Positions 1-64,000 of a stretch of DNA of 64,000 bases are shown in pieces. Position numbers and translations under genes: made by a program. This DNA comes from an uncultured Erythrobacter sp. GTDB lineage: Bacteria; Pseudomonadota; Alphaproteobacteria; Sphingomonadales; Sphingomonadaceae. The stretch covers positions 496,001 through 560,000 of the forward strand of contig NZ_CANMZM010000002.1 of NCBI RefSeq assembly GCF_947502395.1, written 5' to 3'. The first letter of the stretch is position 1; every line of letters starts with the position of its first letter. A model generated the notes under the pieces. That model was not told the origin of the DNA. It saw nothing but the letters and a program-made list of their open reading frames with translations, and made no database searches.

Positions 1-202
1 GGACGACCAATGCGCCGGTCAAAAGCGTGCCGACAAAGGCCAATTTGACTGACTTGGCAGCGCCTTCAGGTGGAATAGCGCCAATGATCATGTAGATAAT
101 AACAAGTGTGATGACGCTAAAGACCGCCAACATAAGATAGCCATTATAGGCAGAGCCGGTCTCCTCCCGGCTTGATGTCATTGGCACAGCCTGATCTGAC
201 AT
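1..202 (-). CDS. N-terminal part of a membrane protein (cut by window edge)
   Basis: Reading from an ATG at 202 towards the window edge gives 67 uninterrupted codons beginning MSDQAVPMTSSREETGS. A hydrophobic helix (about residues 21-40, GYLMLAVFSVITLVIIYMII) and a second hydrophobic stretch (about 50-67) follow, with no stop before the edge. A GGAGAC ribosome-binding site lies 7 bases before the ATG. The start resembles the N-terminus of some SPFH/band-7 proteins of sphingomonads, but the fragment is too short to assign a family. A promoter-like TTGACA and an 11-bp inverted repeat precede it, so it is probably regulated on its own. Confidence 0.6.
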   Translation of the reverse strand, partial: MSDQAVPMTSSREETGSAYNGYLMLAVFSVITLVIIYMIIGAIPPEGAAKSVKLAFVGTLLTGALVV

Positions 203-213
203 GGACGAGTCTC

Positions 214-249
214 CTTCGATATAATTATGATATTATTTTTATATCGAAG
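214..249. promoter_or_regulatory. Inverted repeat overlapping a promoter of the upstream membrane-protein gene
   Basis: A perfect 11-bp inverted repeat, cttcgatataa (214-224) and ttatatcgaag (239-249), is separated by 14 A/T-rich bases. It lies just before the GGAGAC ribosome-binding site of the gene starting at 202. On the minus strand a TTGACA (259-264) precedes it, with a TATAAA-like -10 starting 15 bases further on, inside the upstream arm. A repressor site overlapping the -10 region is the simplest reading. The regulator is unknown. Confidence 0.5.
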
Positions 250-260
250 CGAACAGATTG

Positions 261-1037
261 TCAATCTATGGGGTAATCCTTGAGCGGCTTCATGACGCTG
301 TAGCTCTCTTCATATGGCTCATGACCAAGGTCCGGAAAATCAATTGCGGGTGGCTCAATATGCATGTCGGGCAGTCGGTCGAGGAGATCGCGGATCAGGG
401 TGAGCCGACCGCGCTTCTGATCATTGAAATCAACCAAGGTCCACGGCGCATTATCCGTGTGTGTCGCCTTCAGCATTGCCGCGCGAGCCTCGGTGTAGGC
501 CTCATACTTTTCGCGCGCCGCAAGATCGACTGGTGAGAGCTTCCAGCGCTTGAGTGGGTCTTCGCCACGTTCCTTCAACCGCTCCTCCTGCTTGTCCTGA
601 TCAGTGGTGAGCCAGTATTTGAACAGCAATATGCCGTCATCGATAAGCATCTTTTCAAAGGTTGGCGTCGCTTTAAGGAAGGCTTCTGCTTGCTCTTCGG
701 AGCAATAGCCCATCACCCGCTCTACCCCGGCCCGGTTGTACCAAGAACGATCGAACAGCACAATTTCGCCAGCATGTGGCAAGTGCTTCACATAACGCTG
801 GAAATACCACTGAGTTTGCTCCTCCTCGCTCGGCTTGGACAGCGCAACGGTGCGACACTGGCGGGGATTGAGCTTGTCGCGCACCGCCCGGATCGCGCCG
901 CCCTTTCCAGCGGTATCGCGCCCCTCAAAGATCACCACAATCCGTGCGCCTGTCGTCTTTGCCCAACGTGCCATTCCGACCAATTCCTCGGTCATCGGCT
1001 CCAAGAGTCTGCGGTAGTCCTTGCTTTTAAGCGCCAT
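261..1037 (-). CDS. ppk2: Polyphosphate kinase 2 (class I PPK2)
   Basis: This 258-residue single-domain PPK2 transfers phosphate between polyphosphate and nucleoside diphosphates, typically making GTP or ATP from polyphosphate. A Walker-A-like loop, GRDTAGKGG, is at residues 39-47 and a Walker-B-like IVLFDRSWYNR at 92-102. The length suits the one-domain, NDP-phosphorylating class. The ATG at 1037 has a strong AAGGGGGTG ribosome-binding site and an MALKSKDY N-terminus typical of the family. It is divergent from phhA across a 57-bp gap. Its stop codon lies beside the TTGACA that serves the downstream membrane-protein gene, so the two are probably transcribed separately. Confidence 0.93.
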   Translation of the reverse strand: MALKSKDYRRLLEPMTEELVGMARWAKTTGARIVVIFEGRDTAGKGGAIRAVRDKLNPRQCRTVALSKPSEEEQTQWYFQRYVKHLPHAGEIVLFDRSWYNRAGVERVMGYCSEEQAEAFLKATPTFEKMLIDDGILLFKYWLTTDQDKQEERLKERGEDPLKRWKLSPVDLAAREKYEAYTEARAAMLKATHTDNAPWTLVDFNDQKRGRLTLIRDLLDRLPDMHIEPPAIDFPDLGHEPYEESYSVMKPLKDYPID

Positions 1038-1077
1038 CGAGCACCCCCTTTATTGTGCTTGCGTTCACCCGCCAGTG

Positions 1078-1091
1078 GTATCATGTGATAC
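1078..1091. promoter_or_regulatory. Palindrome immediately before the phhA start
   Basis: gtatca-tg-tgatac is a perfect 6+6 inverted repeat that ends three bases before the phhA ATG at 1095. It sits where a ribosome-binding site would be expected, and no purine-rich Shine-Dalgarno is visible there. It could be an operator for phhA or the divergent ppk2, or an mRNA element. Confidence 0.4.
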
Positions 1092-1094
1092 TAT

Positions 1095-2033
1095 ATGGAA
1101 ACGCTCGCAAACACTGACACCGATTACACGGCACTTCCAGAGCTGAGCGAGGATATCTTCACCGCCCCGCTCGCTAAGCCTGCGCACGTAGGTGAAGACT
1201 GGATAGAGCCTTCGCAGACCCAATATTCCAGCGATGACGACGGCGTGTGGAACGATCTGTTTGCGCGCCAGATGGAGGTTCTTCCCGGACGTGCGGCGAG
1301 TGCCTTTATGGCGGGCCTCGACAAGCTCGACCTATCGCGTGGCGGCATCCCCGAATTCCAGGAGCTTTCAGAGGAGTTGGGCAAGCTTACCGGCTGGAGC
1401 GTTATTCCGGTCCCGATGCTGATCCCCGATCACGTATTCTTTTGGCACCTTGCGAACAGGCGTTTTCCCGCAGGCAATTTTATCCGAACGCGTGAGACGT
1501 TCGACTACATCCAGGAGCCCGATGTCTTCCACGACGTCTTTGGCCATGTGCCCATGCTGACCGATCCAGTGTTTGCCGATTACATGCAGGAATATGGCCG
1601 CGCAGGTTGGAAAGCGATGCGGTACAATCGCCTGAAGGCCTTAGGCGCGCTTTACTGGTATACAGTCGAGTTCGGCCTGATTGAGGAACCTGAGGGCATT
1701 CGTGCCTATGGCGCTGGCATCCTTTCTGGGCCGACGGAGGCCAAATTTGCAGTGGAGGCCAAGAGCCCTAATCGCATTATGCTCAATGTCGACCGGGTCA
1801 TGCGCACCGATTACGTGATCAGCGATCTGCAGCCGACCTATTTTGTGATCGAGAGTTTCGATGATCTCTTCCGCCAGACCGTGGAGCGCGATTTTGACCG
1901 GCTCTATCGCAATCTCGCCCCCGGATTCACCTATGCCAACTCGGCGGTAATCGATGTTGATTATGTGGTGAACCGCGGCACGCAGGAATATCACTTGCGC
2001 GGCGGACGCGGGTCGGACGCGAAGCCGGTCTAA
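1095..2033 (+). CDS. phhA: Phenylalanine 4-monooxygenase
   Basis: Converts phenylalanine to tyrosine using tetrahydropterin, O2 and a non-haem iron. The protein is 312 residues, the usual size of the bacterial monomeric enzyme without a regulatory domain. The iron-binding signature FHDVFGHVPML places His146 and His151, and Glu192 in TVEFGL is the third ligand, giving the 2-His-1-carboxylate triad. The ATG at 1095 lacks an obvious Shine-Dalgarno and is preceded by a palindrome. The TAA stop overlaps the stop of the converging small membrane-protein gene by three bases. No pterin-recycling dehydratase (phhB) is seen nearby. Confidence 0.95.
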   Translation: METLANTDTDYTALPELSEDIFTAPLAKPAHVGEDWIEPSQTQYSSDDDGVWNDLFARQMEVLPGRAASAFMAGLDKLDLSRGGIPEFQELSEELGKLTGWSVIPVPMLIPDHVFFWHLANRRFPAGNFIRTRETFDYIQEPDVFHDVFGHVPMLTDPVFADYMQEYGRAGWKAMRYNRLKALGALYWYTVEFGLIEEPEGIRAYGAGILSGPTEAKFAVEAKSPNRIMLNVDRVMRTDYVISDLQPTYFVIESFDDLFRQTVERDFDRLYRNLAPGFTYANSAVIDVDYVVNRGTQEYHLRGGRGSDAKPV

Positions 2034-2281
2034 GCTTCGCGAGTGGCGAAGGCGTAGTAGCCAACAATGGCAGGCAATGTGACACCCACTGCCGCGCCTA
2101 GCCCAAGCCAACTGAGTGATCCCAAGAATGTGCCGCCGTTTGCGATCAACCCAGCGGTCAAGCTGGTAACAATGCCAACGAACATCATCCGCAAAACTGC
2201 GCCTGGCAATTCAAGACGCAGAGCGATTGATCCTAGCCAGCCAAGCAGCGCACCAAGAAAAATGAGAAGAATGAGTGCCAT
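2030..2281 (-). CDS. Small multi-span membrane protein, GlsB/YeaQ-like in character
   Basis: An 83-residue, strongly hydrophobic protein with three probable membrane segments (about 1-20, 27-48 and 57-77) and glycine-rich GALLGWLGS and LGLGAAVGV patches. It resembles small proteins of the GlsB/YeaQ/YmgE type, but the match is by character rather than by a diagnostic motif. A longer frame runs upstream inside uppP; the ATG at 2281 is preferred because it lies 2 bases after the uppP stop, which suggests translational coupling. It probably forms an operon with uppP. Its stop overlaps the converging phhA stop. Confidence 0.7.
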   Translation of the reverse strand: MALILLIFLGALLGWLGSIALRLELPGAVLRMMFVGIVTSLTAGLIANGGTFLGSLSWLGLGAAVGVTLPAIVGYYAFATREA

Positions 2282-2283
2282 GG

Positions 2284-3141
2284 CTAAAAGAAATAGAGCA
2301 GGGCCGCGCCCATAGCTACCCGGTAGAGCACAAAAACCATCATTGATGCGCGTTTCAGGAAGTTCATAAGGAACGCCATGGTCGCAAAGGCCGCCACGAA
2401 GGTAAGCGCACCTGCAATCAGCGCATCTAGCGCAAGTTCCGTCCCCGCCTCGAATATCTCCGGCACAATCAGCACGCCAGCGCCCGCCACCGCCGGGATC
2501 GAGAGGAGGAAGGAGAACCGCGCGGCTTCCACCCTTTTGTACCCTAGGAAACGCGCCGCCGTCATAGTGACGCCCGAGCGCGACGTACCTGGAATGATCG
2601 CCAAGGCCTGCGCGATCCCGACGATTAGGCCATCGCGCCAACTCATGTCCTCAAACTCTTTTACCTCTTGGCCCACCTTGTCGGCGAGCCCCAGCAGGAT
2701 GCCGTAGAAGATCAGGTTGAATGCGATCAGGTCGGTAAAGCGGATTGAGGCCATCAGATCGTCATCAATTATCTCGACCCCAAAAACGCCGCTCGCAATG
2801 CCATTGAACAGCCCCATCTTGATTGAGAGGCCAAAGGCGACCGCCGGAATGGTGCCGAGCACAATCCACCAGAAGAGACGTCTTTCTTGCGGAGCCTTGG
2901 GTGCCGTCGTTCCCACACCAATACTGGCAAAACCGCCGCGCGCCAGAACCAGCACGTCTTTGAAGAAATAGACAATGATCGCCAGCAAGGACCCGACATG
3001 AACCGCAACATCAATCAGCGGGCCTTGATCAGGATAGCCGGTAAAAAACTGGATCAGGATGAGATGCCCTGACGACGAGATCGGCAGGAACTCTGTGATC
3101 CCTTGCACCACGGAAATAATGAGAAGCTGCAAAAACGTCAT
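2284..3141 (-). CDS. uppP: Undecaprenyl-diphosphate phosphatase
   Basis: Integral membrane phosphatase (BacA/UppP family) that recycles undecaprenyl diphosphate to the monophosphate carrier used for peptidoglycan and other envelope glycans. The ATG at 3141 gives 285 residues. Both family motifs are present: QGITEFLPISSSGHL at 13-27 (Glu17, Ser22-24, His26) and PGTSRSG at 184-190 with Arg188. Multiple hydrophobic segments cover the protein. An in-frame GTG at 3150 would add three residues, but MTFLQLL is the usual beginning. The start codon lies within a long hairpin (see 3139-3174), so expression may be structure-controlled. A small membrane-protein gene follows 2 bases after the stop. Confidence 0.93.
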   Translation of the reverse strand: MTFLQLLIISVVQGITEFLPISSSGHLILIQFFTGYPDQGPLIDVAVHVGSLLAIIVYFFKDVLVLARGGFASIGVGTTAPKAPQERRLFWWIVLGTIPAVAFGLSIKMGLFNGIASGVFGVEIIDDDLMASIRFTDLIAFNLIFYGILLGLADKVGQEVKEFEDMSWRDGLIVGIAQALAIIPGTSRSGVTMTAARFLGYKRVEAARFSFLLSIPAVAGAGVLIVPEIFEAGTELALDALIAGALTFVAAFATMAFLMNFLKRASMMVFVLYRVAMGAALLYFF

Positions 3142-3174
3142 GGCCCGCACTTCATGGATGAAGCGCGGGCCATG
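3139..3174 (-). promoter_or_regulatory. 36-base near-perfect hairpin covering the uppP start codon
   Basis: Arms catggcccgc (3139-3148) and gcgggccatg (3165-3174) pair fully. The inner arms cttcat (3150-3155) and atgaag (3158-3163) also pair, leaving one mismatch and a 2-base loop. On the minus strand the last ATG of the stem is the uppP start, and the stem is followed almost at once by TTTTT within codons 3-4. It may be an intrinsic terminator for the upstream M13 peptidase transcript, a translational switch for uppP, or both. Confidence 0.55.
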
Positions 3175-3205
3175 TCAATTTCGAAGAGCGCTCTTCACGC
3201 TTAAA

Positions 3206-5395
3206 TCACCAGATCTTCACGCGCTTCTCTGGCGGAAGATACAGTTCGTGCTCCTCGGTCACGTTGAATGCTTCGTACCAAACGTCGATGTGACGCACTG
3301 CATTGTTGAGGCGGAATTCACCCGGAGGATGGTTCGCGGTCATCACCCGGTTACGCAGGCTCTCTTCGCGTTCCATCCCGCGCCAAATCTGCGCAAAGCC
3401 AAGGAAGAAGCGCTGATCACCGGTCAGACCGTCGATAACAGGAGCTTCCTCTCCATTAAGGCTCAATCGATAGGCTCGATAAGCCATTTGCAGTCCTACG
3501 ACATCGCCGAGCGTTTCACCCATGGATTGTCCAGGGCGGAGGCATTCGGGACCGTTGGACCCTTCGACCGGGCAATATGCGGCGATGAATTCACCCATCT
3601 GATCAGTGAACTCAACAAAACCGGCGCGGTCTTCATCCTGCCACCAATTGCGCAGTGTTCCCGTCGCATCGAATTGAGAGCCCTGGTCGTCATAACCATG
3701 GCCGATTTCGTGACCAATCACCGCTCCGATACCGCCATAATTGACCGCTGGATCAGCGCTCGCGTTAAAGAAGGGGGGCTGAAGGATTGCAGCCGGAAAA
3801 ACGATGCGATTCGTTAGCGGTGAATAATAGGCATTCACCGTCTGGGGGGTCATGCCCCACTCGCCTGGATCGACCTTCTCATTCAGACGAGACAGCATTT
3901 CGTCCCGCCACCAGGTGTTGACCGAGATAGTGTTCGCGACCGGAGTATCAGGCGTGATCGTCATGCCATCATAAGTTTTGAACTCGTCAGGATAGCCGAC
4001 CATCGGCACAAACCCTTCAAGCTTGGCACGCGCCTGTTCGATCGTCGCTTCAGTCATCCACTCGTTCTCATTGAGCGCGAGGTTCATCGCTTTGGTCAGG
4101 TTGGCAACAAGATTGTCCATCCGCGCCTTGCTCTCCGGCGGGAAGTACTCCGCCACATAAAGCGCTCCAAGTTGCTCGCCGACAGCTGATTCAACTGCGG
4201 AGATACCGCGCTTCCAGCGCGCCTGCTGTTCTTCGCGGCCATTGATGGCACGGCCGTAAAACTCGAAGTTGGCTTCATCGAGATCGCTCGAAAGTACAGA
4301 CGCAAAGTTCCCCAGCATGCTCTTGGCCATATAGGCCTTGATCGTAGCTAGCGGCGTTTCGGTGAGCAGCCGCATCATAGCAGGCAGACCGCCACCGATC
4401 ATCGCAAGTTGGGCTTCAGTGATGCCTAGTGCTTCGACTTCCTCCTCAGTTGGCGGAAGCTGACGAGCGAGGAAACGCCCCTGACCGGCGAGCTTCGACG
4501 CTTCGAGAATGCCTTCGATCGGGAAACCACCCGCAAGGTCATTGAGCTCTGCTGGGGTCAGCTCATTATAAGTAAGCTGCGGCATACGCAGGACTTGCCG
4601 CGCCCATTCGAGCTCCGCGACTTTATGCTCAAAAGCATAAACTGCTTCAGCAGCACCAGCCGCGTCTTGATAACCAGCAGCGCCCAGCATTGTTGCAAGG
4701 AAGGCTTTATACTTCTCTCGGATCTCAGTGTTGCTGTCGCTATCGACCAGATAATAGTCGCGGTCAGGAAGGCCCATGCCGTTAAACCCGATGCCGACCG
4801 CGTAGTCGGTTGGATTGCGAGCATCAATGGTCACATTTGCGCTGACCAGTGATGGGAACCCGGGCTGCGCCGAGACGCGCATCAGAGTGTCGAGATCGGC
4901 CGCCCCGTAAATCTGGGCGAGATAGGGTTGAGCGGGAGCAAGGCCGCTCGCATCGATCGCTTCGACATCCATAAAGGAAGCGTACGCATCGACGATCCGG
5001 CGAGCCTGTGTACCTGGCGCGGGATCAGAGGCGACTAGACCCTCAACCAGCGCTTTCACGTCTTGTGTGGCACCTTCGCGCAGCATGTCGAACGCGCCAT
5101 AGCGCTGACGATCGGCTGGGATTTCATTGGCGGCAATCCATTTGCCGTTGGCATAGGCGTTGAAGTCATCGCCCGGTTCGATGGCTGGATCGATGGTGTC
5201 GAGCCCAACGCCCCAAGTGCCAAAGTCCATGGTCGGAGCGGTGGATTCACTGCCAGTTTCAGTGTCTGCTTCGAGATGGTCAGCGATGCCATGCGGTCCG
5301 CCGGCGTGGTCGTGATGAGTGTCCTGTGCGAAAGCGCTTGCCGAAAGCGCAAACGCAGCAGTCCCTGCGAGCAGGAGTTTTGTTGTCCGGATCAT
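3206..5395 (-). CDS. Secreted M13 family zinc metalloendopeptidase
   Basis: A 729-residue neprilysin/PepO-type peptidase expected in the periplasm or outside the cell. A signal peptide occupies about residues 1-23 (LLLAGTAAFALSASAFA, then QDTHHDHAG). The zinc motif HEIGH is at 562-566 within VIGHEIGHGYDDQG, and the third ligand is Glu627 in GETLGD. The C-terminus LPPEKRVKIW is the family signature ending. A His-rich patch (DTHHDHAGGPH) right after the signal peptide could bind metal. Length and domain order are normal. The gene stands alone on the minus strand, with the ABC exporter 131 bp upstream and uppP 64 bp downstream. Confidence 0.93.
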   Translation of the reverse strand: MIRTTKLLLAGTAAFALSASAFAQDTHHDHAGGPHGIADHLEADTETGSESTAPTMDFGTWGVGLDTIDPAIEPGDDFNAYANGKWIAANEIPADRQRYGAFDMLREGATQDVKALVEGLVASDPAPGTQARRIVDAYASFMDVEAIDASGLAPAQPYLAQIYGAADLDTLMRVSAQPGFPSLVSANVTIDARNPTDYAVGIGFNGMGLPDRDYYLVDSDSNTEIREKYKAFLATMLGAAGYQDAAGAAEAVYAFEHKVAELEWARQVLRMPQLTYNELTPAELNDLAGGFPIEGILEASKLAGQGRFLARQLPPTEEEVEALGITEAQLAMIGGGLPAMMRLLTETPLATIKAYMAKSMLGNFASVLSSDLDEANFEFYGRAINGREEQQARWKRGISAVESAVGEQLGALYVAEYFPPESKARMDNLVANLTKAMNLALNENEWMTEATIEQARAKLEGFVPMVGYPDEFKTYDGMTITPDTPVANTISVNTWWRDEMLSRLNEKVDPGEWGMTPQTVNAYYSPLTNRIVFPAAILQPPFFNASADPAVNYGGIGAVIGHEIGHGYDDQGSQFDATGTLRNWWQDEDRAGFVEFTDQMGEFIAAYCPVEGSNGPECLRPGQSMGETLGDVVGLQMAYRAYRLSLNGEEAPVIDGLTGDQRFFLGFAQIWRGMEREESLRNRVMTANHPPGEFRLNNAVRHIDVWYEAFNVTEEHELYLPPEKRVKIW

Positions 5396-5526
5396 GCGAT
5401 TAGTCCCCGATTTGTTTAAGTGAGGCGTTCCTCTGAAGAGTTACCTAGCGCACTCGCAGAAACAAGGATGCAATTTGTCGCGCGCAGGGCGCAGTTCGTC
5501 GAAACAAACCCTATGCGAGCACCGAG

Positions 5527-7395
5527 TCAGGCGGCTTCGTTGGCGGCGAATTGCAGCTTTGCAAGGCGCGAATATAGGCCTCCCGCCGCGCTTAGCTCTG
5601 CGTGCGTGCCTTGTTCGGCGATCTCACCATTATCGAGCACAATGATCCGATCTGCCGCGCGCACCGTCGCCAAGCGGTGAGCGATAACCAGAGTGGTGCG
5701 ATCCTTCATCAGCTCATCGAGCGCTTGCTGAACCCATTGTTCGCTCTGGGCATCCAAGGCACTGGTTGCTTCATCGAGGAGCAGAATGGGGGCATCGCGA
5801 AGAAGGGCACGCGCAATCGCAACACGTTGGCGCTGACCACCCGATAGTTGCGTGCCGCCTTCACCCAGATAGGTATCGAGCCCCTGCGGCAGTGCCTTCA
5901 AGAAGTCCTCAGCATTTGCAGCGCGCGCCGCTTCCCAAATGGCTTCGTCGCTGGCTTCCCAATGGCCATAACGAAGGTTGTCGCGTGCATTTGCGCTGAA
6001 CAGCACGCCTTCCTGTGGGACAAAGGCAAGGCGTTCGCGGATGTCTGCAGGGTCTGCTTTAGTGAGCGGCACGCCGTCCAAACGGATGGTGCCGCCTTGG
6101 GGGTCGTAAAAGCGCTCAACCAGCTGGAAGATGGTCGATTTGCCCGCTCCGGAAGGTCCCACAATCGCGATTGTCTCTCCCGGCTCGATCTCCAGATTAA
6201 AGTCTTTGAGCGCAGTGTCTTCAGGCCTTGCAGGATAGCGAAAGGTGACGTTGCGGAAAGAGAGCGAGCCGCGTGCCGGGTTCGGCAACTGCTCTGGCCG
6301 CTCTGGCGGCGCAATCACGGGCTCTGTTTCAAGAAGTTCCGCCAGACGGCTCGCCGCGCCAGCCCCACGCAGAAGGTCCCCATACACTTCGGTCAATGCA
6401 CCAAAAGCGCCAGCCACAAGCATCGCGCCCACAAGGAACGCCAGCAATGTGCCGGAAGTGATGCTCCCCACCGACACAGCTTCAGCACCGCGCCAGAGTA
6501 AAAATACGATCGATCCAAACAGCGCGAAGATCACGACCGAAGTCATAATCGCGCGCAGGATGATGCGCTTGCGAGCGGTGTCAAAGGTGCGTTCAGCCGC
6601 ATCGCCGAAACGATCGGCCTCGCGGCGCTCTTGGCCAAAGCTTTGCACGATCTTCATCGCCGAAAGGACCTCTGTCACCATCGCGCCGACATCGGCGACC
6701 CGATCTTGGCTATCGCGGGAGATGCTGCGGATGCGCCGGCCAAAGATGACGATCGGCAGGATCATCACAGGGATGCCGACCACTAACCAGACGGTGAAAC
6801 CGGGAAGGAGATAGAAGAGGTAAATGGTTCCACCGATCCCCAGAAACACATTGCGCAGCGCGACAGAGACTGTGGTACCCACAACAGTCTCGATAATCGC
6901 CGTGTCGGAGGTCATCCGGCTCGAAATCTCTTTGGGCGAATTTTCTTCGTAGAAAGCTGGCGACAAGCGCATCAGATTGCGGTGAACCTTGCGGCGGATA
7001 TCGGCGACGACTCGCTCCCCAATCCAGCTGACGAAATAGAACCGCGCCGCTGTTCCAATCGCGATCACCACGACGATCATTCCCAGATAACGGAACCAGC
7101 GGGCAATCTCTGTACCCTCTTCCACCGTGCCAAAGCCCCGGTCGACAATCAACTGGACCGCCGCCGGAATAGCGAGTGTACCGGCCGCAGTAACCGTTAG
7201 GGCAATAAGCGCAAATATGACTTCACGTGGGTACTTTGCCGCCTCACGGTATACCATTTTTAATGGGGCGAGCGAGCGCGATTTGGGAGCCTCTGCCAGA
7301 AGCTCTTGCGCGTCCTTCTCATCGATGCTTGCCGCTTCGCCGTCGTGCAAAACTGCCCCCTTTGGCGGCGTTTCAGTTGTCATATCCCCACTCAT
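5527..7395 (-). CDS. ABC exporter half-transporter (membrane + ATPase domains fused)
   Basis: A 622-residue MsbA/BmrA-type exporter that should work as a homodimer in the inner membrane. The N-terminal half has about six membrane helices. The ATPase half has Walker A GPSGAGKST at 413-421, the Q-loop in FVPQEG, signature LSGGQ at 517-521, Walker B LLLDE at 538-542 and the H-loop His573. Substrate cannot be read from sequence; lipid, lipid A precursor or drug export are all possible. The ATG at 7395 follows AGGTGA at good spacing; an in-frame GTG at 7407 would add four residues. It is divergent from phaZ. Confidence 0.9.
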   Translation of the reverse strand: MSGDMTTETPPKGAVLHDGEAASIDEKDAQELLAEAPKSRSLAPLKMVYREAAKYPREVIFALIALTVTAAGTLAIPAAVQLIVDRGFGTVEEGTEIARWFRYLGMIVVVIAIGTAARFYFVSWIGERVVADIRRKVHRNLMRLSPAFYEENSPKEISSRMTSDTAIIETVVGTTVSVALRNVFLGIGGTIYLFYLLPGFTVWLVVGIPVMILPIVIFGRRIRSISRDSQDRVADVGAMVTEVLSAMKIVQSFGQERREADRFGDAAERTFDTARKRIILRAIMTSVVIFALFGSIVFLLWRGAEAVSVGSITSGTLLAFLVGAMLVAGAFGALTEVYGDLLRGAGAASRLAELLETEPVIAPPERPEQLPNPARGSLSFRNVTFRYPARPEDTALKDFNLEIEPGETIAIVGPSGAGKSTIFQLVERFYDPQGGTIRLDGVPLTKADPADIRERLAFVPQEGVLFSANARDNLRYGHWEASDEAIWEAARAANAEDFLKALPQGLDTYLGEGGTQLSGGQRQRVAIARALLRDAPILLLDEATSALDAQSEQWVQQALDELMKDRTTLVIAHRLATVRAADRIIVLDNGEIAEQGTHAELSAAGGLYSRLAKLQFAANEAA

Positions 7396-7477
7396 ACTTG
7401 CGTTCACCTAGGCGCGATGGTCACGAATTTCACCTCCAAAAGCGCCAAAAGTGACGCATAACTTCGATAACGAGCGA

Positions 7478-7492
7478 TTGTGCATTGCACAA
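7478..7492. promoter_or_regulatory. TTGTGCA-T-TGCACAA palindrome upstream of phaZ
   Basis: A perfect 7+7 inverted repeat around one base, about 80 bp before the phaZ ATG and in the divergent gap with the ABC exporter. Its core TGC-N3-GCA resembles the TGC-rich sites bound by the PHA regulator PhaR in other alphaproteobacteria. That resemblance is an inference from memory of the motif. Confidence 0.4.
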
Positions 7493-7572
7493 AACTCTGC
7501 CAATGCCCATCTGCAAGAAAGCAAAAGACATTGCGCGTCGGGATCGCACGGCTGATAAGGAACCAGGCCAGG

Positions 7573-8808
7573 ATGCTTTACAAAGCCTATGAACTCCAAC
7601 GCAGTTGGCTCAATTCAGTGAGCACAATCGCCTCACTGAGCTCAGAATTTCTAACCAGTCCGGCCAATCCGTGGAGCCGAATTGGTTTTGGCGCGATGAC
7701 CGCCAACGCGCTCGACGTATTCGCCCACGCAACAGCGCCGTATAGCAAGCCCGCCTTTGGCATCACCGAAGTCGATGTGGATGGAACAATCTATCCCGTA
7801 ATCGAAGCGACGGTTATCAATCGCCCCTTCGGCGATCTTAAGCGCTTCCGCCTTGATGGTGTGGACGACAATCGCCCCAAGATGCTGATCGTTGCACCGA
7901 TGAGCGGGCACTTCGCCACGCTGCTTCGCGGAACAGTTGAGCGGATGCTTCAGAAGTTTGAGGTCTACATCACCGATTGGGCCGACGCGAAGACCGTGCC
8001 TGTGCACGAAGGCTCCTTCGACCTTGACGATTACATCGACTATATCATGGATTTCCTTGAGTATATCGAGCAGCTAAACCCCGGTCAGCGCCCGCATATG
8101 CTGGCCGTATGTCAGCCATCTGTACCCGCTTTTGCCGCAACAGCGCTGCTTAACCAGCACAAATCGCCTGCCGCTCCGGCCACGCTCACCATGATGGGTG
8201 GGCCAATCGACACGCGCGAAAGCCCGACAACGGTCAACGACCACGCGATGAACCGGCCGATTGAGTGGTTCCGCAAATCCGTCATCGCCTCCGTCCCGAT
8301 GCAATATCGCGGTGCAGGGCGGAAGGTTTATCCCGGCTTCATGCAGCTTTCGGCGTTCATGAGCATGAACCTTCAAAGCCACATGATGAGCCATTATGAG
8401 ATGTTCAAACACCTCACCACAGGCGATGAGGCATCGGCGCAGGCGACAAAAGACTTCTACGACGAGTACCGCGCAGTGTGCGATATGACCGCGGAATTCT
8501 ACCTCCAGACGGTCGAGGAAGTGTTCCAGAAACATTCGATCCCCAATGGTGAGTTCCGTCACAAGGGAGAGGTCGTCGACCTCACGCAAATCACCGAAAC
8601 CGCGCTTCTGGCGGTGGAAGGTGAACGTGATGATATCTCTGGGCTTGGTCAGACCAAAGCAGCTTTGAAGCTGGCCACAAGCCTAGTCGAAGGCAAGAAG
8701 CGCTACTTCATGGCAGAAGGCGCGGGTCACTACGGCATCTTCAATGGCAGTCGCTGGCGCACAAAGGTCGCGCCCGTGGTCGAGGAATTTGTCGAAGCGC
8801 ATTCGTGA
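7573..8808 (+). CDS. phaZ: Intracellular polyhydroxyalkanoate depolymerase
   Basis: Breaks down native intracellular PHA granules to hydroxyalkanoate units. The 411-residue protein begins MLYKAYELQRSW, the standard N-terminus of the PhaZ1-type family; the frame extends upstream to 7480 but without family sequence. The nucleophile is Cys180 in AVCQPSVPA, as in Ralstonia-type PhaZ where cysteine replaces the lipase serine. The probable catalytic His386 lies in GAGHYGIFNG near the C-terminus. There is no signal peptide, consistent with an intracellular enzyme. The stop overlaps the next gene's GTG by four bases, so the two are likely co-transcribed. A PhaR-like palindrome lies upstream. Confidence 0.93.
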   Translation: MLYKAYELQRSWLNSVSTIASLSSEFLTSPANPWSRIGFGAMTANALDVFAHATAPYSKPAFGITEVDVDGTIYPVIEATVINRPFGDLKRFRLDGVDDNRPKMLIVAPMSGHFATLLRGTVERMLQKFEVYITDWADAKTVPVHEGSFDLDDYIDYIMDFLEYIEQLNPGQRPHMLAVCQPSVPAFAATALLNQHKSPAAPATLTMMGGPIDTRESPTTVNDHAMNRPIEWFRKSVIASVPMQYRGAGRKVYPGFMQLSAFMSMNLQSHMMSHYEMFKHLTTGDEASAQATKDFYDEYRAVCDMTAEFYLQTVEEVFQKHSIPNGEFRHKGEVVDLTQITETALLAVEGERDDISGLGQTKAALKLATSLVEGKKRYFMAEGAGHYGIFNGSRWRTKVAPVVEEFVEAHS

Positions 8809-9812
8809 GCATTAAGCTCTACAGCAGCCGGTTTTCTGAGCGATTTGGCCTTACAACTCCTATCGCTCTAGCACCGATGGCCTTTGGCACAGGTGGCAGC
8901 CTTGCGGCCGCTGGCGCCAAGGCGGGAGCGTTGGCGCTAATAGGCGGTGCCTATGGTGATCTTGAGTTCACATCGCGCGAATATTTGGCGGCGGAAGAAG
9001 CTTTGGAAGATGATCCCGTAGCCTTTGCAAGGCTGGGCTGTGGATTCATCACATGGAAGCTCGAAGAAGACGCCTCCGCGCTCGATTGGGTCCTGGACCG
9101 TCCGCAAAGGCCCGCAGCTTTGATGCTCTCCTTCGGCGATCCCACCACAATCTCCAGGCGCATTATCGATGCTGGCATACCGCTCATGTGTCAGGTGCAG
9201 ACCATGGCGCAAGTGCCCGAAGCGATCGCAGCAGGCGCAAATGTCATCGTTGCCCAAGGAGCAGAGGCGGGCGGTCATGGCATGAATGCGCTCGACGGAC
9301 GCAGCACGTTTACGTTGGTGCCTGAGATAGCCGATTATCTTGCCGCGCAGGCTCCCGATGTTCAGCTGCTGGCAGCTGGTGGCATCGCGGACGGGCGGGG
9401 GCTTGCTGCTGCGCTTATACTCGGCGCAGATGGTGCGCTCGTTGGATCACGGCTTTGGGCCTGCGCAGAATCGCTCGCTCCCGAAGCCGCGATTGCCGAA
9501 GCGATTGCAGCCAACGGAGACGGGACTGCCCGTTCCAAGGTCTTCGACATTCTGCGCGAGAAGAACTGGCCTGCCCATTTCGATTTCAGAGCGATTCGCA
9601 ACGCAATCCACCGCGAATGGGAAGGCCGGATCGGCGAGCTTACGGCTGACCCGCATGATGCGATCGAAGACTATAAAGCCGGTGTTGCGACATGTGACTA
9701 TTCCCGGGCCCATGTGACCGTTGGCGAAGGCACTGGGCTTATCAAAGACGCACCCAAAGCCGCTGACATTATCGAAGCAATGTCAGCGCAAGCCCGCCAA
9801 TTGCTCGGGTAG
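8805..9812 (+). CDS. Nitronate monooxygenase / 2-nitropropane dioxygenase-like flavoprotein
   Basis: A 335-residue FMN-dependent TIM-barrel oxidoreductase of the NMO/2-NPD family. The family's FMN/active-site stretch GAEAGGHG follows VIVAQ at about residues 146-158, and a second phosphate-binding segment is GGIADGRGLAAALILGADG near 192-210. Such enzymes oxidise alkyl nitronates, though many members have other or unknown roles. The GTG start overlaps the phaZ stop (GTGA), pointing to translational coupling; why an NMO-like enzyme should accompany a PHA depolymerase is not clear. Confidence 0.87.
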   Translation: MSIKLYSSRFSERFGLTTPIALAPMAFGTGGSLAAAGAKAGALALIGGAYGDLEFTSREYLAAEEALEDDPVAFARLGCGFITWKLEEDASALDWVLDRPQRPAALMLSFGDPTTISRRIIDAGIPLMCQVQTMAQVPEAIAAGANVIVAQGAEAGGHGMNALDGRSTFTLVPEIADYLAAQAPDVQLLAAGGIADGRGLAAALILGADGALVGSRLWACAESLAPEAAIAEAIAANGDGTARSKVFDILREKNWPAHFDFRAIRNAIHREWEGRIGELTADPHDAIEDYKAGVATCDYSRAHVTVGEGTGLIKDAPKAADIIEAMSAQARQLLG

Positions 9813-9897
9813 ATCCGGTTACCCCACCTTAAGCATAAGGCCAAAGCCTAGGGTAAACCCTTAGAGCTATACTGGTGGTTCAATCTGATATTGAGCC

Positions 9898-10341
9898 ATG
9901 GGGGCAATGATGATCCAGATTTCCAAAGCACTCTGCATTGCGGCAGCCTTTTGCATGGGCAGCACGGCCTTGGCGGAGAACTCAGGCTGGCGCATTTCCG
10001 AGGCCGATGGCCAGGTGTCTGTCATCCGCGGAGACAAATCGCTTTACGGCGCCAGAGGTACCGACCTTCAAGTTGGCGACATGGTTAAGACCAGCGGCGC
10101 TGCCAATGCTGTCCTGGTGCGTGGCGATGAATTTGTGGTGGTAGACAGCGGCAAGACTGTCCGGATCAAGCCCGCTGAAGAACAAGGCGTGCTCGGACAA
10201 ATGGTGGAATTTGTGACTGGCCTTCTTGGCCCATCTGAAGATCACTCCAAGCTCAATCGCCCGATGCAAGCTGCGGTCGTAAAGGGTCTCGATGGCAATA
10301 TGGTGACAAGCCAAAGCGAAGACGACGGCTCAGGCGAGTAA
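9898..10341 (+). CDS. Secreted FecR-domain-like protein
   Basis: A 147-residue exported protein. A signal peptide is evident (ISKALCIAAAFCMGSTALA), with cleavage likely before ENSGW. The mature part has a FecR-like beta pattern: WRISEADGQVSVIRGDK, then GDMVKTSGAANAVLVRGDE and VVVDSGKTVRI. No sigma factor or TonB receptor is adjacent, so this is probably a free-standing surface or periplasmic FecR-fold protein, not an anti-sigma factor. Three in-frame ATGs (9898, 9907, 9910) are possible; GGGGG before the last two could serve as their ribosome-binding site. The C-terminus is acidic. It converges on sthA with 1 bp between the genes. Confidence 0.7.
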   Translation: MGAMMIQISKALCIAAAFCMGSTALAENSGWRISEADGQVSVIRGDKSLYGARGTDLQVGDMVKTSGAANAVLVRGDEFVVVDSGKTVRIKPAEEQGVLGQMVEFVTGLLGPSEDHSKLNRPMQAAVVKGLDGNMVTSQSEDDGSGE

Positions 10342-10342
10342 C

Positions 10343-11797
10343 CTAGGCCGCCTTCTTTTTGCGTTTCGCAACGCTTTTGGCCTCTGACTTTGCGGGCGAC
10401 ACCTGCAGTCGATTCCATAGGTCGAGCGCAGCCACTTTGTACCCTTCTGCCAAAGTCGGATAGTTGAAGCTGTTCTCAACAAAATAGTCGATTGTGCCGC
10501 CCAGAATGAGCACAGCCTGGCCGATGTGGACCAGCTCTGAGGCACCCTCACCTACGACATGAACGCCTATAAGTTTGCGCGTCTCGCGGTGGCAGATGAG
10601 CTTTAGGATACCTGCCTCAAGTCCCATAATATGCCCGCGCGATGTCTCCTTGAACCGCGCAATGCCGCATTCGTAAGGGATGCCTGCTTGTTGCGCATCG
10701 GCCTCTGTCATGCCCACGGACGACAGTTCAGGGACCGCATAGACACCATAGGGTGGCTTTTGATCATCCGCCGCAATCGCCTTGCCAAACGCATGACAGG
10801 CAACCGCGCGCCCCTGCTCCATTGAGGTGGAGGCAAGGCTCGGGAAACCGATCACATCACCGGCAGCATAGATGTTGGGCACGTTGGTTTGGAAGGTCGT
10901 GCGATCGACCTCCAATCGACCACGACTGTCTGCTTCCAGACCACAGGCTTTTAGATTGAGGCTGGAGGTTGCGCCTTCGCGACCAGCGGCGAATAGAACC
11001 ATCTTCGAGCCGATCAAACGACCATCGGCAAGCTGACAGATTGGATCGCCACTCTCACTGAAGTGGATGTAGGAGAGTGAACATCCCAGGCGCAATGACA
11101 TCCCCCGTTCACGCATGGATTGGACGAGGTGGTCGACGATCTCTTTGTCCATAAACGGCAGGAGCTGCTCGTTTGGTTCGATCAGCGTCACGGGAATGTC
11201 GAGCGCGCTAAAGATCGTTGCATACTCAAGGCCAATCACACCTCCGCCGACAACCGTCAGGCTGCTGGGCATCTGCGGCTGGAGGATGAAGTTGTCGCTA
11301 TCGAAGACGTTGGTTTTGTTGAACGGGATATGCGCCGGGCGAAAAGGCCGCGTGCCGACTGAGATCAGGATCTTGTCGGCCTTGATAACCTCCTCAACGA
11401 AGGAACCGTCAAGCTCGCGCCGGACCGCGATCTCATGGGGGCTCACAAAGGAACCACGGCCGTTGATCGTCTGCACACCGTTGCGCGCAAATTGGTGTTC
11501 GAGCACGGCGACTTCGTAATCGAAGGTCTTGCCGATGCGCTGGTCTAGATCATCAGAGCAAATGGTGGTGCGCGTGCGATAGCCCTGCCCATAGAAGGCC
11601 CGCTCGCGCCAGCCGGAAAGGTTCAGTGCTGTCTCGCGCAGGGTTTTGGAGGGGATGGTGCCGGTGTGGACCGAAACCCCGCCTACTTTTGCGCGGTCAT
11701 CCACGACCACCACTGACTTACCAAGCTTTGCCGCCTGAATGGCTGCCCGACGGCCTGCGGGGCCTGCTCCTAGAACGATGAAATCATAATGCGCCAT
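10343..11797 (-). CDS. sthA: Soluble (Si-specific) NAD(P)+ transhydrogenase
   Basis: A 484-residue flavoprotein of the pyridine nucleotide-disulfide reductase fold that moves hydride between NADPH and NAD+ in the cytosol. The FAD loop GAGPAGRRAA is near residue 10. The place of the usual redox CxxxxC is taken by GGVSVHTGTIPSKTLRE, the cysteine-free signature that separates SthA from dihydrolipoamide dehydrogenase. A second nucleotide loop GGGVIGLEYA lies mid-protein, and AAGDVIGFPSLAS is the second FAD motif. The C-terminus carries a lysine-rich tail (AKSEAKSVAKRKKKAA). GGGAG precedes the ATG at good spacing. Confidence 0.94.
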   Translation of the reverse strand: MAHYDFIVLGAGPAGRRAAIQAAKLGKSVVVVDDRAKVGGVSVHTGTIPSKTLRETALNLSGWRERAFYGQGYRTRTTICSDDLDQRIGKTFDYEVAVLEHQFARNGVQTINGRGSFVSPHEIAVRRELDGSFVEEVIKADKILISVGTRPFRPAHIPFNKTNVFDSDNFILQPQMPSSLTVVGGGVIGLEYATIFSALDIPVTLIEPNEQLLPFMDKEIVDHLVQSMRERGMSLRLGCSLSYIHFSESGDPICQLADGRLIGSKMVLFAAGREGATSSLNLKACGLEADSRGRLEVDRTTFQTNVPNIYAAGDVIGFPSLASTSMEQGRAVACHAFGKAIAADDQKPPYGVYAVPELSSVGMTEADAQQAGIPYECGIARFKETSRGHIMGLEAGILKLICHRETRKLIGVHVVGEGASELVHIGQAVLILGGTIDYFVENSFNYPTLAEGYKVAALDLWNRLQVSPAKSEAKSVAKRKKKAA

Positions 11798-11842
11798 AAA
11801 TGCTCCCGTGTGAGGGGCAAAACGGCCATTGGGAGGCGGTGT

Positions 11843-12448
11843 TTAACCCTCGGGAATTTCCTTAGGGCTTCGGAAAAAGAGACGGCTGATGACCCGCTTG
11901 GCCATCCAGAGAAGGCCGATGACCAAGACGAGCAAAACTGCCGCGACGCCAGCTGCGGCGAAGGGGTATTCATAGGCGAACCACAAGAGGCCAACCGTGG
12001 CGACATCCTCTGCCGTCGATACAGCGACATTGCTGACAGGCTCTGGCGAGGTGTTCACCACCGCCCGAGCACTTGCTTTGCCACCATGCGCGAGGAAACT
12101 TGCCCCACCGCCAAGCAGGAAGGCGATAACTTGTGTCGCAGGGTCGGATGGATCGACAATCGCCAGCGCCAGCAATGCGCCGCCAACGGGCCGGACCAGC
12201 GTGTGAATAGTGTCCCAAGCGCTATCGAGCCACATGACTTTGTCGGCAAAAAACTCGGCTAATGCTCCGATAGCGGCGATGCTCATGACCCACGGGTTTT
12301 CAAGTACGCCAAGGCTGGCGAGATGCTCTGGCACAGGCAGCGCTTCCAATCGCATCGCAAGCCCGGTTGCAAAGATGCACAGGTACAGCCGCCAACCTGA
12401 AAGCAGGCTCACGCTGCCCGCGATGCCGATGATCTCGATGATGCCCAT
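11843..12448 (-). CDS. DUF4126-family membrane protein
   Basis: A 201-residue integral membrane protein matching the DUF4126 pattern: MGIIEIIGIAGSVSLLSGWR followed by an NPWVMSIAAIGALAEFFADK segment, a GGALLALA / LGGGASFLAHGGKA region and a final helix (VAAVLLVLVIGLLWMA). It has about five membrane spans and a basic C-terminal tail. The function of the family is not established. It lies 45 bp upstream of sthA on the same strand, so they may be co-transcribed. Confidence 0.8.
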   Translation of the reverse strand: MGIIEIIGIAGSVSLLSGWRLYLCIFATGLAMRLEALPVPEHLASLGVLENPWVMSIAAIGALAEFFADKVMWLDSAWDTIHTLVRPVGGALLALAIVDPSDPATQVIAFLLGGGASFLAHGGKASARAVVNTSPEPVSNVAVSTAEDVATVGLLWFAYEYPFAAAGVAAVLLVLVIGLLWMAKRVISRLFFRSPKEIPEG

Positions 12449-12511
12449 TGGCCTACGCCGCTATTTGGTGAATTCGGGTGAGGCGAGAAGTGCAGCATGG
12501 GTTTCCGAAGG

Positions 12512-13051
12512 TCATGATTTGCGCCCCTCGCTCTTGGCTCTCAACGGTTCGCTAGGGGAATGGGGCGTTTGCCATGTTCCGGTCACATCGCTCGGATCGC
12601 GCGCGTCCAGCTTGCCTTGAAAATAGTCGCGGAAGCGTGGGGTGAAGAGCGCCTTTCGATGCTCCCAAATCTCATCAGCCAACGAGCGGAAGGTGAGCAC
12701 GTTTGCATAAGCATCCCAGAACTCCCAACGACTATCATCAAGTGACCCGTCAACCCACTTTGCGTGCGCCTCTTGCATGTTCATTAGAAGCGGCATGGAG
12801 ATGGCAAAAAAGGAGTAGCGTTCTGCATCGGTTAACTCTGTATCGGGCTGAGCCACCTTCGCCATAATGGCAGCGTTTTCCGGACTCTGGTGATAGTACC
12901 ACTCAATCATAGCGCGGTGCGAGGCTTCGGCCGCTTCTGCCTTAGACTGCACAGTATTCTGCCGGATTTGCAGGCCCACAAAGATCAGCGACAGCATAAT
13001 CCCAAGCGCCGCCGCGATTTGGCTGATGAAGTAGAAATCCTCGAGGGTCAT
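12512..13051 (-). CDS. Membrane-anchored paralogue C of a three-gene tandem family
   Basis: A 179-residue protein with one N-terminal membrane helix (FISQIAAALGIMLSLIFVGLQIRQNT, about 6-31) and a helical cytosolic or periplasmic remainder (WYYHQSPENAAIM, EFWDAYANVL). I do not recognise a named function. It is the last of three adjacent paralogues sharing the [S/A]LIFVG-Q-(Q/R)QNT motif. The ATG at 13051 (MTLEDFYF) overlaps the preceding gene's stop as ATGA. The first 32 bases are identical, but for one base, to the start of the next gene upstream, while the rest of the sequence has diverged. Confidence 0.75.
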   Translation of the reverse strand: MTLEDFYFISQIAAALGIMLSLIFVGLQIRQNTVQSKAEAAEASHRAMIEWYYHQSPENAAIMAKVAQPDTELTDAERYSFFAISMPLLMNMQEAHAKWVDGSLDDSRWEFWDAYANVLTFRSLADEIWEHRKALFTPRFRDYFQGKLDARDPSDVTGTWQTPHSPSEPLRAKSEGRKS

Positions 13052-13584
13052 GGCGTGACTTTCGCTTTTTGGGGCCCCGCTGCGCCTTGGTTTTCTACCC
13101 AAGGCCGCGCGCCTTCGGGTAAAGGCGTATTCAGAAGATTTGCCTCTACATAGTCCACAAACTCAGGCGTGAACGCGTAAGTGCGCAGCGCCCAGAGCTC
13201 TTTGCCGCCCTTGGTGTCGAGATAGGATAACGAGGACCGCTCCCAGCTCCTCCAAAGCTCATCGTCCAAGTCGCCCTCGCGCCATTTATAGAACGCGCTC
13301 TGGGTGTAGGATAAGACGGCGAGTATACTCGTGATGAAGTGCATCGTTTCTTGTGGCGTCAAATTGTCGAGACCGGCCAAGCCTTTGATCCCTATCTCCG
13401 AAAGATGCGGGTGTTCAGAGAAGGAGAGATACCACTTCGCGAAATTGTCGTGCACCGCCTGCGCGGCATCGGCCTTGGCTTGCCGGGTGCTCTGACGAAC
13501 TTGCAGGCCGACAAAGATCAGCGAGGCCATAATCCCAAGCGCCGCCAAAATCTGGCTGATGAAGTAGAAATCCTCAAGGGTCAT
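13048..13584 (-). CDS. Membrane-anchored paralogue B of a three-gene tandem family
   Basis: A 178-residue protein starting MTLEDFYFISQILAALGIMA, with one N-terminal membrane helix ending in SLIFVGLQVRQST. The remainder is helical, with a conserved-looking WREGDLDDELWRSWE block comparable to WVDGSLDDSRWEFWD in paralogue C. This shared (D/E)GxLDDxxWxxW pattern shows that homology continues beyond the anchor. It overlaps by ATGA with both neighbours, so translation of the three is probably coupled. Function unknown. Confidence 0.75.
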   Translation of the reverse strand: MTLEDFYFISQILAALGIMASLIFVGLQVRQSTRQAKADAAQAVHDNFAKWYLSFSEHPHLSEIGIKGLAGLDNLTPQETMHFITSILAVLSYTQSAFYKWREGDLDDELWRSWERSSLSYLDTKGGKELWALRTYAFTPEFVDYVEANLLNTPLPEGARPWVENQGAAGPQKAKVTP

Positions 13585-14186
13585 TGCTCGCTCCCCGTTT
13601 CTGCCTCTTCGGCAATGGCTGCGGGTGCGTAATCGCTGAGACGCGGCGTGTCTTCGCCGATCAGCGCATCAAGTCGTTCGATTTCAGCGATGTACTCTGC
13701 ATCGTACAAGCCTGCAGCGATGGTGCTGTCGTAATAGAGTTTCACGAGAGGCAAGCGGCGGAAGCGCGCGGCCCATTTGCCGTGCACCTCCCAATCCCGC
13801 CGCAACAGGCTTCCTTCCTGAAAAAGACGAAACGCCGCAAGATGCCCTTGGACTGTGCCCTGTATCACCAACTCAGCGCGGGCTCGTTCCTCTTCGTCAA
13901 AATCGTCGACCATGTTTGAAGGATCAAGCAATTTGCGCGTCAACAGCGCGGTGCTCGGATCCTCTGCGAGCCCGAAACTGTTTCGTGCCCACATGCGATT
14001 GACTTCAAACGCCGATGCCGCGCGAGTGGCCTGTGTGTTCTGCTGGACTTGCATGCCGACAAAGATCAGCGAGATGACGATGGCGAGCGCGCCGATGATC
14101 TCCGCTAACAACGCTGCGGATTGCAAGCGCGTGGACAAGCCCTTTGGTGCCTTCGCTTGAATCGTCGCTTCGGTTCCGTTGGTCAT
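13581..14186 (-). CDS. Membrane-anchored paralogue A (first gene of the tandem family)
   Basis: A 201-residue protein, first in the ATGA-linked trio. A 25-residue polar N-terminal extension (MTNGTEATIQAKAPKG) precedes the anchor AEIIGALAIVISLIFVGMQVQQNT. The downstream block FQEGSLLRRDWEVHGKW aligns with the (D/E)GxLxxxxWxxW pattern of B and C. GGGAG lies 7-8 bases before the ATG at 14186, the only strong ribosome-binding site in the cluster. The frame runs further upstream without family sequence. Function unknown; similar short membrane-anchored proteins occur in marine bacteria. Confidence 0.75.
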   Translation of the reverse strand: MTNGTEATIQAKAPKGLSTRLQSAALLAEIIGALAIVISLIFVGMQVQQNTQATRAASAFEVNRMWARNSFGLAEDPSTALLTRKLLDPSNMVDDFDEEERARAELVIQGTVQGHLAAFRLFQEGSLLRRDWEVHGKWAARFRRLPLVKLYYDSTIAAGLYDAEYIAEIERLDALIGEDTPRLSDYAPAAIAEEAETGSEQ

Positions 14187-14271
14187 TCTCTTGCTCCCAC
14201 TGCGCAGCCTAACAGAGGCGAAGAGCGCGCTAAAGGCAAGAAAAGTCGCTCCATTCTCTGGCCACACAACA

Positions 14272-14305
14272 AAAAAGGCGCCGAGGTGGTGATACCGCGG
14301 CGCCT
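14272..14305 (-). terminator. Intrinsic terminator downstream of the thiolase gene
   Basis: On the minus strand a GC-rich hairpin, ggcgccg (14278-14284) with cggcgcc (14299-14305) and further flanking pairs, is followed directly by six T residues (14272-14277 complement). It lies about 25 bases after the thiolase stop and separates that gene from the three-paralogue cluster. Confidence 0.88.
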
Positions 14306-14330
14306 CTTTCTGATTTGGTTTGATGAAGCT

Positions 14331-15512
14331 TTAGAAGACCTCGAACAGGCCCGCTGCGCCCATGCCGCCGCCGACACACATCGTGACGACCACGTATTTC
14401 GCGCCGCGACGCTTGCCCTCGATAAGGGCGTGACCGGTGCAACGTGCGCCTGTCATGCCGTAAGGGTGACCGATCGAGATCGAGCCGCCATTGACGTTGA
14501 GGATATCGTTATCGATGCCCAGACGGTCACGGCAGTAGAGAACCTGCACGGCGAAGGCTTCGTTCAGTTCCCACAGGCCGATATCGTCCATTGTGAGGCC
14601 GGTTTGCTTGAGCAGCTTGGGAATGGCGAAAACAGGACCAATGCCCATTTCATCAGGCTCGGTACCGGCAACCGCCATGCCGACATAACGGCCCAGCGGC
14701 TGGAGACCTTTTTGCTCTGCAAGCTTGGCTTCCATCAGAACCGATGCCGAAGAACCGTCTGACAGCTGCGATGCGTTGCCAGCCGTGATGGTCATGTTCG
14801 GACCCATTACCGGCTGAAGCCCTTGGAGACCTTCGAGCGTGGTTGAAGGACGGTTGCCTTCGTCCTTGCTGAATGTGTGCTCAACCTGGCTGACTTCGCC
14901 TGTTGCCTTGTCTTTCACCATCATGGTTGTGGTGACAGGCACGATCTCAGCGTCAAAATGGCCAGCTTCCTGGCCAGCAGCCGTACGCTGCTGCGATTGC
15001 AGAGCGTATTCGTCCATAGCCTCGCGACTCACTTGATAGCGCGCTGCAACCGTCTCTGCGGTGCCGAGCATTGGCATATAGACATCTTTGTGCATCGCGA
15101 TGAGAGAGGGATCGGGAGCGACGCGCATCTCAGGGGTCTGGACCATTGAGATCGAATCCTGACCGCCGCCAACGACCACGTCCATATTGTCGACAATGAT
15201 CTGCTTGGCGGCCGTTGCGATTGCCATAAGGCCTGATGAACACTGACGGTCGATAGTTTGCGCCGCAACCGAAGTAGGCGCGCCGCCGCGAAGCGCGACT
15301 TGGCGACCAATATTGCCAGCTTGCGTGCCCTGGGTCAGAACCGCTCCCCAAACGACATCATCGATTTCAGCAGCGTCAATTCCGGAACGCTCGACAGCAG
15401 CCGCAAAAGAAAATGAGCCGAGCGTTGCGCCGGGTGTTGCGTTGAAGCCGCCTTTATACGCACGGCCAATTGGGGTGCGGGCGGTGGAGACGATGACTGC
15501 GTCACGTGACAT
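14331..15512 (-). CDS. Acetyl-CoA C-acyltransferase (thiolase)
   Basis: A 393-residue thiolase that joins or cleaves acyl-CoA and acetyl-CoA. The three catalytic positions are clear: nucleophile Cys91 in [10 protein letters not shown], His349 in IGHPYGMTG and Cys379 in [11 protein letters not shown]. The sequence has the look of FadA-type degradative thiolases ([19 protein letters not shown]) more than of biosynthetic PhaA, though either direction is possible. A MaoC-type hydratase gene lies 112 bp upstream on the same strand, which suits a fatty-acid or PHA pathway role. A strong terminator follows. Confidence 0.92.
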
Positions 15513-15624
15513 GTTCGGGGTGTCCTTTCAAACAGGGTTGCTCGTCCCCCCTATGACGTAAGGTCGGGACTGGAGAGGGTAAATGGGCGCGGGGAAATCT
15601 ATGCGCCCTGAAAGTCTTGTTCGT

Positions 15625-16074
15625 TCAAACGAAAAGCATGGTGATCCATTCGCAGATCAGAGCAGGCTTGTCTTCGCCTTCGATCTCAATGGTGATTTCC
15701 GCTGTTTGCTGCCACTGACCAGGACGCTTTTCGACCATTTCGAGCAGCTTCCAGTGACCGCGGATACGCTTGCCAACGCGAACCGGCGAGATGAAACGGG
15801 TTTTATTGCCGCCATAGTTCACGCCCATCTTCACACCGTCGATCTTTGGCGTGTCGCTGTTGGCGCCAAGATAAGGCAACATCGACAAGGTCATGTAGCC
15901 ATGCACGATGGTGCCGCCAAATGGGGTCAGTTTGGCTTTTTCTTCATCAATGTGGATGAACTGATGATCGCCGGTCGCATCGGCGAACATGTTGACCTTT
16001 TCCTGAGTCATTTCGACCCATTCGGATGTGCCGATGTTTTCGCCTACCTTGGCGGCCAATTCCTGCGGTGTCAT
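15625..16074 (-). CDS. MaoC-family (R)-enoyl-CoA hydratase-like protein
   Basis: A 149-residue hotdog-fold protein. The hydratase motif ADATGDHQFIHID gives the catalytic pair Asp36/His41, and PFGGTIVHGYMTLSML follows as in R-specific enoyl-CoA hydratases. Such enzymes supply (R)-3-hydroxyacyl-CoA or act in fatty-acid breakdown. The ATG at 16074 has GAGGAG eight bases upstream and is preferred over an in-frame ATG at 16110. Upstream lies a TTTACGTTTACG motif resembling a LiuR-type operator. The downstream thiolase suggests a shared beta-oxidation-like role. Confidence 0.88.
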   Translation of the reverse strand: MTPQELAAKVGENIGTSEWVEMTQEKVNMFADATGDHQFIHIDEEKAKLTPFGGTIVHGYMTLSMLPYLGANSDTPKIDGVKMGVNYGGNKTRFISPVRVGKRIRGHWKLLEMVEKRPGQWQQTAEITIEIEGEDKPALICEWITMLFV

Positions 16075-16126
16075 ATCCGTTGCTCCTCTGCCTTTATTGC
16101 TGCCCTCCATGAACGGCGCAGCCAGG

Positions 16127-16143
16127 TTTACGTTTACGTTAAC
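16127..16143. promoter_or_regulatory. TTTACGTTTACGTTAAC motif upstream of the MaoC gene
   Basis: Contains tandem tttacg units followed by gttaac, about 55 bases before the MaoC ATG. It resembles sites attributed to the MerR-family regulator LiuR (TTTACGT...ACGTAAA type) in branched-chain amino-acid and fatty-acid catabolic genes. The resemblance is from memory, and the right half-site is imperfect. Confidence 0.35.
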
Positions 16144-16212
16144 TTAGCCCTTCATTGGCAGGAGCCAGCTGCAAACGCAACGATAAAGCATAAGGTTGTA
16201 CGGTGACTGGAC

Positions 16213-17631
16213 CTATATCGTTACGGCACCCGCAGCTTTACTGGCATTTTCTCGTCCACGAGGAGCTCTACGGGTGCGATTTGAGGCACGGTCGGCGACC
16301 AAATCCCGCCCTGCTAGCTCCTGCGCCGAATCAAGCCTTGTGACATAGGAATAAAGCCCAATTTGCAGGCCGACGATCATCAGCATGACCGGCTGATATG
16401 CGATCCCCTGGAACGTCGCGCCGACAAGATAAATGAGGCTAGCAATCTGCAATGCAGCGGCCAGTGGCGAGATCCACGCCTCGCTTTCTTCGGTCTTGCC
16501 GCGCCATCGACGATACGTCTTCTCCATCTGATAAATGCCCAGCCCATGGAGCAGCAACCAGATGATCAGACCGGGATAGCCTTGCTCGCCCAGAAGTTCG
16601 AAGAAGGCTGAGTGGAAGGCGCGTGCCTCGTCAGTCACTTCGCGATATTCGGTTGTAGTGGTGTTCCCCACCTCTTCGCGCACCGGCAGCTTGTAGGTGA
16701 AGGAGTTCGAACGGTAACTGTCGAACCCACCACCAAGCGGCCTTTCCGACGCATAATCGATGGTCCAAGCCCAGACCTGCATCCGTGTTGAGGCGCTTTC
16801 ATCACCGCCCGGCTGCGCGATAGTCGCCATCCTCTCATAATAGCTTTGAGGCAGAAACGGCAGCGCGATCAATCCAAGGACGCCGGCCGCTGCGACAAAG
16901 ATCAGGCGCTTTTCTGTGTAGCGCAGCAGAAAAACGCCGAGCGCGGCAATACAGACAAGCCCTGTGCGTGCCTCGGTCCCGATGGGAATCATGAGACAGG
17001 CAAAGCACAGGAGCACAGCAAAGGTGGTCACCGTCCAATGCGGCTTGATGATGGTGCCGAAGCGGGTGAACCAAGCGATTACCGGGATGAGCGCAATCGC
17101 CACCGTTGCAAGGGTAGAGCTTTCATAAATCCCACTGTTGTCTTTGACGAAGAACTTGAGGCTGCCATAGCCGCCTCCACCCAGAACGGTCTTCATTCCC
17201 GTAGAGATCACGATCATACCAACGGCCAGCACCATGGTAAGCGCCAACGCCTCAATCCGAGCCCTTGTCGTGATCGTGAGCGGCAGGAAGATTGCGAAGA
17301 CCAGCGCCTTCCACACCCAATCCCATTTGGTTGCCGCGTTCTCAGGGAAATCGGCGAATTGCAATGTGAATGCACAATAAAGGAGCAGCGCCAGCATCAG
17401 GAACTGGCGAAAGGTAAAGCGCGCGCCTTCCTTGCGGTCGAACAAGACCCAGCCGGTGAACGCGGCACCAAAGGCGACAAGCGAAACTGGCACGCTTTGG
17501 ATTACACCGTAGCCGATCAGCTGCGGGGCCAGAATGTCGATGTAGACATAGAGCAGCACCCACAGGTACGGCCGCCTCAAACCCAACGCCAAAACGAAGC
17601 CGATAAAGCCAAGAAAGACAAAATCGATCAT
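16213..17631 (-). CDS. O-glycosylation ligase-like membrane protein, exosortase A-associated
   Basis: A 472-residue polytopic membrane protein whose opening MIDFVFLGFIGFVLALGLRR, RRPYLWVLLYVYIDILAPQ and long central Wzy/O-antigen-ligase-like region (RMQVWAWTIDYASERPLGGG, AFHSAFFELLGEQGYPGLII) match the family of putative O-glycosylation ligases found with exosortase A / PEP-CTERM loci. It probably transfers or polymerises glycan at the periplasmic face. The C-terminal tail is basic (ASNRTRRAPRGRENASKAAG). The start overlaps a 72-residue membrane ORF by four bases. A divergent glycosyltransferase of the same system lies next door. Confidence 0.87.
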   Translation of the reverse strand: MIDFVFLGFIGFVLALGLRRPYLWVLLYVYIDILAPQLIGYGVIQSVPVSLVAFGAAFTGWVLFDRKEGARFTFRQFLMLALLLYCAFTLQFADFPENAATKWDWVWKALVFAIFLPLTITTRARIEALALTMVLAVGMIVISTGMKTVLGGGGYGSLKFFVKDNSGIYESSTLATVAIALIPVIAWFTRFGTIIKPHWTVTTFAVLLCFACLMIPIGTEARTGLVCIAALGVFLLRYTEKRLIFVAAAGVLGLIALPFLPQSYYERMATIAQPGGDESASTRMQVWAWTIDYASERPLGGGFDSYRSNSFTYKLPVREEVGNTTTTEYREVTDEARAFHSAFFELLGEQGYPGLIIWLLLHGLGIYQMEKTYRRWRGKTEESEAWISPLAAALQIASLIYLVGATFQGIAYQPVMLMIVGLQIGLYSYVTRLDSAQELAGRDLVADRASNRTRRAPRGRENASKAAGAVTI

Positions 17632-17846
17632 GCTTCGGAAGCATCGCTATGCGAGGATCGAGTGGATAGCACCGCTTTCTGTCCGCGAACGCGTCTCCTT
17701 GCTTTTCTGCTGCCGCGATTTGCGTCAGCCTCTTGTTTGAGTTCAGAGATCGCAGGATCGACATCCAGGCTGTCGCGCATGACAAGCCGGATGAACACAA
17801 GCACAAGCAAGCCGTGTCCCAAAGCAAGAGCGAAATAGTCGATCAT
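17628..17846 (-). CDS. Small single-span membrane protein linked to the O-ligase
   Basis: A 72-residue ORF: one N-terminal membrane helix (YFALALGHGLLVLVFIRLVM) followed by a charged, basic tail (GSRKARRRVRGQK). Its last codons overlap the O-ligase ATG by four bases (ATGA), which argues that it is translated. No family recognised. Its MIDYFALA start is similar in style to the downstream protein's MIDFVFLG. Confidence 0.55.
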   Translation of the reverse strand: MIDYFALALGHGLLVLVFIRLVMRDSLDVDPAISELKQEADANRGSRKARRRVRGQKAVLSTRSSHSDASEA

Positions 17847-17899
17847 GTCTTCGCGCTTTACGGCAATGCGGTTGACGCGGCGTTAAGCACAATCGGTTT

Positions 17900-19177
17900 A
17901 TGCAGCAGCGCATGACACGAGTTCTCCACGTTCTTGACCACTCGCTCCCGCTCCACAGCGGCTACACCTTCCGCACGCGTGCCATTCTGAAAGCACAGGA
18001 AGCAGCTGGGCTAGAGGTGCGCGGCATCACGTCGCAGCGCCATAATAATGAGGCGAAGTGGACGAAGGCCCAAGAGACCTTTGACGGGCTCACCTTCCAC
18101 CGCACCGCTGGCACACCCAGGGGGCCCGTCGGCATTTCCGAGTTCCGCGAGATGGCGGCGCTCAATGACGCAATCCTTGAGCTTGCCGAAGAATGGCGTC
18201 CGGACGTGATCCATGCCCACTCACCAGCGCTTTGTGGCGGCGGCGCGATGCGGTCTGCGCGAAAGTTAGGTGTACCATTCGTCTATGAAATCCGCGCCTT
18301 TTGGGAGGATGCGGCGGTGGGCAACCTATCCGGTACAGAAGGGTCGCTTAAATATCGCCTAACCCGCGGCCTTGAGACACAAATCGCCCAAGGTGCCGAT
18401 GCGGTTTTCACGATTTGCAACGGCCTACGTGAAGATCTGATCGAACGTGGTATTCCCGGCGGCAAGATCGGCGTGATGCCGAATGGCGTCGACCTCACCC
18501 TTTTTGGCGAGCCTTGCGCGCGTGACGAGGCGCTTGCCAGCGAGCTAGGCCTAGACCGCGGTGCACCAGTGATCGGCTACATCGGGAGCTTCTACGATTA
18601 CGAAGGCGTGGACGATCTAATCCAAGCCATGCCAATCCTACGTCAGTTGAATCCAGACGCACGGCTCCTACTCGTCGGCGCAGGCAATATGGACCAAGCA
18701 TGGCGAGCTGCCGCGGCGGCTCTTCCCGAGCCAGAAGCTGTGATCTTCACTGGCCGCGTGCCCCATGATGAAGTTGAACGTTATTACTCGCTCATCGACG
18801 TGCTCGCCTATCCGCGCAAAGCCTCTCGTCTCACCGATCTGGTCACGCCCTTAAAGCCGCTCGAAGCGATGGCTCAGCAGCGGCTGGTGGCGGCGTCCAA
18901 CGTGGGTGGCCACCGTGAGCTTATCACCCATGGCCAAACCGGCGTTCTTTTTGAACCCGATGATCCCGTAGCCTGCGCCGATGCATTGAACGAACTCATT
19001 GAAAGACGGTCGGAATGGGAGGCCTTCCGCAGCAATGGCCTGAACCACGTCAAAGAACACCACGACTGGCATTTGAACGCGCGGCGTTATCTCGATGTTT
19101 ACCATATCCTCTTAACTCAAGCCTTGAACGCAGGTTCATCCCCTCGGGTGGACCGCGAACAGGGATTACAAGCCTGA
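17900..19177 (+). CDS. Glycosyltransferase family 4, exosortase A system-associated
   Basis: A 425-residue GT-B fold glycosyltransferase. The start RVLHVLDHSLPLHSGYTFR and the HAHSPALCGGGAM and FVYEIRAFWED segments are those of the exosortase-A-associated GT4 group. The C-terminal nucleotide-sugar domain carries VMPNGVDLTLF, IGYIGSFYDYEGVDDLI and the acidic region TPLKPLEAMAQ. It is divergent from the O-ligase operon across 53 bp and probably adds a sugar in the same surface-polysaccharide pathway. Two in-frame ATGs (17900, 17912) are possible. Confidence 0.88.
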   Translation: MQQRMTRVLHVLDHSLPLHSGYTFRTRAILKAQEAAGLEVRGITSQRHNNEAKWTKAQETFDGLTFHRTAGTPRGPVGISEFREMAALNDAILELAEEWRPDVIHAHSPALCGGGAMRSARKLGVPFVYEIRAFWEDAAVGNLSGTEGSLKYRLTRGLETQIAQGADAVFTICNGLREDLIERGIPGGKIGVMPNGVDLTLFGEPCARDEALASELGLDRGAPVIGYIGSFYDYEGVDDLIQAMPILRQLNPDARLLLVGAGNMDQAWRAAAAALPEPEAVIFTGRVPHDEVERYYSLIDVLAYPRKASRLTDLVTPLKPLEAMAQQRLVAASNVGGHRELITHGQTGVLFEPDDPVACADALNELIERRSEWEAFRSNGLNHVKEHHDWHLNARRYLDVYHILLTQALNAGSSPRVDREQGLQA

Positions 19178-19223
19178 GGCGAACAAGACTTGCCGGATGG
19201 CTCGGTAAAGGCGGTTAGGCGCA

Positions 19224-20459
19224 ATGCAATTGAGTACTCTCAAAAGGAAAACCGCTCGGCAACACGCAGATGCGGTGGGAATAGACGAAGCTGACACCAG
19301 CAGTCATGAGGCCAAGGCAACCGGCTTTGCCGCCTATATTGCCCTGCCCAAGCACAGCGCCTTCTTGCCTGTGATGACGATCTGGAGTGGTCTGGTTCTT
19401 GCCCTGGTCGTGCTGGTTCTTCCCGACCAAGCGATCGCGCGCATATCCTCGCTCACCGGGGTTTACCTGCCCCTTATGACTGCACGTCTGATCCTTGCGC
19501 TTGGCATGGGAATCTTCGGTGGTGTGCTCGGTTTTATCATCTCCCGAGCCCTAGCTCACCGATTACTGGTCAAGCAAAGTGACGGCATTCTCACTTCAGA
19601 CTTAGAACGGCTCGACGTAGAGCCGATCGATCCGACTGCGGATTTGGGCAGCGACAGCCTGGATGCTCCAATCGAAACAGCCGATACTCACGACGAGGGC
19701 GAACTTGCTGACTTCAGCGAGATTCAAGAGGACGAGGAGCAGGCCGAACCGAGCCTTGGAGATCTGGCGCGGCGCGGCTTCAGAATCGAAGCAACCGAGG
19801 TTTTCGAAGGGCAACCTCAAGACCAACACAAAGGCGGGCGGGCCTTGAGCGGCGAAGAATCAGGGCAGACTCTTGTCGAATCGCACGAAATTTCAACCTG
19901 CGAAGAGGTGACAACCCCAGCTGTTCAAGCGGCCGTCGATGACCCTCAGGTCATACCCGAGCCTCAACTTACTGAGCTAGAGCAAGCCGATTTTGCACCG
20001 CTCAATGCGGACACAATCTCGCAAAAGAGTGATAAACCTCGCGCGCTTGATTTGAGCGAATTTGCGGCAATGCCCGGCCGCGATGCGGTTTGGGTGGAAA
20101 AGCCTGCTGCAACCACTCCTGAAGAGATAAATGCAAAGCCGCCACACGCGCAGGTCCCTGAAAGCGCTATTGAAAAGCTGCGCCAGACGCCAACCCAGGA
20201 ACTTAGTCTCGTTGAAATGATCGAGCGTTTTGCTGCTGCTCTACACGATCGCCAGTCTAAAGAACGCACGTCGACTTCCAGCGAAGAAGTTGCGCGCGAA
20301 GCCGCACTCGCCGAGGCCCTCAAGGCACTCGCGCTGTTTACCGACGCCGGCTTCGACAAAGGCAATTCAGCAGCAGTAGCAAATTGCCAGATCGACCAAA
20401 CCGAAGATGAATTGAAGAACGCTCTGGCCAGATTGCAGGAAGTGCGCGGCGCCGCCTGA
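19224..20459 (+). CDS. Unrecognised membrane protein with long acidic C-terminal region
   Basis: A 411-residue protein I cannot assign. Residues 1-45 are polar; two membrane helices lie at about 47-66 (FLPVMTIWSGLVLALVVLVL) and 85-108 (RLILALGMGIFGGVLGFII). After that comes a long acidic, low-complexity region rich in E, D, Q and A, ending with a more ordered segment (TPTQELSLVEMIERFAAALHD) and a helical tail (EVAREAALAEALKALALF). The inner hairpin with a large cytosolic domain recalls scaffold-like proteins of polysaccharide systems. It follows the exosortase-associated glycosyltransferase by 46 bp, with AGG before the ATG, so a shared operon is likely. Confidence 0.7.
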   Translation: MQLSTLKRKTARQHADAVGIDEADTSSHEAKATGFAAYIALPKHSAFLPVMTIWSGLVLALVVLVLPDQAIARISSLTGVYLPLMTARLILALGMGIFGGVLGFIISRALAHRLLVKQSDGILTSDLERLDVEPIDPTADLGSDSLDAPIETADTHDEGELADFSEIQEDEEQAEPSLGDLARRGFRIEATEVFEGQPQDQHKGGRALSGEESGQTLVESHEISTCEEVTTPAVQAAVDDPQVIPEPQLTELEQADFAPLNADTISQKSDKPRALDLSEFAAMPGRDAVWVEKPAATTPEEINAKPPHAQVPESAIEKLRQTPTQELSLVEMIERFAAALHDRQSKERTSTSSEEVAREAALAEALKALALFTDAGFDKGNSAAVANCQIDQTEDELKNALARLQEVRGAA

Positions 20460-20529
20460 CGGGCCGGTTTTGACTGAGACAGCGCGTTTCTTGCAAAAGG
20501 TCTTGCGTAAAAGAAGCGAGGCTTAACCC

Positions 20530-20616
20530 ATGGTGAAATTAAATTTCACTGTTCGCGGTTGCAATATAGATATTCCATCTGCAATAGAGGTCCCAAGCGG
20601 AGCCCACTCACCTTGA
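20530..20616 (+). other. 28-codon mini-ORF with a palindrome at its start, upstream of gltB
   Basis: GCGAGG lies eight bases before an ATG that opens 28 codons ([20 protein letters not shown], then VPSGAHSP and stop). The N-terminal 15 residues resemble the beginning of 2Fe-2S subunits of isoquinoline/aldehyde oxidoreductases (MxKxxxTVNGxxxxxD). It may be a gene remnant, or a short leader peptide. The same bases contain the 17-bp palindrome gtgaaatt-a-aatttcac (20533-20549), which could instead be an operator for gltB. The 245-bp gap otherwise holds no recognisable gene. Confidence 0.3.
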
Positions 20617-20704
20617 GGTGCGCGGGCCCGATGTTTTTCGCCATTGCCGCGCCCTGAGCGCGCGAGCCTTCGAGCAGTGGCATCTGACAGATTGGAACCT
20701 CGCC

Positions 20705-23700
20705 ATGGGACACCCAGATTCCCAGGGTCTCTACGACCCGTTAAATGAACATGACGCCTGCGGAGTGGGCATGGTCGCCCATATCAAGGGCGAGAAAAGT
20801 CATGCCATTATCGAGCAAGCGCTGCAGATTCTTGAACGGATCGACCATCGCGGTGCTGTTGGCGCTGACCCTTTGCTTGGCGACGGTGCAGGCCTGCTTA
20901 TGCAGATCCCTGATCCAATTTTCCGCAAATGGGCGGGCGAGCATAGTGTCGACCTGCCCAAAGCGGGCGAATATGGCGTTGCCATGTGCTTTATGCCTCA
21001 AGATGAGGCAGCTCGCAGCTTTGTCACAGAACAATTTGAAAAGTTCATCGCGAAAGAAGGCCAGGTCCTTCTGGGATGGCGCGATGTTCCGGTCACGCTC
21101 GATGGTCTTGGCAAGGCGGTGATTGATTCCATGCCCGTGATCCAACAAGCGATCATCGGTAAATGCGAAAACTGCGAAGATCAGGACGCATTTGAGCGTA
21201 AGCTTCTGGTGATCCGCAAACAGGTCCAAAACCCGCTCGCGAAGCTTCAGGAAAAGCACGGCCTCCCGGGTCTCACCGACCTTTACGTACCGAGCTTTTC
21301 TAGCCGGACGATTGTCTACAAAGGCCTCTTGCTTTGTGAGCAGGTGCGCAGTTTCTATGACGATCTGCGCGATCCCGATTGCGTTTCGGCGCTGGGTCTT
21401 GTGCACCAGCGTTTCTCGACCAACACTTTCCCCAGCTGGCGTTTGGCTCACCCCTTCCGCCTGATTGCGCACAATGGTGAGATCAACACCAATCGCGGCA
21501 ATGTGAACTGGATGAATGCGCGTCGTCGTACAATGGAAAGTGACCTTCTGGGGCCAGACCTTGATAAGATGTGGCCGATCATCCCGCACGGGCAATCGGA
21601 TACGGCGTGCCTCGATAACGCTTTGGAATTGCTGCTCGCAGGCGGATATAGCCTCGCGCACGCCATGATGATGCTCATCCCGGAAGCCTGGGGCGGCAAC
21701 GATCAAATGGACCCGGAACGCCGCGCGTTTTACGAATATCACGCAGCATTGATGGAGCCGTGGGATGGCCCAGCCGCTGTGTGCTTCACCGATGGTCGTC
21801 AAATCGGCGCGACATTGGACCGCAATGGCCTTCGCCCCGCGCGTTTCTGCGTCACCAAAGACGATATCGTGTGCCTGGCTTCCGAAAGCGGTGTTCTGCC
21901 GTTTGCTGAAGAAGACATCACCCGAAAATGGCGTTTGCAGCCCGGAAAAATGCTTTTGATCGACCTTGAAGAAGGCCGGATCATTGAAGACGCAGAGCTC
22001 AAGGCTGACCTTGCTGAGGCCAAGCCTTACAAGAAGTGGCTTGAGCAGGCGCAGTATAAGCTTGCCGATATCAGCGAGATTGAGCCTGAACTTTCTGAGC
22101 TTCCCGTTTCAGAAACGACACTTCTCCAACGCCAGCAAGCCTTTGGTTACACTCAGGAAGATGTGACCAAATTCTTGGAACCTATGGCGGTCAAGGCTGA
22201 CGATCCGATCGGTTCCATGGGCACCGACACGCCAATTGCGGTGCTGTCGAACAAGGCGCGCCTGCTCTACGACTATTTCAAACAGAACTTCGCGCAGGTG
22301 ACGAACCCGCCGATTGATCCGATCCGTGAAGAGCTGGTGATGAGCCTTCTCTCCATGATCGGTCCGCGCCCGAACCTGCTTGGTCAGGATGCGGGCACGC
22401 ACAAACGGCTTGAGGTGGAACAGCCCATCCTTACCAACGATGATTTGGCGAAAATCCGCTCGGTCGAGGCGGTTTTGGACGGCGCGTTCCGTTGTGAAAC
22501 CATCGACATGACTTGGGATGCCAGCACCGGGGCCGAGGGCCTCGAGATGGCGATCAAGGAAATGTGCTGGGCGGCAACTGAAGCGGTGCTTCAAGACCAG
22601 AACATCCTTGTGATCTCTGATCGTGCACAAAGCGAGGACCGCGTTCCGATGCCCGCGCTTTTGGCGACAGCGGCGGTGCATCACCACCTCGTGCGCCAGG
22701 GTCTGCGGATGCAAACCGGGCTTGTCGTAGAAACCGGCGAAGCGCGCGAAGTGCATCATTTCTGCGTTCTCGCAGGCTACGGCGCCGAGGCGATCAATCC
22801 TTACGTCGCTTTCGAAACGCTCGAAGATATCCGCGCGAAAAAGCACGCCGATCTCACCGCAGACGAAGTTCAGCAGAACTACATCAAGGCGGTCGGTAAA
22901 GGCATTCGCAAGGTTATGTCCAAAATGGGCATCTCGACCTACCAGAGCTATTGCGGCGCGCAAATCTTCGACGCGGTTGGTCTCTCGAGCGAGTTCATCG
23001 CCAAATACTTCACCGGCACTGCGACCACCATCGAAGGCGTGGGTCTTGAGCAAGTCGCAGAAGAGAGCATTCGCCGCCATGCGCAAGCTTACGGCGACAA
23101 TCCGATCTATGCGGGAATGCTCGATGTGGGCGGTATCTACCAATACCGTCTGCGCGGTGAAGAGCACGCTTGGACACCGGACAATGTCGCGCAATTGCAG
23201 CATGCGGTGCGCGGCAATGCTCAAGCAAGTTATGAAGAGTTTGCGAAGTCGGTGAACGAGCAAAGCGAACGTCTGCTTTCGATCCGTGGTCTCATGGAGT
23301 TCAAGAAAGCCGATACACCGCTCGACATTGACGAGGTCGAACCCGCGAGCGAAATCGTGAAACGCTTTTCTACTGGCGCAATGAGCTTTGGCTCGATCAG
23401 TCATGAAGCGCACTCGACGCTCGCGATTGCGATGAACCGGATTGGTGGGCGCTCAAACACCGGCGAAGGCGGCGAAGAACCGTTCCGCTTCACCCCGCTC
23501 GAAAACGGCGACACCATGCGCAGCCGGATCAAGCAGGTGGCATCGGGCCGGTTTGGCGTTACGGCAGAATATCTCGCAAATTCCGACGATATTCAGATCA
23601 AGATGGCGCAGGGCGCAAAGCCGGGTGAAGGCGGTCAGCTGCCGGGTCACAAGGTCGATAAGCGTATCGGCGCGGTGCGTCACTCGACGCCGGGCGTGGG

Positions 23701-25357
23701 TCTTATCTCCCCGCCGCCGCACCACGATATTTACTCGATTGAGGATTTGGCTCAGCTGATCCACGATCTCAAAAACGTGCAGCCGTCGGCGCGGATTTCC
23801 GTTAAGCTCGTCTCCGAAGTGGGCGTGGGTACGGTTGCCGCCGGTGTGTCGAAGTCGAAGGCCGATCACCTGACGATCTCTGGCTATGACGGCGGGACCG
23901 GTGCATCGCCGCTAACCTCGCTGACGCACGCCGGGTCTCCATGGGAAATCGGTCTTGCTGAGACACAGCAAACGCTGCTTCTCAACGACCTGCGCAGCCG
24001 CATTGCGGTGCAGGTCGATGGTGGCCTCCGCACTGGCCGCGATGTGGCTATCGGCGCGCTTCTAGGCGCGGATGAGTTTGGTTTTGCGACTGCTCCTCTG
24101 ATCGCTGCGGGCTGTATCATGATGAGGAAATGCCACCTCAACACCTGCCCAGTGGGCGTCGCGACCCAGGACCCTGTGCTGCGCAAGCGCTTCACCGGTC
24201 AGCCTGAGCATGTGGTCAATTACATGTTCTTCGTTGCTGAAGAACTGCGCCAAATCATGGCCGAAATGGGCTTCCGCACGGTTGAGGAAATGGTGGGCCG
24301 GGTCGACCGTCTCGACATGACCCACATGCACCGGCACTGGAAAGCGCAAGGGATCAATTTGGATCGCCTGCTCCACGCACCAGAGCTTCCCGAAGGCGCG
24401 GCGCTCAACCACACTGAGACGCAGGACCACGGTCTCGATGCGGCGCTCGACAATCACTTCATCAAGGATGCGAGTGAGGCGATCAGCGCGAAAACGCCGG
24501 TGGAGCTCAATTACGAAATCCGCAACGTCAACCGCACCGCTGGCACCATGCTGTCTGGCACAATCGCCAAGATGCACGGGCACGAGGGGCTTCCTGTCGA
24601 TACAGTTCGCATCAATCTGACCGGTGTGGCTGGCCAGAGCTTCGGCGCATGGCTTGCGCACGGCGTCACGCTTGATCTGGTCGGCGATGCCAATGACTAT
24701 GTCGGCAAGGGTATTTCAGGTGGACGCATCATCGTGCGGCCACCCGAGAATGCGCCTCGCGCCGCGAACGAAAACATCATCGTTGGCAACACAGTGCTTT
24801 ATGGCGCGATTTCGGGCGAGGCATACTTCTCAGGCGTCGGCGGAGAGCGCTTTGCTGTTCGCAACTCTGGCGCGATTGCCGTTGTCGAAGGCACTGGCGA
24901 TCACACCTGCGAATACATGACCGGCGGCGTTGTCGTTGTGCTTGGCAAAACCGGCCGCAACTTTGCAGCCGGCATGAGCGGCGGTGTCGCTTACGTTTAT
25001 GACGAAGACGGCAGTTTCTCCGATCTCGTCAACCACGCGCAGGTCGAGTTGGAAGCCATCTCAGCCGAAGCGGACGAGGATGAGGGCGCCAATGATTCTT
25101 GGGGCCGTCCAAACCAGCGCACCCGCTCGGTCAATGACCTTGGCATGGGCGATATGCTGCGTCACGACGCAGAGCGCCTGCGTATCTTGGTTGAGCGTCA
25201 TCAGCTCCACACCGGCAGCACAGTCGCCGCCGACTTGTTGGGCGATTGGGACAATGCGTTGACCAAATTCGTGAAGGTCATGCCAACCGACTACAAACGC
25301 GCGCTCGAAGCCATAGAGGCCGAACGCCTTGAAGCGGCTAGCGTAGCAGCTGAGTAA
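20705..25357 (+). CDS. gltB: Glutamate synthase (NADPH) large subunit
   Basis: A 1550-residue enzyme that hydrolyses glutamine and uses the ammonia to make glutamate from 2-oxoglutarate. The class II amidotransferase domain starts with Cys19 in [12 protein letters not shown], implying removal of an 18-residue propeptide. The FMN-binding synthase domain occupies roughly residues 800-1200 ([27 protein letters not shown]). The 3Fe-4S cysteines are Cys1137, Cys1143 and Cys1148 ([12 protein letters not shown]). The GXGXG C-terminal domain follows ([17 protein letters not shown]). The frame is open from 20618, but family sequence begins at the ATG 20705. gltD follows after 26 bp. Confidence 0.97.
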
Positions 25358-25383
25358 GGGTTGGGGAATAAAGAGACAGTACA

Positions 25384-26835
25384 ATGGGTAAAGACACAGG
25401 CTTCCTCGAACTCGACCGCCGTGAACGCGATTATATCGATCCGGAAAAGCGGCTTGAGAACTATCGCGAATTCGTGGTGCAGCCATCCGATGAGACGCTA
25501 AGCTCACAGGCATCGCGCTGCATGGATTGCGGAATTCCATATTGTCACAACGGGTGTCCGGTGAACAATATGATCCCGGATTGGAACCACCTCGTTTATG
25601 AAAACGACTGGAAGAATGCGCTCGACGTGCTGCATTCAACCAACAACTTCCCAGAATTTACGGGCCGCATTTGTCCCGCGCCTTGTGAGGCGTCGTGCAC
25701 GCTCAACATCGTTGATCAGCCCGTTACGATCAAATCCATCGAATGCGCGATTGTCGATCGCGGATGGAAAGAAGGATGGGTTACCCCGCAGGTTCCCGAA
25801 AAGAAGACCGGAAAGTCGGTCGCCGTCGTGGGCTCTGGCCCTGCTGGCATGGCAGCAGCCCAGCAATTGGCGCGCGCGGGCCACTCGGTCACTTTGTTTG
25901 AGAAGAACGACCGGATCGGTGGGCTTCTTCGTTACGGCATTCCAGACTTTAAGATGGAAAAGCACCTCATCAACCGCCGCTGCGTCCAAATGGAAGCGGA
26001 AGGTGTGACGTTCAAAACCAGCAAGGAAGTGGGCGTTGATGTCTCCTTCCAGTCTTTGCAGGAAAATTACGACGCGGTTGTCTTGTCTGGCGGCGCGGAA
26101 AACGCACGTCAGCTGCAAATTCCGGGCGCTGAACTCAACGGCGTTCGTTTGGCGATGGAATTTCTGACCCAGCAGAACAAGCGTAACGCAGGCGACGAAG
26201 AATCGCGTGCGGCACCGCGTGGAACGCTCAAAGCAACCGGCAAGCATGTCGTCGTCATCGGCGGCGGTGACACGGGCTCTGACTGCGTGGGCACATCCAA
26301 CCGTCAAGGCGCAGCTTCCGTTACTCAGCTTGAGATCATGCCCAAGCCTCCTGAAAAGGAAGACAAGGCAATGACATGGCCCAACTGGCCATTGAAACTG
26401 CGCACTTCGTCTAGCCACGAAGAAGGCGTGGAGCGCGATTGGGCTGTCCTTACAAAACGTGTTGTGGGCGATGGTGAGAAAGTCACCGGCCTTGAGTGCG
26501 CGCGTGTCGAATGGGTGCAGGACGACGAAGGCCGGCACCAAATGCGCGAGATTGTGGGGAGCGAGTTCACTATCCCCGCTGACCTGATCTTCCTTGCCAT
26601 GGGCTTTGTCGGCCCGGTGAAGGCAGGCCTCCTCGACCAATCTGGCGTAGAGCTTTCGGATCGCGGCAATGTTGCAGCGAATGAAGAAAACTACGCCACC
26701 AGCGTTGAGAACGTCTTTGCCTGCGGCGATATGCGCCGGGGTCAAAGTCTTGTGGTCTGGGCCATTCGCGAAGGGCGCCAATGCGCACGGGCGGTTGATG
26801 AAGCGCTTATGGGCGTGTCAGAACTTCCGCGCTGA
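25384..26835 (+). CDS. gltD: Glutamate synthase small subunit
   Basis: A 483-residue FAD protein that passes NADPH electrons to GltB. The N-terminal iron-sulfur cysteines are Cys46, Cys49, Cys54 and Cys58 ([13 protein letters not shown]), with a second set in [15 protein letters not shown] and NADPH loops are [16 protein letters not shown] and [15 protein letters not shown]. The length is standard. It lies 26 bp after gltB on the same strand and forms the gltBD operon. Confidence 0.96.
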
Positions 26836-27002
26836 TTTCCCCAAAGCCCAGGTGGCATTATTGACACAAAGCTAAACAAAGACGCCGCGGCGAACGGTCA
26901 GTCTGGCGCAAATTCTTGATTTCCTTTTCTTATGGGGCCATTCCGGATCCTGGAGAGAGTTGGCGCAGTGCAGTGTGCCCCGTGAGAGAGGGTCGATAGG
27001 CA

Positions 27003-28316
27003 ATGTCATTGTGCATTAGCCGCACAATTGCGTGCTGTTTGTTGTTGAGCATCGGTGTGCTGGTGGTTTCAAGACCTGTTATGGCGCATGATGCGTATGG
27101 CCCGGAACGCGGCCTCGTGGAGACACCGGACCCACAGCAAACTGGGTCTGCATCTTCTGAAAATGCCTCTCTGCCTCTTGTCTCCGAACAAGAGTCATCT
27201 CCCGCTCCAACTCGGCCAGATCCGTTTGATATCGAAATAGTTGCCTCGCAATTCCTCGATGCTCCAGTCGCAGGCGATGCCGCGAATACGCTGCGATATG
27301 GTGGCCGTGTCGACGGTTATGTGCGCGTTAACGGAAGCGCTATCGGCGCGTCTTCCAAACTGACACTAAACCTGCGCCCAGAGTTTCGCTGGGGAGAAGA
27401 TTCGAACGGCGTTATCGGTCTGATTCCTAGCAATACCGCTCTTTTCCGTGGTGAGGGCCGAGGTCGGGTCGATCTTTCGGCCAGCCTTGAATACAAATGG
27501 GACAGCGGAGCCACATTTGAGCTGGGCAAACTCAACCTGCTCGATGTGGCTAGAAAAACGCCCCTCAAGGCGAGCAATGGGCATTTTGGCTTCCAAAACC
27601 TCGGTATTGCCTTTCCCCCTTCAGCCATCGCTCCCAACACAATTACAGGCGCAGCATTAACCGTGCCCACCCAAAAGGTGATTTACCGCCTTTGGGTTTT
27701 TGATGTGGACTCGCAGTATCGGCGCAGCGGCTTGGAAGATCCGTTTGAAAATGGAGTTGGATTTCTTGCCGCGGCTACGCGCATCGCCAATATTGGCGGC
27801 AACCCGGGATTTTACACTTTTGCGCTTGTTGGTTCGAACAGAGATGATTTTGCGCGCGACATACTACCTTCCCCGCTCTTCCCACCGCCACCGCCTGTTG
27901 GAACATTTGGGGACGAAAGCGGCGAGCTTGCTTTGCAGCTTTCGGGTTATCAGTATGTCAAGCGCTACCCTGAAGCAAAGGGCAAGGGCTGGGGCATCAT
28001 TGCGCGTTTCCATGCGACCATGGGTGATCCGACCTTCCTCGATTTTTCAGGTTACTTCGGAGTTACTGGGAACCCGCGTTTCCGTCCGCAAGACCGGTTT
28101 GGCCTCGCCTACTTTCAATACTCGCTCACCAATGAATTGATCGACGATATCGCGTTCCGGCTGACGCTGGAGGATGAGCGAGGAGTGGAGGCCTTCTATA
28201 CCTATCAGTTCGACGACCGGTTTGGCCTGACTGCCAATATACAGGTGGTCGACAGCACCATCGCCGCTCGCAGCACCGGCGTACTCGCTGGATTGCGATT
28301 GACGAGCGTCTTCTGA
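27003..28316 (+). CDS. OprB-like outer-membrane porin
   Basis: A 437-residue exported protein with a signal peptide (ACCLLLSIGVLVVSRPVMA). A 50-residue polar, Ser/Pro-rich linker comes before a beta-barrel with many alternating aromatic strands. Features such as LSASLEYKWDSGATFELGKLN, GYQYVKRYPEAKGKGWGIIARF, GNPRFRPQDRFGLAYFQY and the terminal ...GLRLTSVF (C-terminal Phe) match carbohydrate-selective OprB-type porins. Substrate is not determinable. AGAGAGGG and TAGG precede the ATG. It is followed 43 bp later by another exported protein. Confidence 0.82.
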   Translation: MSLCISRTIACCLLLSIGVLVVSRPVMAHDAYGPERGLVETPDPQQTGSASSENASLPLVSEQESSPAPTRPDPFDIEIVASQFLDAPVAGDAANTLRYGGRVDGYVRVNGSAIGASSKLTLNLRPEFRWGEDSNGVIGLIPSNTALFRGEGRGRVDLSASLEYKWDSGATFELGKLNLLDVARKTPLKASNGHFGFQNLGIAFPPSAIAPNTITGAALTVPTQKVIYRLWVFDVDSQYRRSGLEDPFENGVGFLAAATRIANIGGNPGFYTFALVGSNRDDFARDILPSPLFPPPPPVGTFGDESGELALQLSGYQYVKRYPEAKGKGWGIIARFHATMGDPTFLDFSGYFGVTGNPRFRPQDRFGLAYFQYSLTNELIDDIAFRLTLEDERGVEAFYTYQFDDRFGLTANIQVVDSTIAARSTGVLAGLRLTSVF

Positions 28317-28359
28317 ACCGGCTTTCGCTTTTGCGAAGACCGCGTGTTAGAATTGAAAA

Positions 28360-29055
28360 ATGCCTCTCAAACCCCTCATATCGCTTTTCGCCTTGGCGCT
28401 GCCTCTCACCGCTGTTGCTCAAGAGCAGGCGCACGAACCGAGCGAAGAGAACGCCGAGCAATCCCAATTCGTCGGACGCTATGATGGCAGCAGCATGGAA
28501 ACGGCCATGGGCATGGTTGTACGCCCGGACGGGTCCTTCCAGTGGGGTTTGTCAGTGGGCTCCCTTGATCTGCGCGCAAAAGGGACTTGGTATGAACAAG
28601 GAGGCATGATCGCCTTCACAAGCGATCCGAAGCCGGTTGCTCCAGAATTCGTTTGGTCGGGGATCGAGGAAACGGGCGACGGGCCGTTCTTGCGGATCAA
28701 TTGGGCGGGAACTGAAGATCCCTTCACCTATGCTGACGTGCGAGGCCTGTGTGCCAATGGCGATCTGATCAACACAGCGTTGTCCAAAGGTGTTTGGTCC
28801 CCGGATGAGAGCTGCGACAAGGTGGTGGCGATCGAGTTTTATCTCAGCAGCTATCAAGTGCTCTCGGCACCTTTCGAACTTGTCGGCGAACGCAAAGTGA
28901 ACGAAAGACAAACCATTCAAATTGAGTTTCATCGCAACGATCTTGGCTTGGCTGATTTCGATGGCGTCACGGGTGTTTTGCAAGAAGGCAAACTCCGCCT
29001 TGAAAGCAGCCTTGGGGCGATGACATTGCGCAAGTTACCGCCTCCGGCCGAGTAA
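28360..29055 (+). CDS. Exported protein of unknown function
   Basis: A 231-residue protein with a clear signal peptide (MPLKPLISLFALALPLTAVA, cleavage near AQEQ). The mature part is beta-rich and begins with an acidic linker, then QFVGRYDGSSMETAMGMVV and GSLDLRAKGTWYEQGGMIAFT, reminiscent of small lipocalin-like or sandwich folds. Two cysteines (RGLCANGD, ESCDKV) could form a disulfide. No family recognised. It follows the porin by 43 bp on the same strand and converges on the DksA-like gene with a 1-bp gap. Confidence 0.65.
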   Translation: MPLKPLISLFALALPLTAVAQEQAHEPSEENAEQSQFVGRYDGSSMETAMGMVVRPDGSFQWGLSVGSLDLRAKGTWYEQGGMIAFTSDPKPVAPEFVWSGIEETGDGPFLRINWAGTEDPFTYADVRGLCANGDLINTALSKGVWSPDESCDKVVAIEFYLSSYQVLSAPFELVGERKVNERQTIQIEFHRNDLGLADFDGVTGVLQEGKLRLESSLGAMTLRKLPPPAE

Positions 29056-29056
29056 C

Positions 29057-29383
29057 TCATGCCGCGCATTTGATGCAAGTGGGAATACTCGGATCGTGGT
29101 GCAGGCGCGCTTCGGCGATTTCTTCACCGCAACCAAGGCAATAGCCCCATTCGCCTTCGTCAAGCCGTTCGAGCGCCGCCTTGATCCTCAAGCCCTCCGC
29201 TGCGCGACGTCGCTCGGTCGCCTGAGCCATGGCCTGTTGCTGGAGTGCATCCATCCGACTGAGGCGGCCCACACTATCCTGTTGCAGCTCCACCGTATCG
29301 CGCGAATCGGCATTGGCTGCGTCTTCCTTTGTGAGTTCGGCTCTGCGTGCGAGCAAAACCTGGCGGGCTTCATCCTCGGTCAT
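29057..29383 (-). CDS. DksA/TraR-type zinc-finger protein
   Basis: A 108-residue protein starting MTEDEARQVLLARRAEL, with a helical coiled-coil-like first part and a C-terminal four-cysteine zinc finger: Cys82 and Cys85 (YCLGCGEEI), Cys103 and Cys106 (PTCIKC). This is the short DksA-like form, likely binding RNA polymerase through its secondary channel, though its response partner is unknown. The frame runs upstream inside ung; the ATG at 29383 is chosen because it overlaps the ung stop as ATGA and matches the family start. Confidence 0.85.
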   Translation of the reverse strand: MTEDEARQVLLARRAELTKEDAANADSRDTVELQQDSVGRLSRMDALQQQAMAQATERRRAAEGLRIKAALERLDEGEWGYCLGCGEEIAEARLHHDPSIPTCIKCAA

Positions 29384-30066
29384 AGCGCCCAGTCTATACT
29401 GCCGCGCCCTTGAGCTTCCAAAAAAGCATTCGCCTGACTGAACGGCTTCGAACCAAAAAATCCACGGTGCGCGGACAAAGGAGAGGGATGAGGAGAGGTG
29501 AGCACCAGATGGTGGCTCGCTTCCCCTAGTCCCTTGACCCGAGCGGCCTTTTTCGCCGCGTGACTGCCCCACAATACAAAGACGGTCGCCTGCCCGCCCG
29601 CAACAACCGCTTCGACACAGGCATCGGTGATCGCGTCCCAGCCCCTCCCCGCATGGCTGCCCGCCTGTCCTGCTTCGACCGTCAACGTGTTGTTGAGCAG
29701 CAGAACTCCCTGCCTTGCCCAAGGTGTCAGATTGCCCGTTTCCGGGCGAGGAATGCCAAGGTCATTCTCCAACTCTTTGAAGATATTGACCAAAGACGGC
29801 GGCTGCTTGACCCCGTCTTGAACCGAAAAACTCAGCCCATGCGCCTGACCGGGCCCATGGTAGGGGTCTTGCCCAAGGATCACGACTTTCACTTTTTCAA
29901 GGGACGTCGCCTCCAGCGCCGCAAGCCGCGTGCCGCGAGGGGGATAAATCTCTTTGCCGGCTTTCTCTTCGGCGACAAGCCAACCGCCCAACTTCCGCGC
30001 TTCGGCACTGCCGAGCGCCGGTTCGAGCGCCACGCGCCAGCTATTGGGGATTTGATCGCTTGCCAT
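29380..30066 (-). CDS. ung: Uracil-DNA glycosylase
   Basis: A 228-residue family 1 glycosylase that removes uracil from DNA. The water-activating motif GQDPYHGPGQAHGLSFS has Asp67 and His70; the second motif HPSPLSAHRGF starts at His193. Length and motif spacing are normal. The ATG at 30066 is preferred; an in-frame upstream start at 30096 adds ten unmatched residues. The stop overlaps the DksA-like start by ATGA. The divergent RNase D-like gene starts 103 bp away. Confidence 0.95.
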   Translation of the reverse strand: MASDQIPNSWRVALEPALGSAEARKLGGWLVAEEKAGKEIYPPRGTRLAALEATSLEKVKVVILGQDPYHGPGQAHGLSFSVQDGVKQPPSLVNIFKELENDLGIPRPETGNLTPWARQGVLLLNNTLTVEAGQAGSHAGRGWDAITDACVEAVVAGGQATVFVLWGSHAAKKAARVKGLGEASHHLVLTSPHPSPLSAHRGFFGSKPFSQANAFLEAQGRGSIDWAL

Positions 30067-30168
30067 GGGACCCAGGCTACACTTGGGGAGGCCCAACTAG
30101 CGAGCCGCCAGCTGCGCGCTATCCCCCTCTTTCCCTTCATATCAATGTGGCGTAATGGCCTGTCTCAT

Positions 30169-30804
30169 ATGACAGTTCATTTTCACGAAGAAGACCTGCC
30201 CGATGGCGTGCTTGAGGGCACCAGCGATCTGGCCGTCGACACAGAGACCATGGGTCTCATCACCCACCGCGACCGGCTTTGCGTCGTCCAGATCTCTGAT
30301 GGATCGGGCGATGAGCATCTCGTGCGCTTCTCGCCGGGGAGCGATTATGAAGCCCCCAATCTGACCCGCATCCTGGCTGATGAAACCCGCGTCAAGCTCT
30401 ACCATTTCGGACGCTTCGATCTGGCGGCGATCCAGTACTATCTGGGGGTAACAGCAGGTCCGGTATTCTGCACCAAGATTGCGAGCAAGATGGTACGCAC
30501 CTACACTGACCGCCACGGCCTCAAGAACCTCACGGAGGAATTGCTCGGAGAGAGCCTCTCCAAACAGCAACAATCCTCCGATTGGGGCGGCCCGGTACTA
30601 AACGATGCGCAGCGCGATTATGCCGCATCTGACGTGCGGTTCCTTCACCGACTTCGAGACGAACTGGTAGTGCGCTTGGAGCGCGAAGGACGGATGGACA
30701 TCGCACAAGCCTGTTTTGACTTTCTCCCGACCAGAGCCGCGCTCGACATCGCCGGATGGGATGGGCGTGACATATTCAGCCACAATGAAGGTTACTATAA
30801 GTAA
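30169..30804 (+). CDS. RNase D-like 3'-5' exonuclease
   Basis: A 211-residue protein with the DEDDy exonuclease fold: LAVDTETMGL (first Asp-Glu), YHFGRFDLAAIQ (second Asp) and DAQRDYAASDVRFL (Tyr and last Asp). It lacks the C-terminal HRDC domains of full RNase D, as is common for the short alphaproteobacterial form. The start MTVHFHEEDLPDG at 30169 is the family start; the frame is open back to 29560 only because it runs antisense to ung. lptC starts 12 bp after the stop, so the two may be co-expressed. Confidence 0.88.
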   Translation: MTVHFHEEDLPDGVLEGTSDLAVDTETMGLITHRDRLCVVQISDGSGDEHLVRFSPGSDYEAPNLTRILADETRVKLYHFGRFDLAAIQYYLGVTAGPVFCTKIASKMVRTYTDRHGLKNLTEELLGESLSKQQQSSDWGGPVLNDAQRDYAASDVRFLHRLRDELVVRLEREGRMDIAQACFDFLPTRAALDIAGWDGRDIFSHNEGYYK

Positions 30805-30816
30805 GCCTAACCCATC

Positions 30817-31482
30817 ATGGTGATCAAACGCCGCATCGAAACCCAGCGCGCCAAGGCGCTGCGCAGCAAGAGACAGGATTTTGCAGCCCCCGGCGGCAGT
30901 CACGACCAGCTCGTTGGCTTTCTTGCACGCGCCTTGCCGATGGGTGTGGGCGTGCTCGCGGCACTAATGATAATCACGCCCTTGTCGCCGCGCGGGGAGG
31001 TCAGCTTTCTGCTCGACCGTACGCAAGTATCGGTGATTGATGAGCGTCTTAGCGTAGACAACGCCATGTATCGCGGACGTGATGACAGTGGTCGTCCTTT
31101 CTCGATCACGGCAGGCGAAGCGGTCCAACGATCAAGCGCAGAGGGCAAAGTGCGGATGGACGATCTGCTCGCTCAGATCTTGCTCGAAGATGGTCCGGCG
31201 CGCCTCTCTGCCAAAGGTGGGATTTATGACATCAACGAAGAAGTGGTGGATGTGACGGGCACCATGCGCGTTCGCACTGCCGATGGTTATGCGATCAGCG
31301 CAAGCGGTGTCTCCTTCGATCTTGAGACCCGCACAATGACGGGATCCAATGGGGTCGAAGGCACAGTTCCAGCGGGCGATTTTTCTGCCGATTCGATGCG
31401 CGGCGATCTGGATGCACGCACAATCTCGCTTGATGGCAATGCCAGGCTCACTATGGTGCCTGGCAAATTGAGGGTGCCGTGA
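30817..31482 (+). CDS. lptC: LPS export protein LptC
   Basis: A 221-residue bitopic inner-membrane protein of the LPS transport bridge. It has a basic N-terminus, one membrane helix (about 33-56, LVGFLARALPMGVGVLAALM) and a periplasmic beta-jellyroll (GIYDINEEVVDVTGTMRVRTADGY region). It receives LPS from LptB2FG and passes it to LptA. lptA overlaps its stop by one base (TGATG). Unlike in many proteobacteria, lptB does not follow lptA here. Confidence 0.87.
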   Translation: MVIKRRIETQRAKALRSKRQDFAAPGGSHDQLVGFLARALPMGVGVLAALMIITPLSPRGEVSFLLDRTQVSVIDERLSVDNAMYRGRDDSGRPFSITAGEAVQRSSAEGKVRMDDLLAQILLEDGPARLSAKGGIYDINEEVVDVTGTMRVRTADGYAISASGVSFDLETRTMTGSNGVEGTVPAGDFSADSMRGDLDARTISLDGNARLTMVPGKLRVP

Positions 31483-32042
31483 TGGAGCGCAAATTGTCCA
31501 AGAAATTCGGTAAGATCGCTTTGAGTTGGGCCGCGGGTGGCATGGCTTTGGGCGCAGTGCTCGCAGGCGGCATGGCACTGCACGCGCAGACCATCGCCTC
31601 GCACAATACGCGTGCACCGGTTTCCTTTGACGCAGGCACCATCGATTTCGACGACCGCGCCAATCGCGTGGTGCTAAGCGGAGGGGTTATCGTCAATCAG
31701 GCAGGGCTTACTGTGCGCTCCAACCGCATGCTCGCGACTTACACCGATGACGGCTCACTCGATGTGCAACGCATCACTGCTAATGGCGGGGTTGTAGTGA
31801 CCAGAGGCAATGAACGGGCCTCAGGCGATGTTGCGGTCTATGACTTTGGACGCCGGATTATCACCATGGCGGGTGACGTTTCCTTGAGCCGTGGCGGCGA
31901 TACCCTCAATGGAGGTCGCTTGGTGATCGATTTGACCAGCGGGCTATCGACAATCGATGGCCGCGGAACTGGAAGAAACACCCCCGGTGAAGAAAACTCT
32001 GAAGGCCGTGTCACCGGTACCTTCACTGTCCCGCAAGACTAA
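31482..32042 (+). CDS. lptA: LPS transport periplasmic protein LptA (OstA-like)
   Basis: A 186-residue protein with an N-terminal signal or anchor segment (ALSWAAGGMALGAVLAGGMALHA) and a beta-jellyroll OstA domain: PVSFDAGTIDFDDRANRVVL, VTRGNERASGDVAVYDF, ISL-like repeats and GGRLVIDLTSG. It forms the periplasmic bridge that carries LPS to LptD. The ATG at 31482 overlaps the lptC stop; a GTG one codon earlier is possible. The gene after it is a convergent sugar transferase, so the usual lptB partner is elsewhere. Confidence 0.88.
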   Translation: MERKLSKKFGKIALSWAAGGMALGAVLAGGMALHAQTIASHNTRAPVSFDAGTIDFDDRANRVVLSGGVIVNQAGLTVRSNRMLATYTDDGSLDVQRITANGGVVVTRGNERASGDVAVYDFGRRIITMAGDVSLSRGGDTLNGGRLVIDLTSGLSTIDGRGTGRNTPGEENSEGRVTGTFTVPQD

Positions 32043-32077
32043 CGCTCAACCGAAAACCGGCCTCACCGTCGTCCTGG

Positions 32078-33481
32078 CTAGTAGGCATTCACATGGCGCA
32101 GAACCAAGACGGTCTTTAGGACGATCTCGATATCGCGGCGCAGTGACCAGCCTGAGATATACTCAAGGTCCGACTGCAAACGCTCGGTAAGATCCGATTC
32201 TCTCTCTGTTGCACCACGGTGCCCACGCACCTGTGCAAGGCCCGTGAGGCCCGGTTTCAGGCAATGCCTGCGCCAATATTGCGCGTCGACTTCCCAGAAA
32301 AACTTGTTGTTGGCCCGGCTCCCCAATGCGTGCGGCCGCGGACCCACAATCGACATATCGCCTTTGAGCACATTGATCAGCTGGGGCAGCTCATCGATGC
32401 TGGTCTTCCGAATTAAGTCACCAATGCGGGTGACCCGATTGTCCTCACGGCACGTGGAGCACGCGCCCTCTGAGTCGCCTTTCTCGGCCTTCATCGAGCG
32501 GAATTTGAGCATGTTGAAGAACGTGTTGCCCCGACCCATGCGACGCTGGACGAAAAGCACCGGCCCACCGTCATCGAGCTTTATAAGCAGCGCGATCAAG
32601 AGCAGTAGTGGCGACAATATCAGCACTGCGCCTCCTGCCACGGTCATATCAAACATGCGCTTCAAAATGCGCGAACGCAGTTTCAGCGGTCCAATGGACA
32701 CGATCTGAGTTGTACGATCCTGCGTCTCATAGCGACGTATACCAAGAGCGCCCAATTCATGCGAAGGCCGACTGACTATCTCTCCATGGACGCCAGCGGA
32801 TTTGAGCAGAAACGCCCACTGCGCTCGCCGCTCTCTTGGGGTGCTGACCACAACTTTGTCTTGATTTTGCAGAAGTTTGCCGAGGCGGTCGAACATGAAA
32901 GGATCGTGGCTGGTCGGGTCAAGACCATAATCCGCTGCTAAGATGGTTTCGCCATTTCCGGCGCTGAAGCTCGGCCCACCGTCATCGATCACCAACTCAT
33001 TCGTGGTCCGCCCATCCCAGAAATGGTCGATAAAGGTCGCCATCACGCGGCGGAACAAGAACAAGCCAAGAACTGCCGAAAGGAGGCCCAAGGTCACCGA
33101 CACCCGCGAGAACTCTGCGTTCGACTTAGTGTAGAATGCCAGAAAGTTTACAAGCGCGGTCGACACAGCAAGCGCCATCAACACGCGTTTGGAAGCGAAT
33201 ATCCAATCCCCCAAGGACCGTCCGCTGTAGCTTCCATTGTAAAGAGCAATGGTAAAGAAAACCGGCAACAGCGCCTGCACGGCGAGCATATTGCGCGGCC
33301 CCCACCATGACCCTTCGTAAATCAATCCGGCAAACGCGAAAGCCAATTGCAGAAGGGCTGCGTCAATAATCATCATCACCAGAATCGCGCGCAAACGGCG
33401 CGTTTCCAGCGATGGCGCGATTGGCCTCGCCAGCTTTTCCGATTGCACTGCATCAAGCAGTACACTGGTCTGTTCATTCAT
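32078..33481 (-). CDS. Polyprenyl-phosphate sugar-1-phosphate transferase (exopolysaccharide initiation)
   Basis: A 467-residue protein of the WbaP/ExoY-type bacterial sugar transferase family. The N-terminal half has about four membrane helices and a CoA-binding-like domain. The C-terminal catalytic domain begins at KRMFDMTVAGGAVLILSPLL and has MGRGNTFFNMLKFRSMK, KTSIDELPQLINVLKGDMSIVGPRP (core DELPQ) and LKPGLTGLAQVRG. It would load the first sugar phosphate onto undecaprenyl phosphate, the lipid recycled by UppP. A cysteine pair (ACSTC) lies in the catalytic loop. It stands alone, convergent with lptCA. Confidence 0.9.
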   Translation of the reverse strand: MNEQTSVLLDAVQSEKLARPIAPSLETRRLRAILVMMIIDAALLQLAFAFAGLIYEGSWWGPRNMLAVQALLPVFFTIALYNGSYSGRSLGDWIFASKRVLMALAVSTALVNFLAFYTKSNAEFSRVSVTLGLLSAVLGLFLFRRVMATFIDHFWDGRTTNELVIDDGGPSFSAGNGETILAADYGLDPTSHDPFMFDRLGKLLQNQDKVVVSTPRERRAQWAFLLKSAGVHGEIVSRPSHELGALGIRRYETQDRTTQIVSIGPLKLRSRILKRMFDMTVAGGAVLILSPLLLLIALLIKLDDGGPVLFVQRRMGRGNTFFNMLKFRSMKAEKGDSEGACSTCREDNRVTRIGDLIRKTSIDELPQLINVLKGDMSIVGPRPHALGSRANNKFFWEVDAQYWRRHCLKPGLTGLAQVRGHRGATERESDLTERLQSDLEYISGWSLRRDIEIVLKTVLVLRHVNAY

Positions 33482-33559
33482 GTCCCAGCGTTTGCCCCCA
33501 CAAACATCCCAGATACGACACCGTTAACAAACGATACCAAGTTTCGCGAAAAAGGGAAT

Positions 33560-33577
33560 TTTTGCGGGTTCGCAAAA
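33560..33577. promoter_or_regulatory. TTTTGCG-N4-CGCAAAA palindrome upstream of the sugar transferase
   Basis: A perfect 7+7 inverted repeat (33560-33566 / 33571-33577) in the 118-bp gap between holA and the sugar transferase, about 80 bases before the transferase ATG. A second short palindrome tttcgcgaaa lies a few bases nearer the gene. It could be an operator, or a weak holA terminator hairpin. Confidence 0.35.
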
Positions 33578-33599
33578 GGACGTCTGTCAAAGAGTGCTA

Positions 33600-34637
33600 C
33601 TATTTCGCCGCAAATCTGGCGATTTGAGACAGGTCCTGAGCCAGCAACAGCTCCGCGGCCTGCGAGTTGGCGAGCAGGCTCTGGTGCAGCGCGGTCAGGC
33701 GCGGGATTAGGCGATCGAGCTTGGCGCGAGGCCAACGGTTAAGCTGTTGACGAATCTCACGTTCTTCTTTCCAAAAAATACCGAGCTGAGCCTTTTCACC
33801 TTTGCCCAGATTGTCAAATGAACCCCGTGTTCCCAGTTTTGCGGTGATCTGCGTCAATTGAGCCGCGCGCCGCTCAATTGCCAATAAGAGGCCCACCGGA
33901 TTGAGCCCCAGCTCCTTCATCCGCTTGAGTTCACCCGGTAATCTCCCAAGCTCCCCGCCAAGGACGGTGTTCACCACGGGGCCAAAGCCGTCATCCTCGG
34001 TAGGAGCGCCTATTTCGGCATATTCTTGCGGCGTAGCGGTCTTGGGCGTTTGCAAGGATGCGTCCAGATAGAGCGCCAGTTTGTCGACTTCGGACTGCGC
34101 CAGACGCACATCGAGGCCTGCCGCGCGAGCGATTCGTTCGGCCATATCGCCCCCGAGTCGCAGCCCTGCCGCATCCGCCATCGCCCTCACAGCGCCAGCG
34201 ACGCTGGGCAAGTCAGGGGGATAGAACATGGTGATGAGAGCATCCGGGCGCTTCTCGAGCAGCTTGGCGGTGCGCGATTTGTCGGTGGCCGATGTAGCAA
34301 CGACGAGAACCGGCGCGGCATCACCCGCCCCCGCATCGCCCGTTTCAATCAGAGCTTTGAGTGCATCGTGAGCCTCATCACCTGTGACGCGGGCGAGGAT
34401 ATGGCGCTTGTCGCCGAAAAGCGATCCTGAGCGCGCCTCGTCACCGAGGAGTGCCGGATCGCGTTTGAGATCGCCGCCGGATAGTTCGATCCTCTCGCCA
34501 GCGTCAGGGAGAGCGGCGATCACTTTGTTGGCGGCTGCCGAAGCGCCTGCCTCATCGGGACCGCAGAAAAAAAAGATCGAGGCTTGGGTTGCCGAACGGG
34601 GGAGCCCCCTTGCGAACTCGGAGTGCTTTGCCTTCAT
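33600..34637 (-). CDS. holA: DNA polymerase III delta subunit
   Basis: A 345-residue clamp-loader subunit. The N-terminal domain begins IFFFCGPDEAGASAAANKVI, followed by RSGSLFGDKRHILARV and VLVVATSATDKSRTAKLL. The C-terminal collar domain has FGPVVNTVLGGELGRLPGELKRMKELG and LTALHQSLLANSQAAELLLAQDL. The start overlaps the lptE stop by ATGA. The order leuS-lptE-holA is widely conserved in proteobacteria and supports all three calls. Confidence 0.9.
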   Translation of the reverse strand: MKAKHSEFARGLPRSATQASIFFFCGPDEAGASAAANKVIAALPDAGERIELSGGDLKRDPALLGDEARSGSLFGDKRHILARVTGDEAHDALKALIETGDAGAGDAAPVLVVATSATDKSRTAKLLEKRPDALITMFYPPDLPSVAGAVRAMADAAGLRLGGDMAERIARAAGLDVRLAQSEVDKLALYLDASLQTPKTATPQEYAEIGAPTEDDGFGPVVNTVLGGELGRLPGELKRMKELGLNPVGLLLAIERRAAQLTQITAKLGTRGSFDNLGKGEKAQLGIFWKEEREIRQQLNRWPRAKLDRLIPRLTALHQSLLANSQAAELLLAQDLSQIARFAAK

Positions 34638-35149
34638 TGGGCGCTAGCGCGCTCACGCTCCCGGAGCGTCAACGCAACCTGCGTCACCATCCGGCTCGCG
34701 ACTTCCTGCGCGAGATTTTCGAGCGCGCGCTGTTCAGCAGCGATCGTGGCGTATTCAGAAGACACCACATCAATACCCGCATCCGAACCAGCGGTGGCAT
34801 CAAGCAGGATCTCGCCAGTGGTGAGATCGACAAGCTGATAGCGTGACCGGAGAATCCGCAGCTCGCGGCTGATCGTATCATCGTTGAGCACACCCAGCGC
34901 CTCAAGCGCATCGTCGAGCCTTACATCGAGACGATACCGGTACCCGCCGACGTCACCAGCGGCCCCCAACCGTTCTTGCAGGGCATTGCGCACCAGCCAA
35001 CCGTCGCGCCCCGGAATGGCGGGAACGTCAATAGCCGCCAAACCCTGTGCAACGCCGCTCGATGCTCCGCCTGAATAGAGCGGCTGCAATCCGCACCCCG
35101 AAAGGGGGAGCCCAAGAGCAAGAGCGATAAAGAGAGAGCGAAGCAGCAT
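34634..35149 (-). CDS. lptE: LPS assembly lipoprotein LptE
   Basis: A 171-residue lipoprotein with signal peptide and lipobox LSGC (Cys19) followed by GLQPLYSGG, the usual LptE opening. The rest (VRNALQERLG, YRLDVRLDDALEALGVLNDDT, RYQLVDLTTGEIL) fits the family that plugs the LptD barrel in the outer membrane. The start overlaps the leuS stop by one base (TGATG) and the stop overlaps holA (ATGA), so the three genes are translationally linked. Confidence 0.88.
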   Translation of the reverse strand: MLLRSLFIALALGLPLSGCGLQPLYSGGASSGVAQGLAAIDVPAIPGRDGWLVRNALQERLGAAGDVGGYRYRLDVRLDDALEALGVLNDDTISRELRILRSRYQLVDLTTGEILLDATAGSDAGIDVVSSEYATIAAEQRALENLAQEVASRMVTQVALTLRERERASAQ

Positions 35150-37656
35150 CAGGTGACGATATTAACCAGCCTATCGGGCACGACAATGACTTTGCGAACT
35201 TCTGCACCGTCGAGTGAACGCTGCACCTTCTCGCTTGCGAGCGCCATCGCCTCCAAATCCTCTTTGGATGCGCCTTTTGGGGCGGTCAAAGTGTCGCGCA
35301 ATTTGCCCTTGTGCTGAACCGCGATGGTGACCTCGTCTTCGACCAGCATCGCCTTGTCGTGTTCAGGCCAAGCCGCATCGGCGAGCAGAGCGTCTGCGCC
35401 CATTTTGGCGTGCGCTTCTTCAGCAAGGTGAGGCATCATGGGGCTCACCATGTGAAGCAAAGCGCGAATGGCGAAATTGCGAGACTCACTTGGGGCCGCT
35501 TTCTCGGTGGCGGCAGTGAGTTCATAAATGCGGGCCACGGCTTTGTTGAAGCTGAGTGCTTCAATATCCTCGGCCACTGCAACGATGGCTTGGTGAGCAC
35601 GGCGCGCGAGCGGTTTGTCTTCGCCGGCCGCGCTGTCGTCGAACTGATCGAACAGCCGCCACAGACGTTGGACAAAGCGGTAGCAGCCCTCAATGCCAGC
35701 CTCTGACCATGGCAGATCGCGCTCAGGCGGAGAGTCTGACAGCATAAACCAGCGCACAGCGTCCGCGCCGTATTGTTCAATGATATTGTCAGGGTCGACG
35801 ACGTTCTTCTTCGACTTCGACATTTTGATGACGCGGCCACGTTCAACCTCTTCCCCGCCCTCAAGAGCAAAGGCCTTTTCGCCATCGATCCGAACTTCAG
35901 AGGGAGAGAGCCAACCCCGTTCACCTAAACGGTAAGTTTCATGTGTGACCATGCCTTGGGTGAAGAGCGAGGCGAAGGGTTCTTTCACATCGAACTTGCC
36001 GATGTGTGCAAGCGCGCGGGTCCAGAAACGTGCGTAGAGCAGGTGCAAAATCGCGTGCTCGATCCCGCCGATATAGTGCTCAACTGGCATCCATTTGGCG
36101 ATTTCATCTGCATCAAACGGCGCATCATCGGGCTGCGAGGCGAAGCGCAGGAAGTACCACGAGGAGTTGGTGAAGGTGTCGAGCGTGTCGGTTTCCCGGC
36201 GCGCTTCGCCGCCGCATTTCGGGCAAGCGCAATGCTTCCACGTCGCATGACGCTCGAGCGGATTACCGGGCGTCTCGAAGTCGACATCCTCGGGCAGAGT
36301 GACCGGCAATTGATCCTTGGGAACAGGCACGATGCCACAAGCATCGCAGTGGATGAATGGGATGGGCGTGCCCCAATAGCGCTGGCGCGAGATGCCCCAA
36401 TCGCGCAGCCGCCAAACGGTCGTACCCTCGCCCCAACCGCCATCCTCAGCCCGCTTGATGATCTCGGCTTTGCCATCCTCAACGCTCATGCCATCAAGGA
36501 AATCAGAGTTGACGCAGACACCGTCGCCGGGTTCCGCCTCGTCGCCCATCGGGGCGGAGGCTTCGGAGAAATCCCTGGCGATAACCCGGGTGATCGGCAG
36601 CTCGTATTTGGTCGCAAATTCGAAGTCGCGTTGGTCGTGCCCCGGCACGCCCATTATCGCGCCAGTGCCGTAATCCATCAGAACAAAGTTCGCGATGAGC
36701 AAGGGCATGGGTTCGCCTGTGAACGGGTGCTTAGCGGTGATGCTAGTGCGGTAGCCAAGCTTCTCTGCCGTCTCCAACGCAGCCGCCGTGGTGCCGCCTT
36801 TCTTGCATTCCTCAATGAACGCAGCGACTTCAGGTTCACCCGCAAGTGCTTGCGCGACCGGATGGTCAGCCGCAACCGCCACAAAGCTTGCGCCGAAAAT
36901 CGTGTCAGGCCGCGTGGTGTAAACCGGCAAAGTACCCCCGTTCGAAAGGGAGAACCCAAATTCGAGCCCTTGGCTCTTGCCGATCCAGTTTTCCTGCATC
37001 AGCTTCACCTTGTCAGGCCAGTCTTTCAGGTCACCCAGACCATCCAGCAGGTCTTCGGCAAAGTCAGTGATCTTCAAGAACCACTGGTCAAGCTTGCGCT
37101 TTTCAACCTCTGCACCTGAACGCCAGCCTTTGCCGTCGATCACCTGCTCATTGGCAAGCACGGTCATATCAACCGGGTCCCAATTGACCTCTGACGAACG
37201 CCGATCAATCAGGCCAGCCTCATACATATCAAGGAAAAGCGCCTGCTCATGACCGTAATACTCTGGGTCACAGGTTGCGAACTCTCGCGTCCAATCGAGC
37301 GCAAAGCCGATGCGCTTCAACTGCGCTTTCATCGCCTCGATGTTGGATCTGGTCCAGGCGCCAGGGTGGACCTTCTTTTCCATCGCCGCGTTTTCTGCTG
37401 GCATACCGAACGCGTCCCAGCCCATGGGATGAAGCACTTCAAACCCGCGCATCTTCTTATAACGCGCCAGCACATCGCCCATGGTGTAATTGCGCACGTG
37501 ACCCATATGGATGCGGCCCGAAGGATAGGGAAACATCTCAAGCACGTAGGACTTGGGTTTCTCGTTGTTGGAATCAGCGGTGAACGTACCTGCCTTATCC
37601 CAAGCGCGTTGCCAGCGCCCGTCAGCTTTGGACGGATCGAATCGTGTGTCGGTCAT
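35149..37656 (-). CDS. leuS: Leucyl-tRNA synthetase
   Basis: An 835-residue class I synthetase. HMGH at 50-53 ([11 protein letters not shown]) and KMSKS at 611-615 ([13 protein letters not shown]) are intact. The CP1 editing domain lies between ([39 protein letters not shown]), and a zinc-like Cys cluster is seen at CDACGIVP and CACPKCGGE. The ATG at 37656 ([16 protein letters not shown]) is the family start; an upstream in-frame start at 37701 is not supported. A GC-rich hairpin lies in the leader. Confidence 0.96.
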
Positions 37657-37691
37657 GGGAATCTCGCTAACGCGCTTCATGGCAAGCGCAA

Positions 37692-37713
37692 GGGGGCGCA
37701 CAATGCCGCCCCC
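37692..37713 (-). other. GC-rich hairpin between the DUF3576 gene and leuS
   Basis: gggggcg (37692-37698) pairs with cgccccc (37707-37713) across an 8-base loop, about 35 bases before the leuS ATG. There is no T-run after it on the minus strand. It may be a weak terminator or attenuator, or simply a stable leader structure. No leucine-rich leader ORF was found beside it. Confidence 0.4.
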
Positions 37714-37758
37714 GGTTTCCGTGTTTTCTGAAAACCCGCTCCGAAGAGCCGTAGCGGA

Positions 37759-38229
37759 TTACGCGCCGGAAAGAGCCTTGCGCCGTAGGTCGCGCGCCTT
37801 GGTGAGAATGATGTCCTCAAGCTTCTGAACGGTCGCCGCCTGAACCGGCGCATCCACCCAGTTTCCGCCCTGTGAAACTTGGCGGTTGGCGGTCACCCGC
37901 AGAGCATCGGCGCGCAAATCCTGATCGAGAATGGCGACGAAGACCTTGACCCGCTCTTCGGGATTCGAAGGGTTCGCATACCAATCAGTTACAATCACGC
38001 CGCCATCGCTGTCTGCCGAAGCGAGCGGCGCAAAGCTCAAGGTTTCCAAAGCCCCGCGCCACAGGAAGGCATTCACACCAATCGTGTTGATCTGAGCGGC
38101 CGCGAGCTGCGTACGAGGACGATCCGAGCCGCCGCACGCCGCAAGGCCTGCAATAGCAGCAGCGCCCAGCGCCAATTTGGTGGCGCCCGAAAGTGTAATT
38201 GGCGAAAATGCATGTTTTGCGCGTGTCAC
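37759..38229 (-). CDS. DUF3576-family lipoprotein
   Basis: A 156-residue lipoprotein: basic N-terminus, hydrophobic segment and lipobox (AGLAAC, Cys32) followed by GGSDRPR. The mature part contains TIGVNAFLWRGALETLSFAPLASADSDGGVIVTDWY and ERVKVFVAILDQDLRADALRV, the DUF3576 pattern. It is expected on the outer membrane's inner face, with no defined function. It precedes leuS-lptE-holA, a common order in sphingomonads, which hints at an envelope role. Confidence 0.85.
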   Translation of the reverse strand: MTRAKHAFSPITLSGATKLALGAAAIAGLAACGGSDRPRTQLAAAQINTIGVNAFLWRGALETLSFAPLASADSDGGVIVTDWYANPSNPEERVKVFVAILDQDLRADALRVTANRQVSQGGNWVDAPVQAATVQKLEDIILTKARDLRRKALSGA

Positions 38230-38609
38230 AGCGAAATGAATCCCTCTTTGCGTCGTGGCTCACGCTCTATACCGGGCATGAGGCTCGCGGCAAGCTCGCT
38301 TTCTCGAACGGCACGCCTCCATCCACGCATTGTGCGCTAGTTTGCGCTGCCTTTCTGAGCGCTGAATTGGTCTATTAAGCGTTGAGCGGTGATCCCCAGA
38401 CTTCCGTTTACGTCACCTTTCTGTGTGCTGCGCGCAACAGGTCTATGGTTAACACTGGCCTAAGGAGAAGAAGGGATTGCGTGGAACTCTGTCATACTTC
38501 TACCATTTTTTGATCGTAATCGCATCGAGTCGCTTGAGATCGCTTGAATTTGTCAGCGCAGGTTCAGGCAAAATCTGGTCAAATATCGGCGTAGGATTTT
38601 GGAAGAGTA
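38230..38609. other. 380-bp gap, divergent promoter region
   Basis: Lies between the divergent DUF3576 gene and the exported-protein gene at 38610. I see no convincing gene: a 34-codon + frame at about 38236 has no ribosome-binding site. It must contain two promoters. A short direct repeat, tcgcttga, occurs twice about 10 bases apart near 38531-38548, and a six-T run is at about 38506. No structured RNA recognised. Confidence 0.5.
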
Positions 38610-39416
38610 GTGAAACAGTCGCAAATCAAGACAGCAGGCAAGGGGAGTGAGCACAAGCGCGCTCCAAGGCCGCTGCTTGGGTTGGCAGCTGCACTGACTT
38701 TCGGCCTTCCTTCTGCTGGTCTCGCGGTTGTGGATCTGACTGAGAGCAATCTCGACTCAAATGCTTCGGCCTTTGAACTGTTCACGCCTGCATCGGTTGA
38801 TCCTGAATTGGCCGCACGGGTTGCTGAGAAAGCACGAGAGCGCGGCATTCGGTTCACTCCCAGCGGATCAAGCATTTCACGCAGCGAACGGACAGTGACG
38901 GTTGCCGTCCGGATTGACGAAGATATCGCTCAGGCGATTTCTGTTCGCTCCGCAATCGATACATCATCTGGCCTCGGCAATGAGATCGCTGGCGTTCAAG
39001 CGAACCGCTTCAACCTTGGCACATCACGCGGCTATCAGACATTTGCTCGGGCGCAGACCCCTCCAACGGCACCGTCGGGTCGGACTGTTGCTCTCGATAA
39101 TGTTCGTGATATCGGAATGCCCGATCTTGCTGACTTTGAACCGGCTCAACCCACCCGCGTTGACAAGCCAAGTCGGCTACAGCCTCGCATTGAACTCGGC
39201 GATGAACGCATTGCCGGGCGGTCTCAGAACACTCTAGATGCACTTTCCGCACAAACCGTCGACCTTGGTGGCAGCTTCCGTGTTTCGCGCAATCTTGACG
39301 TGACCGCTGGTGTTCGGCTGAGCCAAGAGCGTGATCGTTTGGACAGTATCGATCCATTGACCAATTCGGTGAAAGACAATCAGGCAGTCTATGTCGGAAC
39401 CCAAATCCGCTTCTAA
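38610..39416 (+). CDS. Exported protein of unknown function, possible beta-barrel end
   Basis: A 268-residue protein starting at a GTG preceded by GGAAGAG. A signal peptide is likely (PLLGLAAALTFGLPSAGLAV). The mature region is Ser/Thr/Arg-rich with a predicted disordered middle. The C-terminal 60 residues (TVDLGGSFRVSRNLDVTAGV, then VRLSQERDRL and VYVGTQIRF) alternate like outer-membrane strands and end in Phe. No family recognised. It is followed by a strong intrinsic terminator, so it is a single-gene transcript. Confidence 0.65.
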   Translation: MKQSQIKTAGKGSEHKRAPRPLLGLAAALTFGLPSAGLAVVDLTESNLDSNASAFELFTPASVDPELAARVAEKARERGIRFTPSGSSISRSERTVTVAVRIDEDIAQAISVRSAIDTSSGLGNEIAGVQANRFNLGTSRGYQTFARAQTPPTAPSGRTVALDNVRDIGMPDLADFEPAQPTRVDKPSRLQPRIELGDERIAGRSQNTLDALSAQTVDLGGSFRVSRNLDVTAGVRLSQERDRLDSIDPLTNSVKDNQAVYVGTQIRF

Positions 39417-39450
39417 TTGAAGACAGTCTCTTAGACATTGGTATGCATAG

Positions 39451-39472
39451 CCCCGCTCCGGCGGGGTTTTTT
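39451..39472 (+). terminator. Intrinsic terminator
   Basis: ccccgc (39451-39456), loop tccg, gcgggg (39461-39466), then six T (39467-39472). It ends the transcript of the exported-protein gene and isolates phaB. Confidence 0.92.
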
Positions 39473-39531
39473 GTTGCCCGACGCTACGGCATGGCTAATC
39501 TCGCGACTCAAAGCAATCAAGGGAATCAGTT

Positions 39532-40254
39532 GTGAGCAAAGTAGCGATAGTCACCGGAGGAACACGCGGAATTGGCGAGGCAATTTGCCAACGTCTCAAA
39601 CGCCAAGGCCACACTGTCATTGCCAATTACGGCGGCAATGACGAAGCGGCCGCCGCCTTCACCAAGGAGACCGGCATACCCTCCTACAAATGGGATGTGG
39701 GCGATCATGAGGCTTGCCTTAAAGGCTGCGCCAAGGTCGCCGAAGATCATGGGCCCGTCGATATCGTCGTCAACAACGCCGGGATCACCCGCGACGGAAC
39801 TTTGCATAGGATGAGTTATGACGATTGGCACGATGTCATGCGCGTCAACCTGGGTGGATGCTTCAACATGGCGAAAGCCACCTTCCCCGGTATGCGCGAG
39901 AGGAAGTGGGGACGCATCGTCAACATAGGCTCGATCAATGGGCAAGCGGGCCAATATGGTCAGGTTAACTACGCGGCGGCGAAATCCGGCATCCACGGCT
40001 TCACCAAAGCCCTCGCGCAAGAAGGCGCGAAGTTTGGCGTAACCGTCAACGCAATCGCTCCCGGCTATATCGACACCGATATGGTTGCCGCTGTGCCAGA
40101 GCCCGTGCTTGAGAAAATCGTCGCGAAAATCCCCGTGGGACGACTGGGCCATGCCGAGGAAATCGCGCGAGGCGTTGCCTTCCTCACATCCGACAATGGC
40201 GCATTTATGACCGGCTCAACCATGAGTATCAATGGCGGCCAGCACATGTATTGA
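39532..40254 (+). CDS. phaB: Acetoacetyl-CoA reductase
   Basis: A 240-residue short-chain dehydrogenase that reduces acetoacetyl-CoA to (R)-3-hydroxybutyryl-CoA with NADPH for PHA synthesis. The nucleotide loop is TGGTRGIGEAI; the catalytic Ser-Tyr-Lys set lies in NIGSINGQAGQYGQVNYAAAK, and NNAG is present. MSYDDWHDVMRVNLGGCFNM and the C-terminal SINGGQHMY are typical of PhaB. The start is a GTG at 39532. phaA/phaC are not adjacent. A RidA gene follows after 23 bp. Confidence 0.92.
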   Translation: MSKVAIVTGGTRGIGEAICQRLKRQGHTVIANYGGNDEAAAAFTKETGIPSYKWDVGDHEACLKGCAKVAEDHGPVDIVVNNAGITRDGTLHRMSYDDWHDVMRVNLGGCFNMAKATFPGMRERKWGRIVNIGSINGQAGQYGQVNYAAAKSGIHGFTKALAQEGAKFGVTVNAIAPGYIDTDMVAAVPEPVLEKIVAKIPVGRLGHAEEIARGVAFLTSDNGAFMTGSTMSINGGQHMY

Positions 40255-40277
40255 TCGCGAGGCTTCGGGAGGATCCC

Positions 40278-40673
40278 ATGCAGAAAACAACACACAATCC
40301 GACCCCTTGGCTGCAGGGCTTCGGGCTGAACCACGGCGTCGAAGTGAAAGGTGGAGAGCGCACGCTCTATCTCTCAGGCCAGACCGCGAGCGATGCCGAA
40401 GGCGCGCCGCTACACCCGGGCGATATGGTCGCTCAGTACAAAGTCGCTTGGCAGTGCCTGATGGATGCGCTTGCGTCTGCCGGGATGGATGCAAGCAATC
40501 TGGTGCGGCTCAATTTCTACGTCACCGATGTGCCAACCTTTATGGCAGCCGCTGAAGAAATCATGCCGATCCATGGCGAGGCAGGGGCCGAAATCGTCTC
40601 TACCTTGCTGGGTGTGAAAGAGCTGTATCACCCTGACATTATGATCGAAATCGAGGGCACAGCTGTCGCGTAA
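40278..40673 (+). CDS. RidA family protein (reactive imine/enamine deaminase-like)
   Basis: A 131-residue RidA/YjgF-type trimeric protein. LYLSGQTASDAEG, QYKVAWQCLMDALASAGMDASNLVRLNFYVTD and the C-terminal DIMIEIEGTAV fit the fold. The invariant Arg of active RidA (the R-V-E-I-E type position) is not clearly present here (IMIEIEG), so deaminase activity is uncertain. GGAGG five bases before the ATG fixes the start at 40278. It follows phaB closely and may be co-transcribed. Confidence 0.85.
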   Translation: MQKTTHNPTPWLQGFGLNHGVEVKGGERTLYLSGQTASDAEGAPLHPGDMVAQYKVAWQCLMDALASAGMDASNLVRLNFYVTDVPTFMAAAEEIMPIHGEAGAEIVSTLLGVKELYHPDIMIEIEGTAVA

Positions 40674-40743
40674 GGCGGCGAACCCGAATAACCATCACAT
40701 GCCGGTTGTGGTGCCCAAGTGGCTTCGATAGGGCGCCTGGTAC

Positions 40744-41577
40744 GTGTCAAATCTTGCCCTCATCCTCCTGCTTGCCGCCGCCGCGATCCATGCTGGCTGG
40801 AACGCACTGGTCAAAAGCGACATGGACCGCTTCCGCTCCATTGCCATCATCGCAATCTTTGGAGCGATTGGGGCAATTGCCCTGCTGCCGTTCTTCCCGG
40901 CACCGGCACCTGCAAGTTGGCCCTTCCTGATCGGCTCTGCTGCTATCCAGGTCGGCTATTGTTTTGCTTTGGTGCGCGCCTATGACCATGGGGACTTAGC
41001 CAGCGTCTACCCGATCGCGCGTGGCAGTGCTCCGGTCTTCGTAACCGTCGGCGCCGCTTTGTTCGCGCGCGAGATTCCGACCACACCCGGCCTGATTGGC
41101 ATCGCGCTGGTATCGCTGGGTATAATCACACTTTCGCTCGGTGCAGGACGGCCAAGCGCCAAAGCCATCCGCGCAGCCCTCATTACCGGTCTCTTCATCG
41201 CGGGCTACGCGCTGGTTGACGGGATTGGAGTGCGCCGCGCAGGCAGCGCGATGGGATACATCGTTTGGCAAGCGGCACTCGCTTCGACCCTCATAGCTCT
41301 GTCTTACGTGGTCACGCGCAGGGCCGCACCCAAGATGCCCGGCGGCAAAGCCTCTGTTGCGCTTGGCGTTGCCGGAGTCCTGTCCGCTGTGGCCTATGGG
41401 ATTTCGGTATGGGCGATGAACCTTGCCGCCATGGGAGCGGTGTCCGCGGTGCGCGAAACCAGCATTCTCTTCGCCGCGCTTTTCGGAGCAGTGCTGCTCA
41501 AGGAAAGGCTCACGGTGCCAAAGATTCTTGGTATTGTTGTCGTGACCGCCGGAGTGATCACCCTCTCGCAAGCATGA
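40744..41577 (+). CDS. DMT-superfamily (EamA-type) transporter
   Basis: A 277-residue integral membrane protein with about ten helices in two EamA-like repeats. Typical features are HAGWNALVKSD near the start, YPIARGSAPVFVTVGAALFARE at the end of the first repeat and VRETSILFAALFGAVLLKERLT at the end of the second. Substrate unknown; relatives export amino acids or metabolites. Start is a GTG at 40744. It is 70 bp after the RidA-family gene. Confidence 0.87.
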   Translation: MSNLALILLLAAAAIHAGWNALVKSDMDRFRSIAIIAIFGAIGAIALLPFFPAPAPASWPFLIGSAAIQVGYCFALVRAYDHGDLASVYPIARGSAPVFVTVGAALFAREIPTTPGLIGIALVSLGIITLSLGAGRPSAKAIRAALITGLFIAGYALVDGIGVRRAGSAMGYIVWQAALASTLIALSYVVTRRAAPKMPGGKASVALGVAGVLSAVAYGISVWAMNLAAMGAVSAVRETSILFAALFGAVLLKERLTVPKILGIVVVTAGVITLSQA

Positions 41578-41719
41578 TCTACGTGGGCGAGAACCGCGCA
41601 AATTAGGAGTTTCTTAACTCTCTTCGCCTAAATTCTCTTAAGACAGGTTACGAAGGTGTAAATGCGCTGGGGCACTTCCCATGCACGCTGCCTTCACCAG
41701 CGCTTGAGGAGCGAGGACG

Positions 41720-42364
41720 GTGGAACAGTCTAGCCCAAAAGAAACCGGTGCCGAACAGCGCCAATCACACCGCGCGGCCCTCATGCTGCGCCGTGCAAAG
41801 CTGGTGTGTCAGAGTGGGGAATATCTCTGCCTGATTCGTGACGTATCCGAAAAAGGCATCGGCCTTGGCTTCCTTCACGATGTGCCGCCCGAACCTCGTG
41901 CTCTCCTGCAACTGGCCAATGGCATGACCTATCCGGTCGAGCGCGTTTGGGCTCAGTCGCGCCAGGCTGGCTACCGCTTTGGCTGCACGATTACATTGGA
42001 AGAGTTCCTGCGCGAAGAAGGCCCACACCCAATCAGGCCGCTGCGTCTTAACATAGAGGGCCCGGTCCGCATTCAGGACGGCCGGGCCGCTATGGAAGCG
42101 ACCCTTGTCGATCTTTCTTGCGAAGGCGCCAAGATTATCTGCGAAGACGATCTTCGTTCGAAGGGCTTGATTAGCTTTGAGCTTCCCGGCCTTGCGCCGC
42201 AATTGGCATCGATCCGTTGGAATGAGCGAAATCATTTCGGCCTGCAATTCCAGCACCCTCTTTCAAGTGAGGAGTTGGCCGAATGCGCCCATATGCTCCA
42301 GCCTTTTGGCGATGCGAAAAAGAGCCGCTTTGCAAAACTTCTGGCGAAGGCACGAGCGGCATAG
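41720..42364 (+). CDS. Tandem PilZ-domain protein
   Basis: A 214-residue cytosolic protein with two PilZ-like halves. In the first, RQSHRAALMLRRAKLV resembles the c-di-GMP RxxxR motif and DVSEKGIGLGF is the (D/N)xSxxG motif. In the second, DLSCEGAKIIC repeats the latter but the RxxxR is less clear. It probably senses c-di-GMP and controls motility or polysaccharide export. Start is a GTG at 41720 after GGAGCGAGGAC. The upstream 140 bp contain no gene. Confidence 0.82.
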   Translation: MEQSSPKETGAEQRQSHRAALMLRRAKLVCQSGEYLCLIRDVSEKGIGLGFLHDVPPEPRALLQLANGMTYPVERVWAQSRQAGYRFGCTITLEEFLREEGPHPIRPLRLNIEGPVRIQDGRAAMEATLVDLSCEGAKIICEDDLRSKGLISFELPGLAPQLASIRWNERNHFGLQFQHPLSSEELAECAHMLQPFGDAKKSRFAKLLAKARAA

Positions 42365-42391
42365 CCACCGCAGCTTCGAATTCACAGCAGT

Positions 42392-43153
42392 CTATTCGAT
42401 CAGATAACCAACAACTCTCAGACCATCTGCTTCACGCTCCAGCGTGACAGTTTCGATCGCCGTACCTCCGTTCTCAAACTTGGTTAGAAAGCGCACAAGC
42501 GTGAAGCCATACGGCGGTGCGTTAACGAACTCGGTCTTGATCGCCTCACGCGCGGTAACCGAACCAAGCGGTGTTCGAACTTCTTGCGACGCAGCCTGCC
42601 ACCCTTCAACCGTATTGGGCGTCCGAAAAGCCGCACCAGCCGCCTCATAACTTGCTTGCCAATCAGAATCATCGACCAGAGCAAGCCATGCGCGCGCAGC
42701 CTCTTCAGGTGCAGCATCAACCTGAGCCAATTGAGCGGTTGGCCCCTGAACGTTCGGAGCTTCTAAATTCGGCGCACCCAAAAGGGTCACAACAACAGCG
42801 AGTGCAATAGCAGACATGACGGCAATACCTCCAATCCATAGAGCCCTGTCAGAGCCCTTTTTGACGATGGCGGCAGGATCACTGGCAGCGGTCGGATTTG
42901 CATCCCCTATTTCCTCGCATACAATATTTTCACCTGCTCTCTGGGCTGCTTGAGCCTCAAGATGGACCAGCTTGCGGGCGGCTTCGCGACTGCTCGTAAC
43001 ACCCAACTTCCTGCGAGAATTGCGCAGACGTTCATTGATCGTGTGAACAGAAAGACCGAGTTCGCGCGCCGCAGATTTTGCATCATGCCCGCGCGCAATC
43101 AGGCGCAGCGTTTCATTCTCTTTGTCGGTCAATCTGTCCAGCGAAGTGGTCAT
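42392..43153 (-). CDS. LuxR-type HTH protein with membrane anchor and DUF4019 domain
   Basis: A 253-residue protein with an unusual order. Residues 1-62 are a LuxR/GerE HTH (LTDKENETLRLIARGHDAKSAARELGLSVHTIN). One membrane helix lies at about 104-126 (ALWIGGIAVMSAIALAVVV). Residues 145-253 match the DUF4019 pattern (ARAWLALVDDSDWQASYEAAGAAFR; GFTLVRFLTKFENGG; ETVTLERE). The DNA-binding domain would face the cytosol and DUF4019 the periplasm, so it could be a one-component transmembrane regulator in the style of ToxR/CadC. It lies alone, convergent with the PilZ gene. Confidence 0.85.
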   Translation of the reverse strand: MTTSLDRLTDKENETLRLIARGHDAKSAARELGLSVHTINERLRNSRRKLGVTSSREAARKLVHLEAQAAQRAGENIVCEEIGDANPTAASDPAAIVKKGSDRALWIGGIAVMSAIALAVVVTLLGAPNLEAPNVQGPTAQLAQVDAAPEEAARAWLALVDDSDWQASYEAAGAAFRTPNTVEGWQAASQEVRTPLGSVTAREAIKTEFVNAPPYGFTLVRFLTKFENGGTAIETVTLEREADGLRVVGYLIE

Positions 43154-43285
43154 GAAAGAACCCTACAAAAAGCCCGACTGGAGAGACCACCCCAAATTTC
43201 TTGTAGGTGCCAATCCCCGCTATTGCTAATCGCGGCCAAGCGATGGGATGGTGGGTTAGAATAAACCCTGCAAAGGAATATCCCG

Positions 43286-43495
43286 ATGTCTCTCAACCTC
43301 TCTAATGCTGACATTAGTGCCATCATCGAAATGGCGTTGAGTGATCATATGCCGTTTGCTGTGATCGAAGCCGAGTTCGGGCTTAAGGCAGGCCAGGTCA
43401 AAGAGCTGATGCGCGATAATCTCAAACCCGGCAGTTATAGAGCGTGGCGCAAGCGCGTGCGCACATTTGCTGACCGGCGCGAGAATTACAAATGA
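43286..43495 (+). CDS. TIGR03643-type small conserved protein
   Basis: A 69-residue protein, MSLNLSNADISAIIEMALSD, then HMPFAVIEAEFGLKAGQVKELMR and a basic end PGSYRAWRKRVRTFADRREN. This is the conserved small-protein family labelled TIGR03643. The middle has a helix-turn-helix look, consistent with DNA binding, but no function is known. AAAGGA lies eight bases before the ATG. Its stop overlaps the next start as ATGA. Confidence 0.82.
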   Translation: MSLNLSNADISAIIEMALSDHMPFAVIEAEFGLKAGQVKELMRDNLKPGSYRAWRKRVRTFADRRENYK

Positions 43496-43731
43496 GCGCA
43501 GATGTGCCTTACCACCCGCCGGTCAAACGCTCGATTGCGATTGAAGGCCATCGCACTAGCATAAGCCTTGAGCCGGTGTTCTGGGACATGCTGAAAGCTG
43601 CGGCGCAGGAAGCGGAGATACCAGTAAGCGCGCTGGTCGCCAAAATCGACGCTGAGCGCATCCAATCCAACACCCCCCCGGGATTAGCGAGCGCGATCCG
43701 GGTGTGGTTGGTGGTTAAGGAAATCGAATAG
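43492..43731 (+). CDS. Ribbon-helix-helix domain protein
   Basis: A 79-residue protein whose segment VKRSIAIEGHRTSISLEPVFWDMLKAAAQEAEIPVSALVAKID follows the RHH_4-type ribbon-helix-helix pattern (basic strand, then two helices). It probably binds DNA as a dimer, though members are often annotated without targets. It overlaps the TIGR03643 gene by four bases and the GNAT gene by one base (TAGTG), giving a tight three-gene unit. Confidence 0.8.
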   Translation: MSADVPYHPPVKRSIAIEGHRTSISLEPVFWDMLKAAAQEAEIPVSALVAKIDAERIQSNTPPGLASAIRVWLVVKEIE

Positions 43732-44144
43732 TGCAGATCATCCCATATGAAGATCGCCATTTTGCGGAAGTCGACCGATTGTGGCACGCAGAGTTTCCCA
43801 ATGACCCGGAACGCAATCGCGCTCCGCAAGCCATCCCTAAGAAGCTGGCCCAGGCTGACGGCCTTTTCTGGGTCGCCCTTGATGAGAACGGCGATGTGAT
43901 CGGGACTATTATGGCGGGATGGGACGGGCACCGAGGCTGGCTCTACAGCGTCGCCGTCGCACCCAGTCACAGAAACGCAGGGATCGGCACGGCGCTTGTG
44001 AACACTGCTCTCGATGAGTTGAGAGACCGCGGTTGCATCAAGGTCAACTTGCAGGTTCGCAGCAGCAACAAGGCAGTTGTCGAGTTCTATAGGACGCTTG
44101 GCTTTGTGACTGAACCCATGGTGAGCATGGGGCGTACGCTCTAG
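43731..44144 (+). CDS. GNAT family N-acetyltransferase
   Basis: A 137-residue GNAT protein: FWVALDENGDVIGTIMAGWDGHRGWLYSVAVAP (strands 3-4), the acetyl-CoA loop HRNAGIGTALV, and NKAVVEFYRTLGF near the C-terminus. It resembles YpeA-type acetyltransferases. The start is a GTG that overlaps the RHH stop by one base. The RHH-GNAT order recalls TacAT-type toxin-antitoxin modules, but the RHH family differs and the acceptor cannot be told from sequence. Confidence 0.87.
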   Translation: MQIIPYEDRHFAEVDRLWHAEFPNDPERNRAPQAIPKKLAQADGLFWVALDENGDVIGTIMAGWDGHRGWLYSVAVAPSHRNAGIGTALVNTALDELRDRGCIKVNLQVRSSNKAVVEFYRTLGFVTEPMVSMGRTL

Positions 44145-44153
44145 ATATTCAGC

Positions 44154-45437
44154 CTAGTCGTCCACCCGCTCAATGTCCGCACCGAGCAATTGGAGCTTTT
44201 CCTCCAACCGCTCATACCCGCGATCTAGATGATAGATACGGCGCACGGTTGTCTCGCCCTCTGCGGCAAGCGCTGCAATGATGAGGCTCATCGAGGCGCG
44301 CAGATCAGTTGCCATGACCTCTGCGCCAGTGAGGTCTGCTGGGCCCTTCACGATGGCCGTTCGCCCTTCGGTCGCGATGTCTGCGCCCATCCGGGCAAGC
44401 TCTGGAACGTGCATAAAGCGGTTTTCGAAGATCGTCTCTTTAAGGACGCTGGTGCCTTCCGCCTTGCAAAGGAGGCTCATCAGCTGAGCCTGCATGTCGG
44501 TGGCGAGACCCGGGAAAGGCGCTGTCGTAAGATCGACCGGCTTCAAGGATCCATTGGCGCGCACTGTCACGCCTTTCTTGTCTGCCTCAACCTCAACACC
44601 AATCGTGCGAAGGGCAGAGAGGGTGGAGATCATATCCTCTTCGCTCGCGCCTTCGAGCCGCACCTCACCGCCCGTAATGGCTGCGGCACATGCGTAGGAG
44701 CCCGCCTCGATCCGGTCAGGCATGACCTTATAGGTCGCACCGTTCAGACGCTTGACCCCGTGGATGGTGAGGTCGGAAGAGCCGATCCCTTCGATCTCAG
44801 CGCCCATCGCGACGAGCAGATTGCACAGGTCGACAATTTCAGGTTCGCGCGCAGCACCTGTCAGGCGACTGGTTCCATTGGCAAGCACCGCTGCCATAAG
44901 CGCATTCTCGGTCGCACCCACAGACACGACGGGAAAATCAAAATCGCCGCCCGGAAGTCCGCCATCGGGCGCAATCGCTTTCACATATCCTGCGGTAAGT
45001 TCAATCTCCGCGCCAAAGGCTTCAAGCGCCTTCAAGTGGAGGTCAATCGGCCGGTTCCCGATAGCGCATCCGCCCGGCATCGAGACCGTCGCCTCACCCA
45101 TCCGTGCCAGCATCGGGCCAAGCACGAGGATCGAAGCGCGCATTTTGCGGACAAGATCGTACGGCGCGACCGTCGAGGTAACGCGGGCGGCTTGATAGGT
45201 GACAATCCGCCCGAAATCCTCAGGTCGATTGTTGCCCTGAATGCTGACCGTCACACCGAACTGGCCCATCAAATGCTGGAAACCGTCAATGTCTGCCAGT
45301 CGAGGCAGGTTGCGCAATGTCAGCGGCTCTTCGGTCAAAAGCGCGCATGGGATAAGCGTCAGCGCTGCGTTCTTCGCACCCGATACTGGGATAGTGCCCG
45401 AAAGGCGGTTGCCGCCCTTGATGATCAATTTGTCCAT
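44154..45437 (-). CDS. murA: UDP-N-acetylglucosamine 1-carboxyvinyltransferase
   Basis: A 427-residue enzyme for the first committed step of peptidoglycan synthesis (PEP transfer to UDP-GlcNAc). Lys22-Asn23 (SGAKNAAL) and catalytic Cys124 ([16 protein letters not shown]) are present, with [15 protein letters not shown] near the C-terminus. Cysteine at the active site implies the usual fosfomycin-sensitive form. Length is standard. It converges on the GNAT gene (9 bp) and is divergent from galU across 128 bp. Confidence 0.96.
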
Positions 45438-45565
45438 ATGGCGTGCCTTAACGAAACTGCGCTATCGCGCAACTGAACGAAAACGAACCATTCGCATGAT
45501 TGACGCAAGTGCCATGGCAAGGCACGGGGTTCCCAACGATTGTGATCGATCTAGGGGCACCACTC

Positions 45566-46444
45566 ATGAGCCGAAAACCCATCAAGAAGGCCGTATTTCC
45601 CGTCGCGGGGCTCGGCACGCGCTTCCTCCCCGCCACCAAAGCGATTCCCAAAGAACTCCTGCCGATCGTAGACAGGCCGCTAATCCAATATGCGGTGGAC
45701 GAGGCGCGCGAGGCGGGGATCGAGCAAATGATCTTCGTCACTGGACGCGGGAAGACCGCCATCGTCGAGCATTTTGATGTCGCTTATGAGCTCGAGGACA
45801 CGATGAGTGCGCGGGGAAAGGACATGACCGTACTTGAACCCACTCGCGCGACCCCTGGCGATATCATTACCGTGCGCCAACAGGTGCCAATGGGCCTTGG
45901 CCACGCAATCTGGTGCGCGCGCGCGATTGTGGGGGATGAGCCCTTCGCGATCTTCCTCCCCGATGAGCTGATGATCGGGAAGAAGGGCGGCACCGGCTGT
46001 ATGAAACAGATGGTCGATGCCTACGAACAAACCGGCGGCAATCTGATCAGCGTGCTCGAAGTTCCGATGGAGGAGGTCTCCAGCTACGGCGTGATTGCGC
46101 CGGGGACCGAGAACGGCGCTTTGACTGAGGTCACCGGATTGGTCGAGAAGCCGCCAGTGGCAGAGGCGCCGTCAAACAAGATCGTCTCAGGCCGCTATAT
46201 CCTGCAACCCGAAGTCATGCGCACACTCGAGACACAGGAGAAGGGTGCAGGCGGCGAGATCCAACTTACCGATGCCATGGCCAAGATGATTGGCGACCAG
46301 CCCTTCCACGCGGTGACCTTTGACGGGAATCGCTATGACTGCGGCAGCAAGTTGGGTTTCGTTGAGGCGACTTTGGCGCTGGCGCTGGAGCGTGAAGATT
46401 TGGGCGTGGATGTAAGGGCGATGGCGATGCGGTTGCTTGGCTGA
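45566..46444 (+). CDS. galU: UTP-glucose-1-phosphate uridylyltransferase
   Basis: A 292-residue nucleotidyltransferase that makes UDP-glucose, a donor for LPS, exopolysaccharide and glycolipid. The UTP loop PVAGLGTRFLPATKAIPKE lies at 12-30. GLGHAIWCARAIVGDEPFAIFLPDELM and GAGGEIQLTDAMAKM are family motifs. AGGGG eight bases before the ATG at 45566 fixes the start; the frame is open to a TTG at 45500 without family sequence. Confidence 0.94.
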   Translation: MSRKPIKKAVFPVAGLGTRFLPATKAIPKELLPIVDRPLIQYAVDEAREAGIEQMIFVTGRGKTAIVEHFDVAYELEDTMSARGKDMTVLEPTRATPGDIITVRQQVPMGLGHAIWCARAIVGDEPFAIFLPDELMIGKKGGTGCMKQMVDAYEQTGGNLISVLEVPMEEVSSYGVIAPGTENGALTEVTGLVEKPPVAEAPSNKIVSGRYILQPEVMRTLETQEKGAGGEIQLTDAMAKMIGDQPFHAVTFDGNRYDCGSKLGFVEATLALALEREDLGVDVRAMAMRLLG

Positions 46445-46547
46445 CTCCCCAATGATTGAGAGCGTTTTCTCTGCCTCTGCGCTTAGCTGAATGTCAATTG
46501 AGGACTCTGGAAGCATAGCCGACAGTCCAACCCTGGGCTGTTTGTTC

Positions 46548-46874
46548 TTAGGCGAGCCAATCTGCCCAATCATTGGCCCATCGATCAAGCGGCAGCAGCA
46601 AATCAGAGAGCGATCGACCATAGTTGGTAAGGGCATATCCATGACTCGTGAGCTCAACTAGGCCGAGCTGCCGAAGATCCTTTAGACGATTATTGAGAGA
46701 AGTCGGGGAGACTTCTTCGCAGAGACTTTGCAGCTCCCGAAAGGTGCAAGGGTTATTATTACTCAGCTCCCAGATCACTCTAAGGGCCCAGCGCTTGCCC
46801 AAAGCTTCGAGCAATACCATCACAGGACGACCGCTCGCCGAACTCTTCGTCGCTTGACCCGGACGCTTAACCAT
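46548..46874 (-). CDS. HxlR-family transcriptional regulator
   Basis: A 108-residue winged-helix protein. PVMVLLEALGKRWALRVIWELS, FRELQSLCEEVSPTSLNNRLKDLRQLGLV and YALTNYGRSLSDLL are the HxlR pattern. It lacks the N-terminal Cys typical of redox-sensing members (HypR/QorR) in the usual position, so an effector other than thiol oxidation may act. AGAGGG lies five bases before the ATG at 46874. It is divergent from the CMD-family gene, with two matching inverted repeats between, so it most likely controls itself and that gene. Confidence 0.88.
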   Translation of the reverse strand: MVKRPGQATKSSASGRPVMVLLEALGKRWALRVIWELSNNNPCTFRELQSLCEEVSPTSLNNRLKDLRQLGLVELTSHGYALTNYGRSLSDLLLPLDRWANDWADWLA

Positions 46875-46889
46875 ACAAACCCTCTTGAC

Positions 46890-46906
46890 GCTACGTAAAT
46901 TGTAGC
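46890..46906. promoter_or_regulatory. HxlR operator candidate 1 (GCTAC-N7-GTAGC)
   Basis: gctac (46890-46894) and gtagc (46902-46906) around seven bases. It is about 16 bases upstream of the hxlR ATG and identical in half-sites and spacing to the second site, 26 bp away. Confidence 0.65.
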
Positions 46907-46915
46907 ACAATAACC

Positions 46916-46932
46916 GCTACACTCTTTGTAGC
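46916..46932. promoter_or_regulatory. HxlR operator candidate 2 (GCTAC-N7-GTAGC)
   Basis: gctac (46916-46920) and gtagc (46928-46932) around seven bases, 13 bases before the CMD-gene ATG. Centre-to-centre distance to site 1 is 26 bp, about two and a half helical turns. Confidence 0.65.
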
Positions 46933-46945
46933 AGTGAGGTGACAC

Positions 46946-47497
46946 ATGTCCAATCGGCTAATTCCGCTCGAACCCCCATTTTCCGCAGATGTCGCAAGAA
47001 TCCTAGCGAAGTTTCCCCAGCAAGATGGCTATCTTCTGTCCCTTTTTCGCACTTTTGCGAACAGCCCTCGCTTCCTTGCAAAGGCTGTGCCCAATCTTCT
47101 GGACAAGGACAGTCCTCTTGATTTGCGTAGTCGAGAGATCGTTATTCTCAGAACCACTGCGAACCGGGGATGTGAGTACGAATGGGGGGTTCATGTTGCG
47201 ATCTTCGGTGAAGCGGCCAAACTAACCAAAGAGCAAGTGCACGCAACCGTTGTCGACAATCCGACTTGTTGGACGTCTTCAGAACTTCGTCTGATTCAAG
47301 CGGTGGACCAGCTTTGCAAACAAGCCGTGCTCCATGATAACGTCCAAGAGCAATTCATCACAGACTGGGATACCAAAGAGCAGCTCGAAATTCTCGCGCT
47401 GGTTGGAAACTACACCACCATTAGCCTCGTTGCCAATGTGGCGGGCTTGCCATCAGAGCCATTCGCTACACGTTTCCCTCTAAAAGGTAGTGGTTGA
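46946..47497 (+). CDS. Carboxymuconolactone decarboxylase family protein
   Basis: A 183-residue AhpD/CMD-fold protein: LDLRSREIVILRTTANRGCEYEWGVHVAIF places Cys76, Glu77 and His83. AhpD-type members have CxxC; here the second Cys is Trp (CEYEW), so disulfide reductase activity is unlikely and a decarboxylase- or hydrolase-like role is more probable. Substrate unknown. GAGGTGA lies before the ATG. Divergent control by the adjacent HxlR regulator is likely. A strong terminator follows. Confidence 0.87.
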   Translation: MSNRLIPLEPPFSADVARILAKFPQQDGYLLSLFRTFANSPRFLAKAVPNLLDKDSPLDLRSREIVILRTTANRGCEYEWGVHVAIFGEAAKLTKEQVHATVVDNPTCWTSSELRLIQAVDQLCKQAVLHDNVQEQFITDWDTKEQLEILALVGNYTTISLVANVAGLPSEPFATRFPLKGSG

Positions 47498-47575
47498 AGT
47501 CGTTACGTCCCGTTCCACACCCAATTTCAGCTCAATAACTCATACGTTTACCAACGATATGAACGCCAACGAAAA

Positions 47576-47603
47576 CCCCGCCGAACCCAAGGGCACGGCG
47601 GGG
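47576..47603. terminator. Bidirectional intrinsic terminator
   Basis: ccccgccg (47576-47583) and cggcgggg (47596-47603) form an 8-bp stem with further pairing in the 12-base loop (ccc...ggg). It is followed by tcttt on the plus strand and by tttt on the minus strand, so it can end both the CMD gene and the converging yqiK transcript. Confidence 0.88.
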
Positions 47604-47628
47604 TCTTTGTTTGGGTGAGAAGCTGGCC

Positions 47629-49368
47629 TTATTCAGCGGCTTCGCCATGGCTGTCATCGCCAAGGCGCTCTTCGGCTTCCTGAACCTGTTCAGCAACGTC
47701 CGACATAATCTCCACAAGCGACTTGTCATTTGCAGGGGCAATCTCGTCCGCTGCCCCAGCTGCAAGACTGCCAAGCGATGAGCCATCAAGGCCAAGCTCT
47801 TTCATCAGCCCGTCAAGCACAGGGGCCTGCGCGCGGTAAGCAAGAGCTGCGGACACCGCGTCACTCGCCAAGTTTCCCGAGCCACCTCCGGCTCCCGCAG
47901 GGGCACCCGATGAACCGCCACCGTTTTGGGTAAGCCCATCGACCTGAACGATCTTGATCGAGTCGATTGCCTCCATCGGCTTGGCGCTTTCCTTGATGAC
48001 TTCAGGCAGCACTTTGAGAAGAGCAAGCTTCGTTTGCAGGCTGATCTGATCCATCGATAGGATGTTCGCCGCCTCGTTGACCGCTTGTTGACCAGCGGCC
48101 TCAACCTCGAAGCGAACACGGTCGGCTTCGGCGCGCAGGACTTCGGCATCGGCCTCACCCTTGGCCTCAAGCCTTGAGGCTTCCGCGCGGTTCGTGGCTG
48201 CGTCTTTTTCCGCTTCCGCCTCGACCTTGATCGAGATCGCATCGCGCTCGGCAACTTTCGCCGCTTCGATCAGCTCGATCTTCTTCTGACGCTCGGCAAC
48301 CTCGCTTTCCCGGCTCGTCACAACCTGTTCTTCAGCGGCCACGGCCAGAGCCCTTGCGGCGTCCGCCTCGGCTTTCGCCTGGCTTTCTTCGCGAGACTTG
48401 TTCTGGACCTCGATTTGCTGCTCTTGGCGAGCAATTTCGAGAGCGCGCGTTTGATCGATCCGGGCCTCCTCAACGAGACGATCAGCCTCGATCTGCTGCG
48501 CGTCGACTTGCTTTTTGGCCTCAATCTTGGCGGCGTCCGCTTCGCGCTGACGTTCGGCCTGTTCACGGGCGATTTCAGAGGTTTGTGCTGCACGCCTCAC
48601 TTCAACTTCGCGCTCCTGCTGGAGGCGGGCGTATTCGGTGTCACGGCCAATCTCGAACGAGCGTTGATCGGCCTCCAAGTTCTTGCTCTCCATCTGGACA
48701 CGAGTGTCCTGCTCAATATCGTTGCGCAGTTTTTTGCGCGCCTCGATTTGTTCGGTGAGCTTGGTGAGACCTTCGGCGTCAAACGCGTTGTTGGCGTTGA
48801 AGTGCTCGATGCTGGTTTGGTCGAGACCGGTCAGCGAGACCGATTCCAGCTCCAGACCGTTCATCGCAAGGTCGTTGGACGACACTTGCTGCACCTTCTG
48901 GACGAAGTCTGCGCGTTGTTCGTGCAGCTCGTTCATGCTCATGCCCGCGGCCACCGAACGCAGCGCGTCGACGAACTTACCTTCGACAAGGTCTTTGAGC
49001 ATTTCGGGTTGCATCGTGCGTTGACCCAGCGTTTGGGCGGCCATCGCAATGGCTCCTCCATCGGGGCGCACGCGGACGTAGAATTCTGCCTTCACGTCGA
49101 TCCGCAGGCGGTCGAGCGTGATCAATGCTTCGGTATCTTTGCGTACAACGGGAAGCACAAGCGTGTTCATGTTCACGGGCATAGTTTCGTGGAAGACCGG
49201 GAGCACAAGCGCGCCTCCGTTCATCACGACTTTCTCACCGCCGACGCCAGTTCGCACGAATGCGATTTCCTTGGACGCCCGGCGATAGAGCGAGGTGAGG
49301 ACTACAAAGATGATCAGTAGGACGAGGAAGCCCAGGCCGACCATTATGGCAAGATCAAGAATATTCAT
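47629..49368 (-). CDS. yqiK: Flotillin-like SPFH protein (YqiK type)
   Basis: A 579-residue flotillin. One N-terminal membrane helix (about 5-27) leads into an SPFH/band-7 domain (RTGVGGEKVVMNGGALVLPVFHE; YVRVRPDGGAIAMAAQTLGQR). A very long Ala/Glu/Arg coiled coil follows (about 200-430), then SMDQISLQTKLALLKVLPEVI and a Gly-rich plus acidic C-terminus. It would form membrane-scaffold assemblies. GGAGG is 5 bases before the ATG. yqiJ is 119 bp upstream, matching the conserved yqiJ-yqiK pair linked to membrane stress. Confidence 0.9.
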   Translation of the reverse strand: MNILDLAIMVGLGFLVLLIIFVVLTSLYRRASKEIAFVRTGVGGEKVVMNGGALVLPVFHETMPVNMNTLVLPVVRKDTEALITLDRLRIDVKAEFYVRVRPDGGAIAMAAQTLGQRTMQPEMLKDLVEGKFVDALRSVAAGMSMNELHEQRADFVQKVQQVSSNDLAMNGLELESVSLTGLDQTSIEHFNANNAFDAEGLTKLTEQIEARKKLRNDIEQDTRVQMESKNLEADQRSFEIGRDTEYARLQQEREVEVRRAAQTSEIAREQAERQREADAAKIEAKKQVDAQQIEADRLVEEARIDQTRALEIARQEQQIEVQNKSREESQAKAEADAARALAVAAEEQVVTSRESEVAERQKKIELIEAAKVAERDAISIKVEAEAEKDAATNRAEASRLEAKGEADAEVLRAEADRVRFEVEAAGQQAVNEAANILSMDQISLQTKLALLKVLPEVIKESAKPMEAIDSIKIVQVDGLTQNGGGSSGAPAGAGGGSGNLASDAVSAALAYRAQAPVLDGLMKELGLDGSSLGSLAAGAADEIAPANDKSLVEIMSDVAEQVQEAEERLGDDSHGEAAE

Positions 49369-49487
49369 TTTCCCTCCGTTTGTATGTGGCGCGCGCTGGT
49401 CTGCATTTCGGGGTGCTGACTACGGCGCGCGCGGTCTTGATTGATTTGTGACTCAGGGGGTTCCCAGAGTCCACCAGCGTCTTGAGA

Positions 49488-50132
49488 CTATCTCAGAGAC
49501 AGCATTGGGTTTTCATACTGGACGCCAAAGAAGGTTTGTCCCTCGCGGCGGACCAGCATGACGGTTTCGCCTTGTTTAAGCGTCGCTTCTGGATCGTTGG
49601 GCTCAACCATCACGAAGTGTGGATGGCCATGCCGATCGATCACTTTGGAGCGCGCAGGCGAACCTGCTGTCGCTTGTCCCAGTTGGATTTCTGCATCGCG
49701 GCGCACGAGGCTATCAAGCCCCACCGCACTGGATTCATCCTGCGGCAAAAGCCGGGCAAGCGGCCGGGTGAGCGCGCCCGTCACGGGAAGCGCCGCGGCC
49801 CCAGCACCGATGGCAGCGAGCCATGCGGGGAATGGTGCCCCCAGAGTGCTGACAAGCACCTGCTGACCCACGACGCCGATCACCGTGAAGGTGAACAAGA
49901 GCACAGAGAGCCAGATCAGAAACGGCACTCGGCCAATGCCAAACACGGTTTGCAGCGCATCAAAAAAGCCGCCAGCCGCCGTCGGATCAGCCTCTATATC
50001 GACATCAAGGTCAATATCCGCATCCGCGCCTTCGAACATATCGCCCATGCCAATGACCTGAGCGAGCGCGATAAAGACCAGTAATATAGCCGCAGCTGCG
50101 AAAGGCAGATTGTAGGCTTCTAGCAAAGTCAT
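49488..50132 (-). CDS. yqiJ: YqiJ-like OB-fold membrane protein
   Basis: A 214-residue protein of the YqiJ/NfeD-like group. Two or three membrane segments (AAAILLVFIALAQVIGMGDM; FLIWLSVLLFTFTVIGVVGQQ; AAIGAGAAALPVTGAL) flank an acidic stretch (ADADIDLDVDIEAD). A C-terminal OB-fold follows (GLDSLVRRDAEIQLGQ ... GETVMLVRREGQTFFGV). The partner of flotillin YqiK downstream. AAGGAGGTGAG before the ATG is an excellent ribosome-binding site but is folded into a hairpin. Confidence 0.85.
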   Translation of the reverse strand: MTLLEAYNLPFAAAAILLVFIALAQVIGMGDMFEGADADIDLDVDIEADPTAAGGFFDALQTVFGIGRVPFLIWLSVLLFTFTVIGVVGQQVLVSTLGAPFPAWLAAIGAGAAALPVTGALTRPLARLLPQDESSAVGLDSLVRRDAEIQLGQATAGSPARSKVIDRHGHPHFVMVEPNDPEATLKQGETVMLVRREGQTFFGVQYENPMLSLR

Positions 50133-50586
50133 AAACTCACCTCCTTTTCATAAAGGGAGGCGGTTTTCACGAATTGTGCTCCGAAGAGTTCTTGGCTCGT
50201 AAAAACGCCTCCACCTTCACAAAAAGCGGCGCGCTTCCAATTGCATCCCATGAATGCGGTGTTAACAGATGTTGCCTGTAAAGAACAGTAAAATCGGATA
50301 TGTTGTTTCAATAATTCGTATTCGGATAAGATATTTCGCATGAGGCCTTGAATTGTTGCGGATGCATCCCCACATGTAAAGCTTGATTGCGCAGGACCTT
50401 CTTCTGACGGGTCGTTTTCCTACACACAGGACTGGCGCTAAAGCCTTCTTATGGCGCGCTACATCATTCCCACCCCTCTGCCTCATATCTGGGCCAGAGT
50501 GAGGTCAGCACTTTTCTTCCCTTAGACAGTGTCTCAAGTGTCTCAAACGCAGCGTACAGGCGCCCACTCGCGTGTAAGTTTTTCTC
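50133..50586. other. 454-bp gap, leader region of yqiJ
   Basis: A/T-richer than its surroundings. On the minus strand it contains a 70-codon frame (50341-50129, MRNILSEYELLKQHIRFYC...) that ends ATGA over the yqiJ start; it has a weak AAGG 4 bases before its ATG but no family resemblance, so it may be a chance frame or a coupled leader ORF. Direct repeats include tcggata (50294, 50322) and a 9-base tandem agtgtctca (50528-50545). The promoter of yqiJ must lie here. No clear terminator for the P450 gene is visible. Confidence 0.45.
50140..50160 (-). promoter_or_regulatory. Hairpin masking the yqiJ Shine-Dalgarno
   Basis: cctcctttt (50140-50148) pairs with aaagggagg (50152-50160) around a 3-base loop with one mismatch. 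On the minus strand the downstream arm is AAAAGGAGG, the yqiJ ribosome-binding site, 6 bases before the ATG. Folding would hide it, suggesting structure-dependent translation. Confidence 0.5.
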
Positions 50587-51876
50587 TCAAGCCGGGTTGA
50601 TTCGCAGAGGTAGAGTTTTCAAACCACCAACGAAGGTGCTGTTCGAGCGCTTGGCCTCGCCCGCAGGCTCCACCGTTTCGATCCGATCAAGCAGCGTCTC
50701 AAAGAGGATGCGCATCTCAAGCCGCGCCAGATGCAGGCCGAGACATTGGTGCGCGCCTGCCCCAAAGGCGAGGTGGCGATTGGGGGTGCGGGCCGCGTCA
50801 AACTTGCGCGGGTTTTCGAACTGCGCGGGGTCATGATTGGCGGCAACATAGTTGATCATCATCCAGTCGCCCGCCTTGATCTGTTGCCCGCCGACCTCGA
50901 CGTCCTCAGCAGCGGTGCGCATGAAATGTTGCACGGGAGAGGTCCAACGGATCGCCTCTTCGACGATACCGGGCAGGAGCGAACGGTCCGCCTTGACCCG
51001 TGCAAACTGCTCTGGGTCATTGGCCAAGGCCATCATTGCGCCCGCTGTAGAAGCGCTGGTGGTGTCGTGGCCTGCGGTTGCAACAATGATGTAATAGCCG
51101 GCCAAATCGCGCGGCGGCAGCGGTTTGCCATCGACCAACGCATTGGCGATAACGCTCGCCACATCATCGGTGGGGTTTGCCCGGCGGTCCTCAGCGAGAG
51201 CAGCGAAGTAGTCTTCAAAGCTCTTCACCGCGCCAGAGACAAGCTGGAGCACTTGCTCAGGCGACATATTGTCCATGCCAGTGCCTGAAAGGTCTGCATC
51301 CTGTCCGCCGAACATCTGCTGGGTCAGCATCATCATGCGCGGCTCATCCGCCTCGGGAACCCCAAGGATCTGCATCACCACATGGAGCGGATATGGACCC
51401 GACACCTCTTTGACGAAGTCCACTTCGGGGCCAGCTTCAAGCATCCGATCCACGGTGCGATGCGCGAGATCGCGGATCTCGGCCTCAATCTTGGCCAGAT
51501 TGCGCGGCATAAACCAATCCATGGTAAGCTTGCGATACTTCGGGTGGATCGGCGCATCGAAGACCACAAGGCTATCGACCAGCATGTTCGATCCCGTCGC
51601 AGCCTGCGAGAACGCGGTTGCCTCACGCGTTGAGAAAACCACGGGCTTCGGATTGTTGAGGAAGGTTGTATTGTCCTTCGAGACCCGCATCACATCTTCG
51701 TAGCGCGTGATTAGCCAGAAGGGTTCGAACACGTCGTCTTCTGCGACAACTTTGGCGACCGGCATCTCTTCGCGAAGGCGATCAAAGGTGTCGAGCACGC
51801 CGTTCCATTCGGCGTAGCTTTCAGGAGCGATAACCTCGCGCGCGATGTCCTCTGGCAGGATTGCCGGATGGCTCAT
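50587..51876 (-). CDS. Cytochrome P450
   Basis: A 429-residue soluble bacterial P450. The haem-binding motif FGAGAHQCLGLHLAR has Cys378; the I-helix oxygen motif is AGHDTTSAS; the K-helix ExxR is EEAIRW; the PERF-like region is PRKFDAARTPNRHLAFG. Substrate unknown; close linkage (3 bp) to an acyl-CoA ligase suggests a carboxylic-acid substrate such as a fatty or terpenoid acid. No ferredoxin or reductase is adjacent. Confidence 0.93.
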   Translation of the reverse strand: MSHPAILPEDIAREVIAPESYAEWNGVLDTFDRLREEMPVAKVVAEDDVFEPFWLITRYEDVMRVSKDNTTFLNNPKPVVFSTREATAFSQAATGSNMLVDSLVVFDAPIHPKYRKLTMDWFMPRNLAKIEAEIRDLAHRTVDRMLEAGPEVDFVKEVSGPYPLHVVMQILGVPEADEPRMMMLTQQMFGGQDADLSGTGMDNMSPEQVLQLVSGAVKSFEDYFAALAEDRRANPTDDVASVIANALVDGKPLPPRDLAGYYIIVATAGHDTTSASTAGAMMALANDPEQFARVKADRSLLPGIVEEAIRWTSPVQHFMRTAAEDVEVGGQQIKAGDWMMINYVAANHDPAQFENPRKFDAARTPNRHLAFGAGAHQCLGLHLARLEMRILFETLLDRIETVEPAGEAKRSNSTFVGGLKTLPLRINPA

Positions 51877-51879
51877 GGC

Positions 51880-53418
51880 TTACCCTTCCGCTTTCGCCGC
51901 ATACTCATCACGAAGCTCGCGTTTATAGAGCTTGCCATTGGCCTCACGGGGAAGCTCCGGGCGGAAATCGAACTGTTTGGGCATCTTGATGCGCGCAAGG
52001 TTTGGGGCAAGGAAGTCGCGAAGCTCAGCCTCAAGCGCATCGCCCGCATCAGCCATATCCATGGGTTGAACCACCGCGACAACTTTCTCACCCAGCTCAG
52101 GGCACGGCGCTCCGATTACGGCTGCGTCCATGATCTTCTCATGGGTGACGAGCAGGTTCTCAATCTCCTGCGGATAGATGTTCACCCCGCCAGAAATGAT
52201 CATGTGGCTCTTGCGATCGGTGAGGAAGAGATAGCCCGCCTCATTCACATGGCCGATATCGCCAAGCGTCATCCAGCCCTTTGGATGCATCGCTTCTTTC
52301 GTCTTCTCCGGGTCCTTATGATAACTCGGCAGAAGGTCATTCTCGAAATATATGAGCCCGTCTGTGTTGGCGGGAACCTCTTCGCCATCCGGGCCGCAGA
52401 TATGGAGCTTGCCATAGATTGCTGCCCCAACAGTGCCGGGGTGCTCCAACCACTGCTCGGACTTGACCAAAGTCATGCCGATCCCTTCGGACCCGGCATA
52501 ATACTCATTGATGATTGGGCCCCACCATTCGATCATTTCGTGCTTGATCGGCACCGGGCATGGAGCAGCTGCGTGCAAAGCGCGCTGGTGCGAGGACAGA
52601 TCATAGCGAGCGCGCGCTTCGGGATCGAGTTTTAGGAAACGCACAAAGTGGGTAGGCACCCATTGGCTGTCCGTGATCTTATACTTCTCGATCGCCGCCA
52701 AAGCATCTTCGGGGTCGAACTTTTCCATCACCACAATCGTACCGCCCAATCGTTGAGCAGTTGAGGCCCAACCAATCGGGGCCGCGTGGTAGAGCGGTGC
52801 GGGGCAAAGATAGACCATCGAACCATCCGCCGGCATACCAGCGCCCATGATCGCAAGCCCCATCAATGGAACTGCAGCCTGAATGTCCGGGTCGGCCGGG
52901 GGAGCGGGACGAACGCCTTTCGGGCGACCGGTCGTTCCAGAGGAATAGAGCATCACTTGGCCGGGCGCTGGATCTTCCACTGGCTTTGGCGAATGCTCAT
53001 CAAGCGCCGCTGCAAAGTCGTCGTCGCCCCCGCCATCAGTCAAAAGGACTTCAAGGTCTGGCAATTCGGTGCGAATACCCTCAAGTACGTCAGCATAGGC
53101 TGGTGAGGTGATCAGAAGCTTGGCTTCCGCATCACGCAGAATGTAGGAGATTTCAGGAGCCGTCAGCCGGGTCGAGATCGGCACAAGCATCGCGCCGCAG
53201 CGCTGCGAACCCCAAATGAGCGGGAAATACTCCATCCGATTTTCCAGCAAAACTCCAAACGCCTCACTGCCTTCAAACCCGCGCGCGCGCAGCAAATGTG
53301 CAAAGCGATTGGAAGCCTCGTCCATTTCCTTGAAAGTCATTTGCGCACCGCTGCCCGCCATGATTACGGCAGGATGATCAGGGCGCGCCGCCGCGTGGGC
53401 GATCGGGTGCATACTCAT
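51880..53418 (-). CDS. Acyl-CoA synthetase (AMP-dependent)
   Basis: A 512-residue ANL-family ligase that activates a carboxylic acid via an acyl-adenylate. The P-loop-like motif MLYSSGTTGRPKGV, the motif NEYYAGSEGIG, GWMTLGDIGHVNEAGYLFLTDRKSHMIISGG and the catalytic Lys region LPREANGKLYKREL are all present. It is the first gene of a two-gene unit with the P450. Substrate is not determinable. No clear terminator separates it from upstream sequence. Confidence 0.92.
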   Translation of the reverse strand: MSMHPIAHAAARPDHPAVIMAGSGAQMTFKEMDEASNRFAHLLRARGFEGSEAFGVLLENRMEYFPLIWGSQRCGAMLVPISTRLTAPEISYILRDAEAKLLITSPAYADVLEGIRTELPDLEVLLTDGGGDDDFAAALDEHSPKPVEDPAPGQVMLYSSGTTGRPKGVRPAPPADPDIQAAVPLMGLAIMGAGMPADGSMVYLCPAPLYHAAPIGWASTAQRLGGTIVVMEKFDPEDALAAIEKYKITDSQWVPTHFVRFLKLDPEARARYDLSSHQRALHAAAPCPVPIKHEMIEWWGPIINEYYAGSEGIGMTLVKSEQWLEHPGTVGAAIYGKLHICGPDGEEVPANTDGLIYFENDLLPSYHKDPEKTKEAMHPKGWMTLGDIGHVNEAGYLFLTDRKSHMIISGGVNIYPQEIENLLVTHEKIMDAAVIGAPCPELGEKVVAVVQPMDMADAGDALEAELRDFLAPNLARIKMPKQFDFRPELPREANGKLYKRELRDEYAAKAEG

Positions 53419-53574
53419 CTCTATCTCTCTCCAACGCAGTCGCTCGATTTAGGCGAGCCGACTGAAAACAGTCCCTTGCGGCAACCTAACGAAGCGCTTG
53501 CTGCGCTCAAGCGATTTCGTGACGGAACATGCGCTAGCGCTTGATTGGATGAGGCCAAGGCTTGAAACTGGCAC

Positions 53575-53603
53575 AAAAAAAGGCGGCGGGAAAACCCGCC
53601 GCC
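53575..53603 (-). terminator. Intrinsic terminator downstream of the M23 peptidase gene
   Basis: ggcggcggg (53582-53590), loop aaaa, cccgccgcc (53595-53603): a perfect 9-bp stem. On the minus strand it is followed by seven T (complement of 53575-53581). It ends the M23 peptidase transcript. Confidence 0.92.
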
Positions 53604-53694
53604 CAATCTCGGACACCCTCTCCAATGTCCGACCCGCTTCCAGGCGGGCATCTTTTACCCACTCGAAAGTGGGCCATAATTCAAATTACGAGAC

Positions 53695-54429
53695 TTACTC
53701 TCCGCCAGCACCAACCCGACGACGTCCTGGAAGGATTTTGCTCTCCGCTTCCACAACCCGGGTCTCTTGTCTGTCGGCTACCATATAGTGAACGGGATTA
53801 ACTGCAACCCCGTCAACGCGCACTTCATAATGAAGGTGCGGGCCAGTCGACCAGCCAGTCGATCCCACATAACCAATGACTTCGCCTTTCTCTACGCGAT
53901 CGCCTGCGGCAACAGCGAGACGCGAAAGGTGCGCGTAGCGGGTTTCCAGCTCTGCGCCATGGTCGAGCTTGATATAAAGGCCATAACCGCGGCCCCAGCG
54001 CGCCAGTTCAACAATGCCATTTGCGGTGGCATAAACCGGTGTTCCTGTCGGTGCCGCGAGATCAACGCCCTTGTGCATACGGCGTCCACCCCGAACAGGG
54101 TGGTTGCGCATGCCAAAGTTGCTGGTCATCCGTGCACCATTGACGGGCGTCAGAGAAGGTACGGAAACAGTAGGACGCTCAAACACAGGGACGGGTTCGC
54201 TTTGCGGTGTTGACTTCGCGCCTTCAATCGAAGTCCAGCTGGCAAACAACTCGCGGAAGCGCTCATCGCCATTGGCGAGTGTTTCGGCCTGCGCTTCACG
54301 CACTGGTGCCGTCACATCGGCAGCCGTATTGGCAGAAGAATTGGCATGTGCGGCCGGGCTGAAAAGAAGCGTCGTCGCAGCGCACACGGCAGCGATTGCT
54401 TTCGAAATGGGACGCAATAGCGTGCTCAT
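53695..54429 (-). CDS. M23 family peptidoglycan endopeptidase (LytM domain)
   Basis: A 244-residue exported protein. After a signal peptide (ISKAIAAVCAATTLLFSPAAHA) comes a 60-residue linker and the LytM domain: GMRNHPVRGGRRMHKGVDLAAPTGTPVYA (His and Asp zinc ligands), YGLYIKLDHGAELETRYAHLSRL and GPHLHYEVRVDG (HxH). It should cut peptide cross-links in the periplasm. Length is ordinary for short M23 proteins. It is a single-gene unit with its own terminator. Confidence 0.92.
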   Translation of the reverse strand: MSTLLRPISKAIAAVCAATTLLFSPAAHANSSANTAADVTAPVREAQAETLANGDERFRELFASWTSIEGAKSTPQSEPVPVFERPTVSVPSLTPVNGARMTSNFGMRNHPVRGGRRMHKGVDLAAPTGTPVYATANGIVELARWGRGYGLYIKLDHGAELETRYAHLSRLAVAAGDRVEKGEVIGYVGSTGWSTGPHLHYEVRVDGVAVNPVHYMVADRQETRVVEAESKILPGRRRVGAGGE

Positions 54430-54587
54430 GTAAACCCGATCCTATCCGGCGGTTAGCGCCACTCACAATTTCCCCGCGCCAATGTTTTGTTCTTTAAGTG
54501 AGGGTGCAAACCTCAAACAGCTTGGGGAGAATCCAAGTCCCTCTCAATGGCCTTGAACTCGTACGAGCTTGTTATCGGTGTGATTCG

Positions 54588-55379
54588 TTAAACTGCAATG
54601 TCTTCGTAAAAGTCCCGCGACAAACCGGCTGCAAGGCGCGCTGAGTCGTTGAACGGAGGTTTTACGGGGCCTCTGAAATGCTTGCGCACGAGGGATTTCC
54701 AAGCAGATTCGGGTGACTCGCCTGAATCTGCGACGACCCGTAAAAAGTGTTTGGTGCCAAAACCAACATGGCGAATCTCGTCGTCAAGTATACGTGCCAG
54801 AATGCGCGCACCGTGCTCATCCCCTACGGCCTTGACCCGCTCAAGCGTAGCCGGAGTAACATCCAAACCACGTGCTTCGAGGACCATTGGGACCACCGCC
54901 AACCGCGCCGCAACATCATGCCGCGTTTCATGCGCCGCCTCCCACAACCCACCATGCGCCGGCAGTGCGCCATAGTGGCTGCCTAGGCTCTCAAGCTTGC
55001 GCGCAAGCAGCGCAAAATGCATCGCCTCATCGGCCGCGACGGAGAGGAAATCAGAAACAAATTCCTCGCCCATCTCACCACCGAAACGCCCTGCCATATC
55101 GAGGGCGAGATCAATTGCTACAAATTCGATGTGGGCGAGCGAATGCCAAAGTGCAATGCGGGCCCGTTCGGACCCAAACTTCCCGCGCTTGGGCATTTTG
55201 TTGGGCGGGAGGAGCTCCGGATGCTTCGGCCTTGCTGGCTCATCCGGCATCGAGGCATCAAAGGAAAAGGCAAGCGAACCCTGCCGCCAACGCCGCGCCA
55301 CATCGCGGGTTGCAAAACACTTGGTGCGCGGATCGCCCGTCAAGAGCGCATCGCGAATGGCAGAGGCGACCGATTGCAT
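54588..55379 (-). CDS. DUF455 ferritin-like protein
   Basis: A 263-residue ferritin-like diiron candidate. Helical motifs HSLAHIEFVAIDLALD, ADEAMHFALLARKLESLG and DDEIRHVGFGTKHF carry the E/ExxH-type metal ligands. The function of the family is not established; some relatives are annotated as tRNA or fatty-acid hydroxylase-like. It starts 6 bp after the bcp stop on the same strand and is probably the last gene of glnE-bcp-DUF455. Confidence 0.87.
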   Translation of the reverse strand: MQSVASAIRDALLTGDPRTKCFATRDVARRWRQGSLAFSFDASMPDEPARPKHPELLPPNKMPKRGKFGSERARIALWHSLAHIEFVAIDLALDMAGRFGGEMGEEFVSDFLSVAADEAMHFALLARKLESLGSHYGALPAHGGLWEAAHETRHDVAARLAVVPMVLEARGLDVTPATLERVKAVGDEHGARILARILDDEIRHVGFGTKHFLRVVADSGESPESAWKSLVRKHFRGPVKPPFNDSARLAAGLSRDFYEDIAV

Positions 55380-55385
55380 AAGAAG

Positions 55386-55859
55386 TTAAAGCGCCTTTGC
55401 CGCTGCCAATACTTCCTCAGCGTGCCCTTTGACCTTCACCTTGTTCCAAATCTGCGCAATCTTACCATCCGCGCCGATAAGATAGGTGGTGCGGACCATG
55501 CCCATATAGGTTTTGCCGTACATCTTCTTTTCCGTCCAAATGCCCAACGTGTCAGAAAGTCCGCCTTCCTCTGCATCGGTTGCAAGCGGCGTGGTCAGAT
55601 CATGCTTTGCGATGAAGTTCTGGTGCTTTTTCGCGCTGTCCTTGGAAATGCCGAGCAGTTCTACGCCCGCTCCATCGAACGCGCCTTTCAGGGCGGTGAA
55701 GTCTTTCGCCTCGGTAGTGCAGCCGGGCGTGTTGTCCTTGGGATAAAAGAACAGCACCAATTTCTTTCCTGCAAAATCGGATGGTTTCACCGTGCCTCCG
55801 TCGGGGGATTCCATCGCGATATCTGGGAGCGTATCGCCGGCGGCAGGAAAATCGGTCAT
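55386..55859 (-). CDS. bcp: Peroxiredoxin, BCP/PrxQ type
   Basis: A 157-residue thiol peroxidase. The peroxidatic Cys47 lies in PKDNTPGCTTEAKDF. The resolving Cys at +5 found in E. coli Bcp is Lys here, so this is a one-Cys or differently resolved type. Three bases separate it from glnE upstream and six from the DUF455 gene downstream; all three are likely one transcript. Confidence 0.92.
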   Translation of the reverse strand: MTDFPAAGDTLPDIAMESPDGGTVKPSDFAGKKLVLFFYPKDNTPGCTTEAKDFTALKGAFDGAGVELLGISKDSAKKHQNFIAKHDLTTPLATDAEEGGLSDTLGIWTEKKMYGKTYMGMVRTTYLIGADGKIAQIWNKVKVKGHAEEVLAAAKAL

Positions 55860-55862
55860 CGT

Positions 55863-58586
55863 TCAAATCTCCAAGGTCTCTTCAAATGTCTGTGTCCAGC
55901 AGCGGTCAACGCACCTCCGTGCAGAAGCCACATTGGCGAGAAGCTCAGCGTAGCTAGTGCACCTACAGGCACGTGCAAGAGCTTTCGCGGCGGCAGGTGG
56001 GGGTTCTTTGCCTTCGGGGGCAAGCAGCCGTCCTGCGACGAGCACATCAGTCATAAGGTCGTAAGCGGGCCAAAGTTCCCTCTCAAGGAGGTCTAGATCG
56101 ATCATCGCGGGGATGGCCAACGCAAAATCCGGAGATAGCATCGCCGGGTGATCGCTCGCGCGGCTTGCTGCGTGCCGCAGCTGGAGAAAGTGGATGAGGA
56201 ATTCCACATCAACCAGCCCGCCGCGCAGGAGCTTCACATCGAGCTCTCCTTTGGGATGCTTGTGCTCGGCCATATCGCTTCGCATTTTTAGCACGTCGGC
56301 CTTGAGCTTTGCCGGATCACGGGTTTTGCATTGGGTGTCGGCAATCACCTCCTCCACTTTAGCCCGCGCCGCGTCAGAGCCCGCCAGCACGCGTGCCCGG
56401 TTGAGCGCCATATGCTCCCAAGTCCAAGCGCTTTCGCACTGATATTTTGCGAAGGCTTCAACTGAAACCGCAAGCGGCCCCTGCTTGCCTTGCGGCCTCA
56501 GCCTTGTGTCCACGTCGTAGAGCGCGCCTTGGGCGGTTGGCACCGAAAGCGCCGCGCTTACTCTGGTGGCCAGCCGATTGTAGTATAACGTCGCGCCAAG
56601 CGGCCTTGCGCCATCCGATTCGGCCGAAAAATCGCCAGAAAAGAGGTAGATCATATCAAGATCGGAGGCTGGCGACAGAGCGCCCCCGCCAAGCCTGCCA
56701 AGCCCAACAACAATCAGCTCGCTATCGGCCAGATAGCCGTGCGCCCTTGCGAACTCAGCCTGCGCGCCTTCAAGCCCGGCTGTGATTGCTGCCTCAGCGA
56801 TCTGCGAAAGTGCAGCGGCAATGCGCGATGGTTTGTGTTCCGCCTCAAGCAGGCTAATCGCGAGAGTAAAGCGTGCCTCGGTGATGACCTGGCGGATGCA
56901 ATCCAGCTTAGCTTCATAGTCTTCGCGTTCCGCGCCATCATGTATCTGCTGAAGCGTGCGCGCATAGGTATCGCTGAAATCAATCGGCTCGCGCTCAAGC
57001 AGAACATCGATCGTTTCGGGCCGTTGTGCAAGCGTGTCCGCCAGGATCGACGAAAGGGTAAGCGCTGAAACCAATCGCTCCAACAACGTCGGTTCGGCGC
57101 GAAGCAATCGGAACAGTGTAATTGCGCTCTGCGTGCGCTCAATAATGCACTGGAAACGCGAAATCGCGCGCGGCGGATCATCGCTTTTAGCTACGGCCTC
57201 AAGAAAGAGCGGAAGCAGACGATCAAACGCTTCGAGCGCTTGGGGAGAACGGATTGAGGCATAACGTCCGTCGCGCCAACCCTCGATCCGCTCGGCCAGT
57301 GTTTCAGGCTCAGCGAACCCCATTTGAGCGAGAGCACGCGCGCGCTCATCAGGCTGCGGGGCTGGAGGTGCTGGTTCGGGATCTTGTCCGATAAGCTCAT
57401 CATAAATCGCACCGGTTTGGGTGGTCAGCTGAGCCAGTTCCTCAATAAGATCCGCACCGCTGCCCAGGCCATCAAGCCACGCGACCTGGTCCAGCTTTTC
57501 TCCGTCTGGAAGGATATGGGTCTGCCGATCTTCGACCATTTGCAAGCGGTGCTCGATCACGCGCAGGCGGTCATAGCCCTCGCCAAGAATATGCGCATGA
57601 GAACTCTCGATCCGCCCCGCTGCAGCAAGCGCATCGAGCGCATCGCGCGTGCCGCGGACTCGTAAGGATGGGTCGCGTCCACCATGAATAAGCTGATGGG
57701 TTTGAGCGAAGAATTCGATCTCACGGATTCCCCCACGCCCGCGCTTGACATCGTAGGCGGGGCCGGGGCGTTCAGGTCCAAGATAGTCTGCACGAATGCG
57801 CAGAGTCAGTTCGCGAATTTCTTCAACCGCGCCAAAGTCGAGCTTCTGACGCCATACGAAGGGAGCGATTTCGGTAAGGAATGCCTCGCCAGATGCAATA
57901 TCTCCAGCGGCTGCGCGCGCCCGAATGAAAGCAGCGCGCTCCCATGCGAGCGCTTGGCCTTGATAATGGGTGATCGCCGAGGCCAGAGGCACCGCCAATG
58001 GGCTGATTTCACTCGCGGGGCGAAGCCGCAGATCGACCCGCTGCACATACCCTTCGACCGTGTTTTCTGAGAGCAACTTCACGATTGCCCTCGCGTACCG
58101 CTGCGCCACTTCACCTGGCTCATCCCTAGAGCGGCGGGGAAGGGTTTCCGGGTCGTAGAGCAGGATGGGATCAATGTCGGAGGAGTAATTGAGTTCGCTT
58201 GCGCCTTGCTTCCCCAAAGCCAGCCCGATCATGCCGTCACAGCGATCCTCGCCTGTGCGCTCCGCAATGACCGTCCGGATAGCTTTGTCGAGCGCAAAAT
58301 CGGCAAAGCTGCTCAATTCCCCCAGAACGCGGGAAAGCGAGAAAGCTCTGGCAAGGTCAGCAATCGCGAGCGCGGTTGCGAGGCCCAATCGATGGCGACG
58401 CAGGCCAATGCCTGCGTTCTCATGATTCCCACGGGCTCGCGACCACGCAAGCGCGTCTTCGCCCTTGCCCGAGGCGAGCAGCTCTTCCAACGCAGGCTGT
58501 CGATCCAGTGAGCGCGCCAGAAAAGGCGCATGAGCGCGGGCCCTTTCCAACGCTCCTTTCCAATCCATCTCACCCGAACTCGTCAT
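55863..58586 (-). CDS. glnE: Glutamine synthetase adenylyltransferase / adenylyl-removing enzyme
   Basis: A 907-residue bifunctional enzyme that adjusts glutamine synthetase activity by adding or removing AMP, with PII as signal. Two nucleotidyltransferase domains are visible: LALGKQGASELNYSSDIDPILLY near residue 145-170 and VVGLGRLGGGALSPASDLDMIYLF near 640-665. KRGRGGIREIEFFAQ and KLLRGGLVDVEFLIHFLQLRH mark the paired regulatory segments. The ATG at 58586 is chosen; a GTG at 58595 and an ATG at 58568 are alternatives. It heads a unit with bcp and a DUF455 gene, and is divergent from the agmatine deiminase gene. Confidence 0.94.
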   Translation of the reverse strand: MTSSGEMDWKGALERARAHAPFLARSLDRQPALEELLASGKGEDALAWSRARGNHENAGIGLRRHRLGLATALAIADLARAFSLSRVLGELSSFADFALDKAIRTVIAERTGEDRCDGMIGLALGKQGASELNYSSDIDPILLYDPETLPRRSRDEPGEVAQRYARAIVKLLSENTVEGYVQRVDLRLRPASEISPLAVPLASAITHYQGQALAWERAAFIRARAAAGDIASGEAFLTEIAPFVWRQKLDFGAVEEIRELTLRIRADYLGPERPGPAYDVKRGRGGIREIEFFAQTHQLIHGGRDPSLRVRGTRDALDALAAAGRIESSHAHILGEGYDRLRVIEHRLQMVEDRQTHILPDGEKLDQVAWLDGLGSGADLIEELAQLTTQTGAIYDELIGQDPEPAPPAPQPDERARALAQMGFAEPETLAERIEGWRDGRYASIRSPQALEAFDRLLPLFLEAVAKSDDPPRAISRFQCIIERTQSAITLFRLLRAEPTLLERLVSALTLSSILADTLAQRPETIDVLLEREPIDFSDTYARTLQQIHDGAEREDYEAKLDCIRQVITEARFTLAISLLEAEHKPSRIAAALSQIAEAAITAGLEGAQAEFARAHGYLADSELIVVGLGRLGGGALSPASDLDMIYLFSGDFSAESDGARPLGATLYYNRLATRVSAALSVPTAQGALYDVDTRLRPQGKQGPLAVSVEAFAKYQCESAWTWEHMALNRARVLAGSDAARAKVEEVIADTQCKTRDPAKLKADVLKMRSDMAEHKHPKGELDVKLLRGGLVDVEFLIHFLQLRHAASRASDHPAMLSPDFALAIPAMIDLDLLERELWPAYDLMTDVLVAGRLLAPEGKEPPPAAAKALARACRCTSYAELLANVASARRCVDRCWTQTFEETLEI

Positions 58587-58696
58587 AAGTGGCACACTTG
58601 GCCAAGCTGCTTGCGACCCGCAAGGCCATCTGCAAGAGAAAGGTATTAGTTTCTGCGAGAATTATTGCCGTGAAACCTGGACAAAAGGCCTGTTTG

Positions 58697-59662
58697 ATGC
58701 CGCCTGAATGGGCAAGCCAGGATTGGCTTTGGATCGGTTTCCCGCATTTGGCCGAGGAATGGCCCGGGTTTCTCGAACTTGCGCAGAAGCAGATTGCTGC
58801 CTTCGCCAATGCAGTCGCGGAAAGCGGGCAAGAAGTGCGCCTTTTGGTTCGCGATGGCGCAAACGCAGCGCGTGCACGGACGCTTGTAAGCGGGGCCGTA
58901 AGGATTGAACCACGCGCCCATGGGGATATCTGGCTGCGCGATACTGGGCCCTTGATTGTGAGCGGGCTCGAAGGACGCGAAGCGCGACGCTTCGGTTTCA
59001 ACGGCTGGGGCGGAAAATTCCAAATCGAGGGCGACCAGGAAATCGGAGAGGAGCTTGCGCACGATGCTGGCTTGCCGCTCACGACATCACCGATGATCCT
59101 TGAAGGTGGTGCGGTCGACGGAGACGGTACTGGACTTGCCGCAACGACGGAGCAGTGCCTCCTGAACCCAAATCGCAATCCGAGTATGAGCCGTGAGACC
59201 ATAGAAGCAGAACTTCAACGCGCCCTTGGTTTTAGCCTAGTACTTTGGCTCGGCGATGGGCTTATCAACGATCACACAGACGGCCATGTCGACAACCTTG
59301 CACGTTTTGTTGGCCCGAACCGACTGGTTGTGCCCGAGGCGACCGGGGCGGGCGATCCCAACGCTTCGATCTACGCTGATGCAAAGGCTCGCGCGGAAGA
59401 CTTCGGTGTGGAGGTCGTCACTATCCCTTCTCCCGGTCTTGTTATCCGCGACGGTGCAATTGAGCCCGCGAGCTACGTCAATTTTTCGGTAACCACGCAT
59501 TTGGTGGTGGTCCCAACCTTCGGATCACCGAATGATAAGGCGGGCGTGAAAGCCATCGCAGCGCTTTTTCCGGATAGGGAGACGATTGGTCTACCTGCCG
59601 ATGCAGTCCTCGCAGGCGGCGGCGGGTTTCACTGTGCAAGCCAGCAAATGCCCTCGGCTTAG
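58697..59662 (+). CDS. Agmatine deiminase family protein
   Basis: A 321-residue guanidino-modifying enzyme that converts agmatine to N-carbamoylputrescine. The active-site set is intact: Asp82 (GDIWLRDTGP), His193 and Asp195 (NDHTDGHVDN) and nucleophile Cys313 (GGGGFHCAS). The core begins MPPEWASQDWLWIGFPH at the ATG 58697; the frame extends to 58589 without clear family sequence. N-carbamoylputrescine amidase (aguB) is not adjacent. Confidence 0.88.
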   Translation: MPPEWASQDWLWIGFPHLAEEWPGFLELAQKQIAAFANAVAESGQEVRLLVRDGANAARARTLVSGAVRIEPRAHGDIWLRDTGPLIVSGLEGREARRFGFNGWGGKFQIEGDQEIGEELAHDAGLPLTTSPMILEGGAVDGDGTGLAATTEQCLLNPNRNPSMSRETIEAELQRALGFSLVLWLGDGLINDHTDGHVDNLARFVGPNRLVVPEATGAGDPNASIYADAKARAEDFGVEVVTIPSPGLVIRDGAIEPASYVNFSVTTHLVVVPTFGSPNDKAGVKAIAALFPDRETIGLPADAVLAGGGGFHCASQQMPSA

Positions 59663-59709
59663 GGGTTAAATTAACACTTCGTTAGAGAATTGCCGCGAAA
59701 CTGCCCGAC

Positions 59710-59844
59710 ATGGCTCAGGCAATCGCACTTTCACGCAAGACAGTTGGCGCAGTCCAAGCGCGTCAAATAGAATTGCTGAGCAGCGTAGGAGTGCTGGCAT
59801 GTGCCGCCGCGCTCATATTTGCCGGCCAACCCTTTCCCATTTGA
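59710..59844 (+). CDS. Possible 44-residue membrane peptide
   Basis: An ATG at 59710 opens MAQAIALSRKTVGAVQARQI, then ELLSSVGVLACAAALIFAGQPFPI and a TGA. The second half is a plausible membrane helix (SVGVLACAAALIFAG). It lies in the 265-bp gap before the DUF1223 gene. No good ribosome-binding site is seen and no family is recognised. It may be a real small protein or chance. Confidence 0.35.
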   Translation: MAQAIALSRKTVGAVQARQIELLSSVGVLACAAALIFAGQPFPI

Positions 59845-59927
59845 GTTAGCCGAACGGCGAAAGCGTAACCTTCTGACAATTCAACGCGAAGTCCTCTTTG
59901 ACGATGTGTTAGAGGGAAAACGAGGCC

Positions 59928-60674
59928 GTGCGTTCTTGTGTTCAAGGCATTTTGATAGTTGGCGCTGCTATTTGCGCTGGGTTGGTGTTGCTACCCGGAA
60001 GCAGCGGCGCCCAAACTTTTGACGACCTGTCAGAACCCGTCCTGATCGAGCTTTTCACCAGTCAAGGATGCTCATCCTGCCCTCCTGCGGATCGATTAGC
60101 GGAGCGCCTCAACCAAGAAGAGGGGCTGGTCGTTATTTCGCGGCCTGTCACCTATTGGGACCGTCTCGGCTGGAAAGACACCTTGGCCAGCCAGGAAAAC
60201 ACTGACCTTCAGTATGCTTATGCCGAGCGCGGCCTAGTCGGGTACAGTGGCGTTTACACCCCGCAGTCTGTTGTATCTGGCCGGTTCGGAGAGATCGGGT
60301 CGCGGGAGCGCGCGCTCCGCCGCAAGATCGCACAAGGTGCGAGCATAAGGGAGGCGGTCATTCGGGTGCGCGGCGATACTGACAAAGGCTTCGGAATTGG
60401 CCTCGCTGGAGAAACTCAAGGGCAAGCCGAACTCGTGCTGATCGGGGTGGATAGACAAGCTGCGATTGACATAGGCCGTGGCGAAAACCGTGGTCGACGG
60501 ATTGCCTACACCAATGTCTTGAAGAACGAACGCCGACTGGCGCTTTGGCAAGGCGGCCAAGCAAGCCATGTGCTGGAAGCCAATGCGCTCGATATTCGCG
60601 GGGCAGACCGCTATGCTCTCATCCTTCGCGAAGTGAACGCTGGACCCGTTCTGGCCGCGCGTTGGCTGAACTAA
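59928..60674 (+). CDS. DUF1223 thioredoxin-fold protein
   Basis: A 248-residue exported protein with signal peptide (GILIVGAAICAGLVLLPGSSGA). The DUF1223 core PVLIELFTSQGCSSCPPADRLAERL holds a CxxC pair in a thioredoxin-like fold; YWDRLGWKDTLAS and YTPQSVVSGR are further family signatures. The exact role is unknown; redox activity in the periplasm is plausible. Start is a GTG at 59928. Its stop overlaps the converging TauE-type gene by four bases. Confidence 0.87.
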   Translation: MRSCVQGILIVGAAICAGLVLLPGSSGAQTFDDLSEPVLIELFTSQGCSSCPPADRLAERLNQEEGLVVISRPVTYWDRLGWKDTLASQENTDLQYAYAERGLVGYSGVYTPQSVVSGRFGEIGSRERALRRKIAQGASIREAVIRVRGDTDKGFGIGLAGETQGQAELVLIGVDRQAAIDIGRGENRGRRIAYTNVLKNERRLALWQGGQASHVLEANALDIRGADRYALILREVNAGPVLAARWLN

Positions 60675-61414
60675 GTCAATTTTATCAAAGCCGCGATCGC
60701 GGCTGCGAACAGCACCACTCCAACGCATGCCCGCCACACAGGGTCGCTAACTTTGCCAAAGGCAAGGCTCCCCAACCAATTGCCGAAGAGTACCAGTGGG
60801 AAAAGCGCGAGGCCCAGCACGACGATGCGCCATTTGAGGACACCGATTGCCGCTCCCGATCCGATCCCTGCCATGGCCGCAATTCCAAATATGCCGATCA
60901 TCGATGCCTTGGCAGTGAGGCGCGGGATGTCACGGCCAACATAGTAAGGCACCACCGGAGGTCCGGGCATCGCGGCGAAGCCAGTGAGCACGCCTGCCGA
61001 GAGACCCACTGCTCCGGTGGTTATGGGCCCCGGTTGTGCCGCGCCGCGCTTTGGCAAGAGGATCGCGAAGAACGCCGAAAGCGCGATGAGAGCGATAAGC
61101 AATCTCGCCAATCCTTGCGGCGTCGCATCTAGCAAGATCAGCCCCGGAGCCGTTGCCAGCATCACTAGCGCGCCGATCACAAAAGCGCTTCTCTCAGCCT
61201 CTCGCAGGATCATGCGGATCTCCGTCAGAGCCAGAAGCCCCGCCATAATGTTGATCGCTAGCACCGCCTCAACCGGGGTCAGCGCCAGCGCGAGGATCGG
61301 CACCAGCAAGATGCCAAAGCCAAACCCCGTCAGTCCGCGAATGAACGCTGCGCCAAGGGTGGCCGCAACCGCAACCGCGATTTGCACCGCGCTAAACCCA
61401 GCGAGGAACTCCAA
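60671..61414 (-). CDS. TauE/SafE-family (sulfite exporter-like) membrane protein
   Basis: A 247-residue permease with about eight helices. FIRGLTGFGFGILLVPILALAL and GLSAGVLTGFAAMPGPPVVPYYVGR are the two repeated TauE motifs. Likely an anion or organosulfonate exporter, with no substrate evidence. The frame begins with a TTG at 61414 three bases after the thrS stop; no ATG is available, so start use is uncommon and efficiency may depend on read-through from thrS. The 3' end overlaps the DUF1223 gene. Confidence 0.83.
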   Translation of the reverse strand: MEFLAGFSAVQIAVAVAATLGAAFIRGLTGFGFGILLVPILALALTPVEAVLAINIMAGLLALTEIRMILREAERSAFVIGALVMLATAPGLILLDATPQGLARLLIALIALSAFFAILLPKRGAAQPGPITTGAVGLSAGVLTGFAAMPGPPVVPYYVGRDIPRLTAKASMIGIFGIAAMAGIGSGAAIGVLKWRIVVLGLALFPLVLFGNWLGSLAFGKVSDPVWRACVGVVLFAAAIAALIKLT

Positions 61415-61417
61415 AGC

Positions 61418-63403
61418 TTAGGTGACCAAATCCGGCGCCGTCGCCGCTTTGGTCAGCATCGCAATCGCCTCATCAAGCGAGAGAACCTTCTGATCCTTTT
61501 CACCCAGAGTGCGGATTGCAACCGTACCCTCTTCCTCTTCGCGCTTACCCACGATCAAGAGGTGCGGGACTTTAGCCAGTGAGTGCTCGCGGATCTTGTA
61601 GTTGATTTTCTCATTGCGAAGATCGCTGGAAGCGCGAATGCCAGCCGCTTCCAGCTTGGTCAGCACACGGTTCGCATAGCCATCTACGTCTGAGACAATC
61701 GGCGCCACGACTGCCTGCATCGGCGCAAGCCATACGGGCAGACGGCCTGCAAAATGCTCGATCAATATGCCGATGAAGCGCTCATATGACCCGAAGATCG
61801 CGCGGTGCAGCATGACGGGGCGGTGCTTCTCACCATCCTCGCCAATGTAGGTCGCATCCAAGCGATCCGGCAGCACGCGGTCCGATTGGATCGTGCCCAC
61901 CTGCCACGTGCGCCCAATCGCATCCGTGAGGTGCCATTCCAGCTTTGGCGCATAAAACGCGCCCTCGCCGGGGAGCTCCTCCCATTCGAGGCCATTGGCG
62001 GTTAGCGCATCGCGCAGTTCTTGCTCCGCCTTGTCCCAATCCGCGTCCGAGCCAAAGCGTTGCTCAGGCCGCAGAGCGAGCTTGATTTTATACTCAAAGC
62101 CAAAGTCGCGGTAGACCTCGTCAGCAAGCGTGATGAAGGCTTGGACCTCTTCGACAACTTGATCTTCGGTGCAGAAGATATGGGCATCGTCCTGCGTAAA
62201 CTGGCGCACGCGCATCAATCCGTGGAGCGCGCCGTGCGGCTCGTTGCGGTGACAGCAACCCATCTCACCCAGCCGGATCGGCAGATCGCGGTAGGACGTG
62301 ATGCCCTGCTTAAAAACCAGAACGTGCGCGGGGCAGTTCATCGGTTTTAGAGCCATCCAATCGGCATCCTTGGAGATGATGTCGCCTTCATCCTCGGTGT
62401 TGGGCACCTCATCAGGGATGACGAACATATTCTCGCGGTACTTGCCCCAGTGGCCCGACTGTTCCCATTGGCGCGCGTCCATCACCTGCGGCGTCTTGAT
62501 CTCGCGGTAGCCAGCGCCGTCCATCTTGCGGCGCATGTACGCCTCAAGCTCACGCCAGATGCGATAGCCCTTGGGGTGCCAGAACACGGACCCATGCGCC
62601 TCTTCCTGAAGGTGGAACAGGTCCATCTCGCGGCCAAGCTTGCGGTGGTCGCGTTTGCCTGCTTCCTCAAGATTATGAAGGTGCTGCTTAAGCTGCTTCT
62701 TGTTCAGCCACGCGGTGCCGTAGATGCGCGTGAGCTGCGCATTGCGTTGGTCGCCGCGCCAATAAGCGCCAGCGGTCCGCATAAGCTTGAAGGCTTGCGG
62801 GTCAAGTTTCCCGGTGCTCGCCAAGTGCGGCCCGCGGCACATATCGAGCCAGTCATCGCCCGACCAATAGACCGTCAAATCCTCGCCCTCTGGCAGTTCC
62901 TTGGCCCACTCAGCCTTAAACGCTTCGCCCTCGGTTTCCCACTTGGCGATGAGGTCATTGCGCGACCAAACTTCGCGACGCAGCGGTTTGTCCGCTTTGA
63001 TGATCTCGCGCATCTTCTCTTCGATGGCCGGCAAGTCTTCGAGGCCAAAGGGCTCACGCGTGGCCGGCGCCATCACGTCGTAATAGAAGCCATCATCGGT
63101 GGCAGGACCAAAGGTGATCTGCGTGCCGGGCCAAAGCGCCTGAACTGCCTCTGCCAGAATATGCGCAAAGTCATGGCGCACCAGTTCAAGCGCGTCCGCC
63201 TCATCCTTGGAGGTGATCAGCGCCAGCTCGCTATCTCCCTCGAAAGGACGGCCAATATCGCGCACTTCGCCGTTCACGCGCGCGGCAAGAGCGGCCTTGG
63301 CAAGGCCCGGGCCGATAGCGGCAGCGACATCATACGGCGTGCTACCCGCTTCCATCTCGCGCACAGAGCCATCGGGAAGGCTGATCTTAAGCAGTTCGGT
63401 CAT
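61418..63403 (-). CDS. thrS: Threonyl-tRNA synthetase
   Basis: A 661-residue class II synthetase. An N-terminal TGS domain (about 1-62) leads to an editing domain with [18 protein letters not shown] (His77, His81). The catalytic core has the zinc ligand Cys357 in MNCPAH, then [32 protein letters not shown]. The C-terminal anticodon domain contains RRxEE-style segments ([17 protein letters not shown]). The ATG at 63403 is used; a GTG one codon upstream is possible. Its 200-base leader encodes a Thr-run peptide and an attenuator-like structure. tauE follows after 3 bp. Confidence 0.96.
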
Positions 63404-63450
63404 CACAAGTATCCGTCTCGTTTGACGCGCGCCTTAGGACATGATGGCGC

Positions 63451-63468
63451 ACACCGGAAGAGCGGTGT
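63451..63468 (-). other. Second hairpin in the thrS leader
   Basis: acaccg (63451-63456) and cggtgt (63463-63468) around six bases, 48 bases before the thrS ATG. It could help control initiation or be incidental. It lies downstream of the attenuator candidate. Confidence 0.4.
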
Positions 63469-63501
63469 TTGAGTGTTTAACCGATTTCAAGGAGGACACC
63501 G

Positions 63502-63524
63502 CGCCACCCTGAAACCGGGTGGCG
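63502..63524 (-). terminator. Attenuator hairpin (3:4 stem) in the thrS leader
   Basis: On the minus strand CGCCACCC pairs with GGGTGGCG around seven bases (complement of 63517-63524 and 63502-63509), an 8-bp GC-rich stem starting 12 bases after the leader-peptide stop. No T-run follows, so termination would be Rho-dependent or inefficient, or the stem may act on translation. Its upstream arm (CCGCCACCC) can alternatively pair with GGGGGCGG (complement of 63551-63558) inside the leader ORF. Confidence 0.6.
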
Positions 63525-63535
63525 GATGGTCTGGC

Positions 63536-63607
63536 TCAACCCAGCAACAACCGCCCCCGGAGATCCGAGGTGGTAGTTGTTGTTGTCGTGGTCAGCAGCT
63601 TGGCCAT
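63536..63607 (-). CDS. Threonine-run leader peptide of thrS
   Basis: An ATG at 63607 opens a 23-residue frame: MAKLL, then eight consecutive Thr codons (ACC ACG ACA ACA ACA ACT ACC ACC), then SDLRGRLLLG and TGA. It lies on the thrS strand, ending 132 bases before the thrS ATG. The Thr codons contain CAACAAC, which can pair with GTTGTTG (complement of 63545-63551 region) late in the same ORF, blocking the antiterminator. A weak TTGG lies before the ATG. Eight Thr in a row in a short ORF before thrS is very unlikely to be chance. No database comparison was possible. Confidence 0.8.
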   Translation of the reverse strand: MAKLLTTTTTTTTSDLRGRLLLG

Positions 63608-63681
63608 ATGCGCCAAATAGGGGCCCCGAGTTAACAAGTCACCCCCTTAGTTGATGAAACACAGCACAGAGAGCAAATCTA

Positions 63682-63698
63682 CTTTCCACTATGGAAAG
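63682..63698. promoter_or_regulatory. CTTTCCA-CTA-TGGAAAG palindrome between thrS leader and small membrane gene
   Basis: A perfect 7+7 inverted repeat with a 3-base centre, 12 bases before the ATG at 63711. It would overlap the promoter or ribosome-binding region of the small membrane-protein unit and could be an operator. Its distance from the leader ATG (about 75 bases) also permits an effect on thrS transcription. Confidence 0.45.
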
Positions 63699-63710
63699 GA
63701 CACTTGACCA

Positions 63711-63887
63711 ATGACCATGATATTCAAAGCGCTCATCTGGGCCGGGATAATCATTGCCACCGCGTTTTATCTGAACGGCATTGGCATGAGCCAAGGCGCA
63801 AGCTGGGGCATCACGTCGGGGCTCGCAGGCGCTGCCTGGGGTTCGATCTATGGCGGGCATAGGCCTTGCGCGGGCGAGTGCGCATGA
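63711..63887 (+). CDS. Small two-span membrane protein
   Basis: A 58-residue protein: hydrophobic N-terminus (MIFKALIWAGIIIATAFYL), a short polar loop and a Gly/Ala-rich second segment (WGITSGLAGAAWGSIYGG), ending HRPCAGECA with two Cys. No family recognised. GGA before the ATG is a weak ribosome-binding site. Its stop overlaps the next start (TGATG), so a small operon begins here, with a palindrome upstream. Confidence 0.6.
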   Translation: MTMIFKALIWAGIIIATAFYLNGIGMSQGASWGITSGLAGAAWGSIYGGHRPCAGECA

Positions 63888-64000
63888 TGACCGATCAAGC
63901 CGCACAAAACACCGGCAAAGCGGCTGGCTTCCTCGGGCGAGGGCCCATGTTCTGGATCGGCCTCACTTTCGGGACGTCAGGAGCAGTTATCGGGCTGATC
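63887..64000 (+). CDS. Start of a membrane protein (cut by window edge)
   Basis: Overlaps the previous stop by one base (TGATG). The 38 visible codons read MTDQAAQNTGKAAGFLGRGP then MFWIGLTFGTSGAVIGLI, a polar start followed by a membrane helix. The ATG one codon earlier (63884) is possible. No family recognised. Confidence 0.5.
   Translation, partial: MTDQAAQNTGKAAGFLGRGPMFWIGLTFGTSGAVIGLI

Follow-up and report, generated by a model that had tools for sequence, protein, structure and literature searches.

The region directly upstream of thrS in this Erythrobacter genome is probably a ribosome-mediated attenuator, a regulatory device of a known kind attached to an unusual target. In the 64,000-nucleotide stretch of DNA analysed here (the window), a threonine-rich leader peptide is followed by a series of competing RNA folds that, together with the leader, probably raise the output of threonyl-tRNA synthetase when charged tRNA for threonine is low. 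The initial annotation had proposed attenuation by a leader and a 2:3/3:4 switch; both parts are supported, but the description was incomplete, since two further pairings (4:5′ and 5:6) lie downstream, a candidate promoter abuts the leader ATG and the hairpins have no T-run behind them. The 23-codon ORF with eight adjacent Thr codons that it placed on the thrS strand is confirmed at 63607–63536 of the minus strand. The gene and the leader are arranged as follows:

61418–63403, minus strand: thrS, threonyl-tRNA synthetase; the name fits the translation and homologues were found
63536–63607, minus strand: leader ORF MAKLLTTTTTTTTSDLRGRLLLG plus stop, 23 codons; kept in relatives
63569–63592, minus strand: eight adjacent Thr codons in the leader sequence, the regulatory codons, which hold region 1 (CAACAACAAC)

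The thrS reading frame begins with an ATG at 63403 and has an in-frame GTG at 63406 of the minus strand. A divergent ORF (MTMIFKALIWAGIIIATAFYL...) adjoins the attenuator at 63711–63887 of the plus strand and, if it is a gene, transcription of thrS must begin inside the intergenic region.

We compared the 400 nt upstream of thrS with 3000 dinucleotide-preserving shuffles. The eight Thr found within 10 residues of an ATG-initiated ORF were matched by none of the 3000 shuffles, which reached a maximum of 5, and among 318 pieces of the window (400 nt, both strands) the only one to reach eight Thr is the piece that holds the leader itself. Six consecutive ACN triplets occur at just two places in the genome, the thrS leader and a Ser/Thr/Gly-rich low-complexity stretch. 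The latter, the genome's sole other run of this kind, consists of repeats at L244 1370–2000. Being short and repetitive, the Thr run might be taken for a chance triplet repeat without function, but this can hardly be entertained for a run that is conserved across genera with different codons and at a fixed distance from the promoter described next.

A candidate distal promoter, P1, abuts the leader:

63637–63642, minus strand: −35 element of P1 (GTGACT), with conserved spacing to the −10
63614–63619, minus strand: −10 element of P1 (TATTTG), ending 6 nt ahead of the leader start codon, with transcription predicted to begin at 63607

Because TATTTG ends 6 nt before the ATG, transcription is predicted to start at the A of the start codon. 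The same pattern, a TGAC- or TTGA-type −35 with a TANNNN −10, stands just upstream of the ATG in 86/89 leaders, with a −10-to-ATG distance of 7 nt in 43, 6 nt in 29, 8 nt in 12 and 9 nt in 2, compared with 27/2061 ATGs in the window and 83/4450 shuffled 60-mers. The three leaders that lack a match are those of L005, L032 and L183, and on reading the sequences we found that the latter two match before an earlier in-frame ATG. Since P1 abuts the ATG, the mRNA from which the leader is translated is probably leaderless. P1, as judged from its sequence, lies upstream of both the leader and thrS, so that a shared transcript would carry the two.

To follow the leader through relatives, we collected the sequence preceding thrS across widening taxonomic ranges (genus, family, further families of the order, class and phylum), and counted a locus as having a Thr-rich leader when a short ORF held at least five Thr in 10 residues. 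Within the genus, where 34 of 37 genomes were matched and 32 distinct loci scanned, 30 loci have such a leader, the window's own included. Across the family the count is 33/106, one of which is false (L173, the tail of an upstream gene), and among named loci with enough sequence it is 35/79, or 26/70 once duplicates are removed; the genus, family and named-locus sets overlap, and L144, which is too short, was left out of the last two. By genus, the named loci give 9/11 for Erythrobacter, 9/16 for Novosphingobium, 3/3 for Croceicoccus and 2/2 for Qipengyuania, and no Thr-rich leader in the named loci of Sphingomonas (0/7), Sphingobium (0/5), Sphingopyxis (0/3) or Aurantiacibacter (0/3). Outside the family but within the order, upstream regions came from 18 of 24 matched genomes, and L041 alone has six Thr in 10; its ORF was rejected as a Thr leader because it lies far upstream and is not leader-like. 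In the wider Pseudomonadota (98/100 genomes matched), none of 26 further upstream regions scanned reaches five Thr in 10.

The codons of the leaders indicate what has been conserved. All four Thr codons are used (ACC 368, ACT 127, ACG 114, ACA 41), and across codons 6–13 of related leaders differences are 2.7 times as frequent at third positions as at either of the other two, whereas in region 2, the RNA segment described below, the corresponding ratio is 0.64. These ratios indicate that what is conserved is the protein in the Thr run and the RNA in region 2. The leader set excludes L006, in which the frame is shifted, and L107, L157, L173, L220 and L228, in which the ORF found is not the leader. 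Conservation and codon-position statistics thus bear out the expectation that the Thr-run ORF would be conserved in Sphingomonadales, in a subset of the family.

Several individual loci depart from the common arrangement. L006 has a leader with seven Thr codons, but an extra G, which brings a stretch of region 2 to six consecutive G, shifts the frame so that the usual stop is missed. L015 and L084 retain the leader and P1 and have lost regions 3 to 6, the leader stop adjoining the P2 region (see below); judged by sequence, this is a natural loss of the switch. On reading, L016 and L078 retain a P1-like promoter and the P2 element, and the Thr leader is lost. A long GC-rich inverted repeat lies within the thrS leader region of L028/L153 and of L095 and is perhaps a small mobile element.

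The RNA segments that can pair with one another extend from the Thr codons to well past the leader stop:

63551–63560, minus strand: region 2, CCGGGGGCGG, located by 2:3 pairing counts
63545–63551, minus strand: region 2b, GTTGTTG, pairing with region 1 in the free-transcript fold of this one sequence
63515–63525, minus strand: region 3, CCGCCaCCCGG, common to 2:3 and 3:4, located by pairing counts
63502–63509, minus strand: region 4, GGGTGGCG, of the 3:4 hairpin, located by pairing counts
63507–63516, minus strand: 5′ arm of the additional pairing 4:5′ (GGTTTCAGGG), from covariation
63496–63502, minus strand: region 5, GCGGTGT, pairing with region 6, from covariation
63483–63492, minus strand: region 5′ (CCTTGAAATC), the 3′ arm of 4:5′, from covariation
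63462–63468, minus strand: region 6, ACACCGC, with a weak CTCTTCC-like tail after it, from covariation

The three pairings claimed in the initial annotation are all present in the window. Region 1 CAACAAC is complementary to GTTGTTG; region 2 CCGGGGGCGG pairs with CCGCC-a-CCCGG over 10 bp around a single bulged base (−19.0 kcal/mol, ViennaRNA); and CGCCACCC pairs with GGGTGGCG over 8 bp to form the 3:4 hairpin (−17.0 kcal/mol, ViennaRNA). We counted paired and doubly changed cells in a structure alignment of 86 loci, from which L015, L028, L095 and L183 were also left out, which does not contain L066 and which includes L075, a doubtful leader. L075 thus enters the covariation, slid-control and pairing-probability counts, and it was left out of the 87-leader stall count, the codon statistics and the P1 count. 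For 3:4, 93.5% of cells are paired with 19 double-change cells (shuffle maximum 14), and slid partners reach at most 59% paired and 9 double-change cells. For 2:3, 93.0% of cells are paired, where shuffles reach at most 92.6%, and 10 are double-change cells, where shuffles reach at most 6; its slid partners are at most 54% paired, yet one slide has 12 double-change cells against the 10 observed. The expected stem covariation was therefore found for 3:4, above both shuffled and slid controls, and is weak for 2:3, which exceeds the shuffled controls only, as follows from region 3 having two partners. The two pairings are mutually exclusive and conserved, as an attenuator requires, with this weakness in the covariation of 2:3.

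The two downstream pairings, which are new here and by comparison of sequences lengthen the switch, vary more. For 4:5′, 82.0% of cells are paired and 54 are double-change cells (shuffle maximum 34), with slid partners at most 60% paired and at most 28 double-change cells; examples in relatives are TTACCGGG with CCCGGTAA in L060 and TTTGAGGG with CCCTCAAA in L002. For 5:6, 83.5% are paired with 90 double-change cells (shuffle maximum 52), which occur at 7/7 pairs. All slid controls are at or below 66% paired. Because the segments follow one another in the order 4, 5, 5′, 6, the 4:5′ and 5:6 helices cross and must be alternatives or form a pseudoknot. RNAalifold run on the whole alignment recovers only parts of 3:4 and 5:6, so we defined the helices by hand from L009 before counting them, a procedure that favours the named helices over their slid versions. 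Since the shuffles also ignore relatedness among the loci, we take the covariation as strong indications, short of formal proof.

To model the effect of a ribosome on these folds, we masked the RNA upstream of a placed ribosome, folded the remainder and counted a pair as formed when its probability exceeded 0.5. With the ribosome in the middle of the Thr run, region 2 pairs beyond the stop in 86/87 leaders, compared with 43/87 in ribosome-free RNA. The 2:3 pairing forms at 46/86 loci in the stalled state and 0/86 with the ribosome at the stop, a placement that by design keeps region 2 from pairing, whereas 3:4 forms at 24/86 when stalled and 62/86 at the stop. The corresponding counts for 4:5′ are 22/86 and 8/86, and those for 5:6 are 25/86 and 28/86, no change. 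For the window sequence (L001), the stalled fold combines a shortened, five-pair 2:3 with a 12-bp 4:5′ stem, and the terminating fold contains 3:4. Masked folding thus behaves as had been proposed, with a stalled ribosome freeing region 2 and disfavouring 3:4. The model supports the 2:3/3:4 switch, weakly supports a contribution of 4:5′ and shows no regulation of 5:6.

Taken together, the leader and its folds suggest the following sequence of events. Transcription from P1 would start at the leader AUG or only a few bases away from it. With Thr-tRNA(Thr) in good supply, a ribosome would reach the leader stop and mask region 2, allowing 3:4 to form; region 5′ would then be free and 5:6 permitted, and the transcript would end ahead of thrS. 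If Thr-tRNA runs short, the ribosome would instead stall in the Thr run and mask region 1, so that region 2 takes region 3. Formation of 2:3 would free region 4 to pair with 5′ and preclude 3:4, and 4:5′, unless accommodated in a pseudoknot, would preclude 5:6, so that RNA polymerase could read into thrS.

A scan of 63380–63800 gave no T-run after any hairpin and no terminator-like site. The 3:4 hairpin proposed as the terminator is present, but with no U-tract following it is not a standard one, and because the other hairpins also lack a T-run, we infer premature termination as the output of the attenuator by analogy. An intrinsic terminator in the usual sense, a GC hairpin with a U-tract, is therefore absent, which is not strictly disqualifying, given that the leuA and thrS leaders of Streptomyces lividans are reported, in the accessible text of PMC8079986, without a typical one.

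The missing U-tract after 3:4 and 5:6, together with the extension of conserved pairings to about 60 nt before the thrS start, could also mean that the folds act on thrS translation initiation or on mRNA processing rather than on transcription termination. We consider this unlikely: by reading, we noticed no conserved pairing with the thrS start region, Rho-dependent termination would also be possible, and the version of the leader found in another family (f72, below) has an inverted repeat followed by T6.

Between the attenuator and thrS lies a second conserved element:

63431–63460, minus strand: promoter-like element P2 (CTT, 16 nt, TRTGN or equivalent, TAAGGC/CATGGC), with fixed spacing

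TRTGN is the extended −10 promoter consensus. A TNTGNCA core stands just upstream of thrS at 64/89 leader loci, 63 of which have CTT exactly 16 nt before it, and at 19/118 loci that lack the leader, 13 of which have CTT at 16 (L006, with its frame-shifted leader, is among the 13). The register is held at 83/89 leader loci, with TG and C at position 1 of the −10 in 67 and no TG and T in 13, although the score used to choose the register favours TG and C/T, and the T-state loci are mostly close relatives. These alternative states resemble those of extended −10 promoters. P2 is probably a second promoter, one that would supply a basal level of thrS independent of the attenuator, its predicted start near 63424 lying downstream of it. 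A thrS start downstream of 63536 had been named as an observation that would refute attenuation; P2 predicts such a start, from sequence alone, and it is the main caveat to full control of thrS by the attenuator.

How much of thrS expression P2 would account for decides the weight of the attenuator. The leader may work as described while most thrS mRNA comes from P2, the attenuator adding a starvation-induced share or carrying minor weight, and we regard this as a serious possibility, only slightly less probable than its negation. In its favour, besides the alternative states and a spacing conserved in both leader and some leader-less loci, the element is kept in leader-less L063, L107 and L176, where reading frames of 274 to 478 codons reach to 2–7 nt before the CTT, so that another gene apparently lies just ahead of thrS and P2 is kept nonetheless. 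Against it, the −10 (CATGGC or TAAGGC) and the −35 (CTT) are poor, and the strict motif matches at 24 sites across 119 genomes, of which 14 lie at thrS, where a reversed control pattern has 16 matches; by this count P2 is not a general promoter. In addition, the sequences flanking P2 can form a GC hairpin, with matched arms scoring 17.2, slightly above their shuffled partners (16.1, maximum 17.0). A purely RNA hairpin at P2 was considered and is weakened as an explanation by the fixed linear spacing, the stem register differing by eye in three sequences.

That the region might contain an operator of the E. coli type, a tRNA mimic bound by ThrRS, or else a T-box is suggested by the target gene being the same and by a U-G-U in the loop of the possible P2 hairpin. 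We consider either very improbable. The whole window has no match at gathering score among 4227 Rfam families, T-box and Thr-operon leader included, and no mimic of the tRNA-Thr anticodon arm with G35-U36 was found at the 72 leader loci compared. A mimic of the anticodon at P2 was rejected because the base at the G35 position varies at these loci (G 84%, C 10%, A 5%). The conservation observed is explained by the leader and its promoter.

Attenuation by a Thr leader remains our preferred reading, and similar leaders occur at thrS elsewhere in the class. From 131 matched genomes, 88 upstream regions entered the Thr scan and 87 the promoter scan. At least five Thr in 10 were found only in L266, L268 and L271, and the search for a promoter with a leaderless short ORF found three cases, among them the Thr-rich ORFs of both L268 and L271. 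L266 was rejected as a further Thr leader, being the one such case among 30 loci scanned in its family (39 genomes matched). In family f72, by contrast, seven of 10 thrS loci have Thr-rich leaders (for example MTYPTTATMTTTTTRCGGP, MTARTTTTATTTRTSCGGP and MNYRAITTATTTTTRSGGPEGARVR), and a GC-rich inverted repeat followed by T6 could be read in the sequence of six of these seven (L343 being the exception); the site in L339 was missed by a simple terminator scan. The hairpin that precedes the T6 in L271 has a folding energy of about −19 kcal/mol, and GGAGGGTC in the leader is complementary to the 5′ arm of the hairpin, GACCCTCC. The f72 leaders thus help the analogy with termination.

Family f73 (L268 and L404–L432) presents a less certain case. 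By reading, 29/30 loci, all but L428, have a short ORF ending in Arg-Thr-stop about 120–210 nt upstream of thrS, often directly after a CTAT-type −10, but only 13/30 reach four Thr in 10 residues. The ORF may represent a third type of thrS attenuator; as evidence for a Thr leader it is suggestive only.

Regulation of a synthetase gene by codons for its own amino acid has precedents. E. coli pheST is controlled by the leader peptide PheM, which shares with the thrS leader the use of cognate codons and differs from it in having Phe codons and a U-rich terminator. Control of thrS itself takes other forms, a tRNA-mimicking operator that senses through ThrRS in E. coli and a T-box responding to uncharged tRNA in Firmicutes, neither of which involves a leader peptide. 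Our literature search found no Thr-run leader at an alphaproteobacterial thrS, and Lopatovskaya et al. 2010, which reportedly deals with attenuation of amino acid and aminoacyl-tRNA operons, may list thrS cases. In the accessible portion of Naville and Gautheret 2010, the sole mention of threonyl-tRNA synthetase is of E. coli autoregulation.

Leader control of thrS, which had been suggested not to be standard textbook material, is not wholly unprecedented. According to the accessible text of PMC8079986, a thrL-thrS arrangement reported from transcriptome annotation has been proposed in S. lividans TK24, with a leaderless Thr leader peptide before thrS, one hairpin and, as here, no uridine-rich tail; it has two Thr codons in MKRVRPFLETTPGFVPAR where the Erythrobacter leader has eight, and it belongs to another phylum. 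Within the Alphaproteobacteria, the trpL-trpE(G) system of Sinorhizobium meliloti likewise has a leaderless sORF and a ribosome-dependent switch, but it uses Trp codons, controls a biosynthetic gene and has a terminator that releases the sRNA rnTrpL (PMC7298713 and PMC10117765, from the portions available). A leader CDS also precedes a synthetase gene in Caulobacter crescentus, trpS rather than thrS, in the part of PMC4117421 at hand.

We hold the most complete reading of these results only tentatively, as possible but rather less than probable in all its parts. It would comprise a relay of pairings 1:2, 2:3, 3:4, 4:5′ and 5:6 that alternate along a chain, with 4:5′ and 5:6 as a possible H-type pseudoknot; a leaderless mRNA; termination that needs no U-tract, immediately ahead of a second thrS promoter; and Thr leaders at thrS in at least two alphaproteobacterial families and perhaps a third, possibly of repeated origin. 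The Erythrobacter leader is unusually clean, with eight Thr codons, a start codon lying at, or close to, the predicted 5′ end and conserved competing stems, and would lend itself well to studies of leaderless attenuation and of termination that lacks a U-tract. With thrS here apparently controlled by translation of codons for its own amino acid, and kin designs found in other alphaproteobacterial families, one gene can be traced through several unrelated sensing systems.
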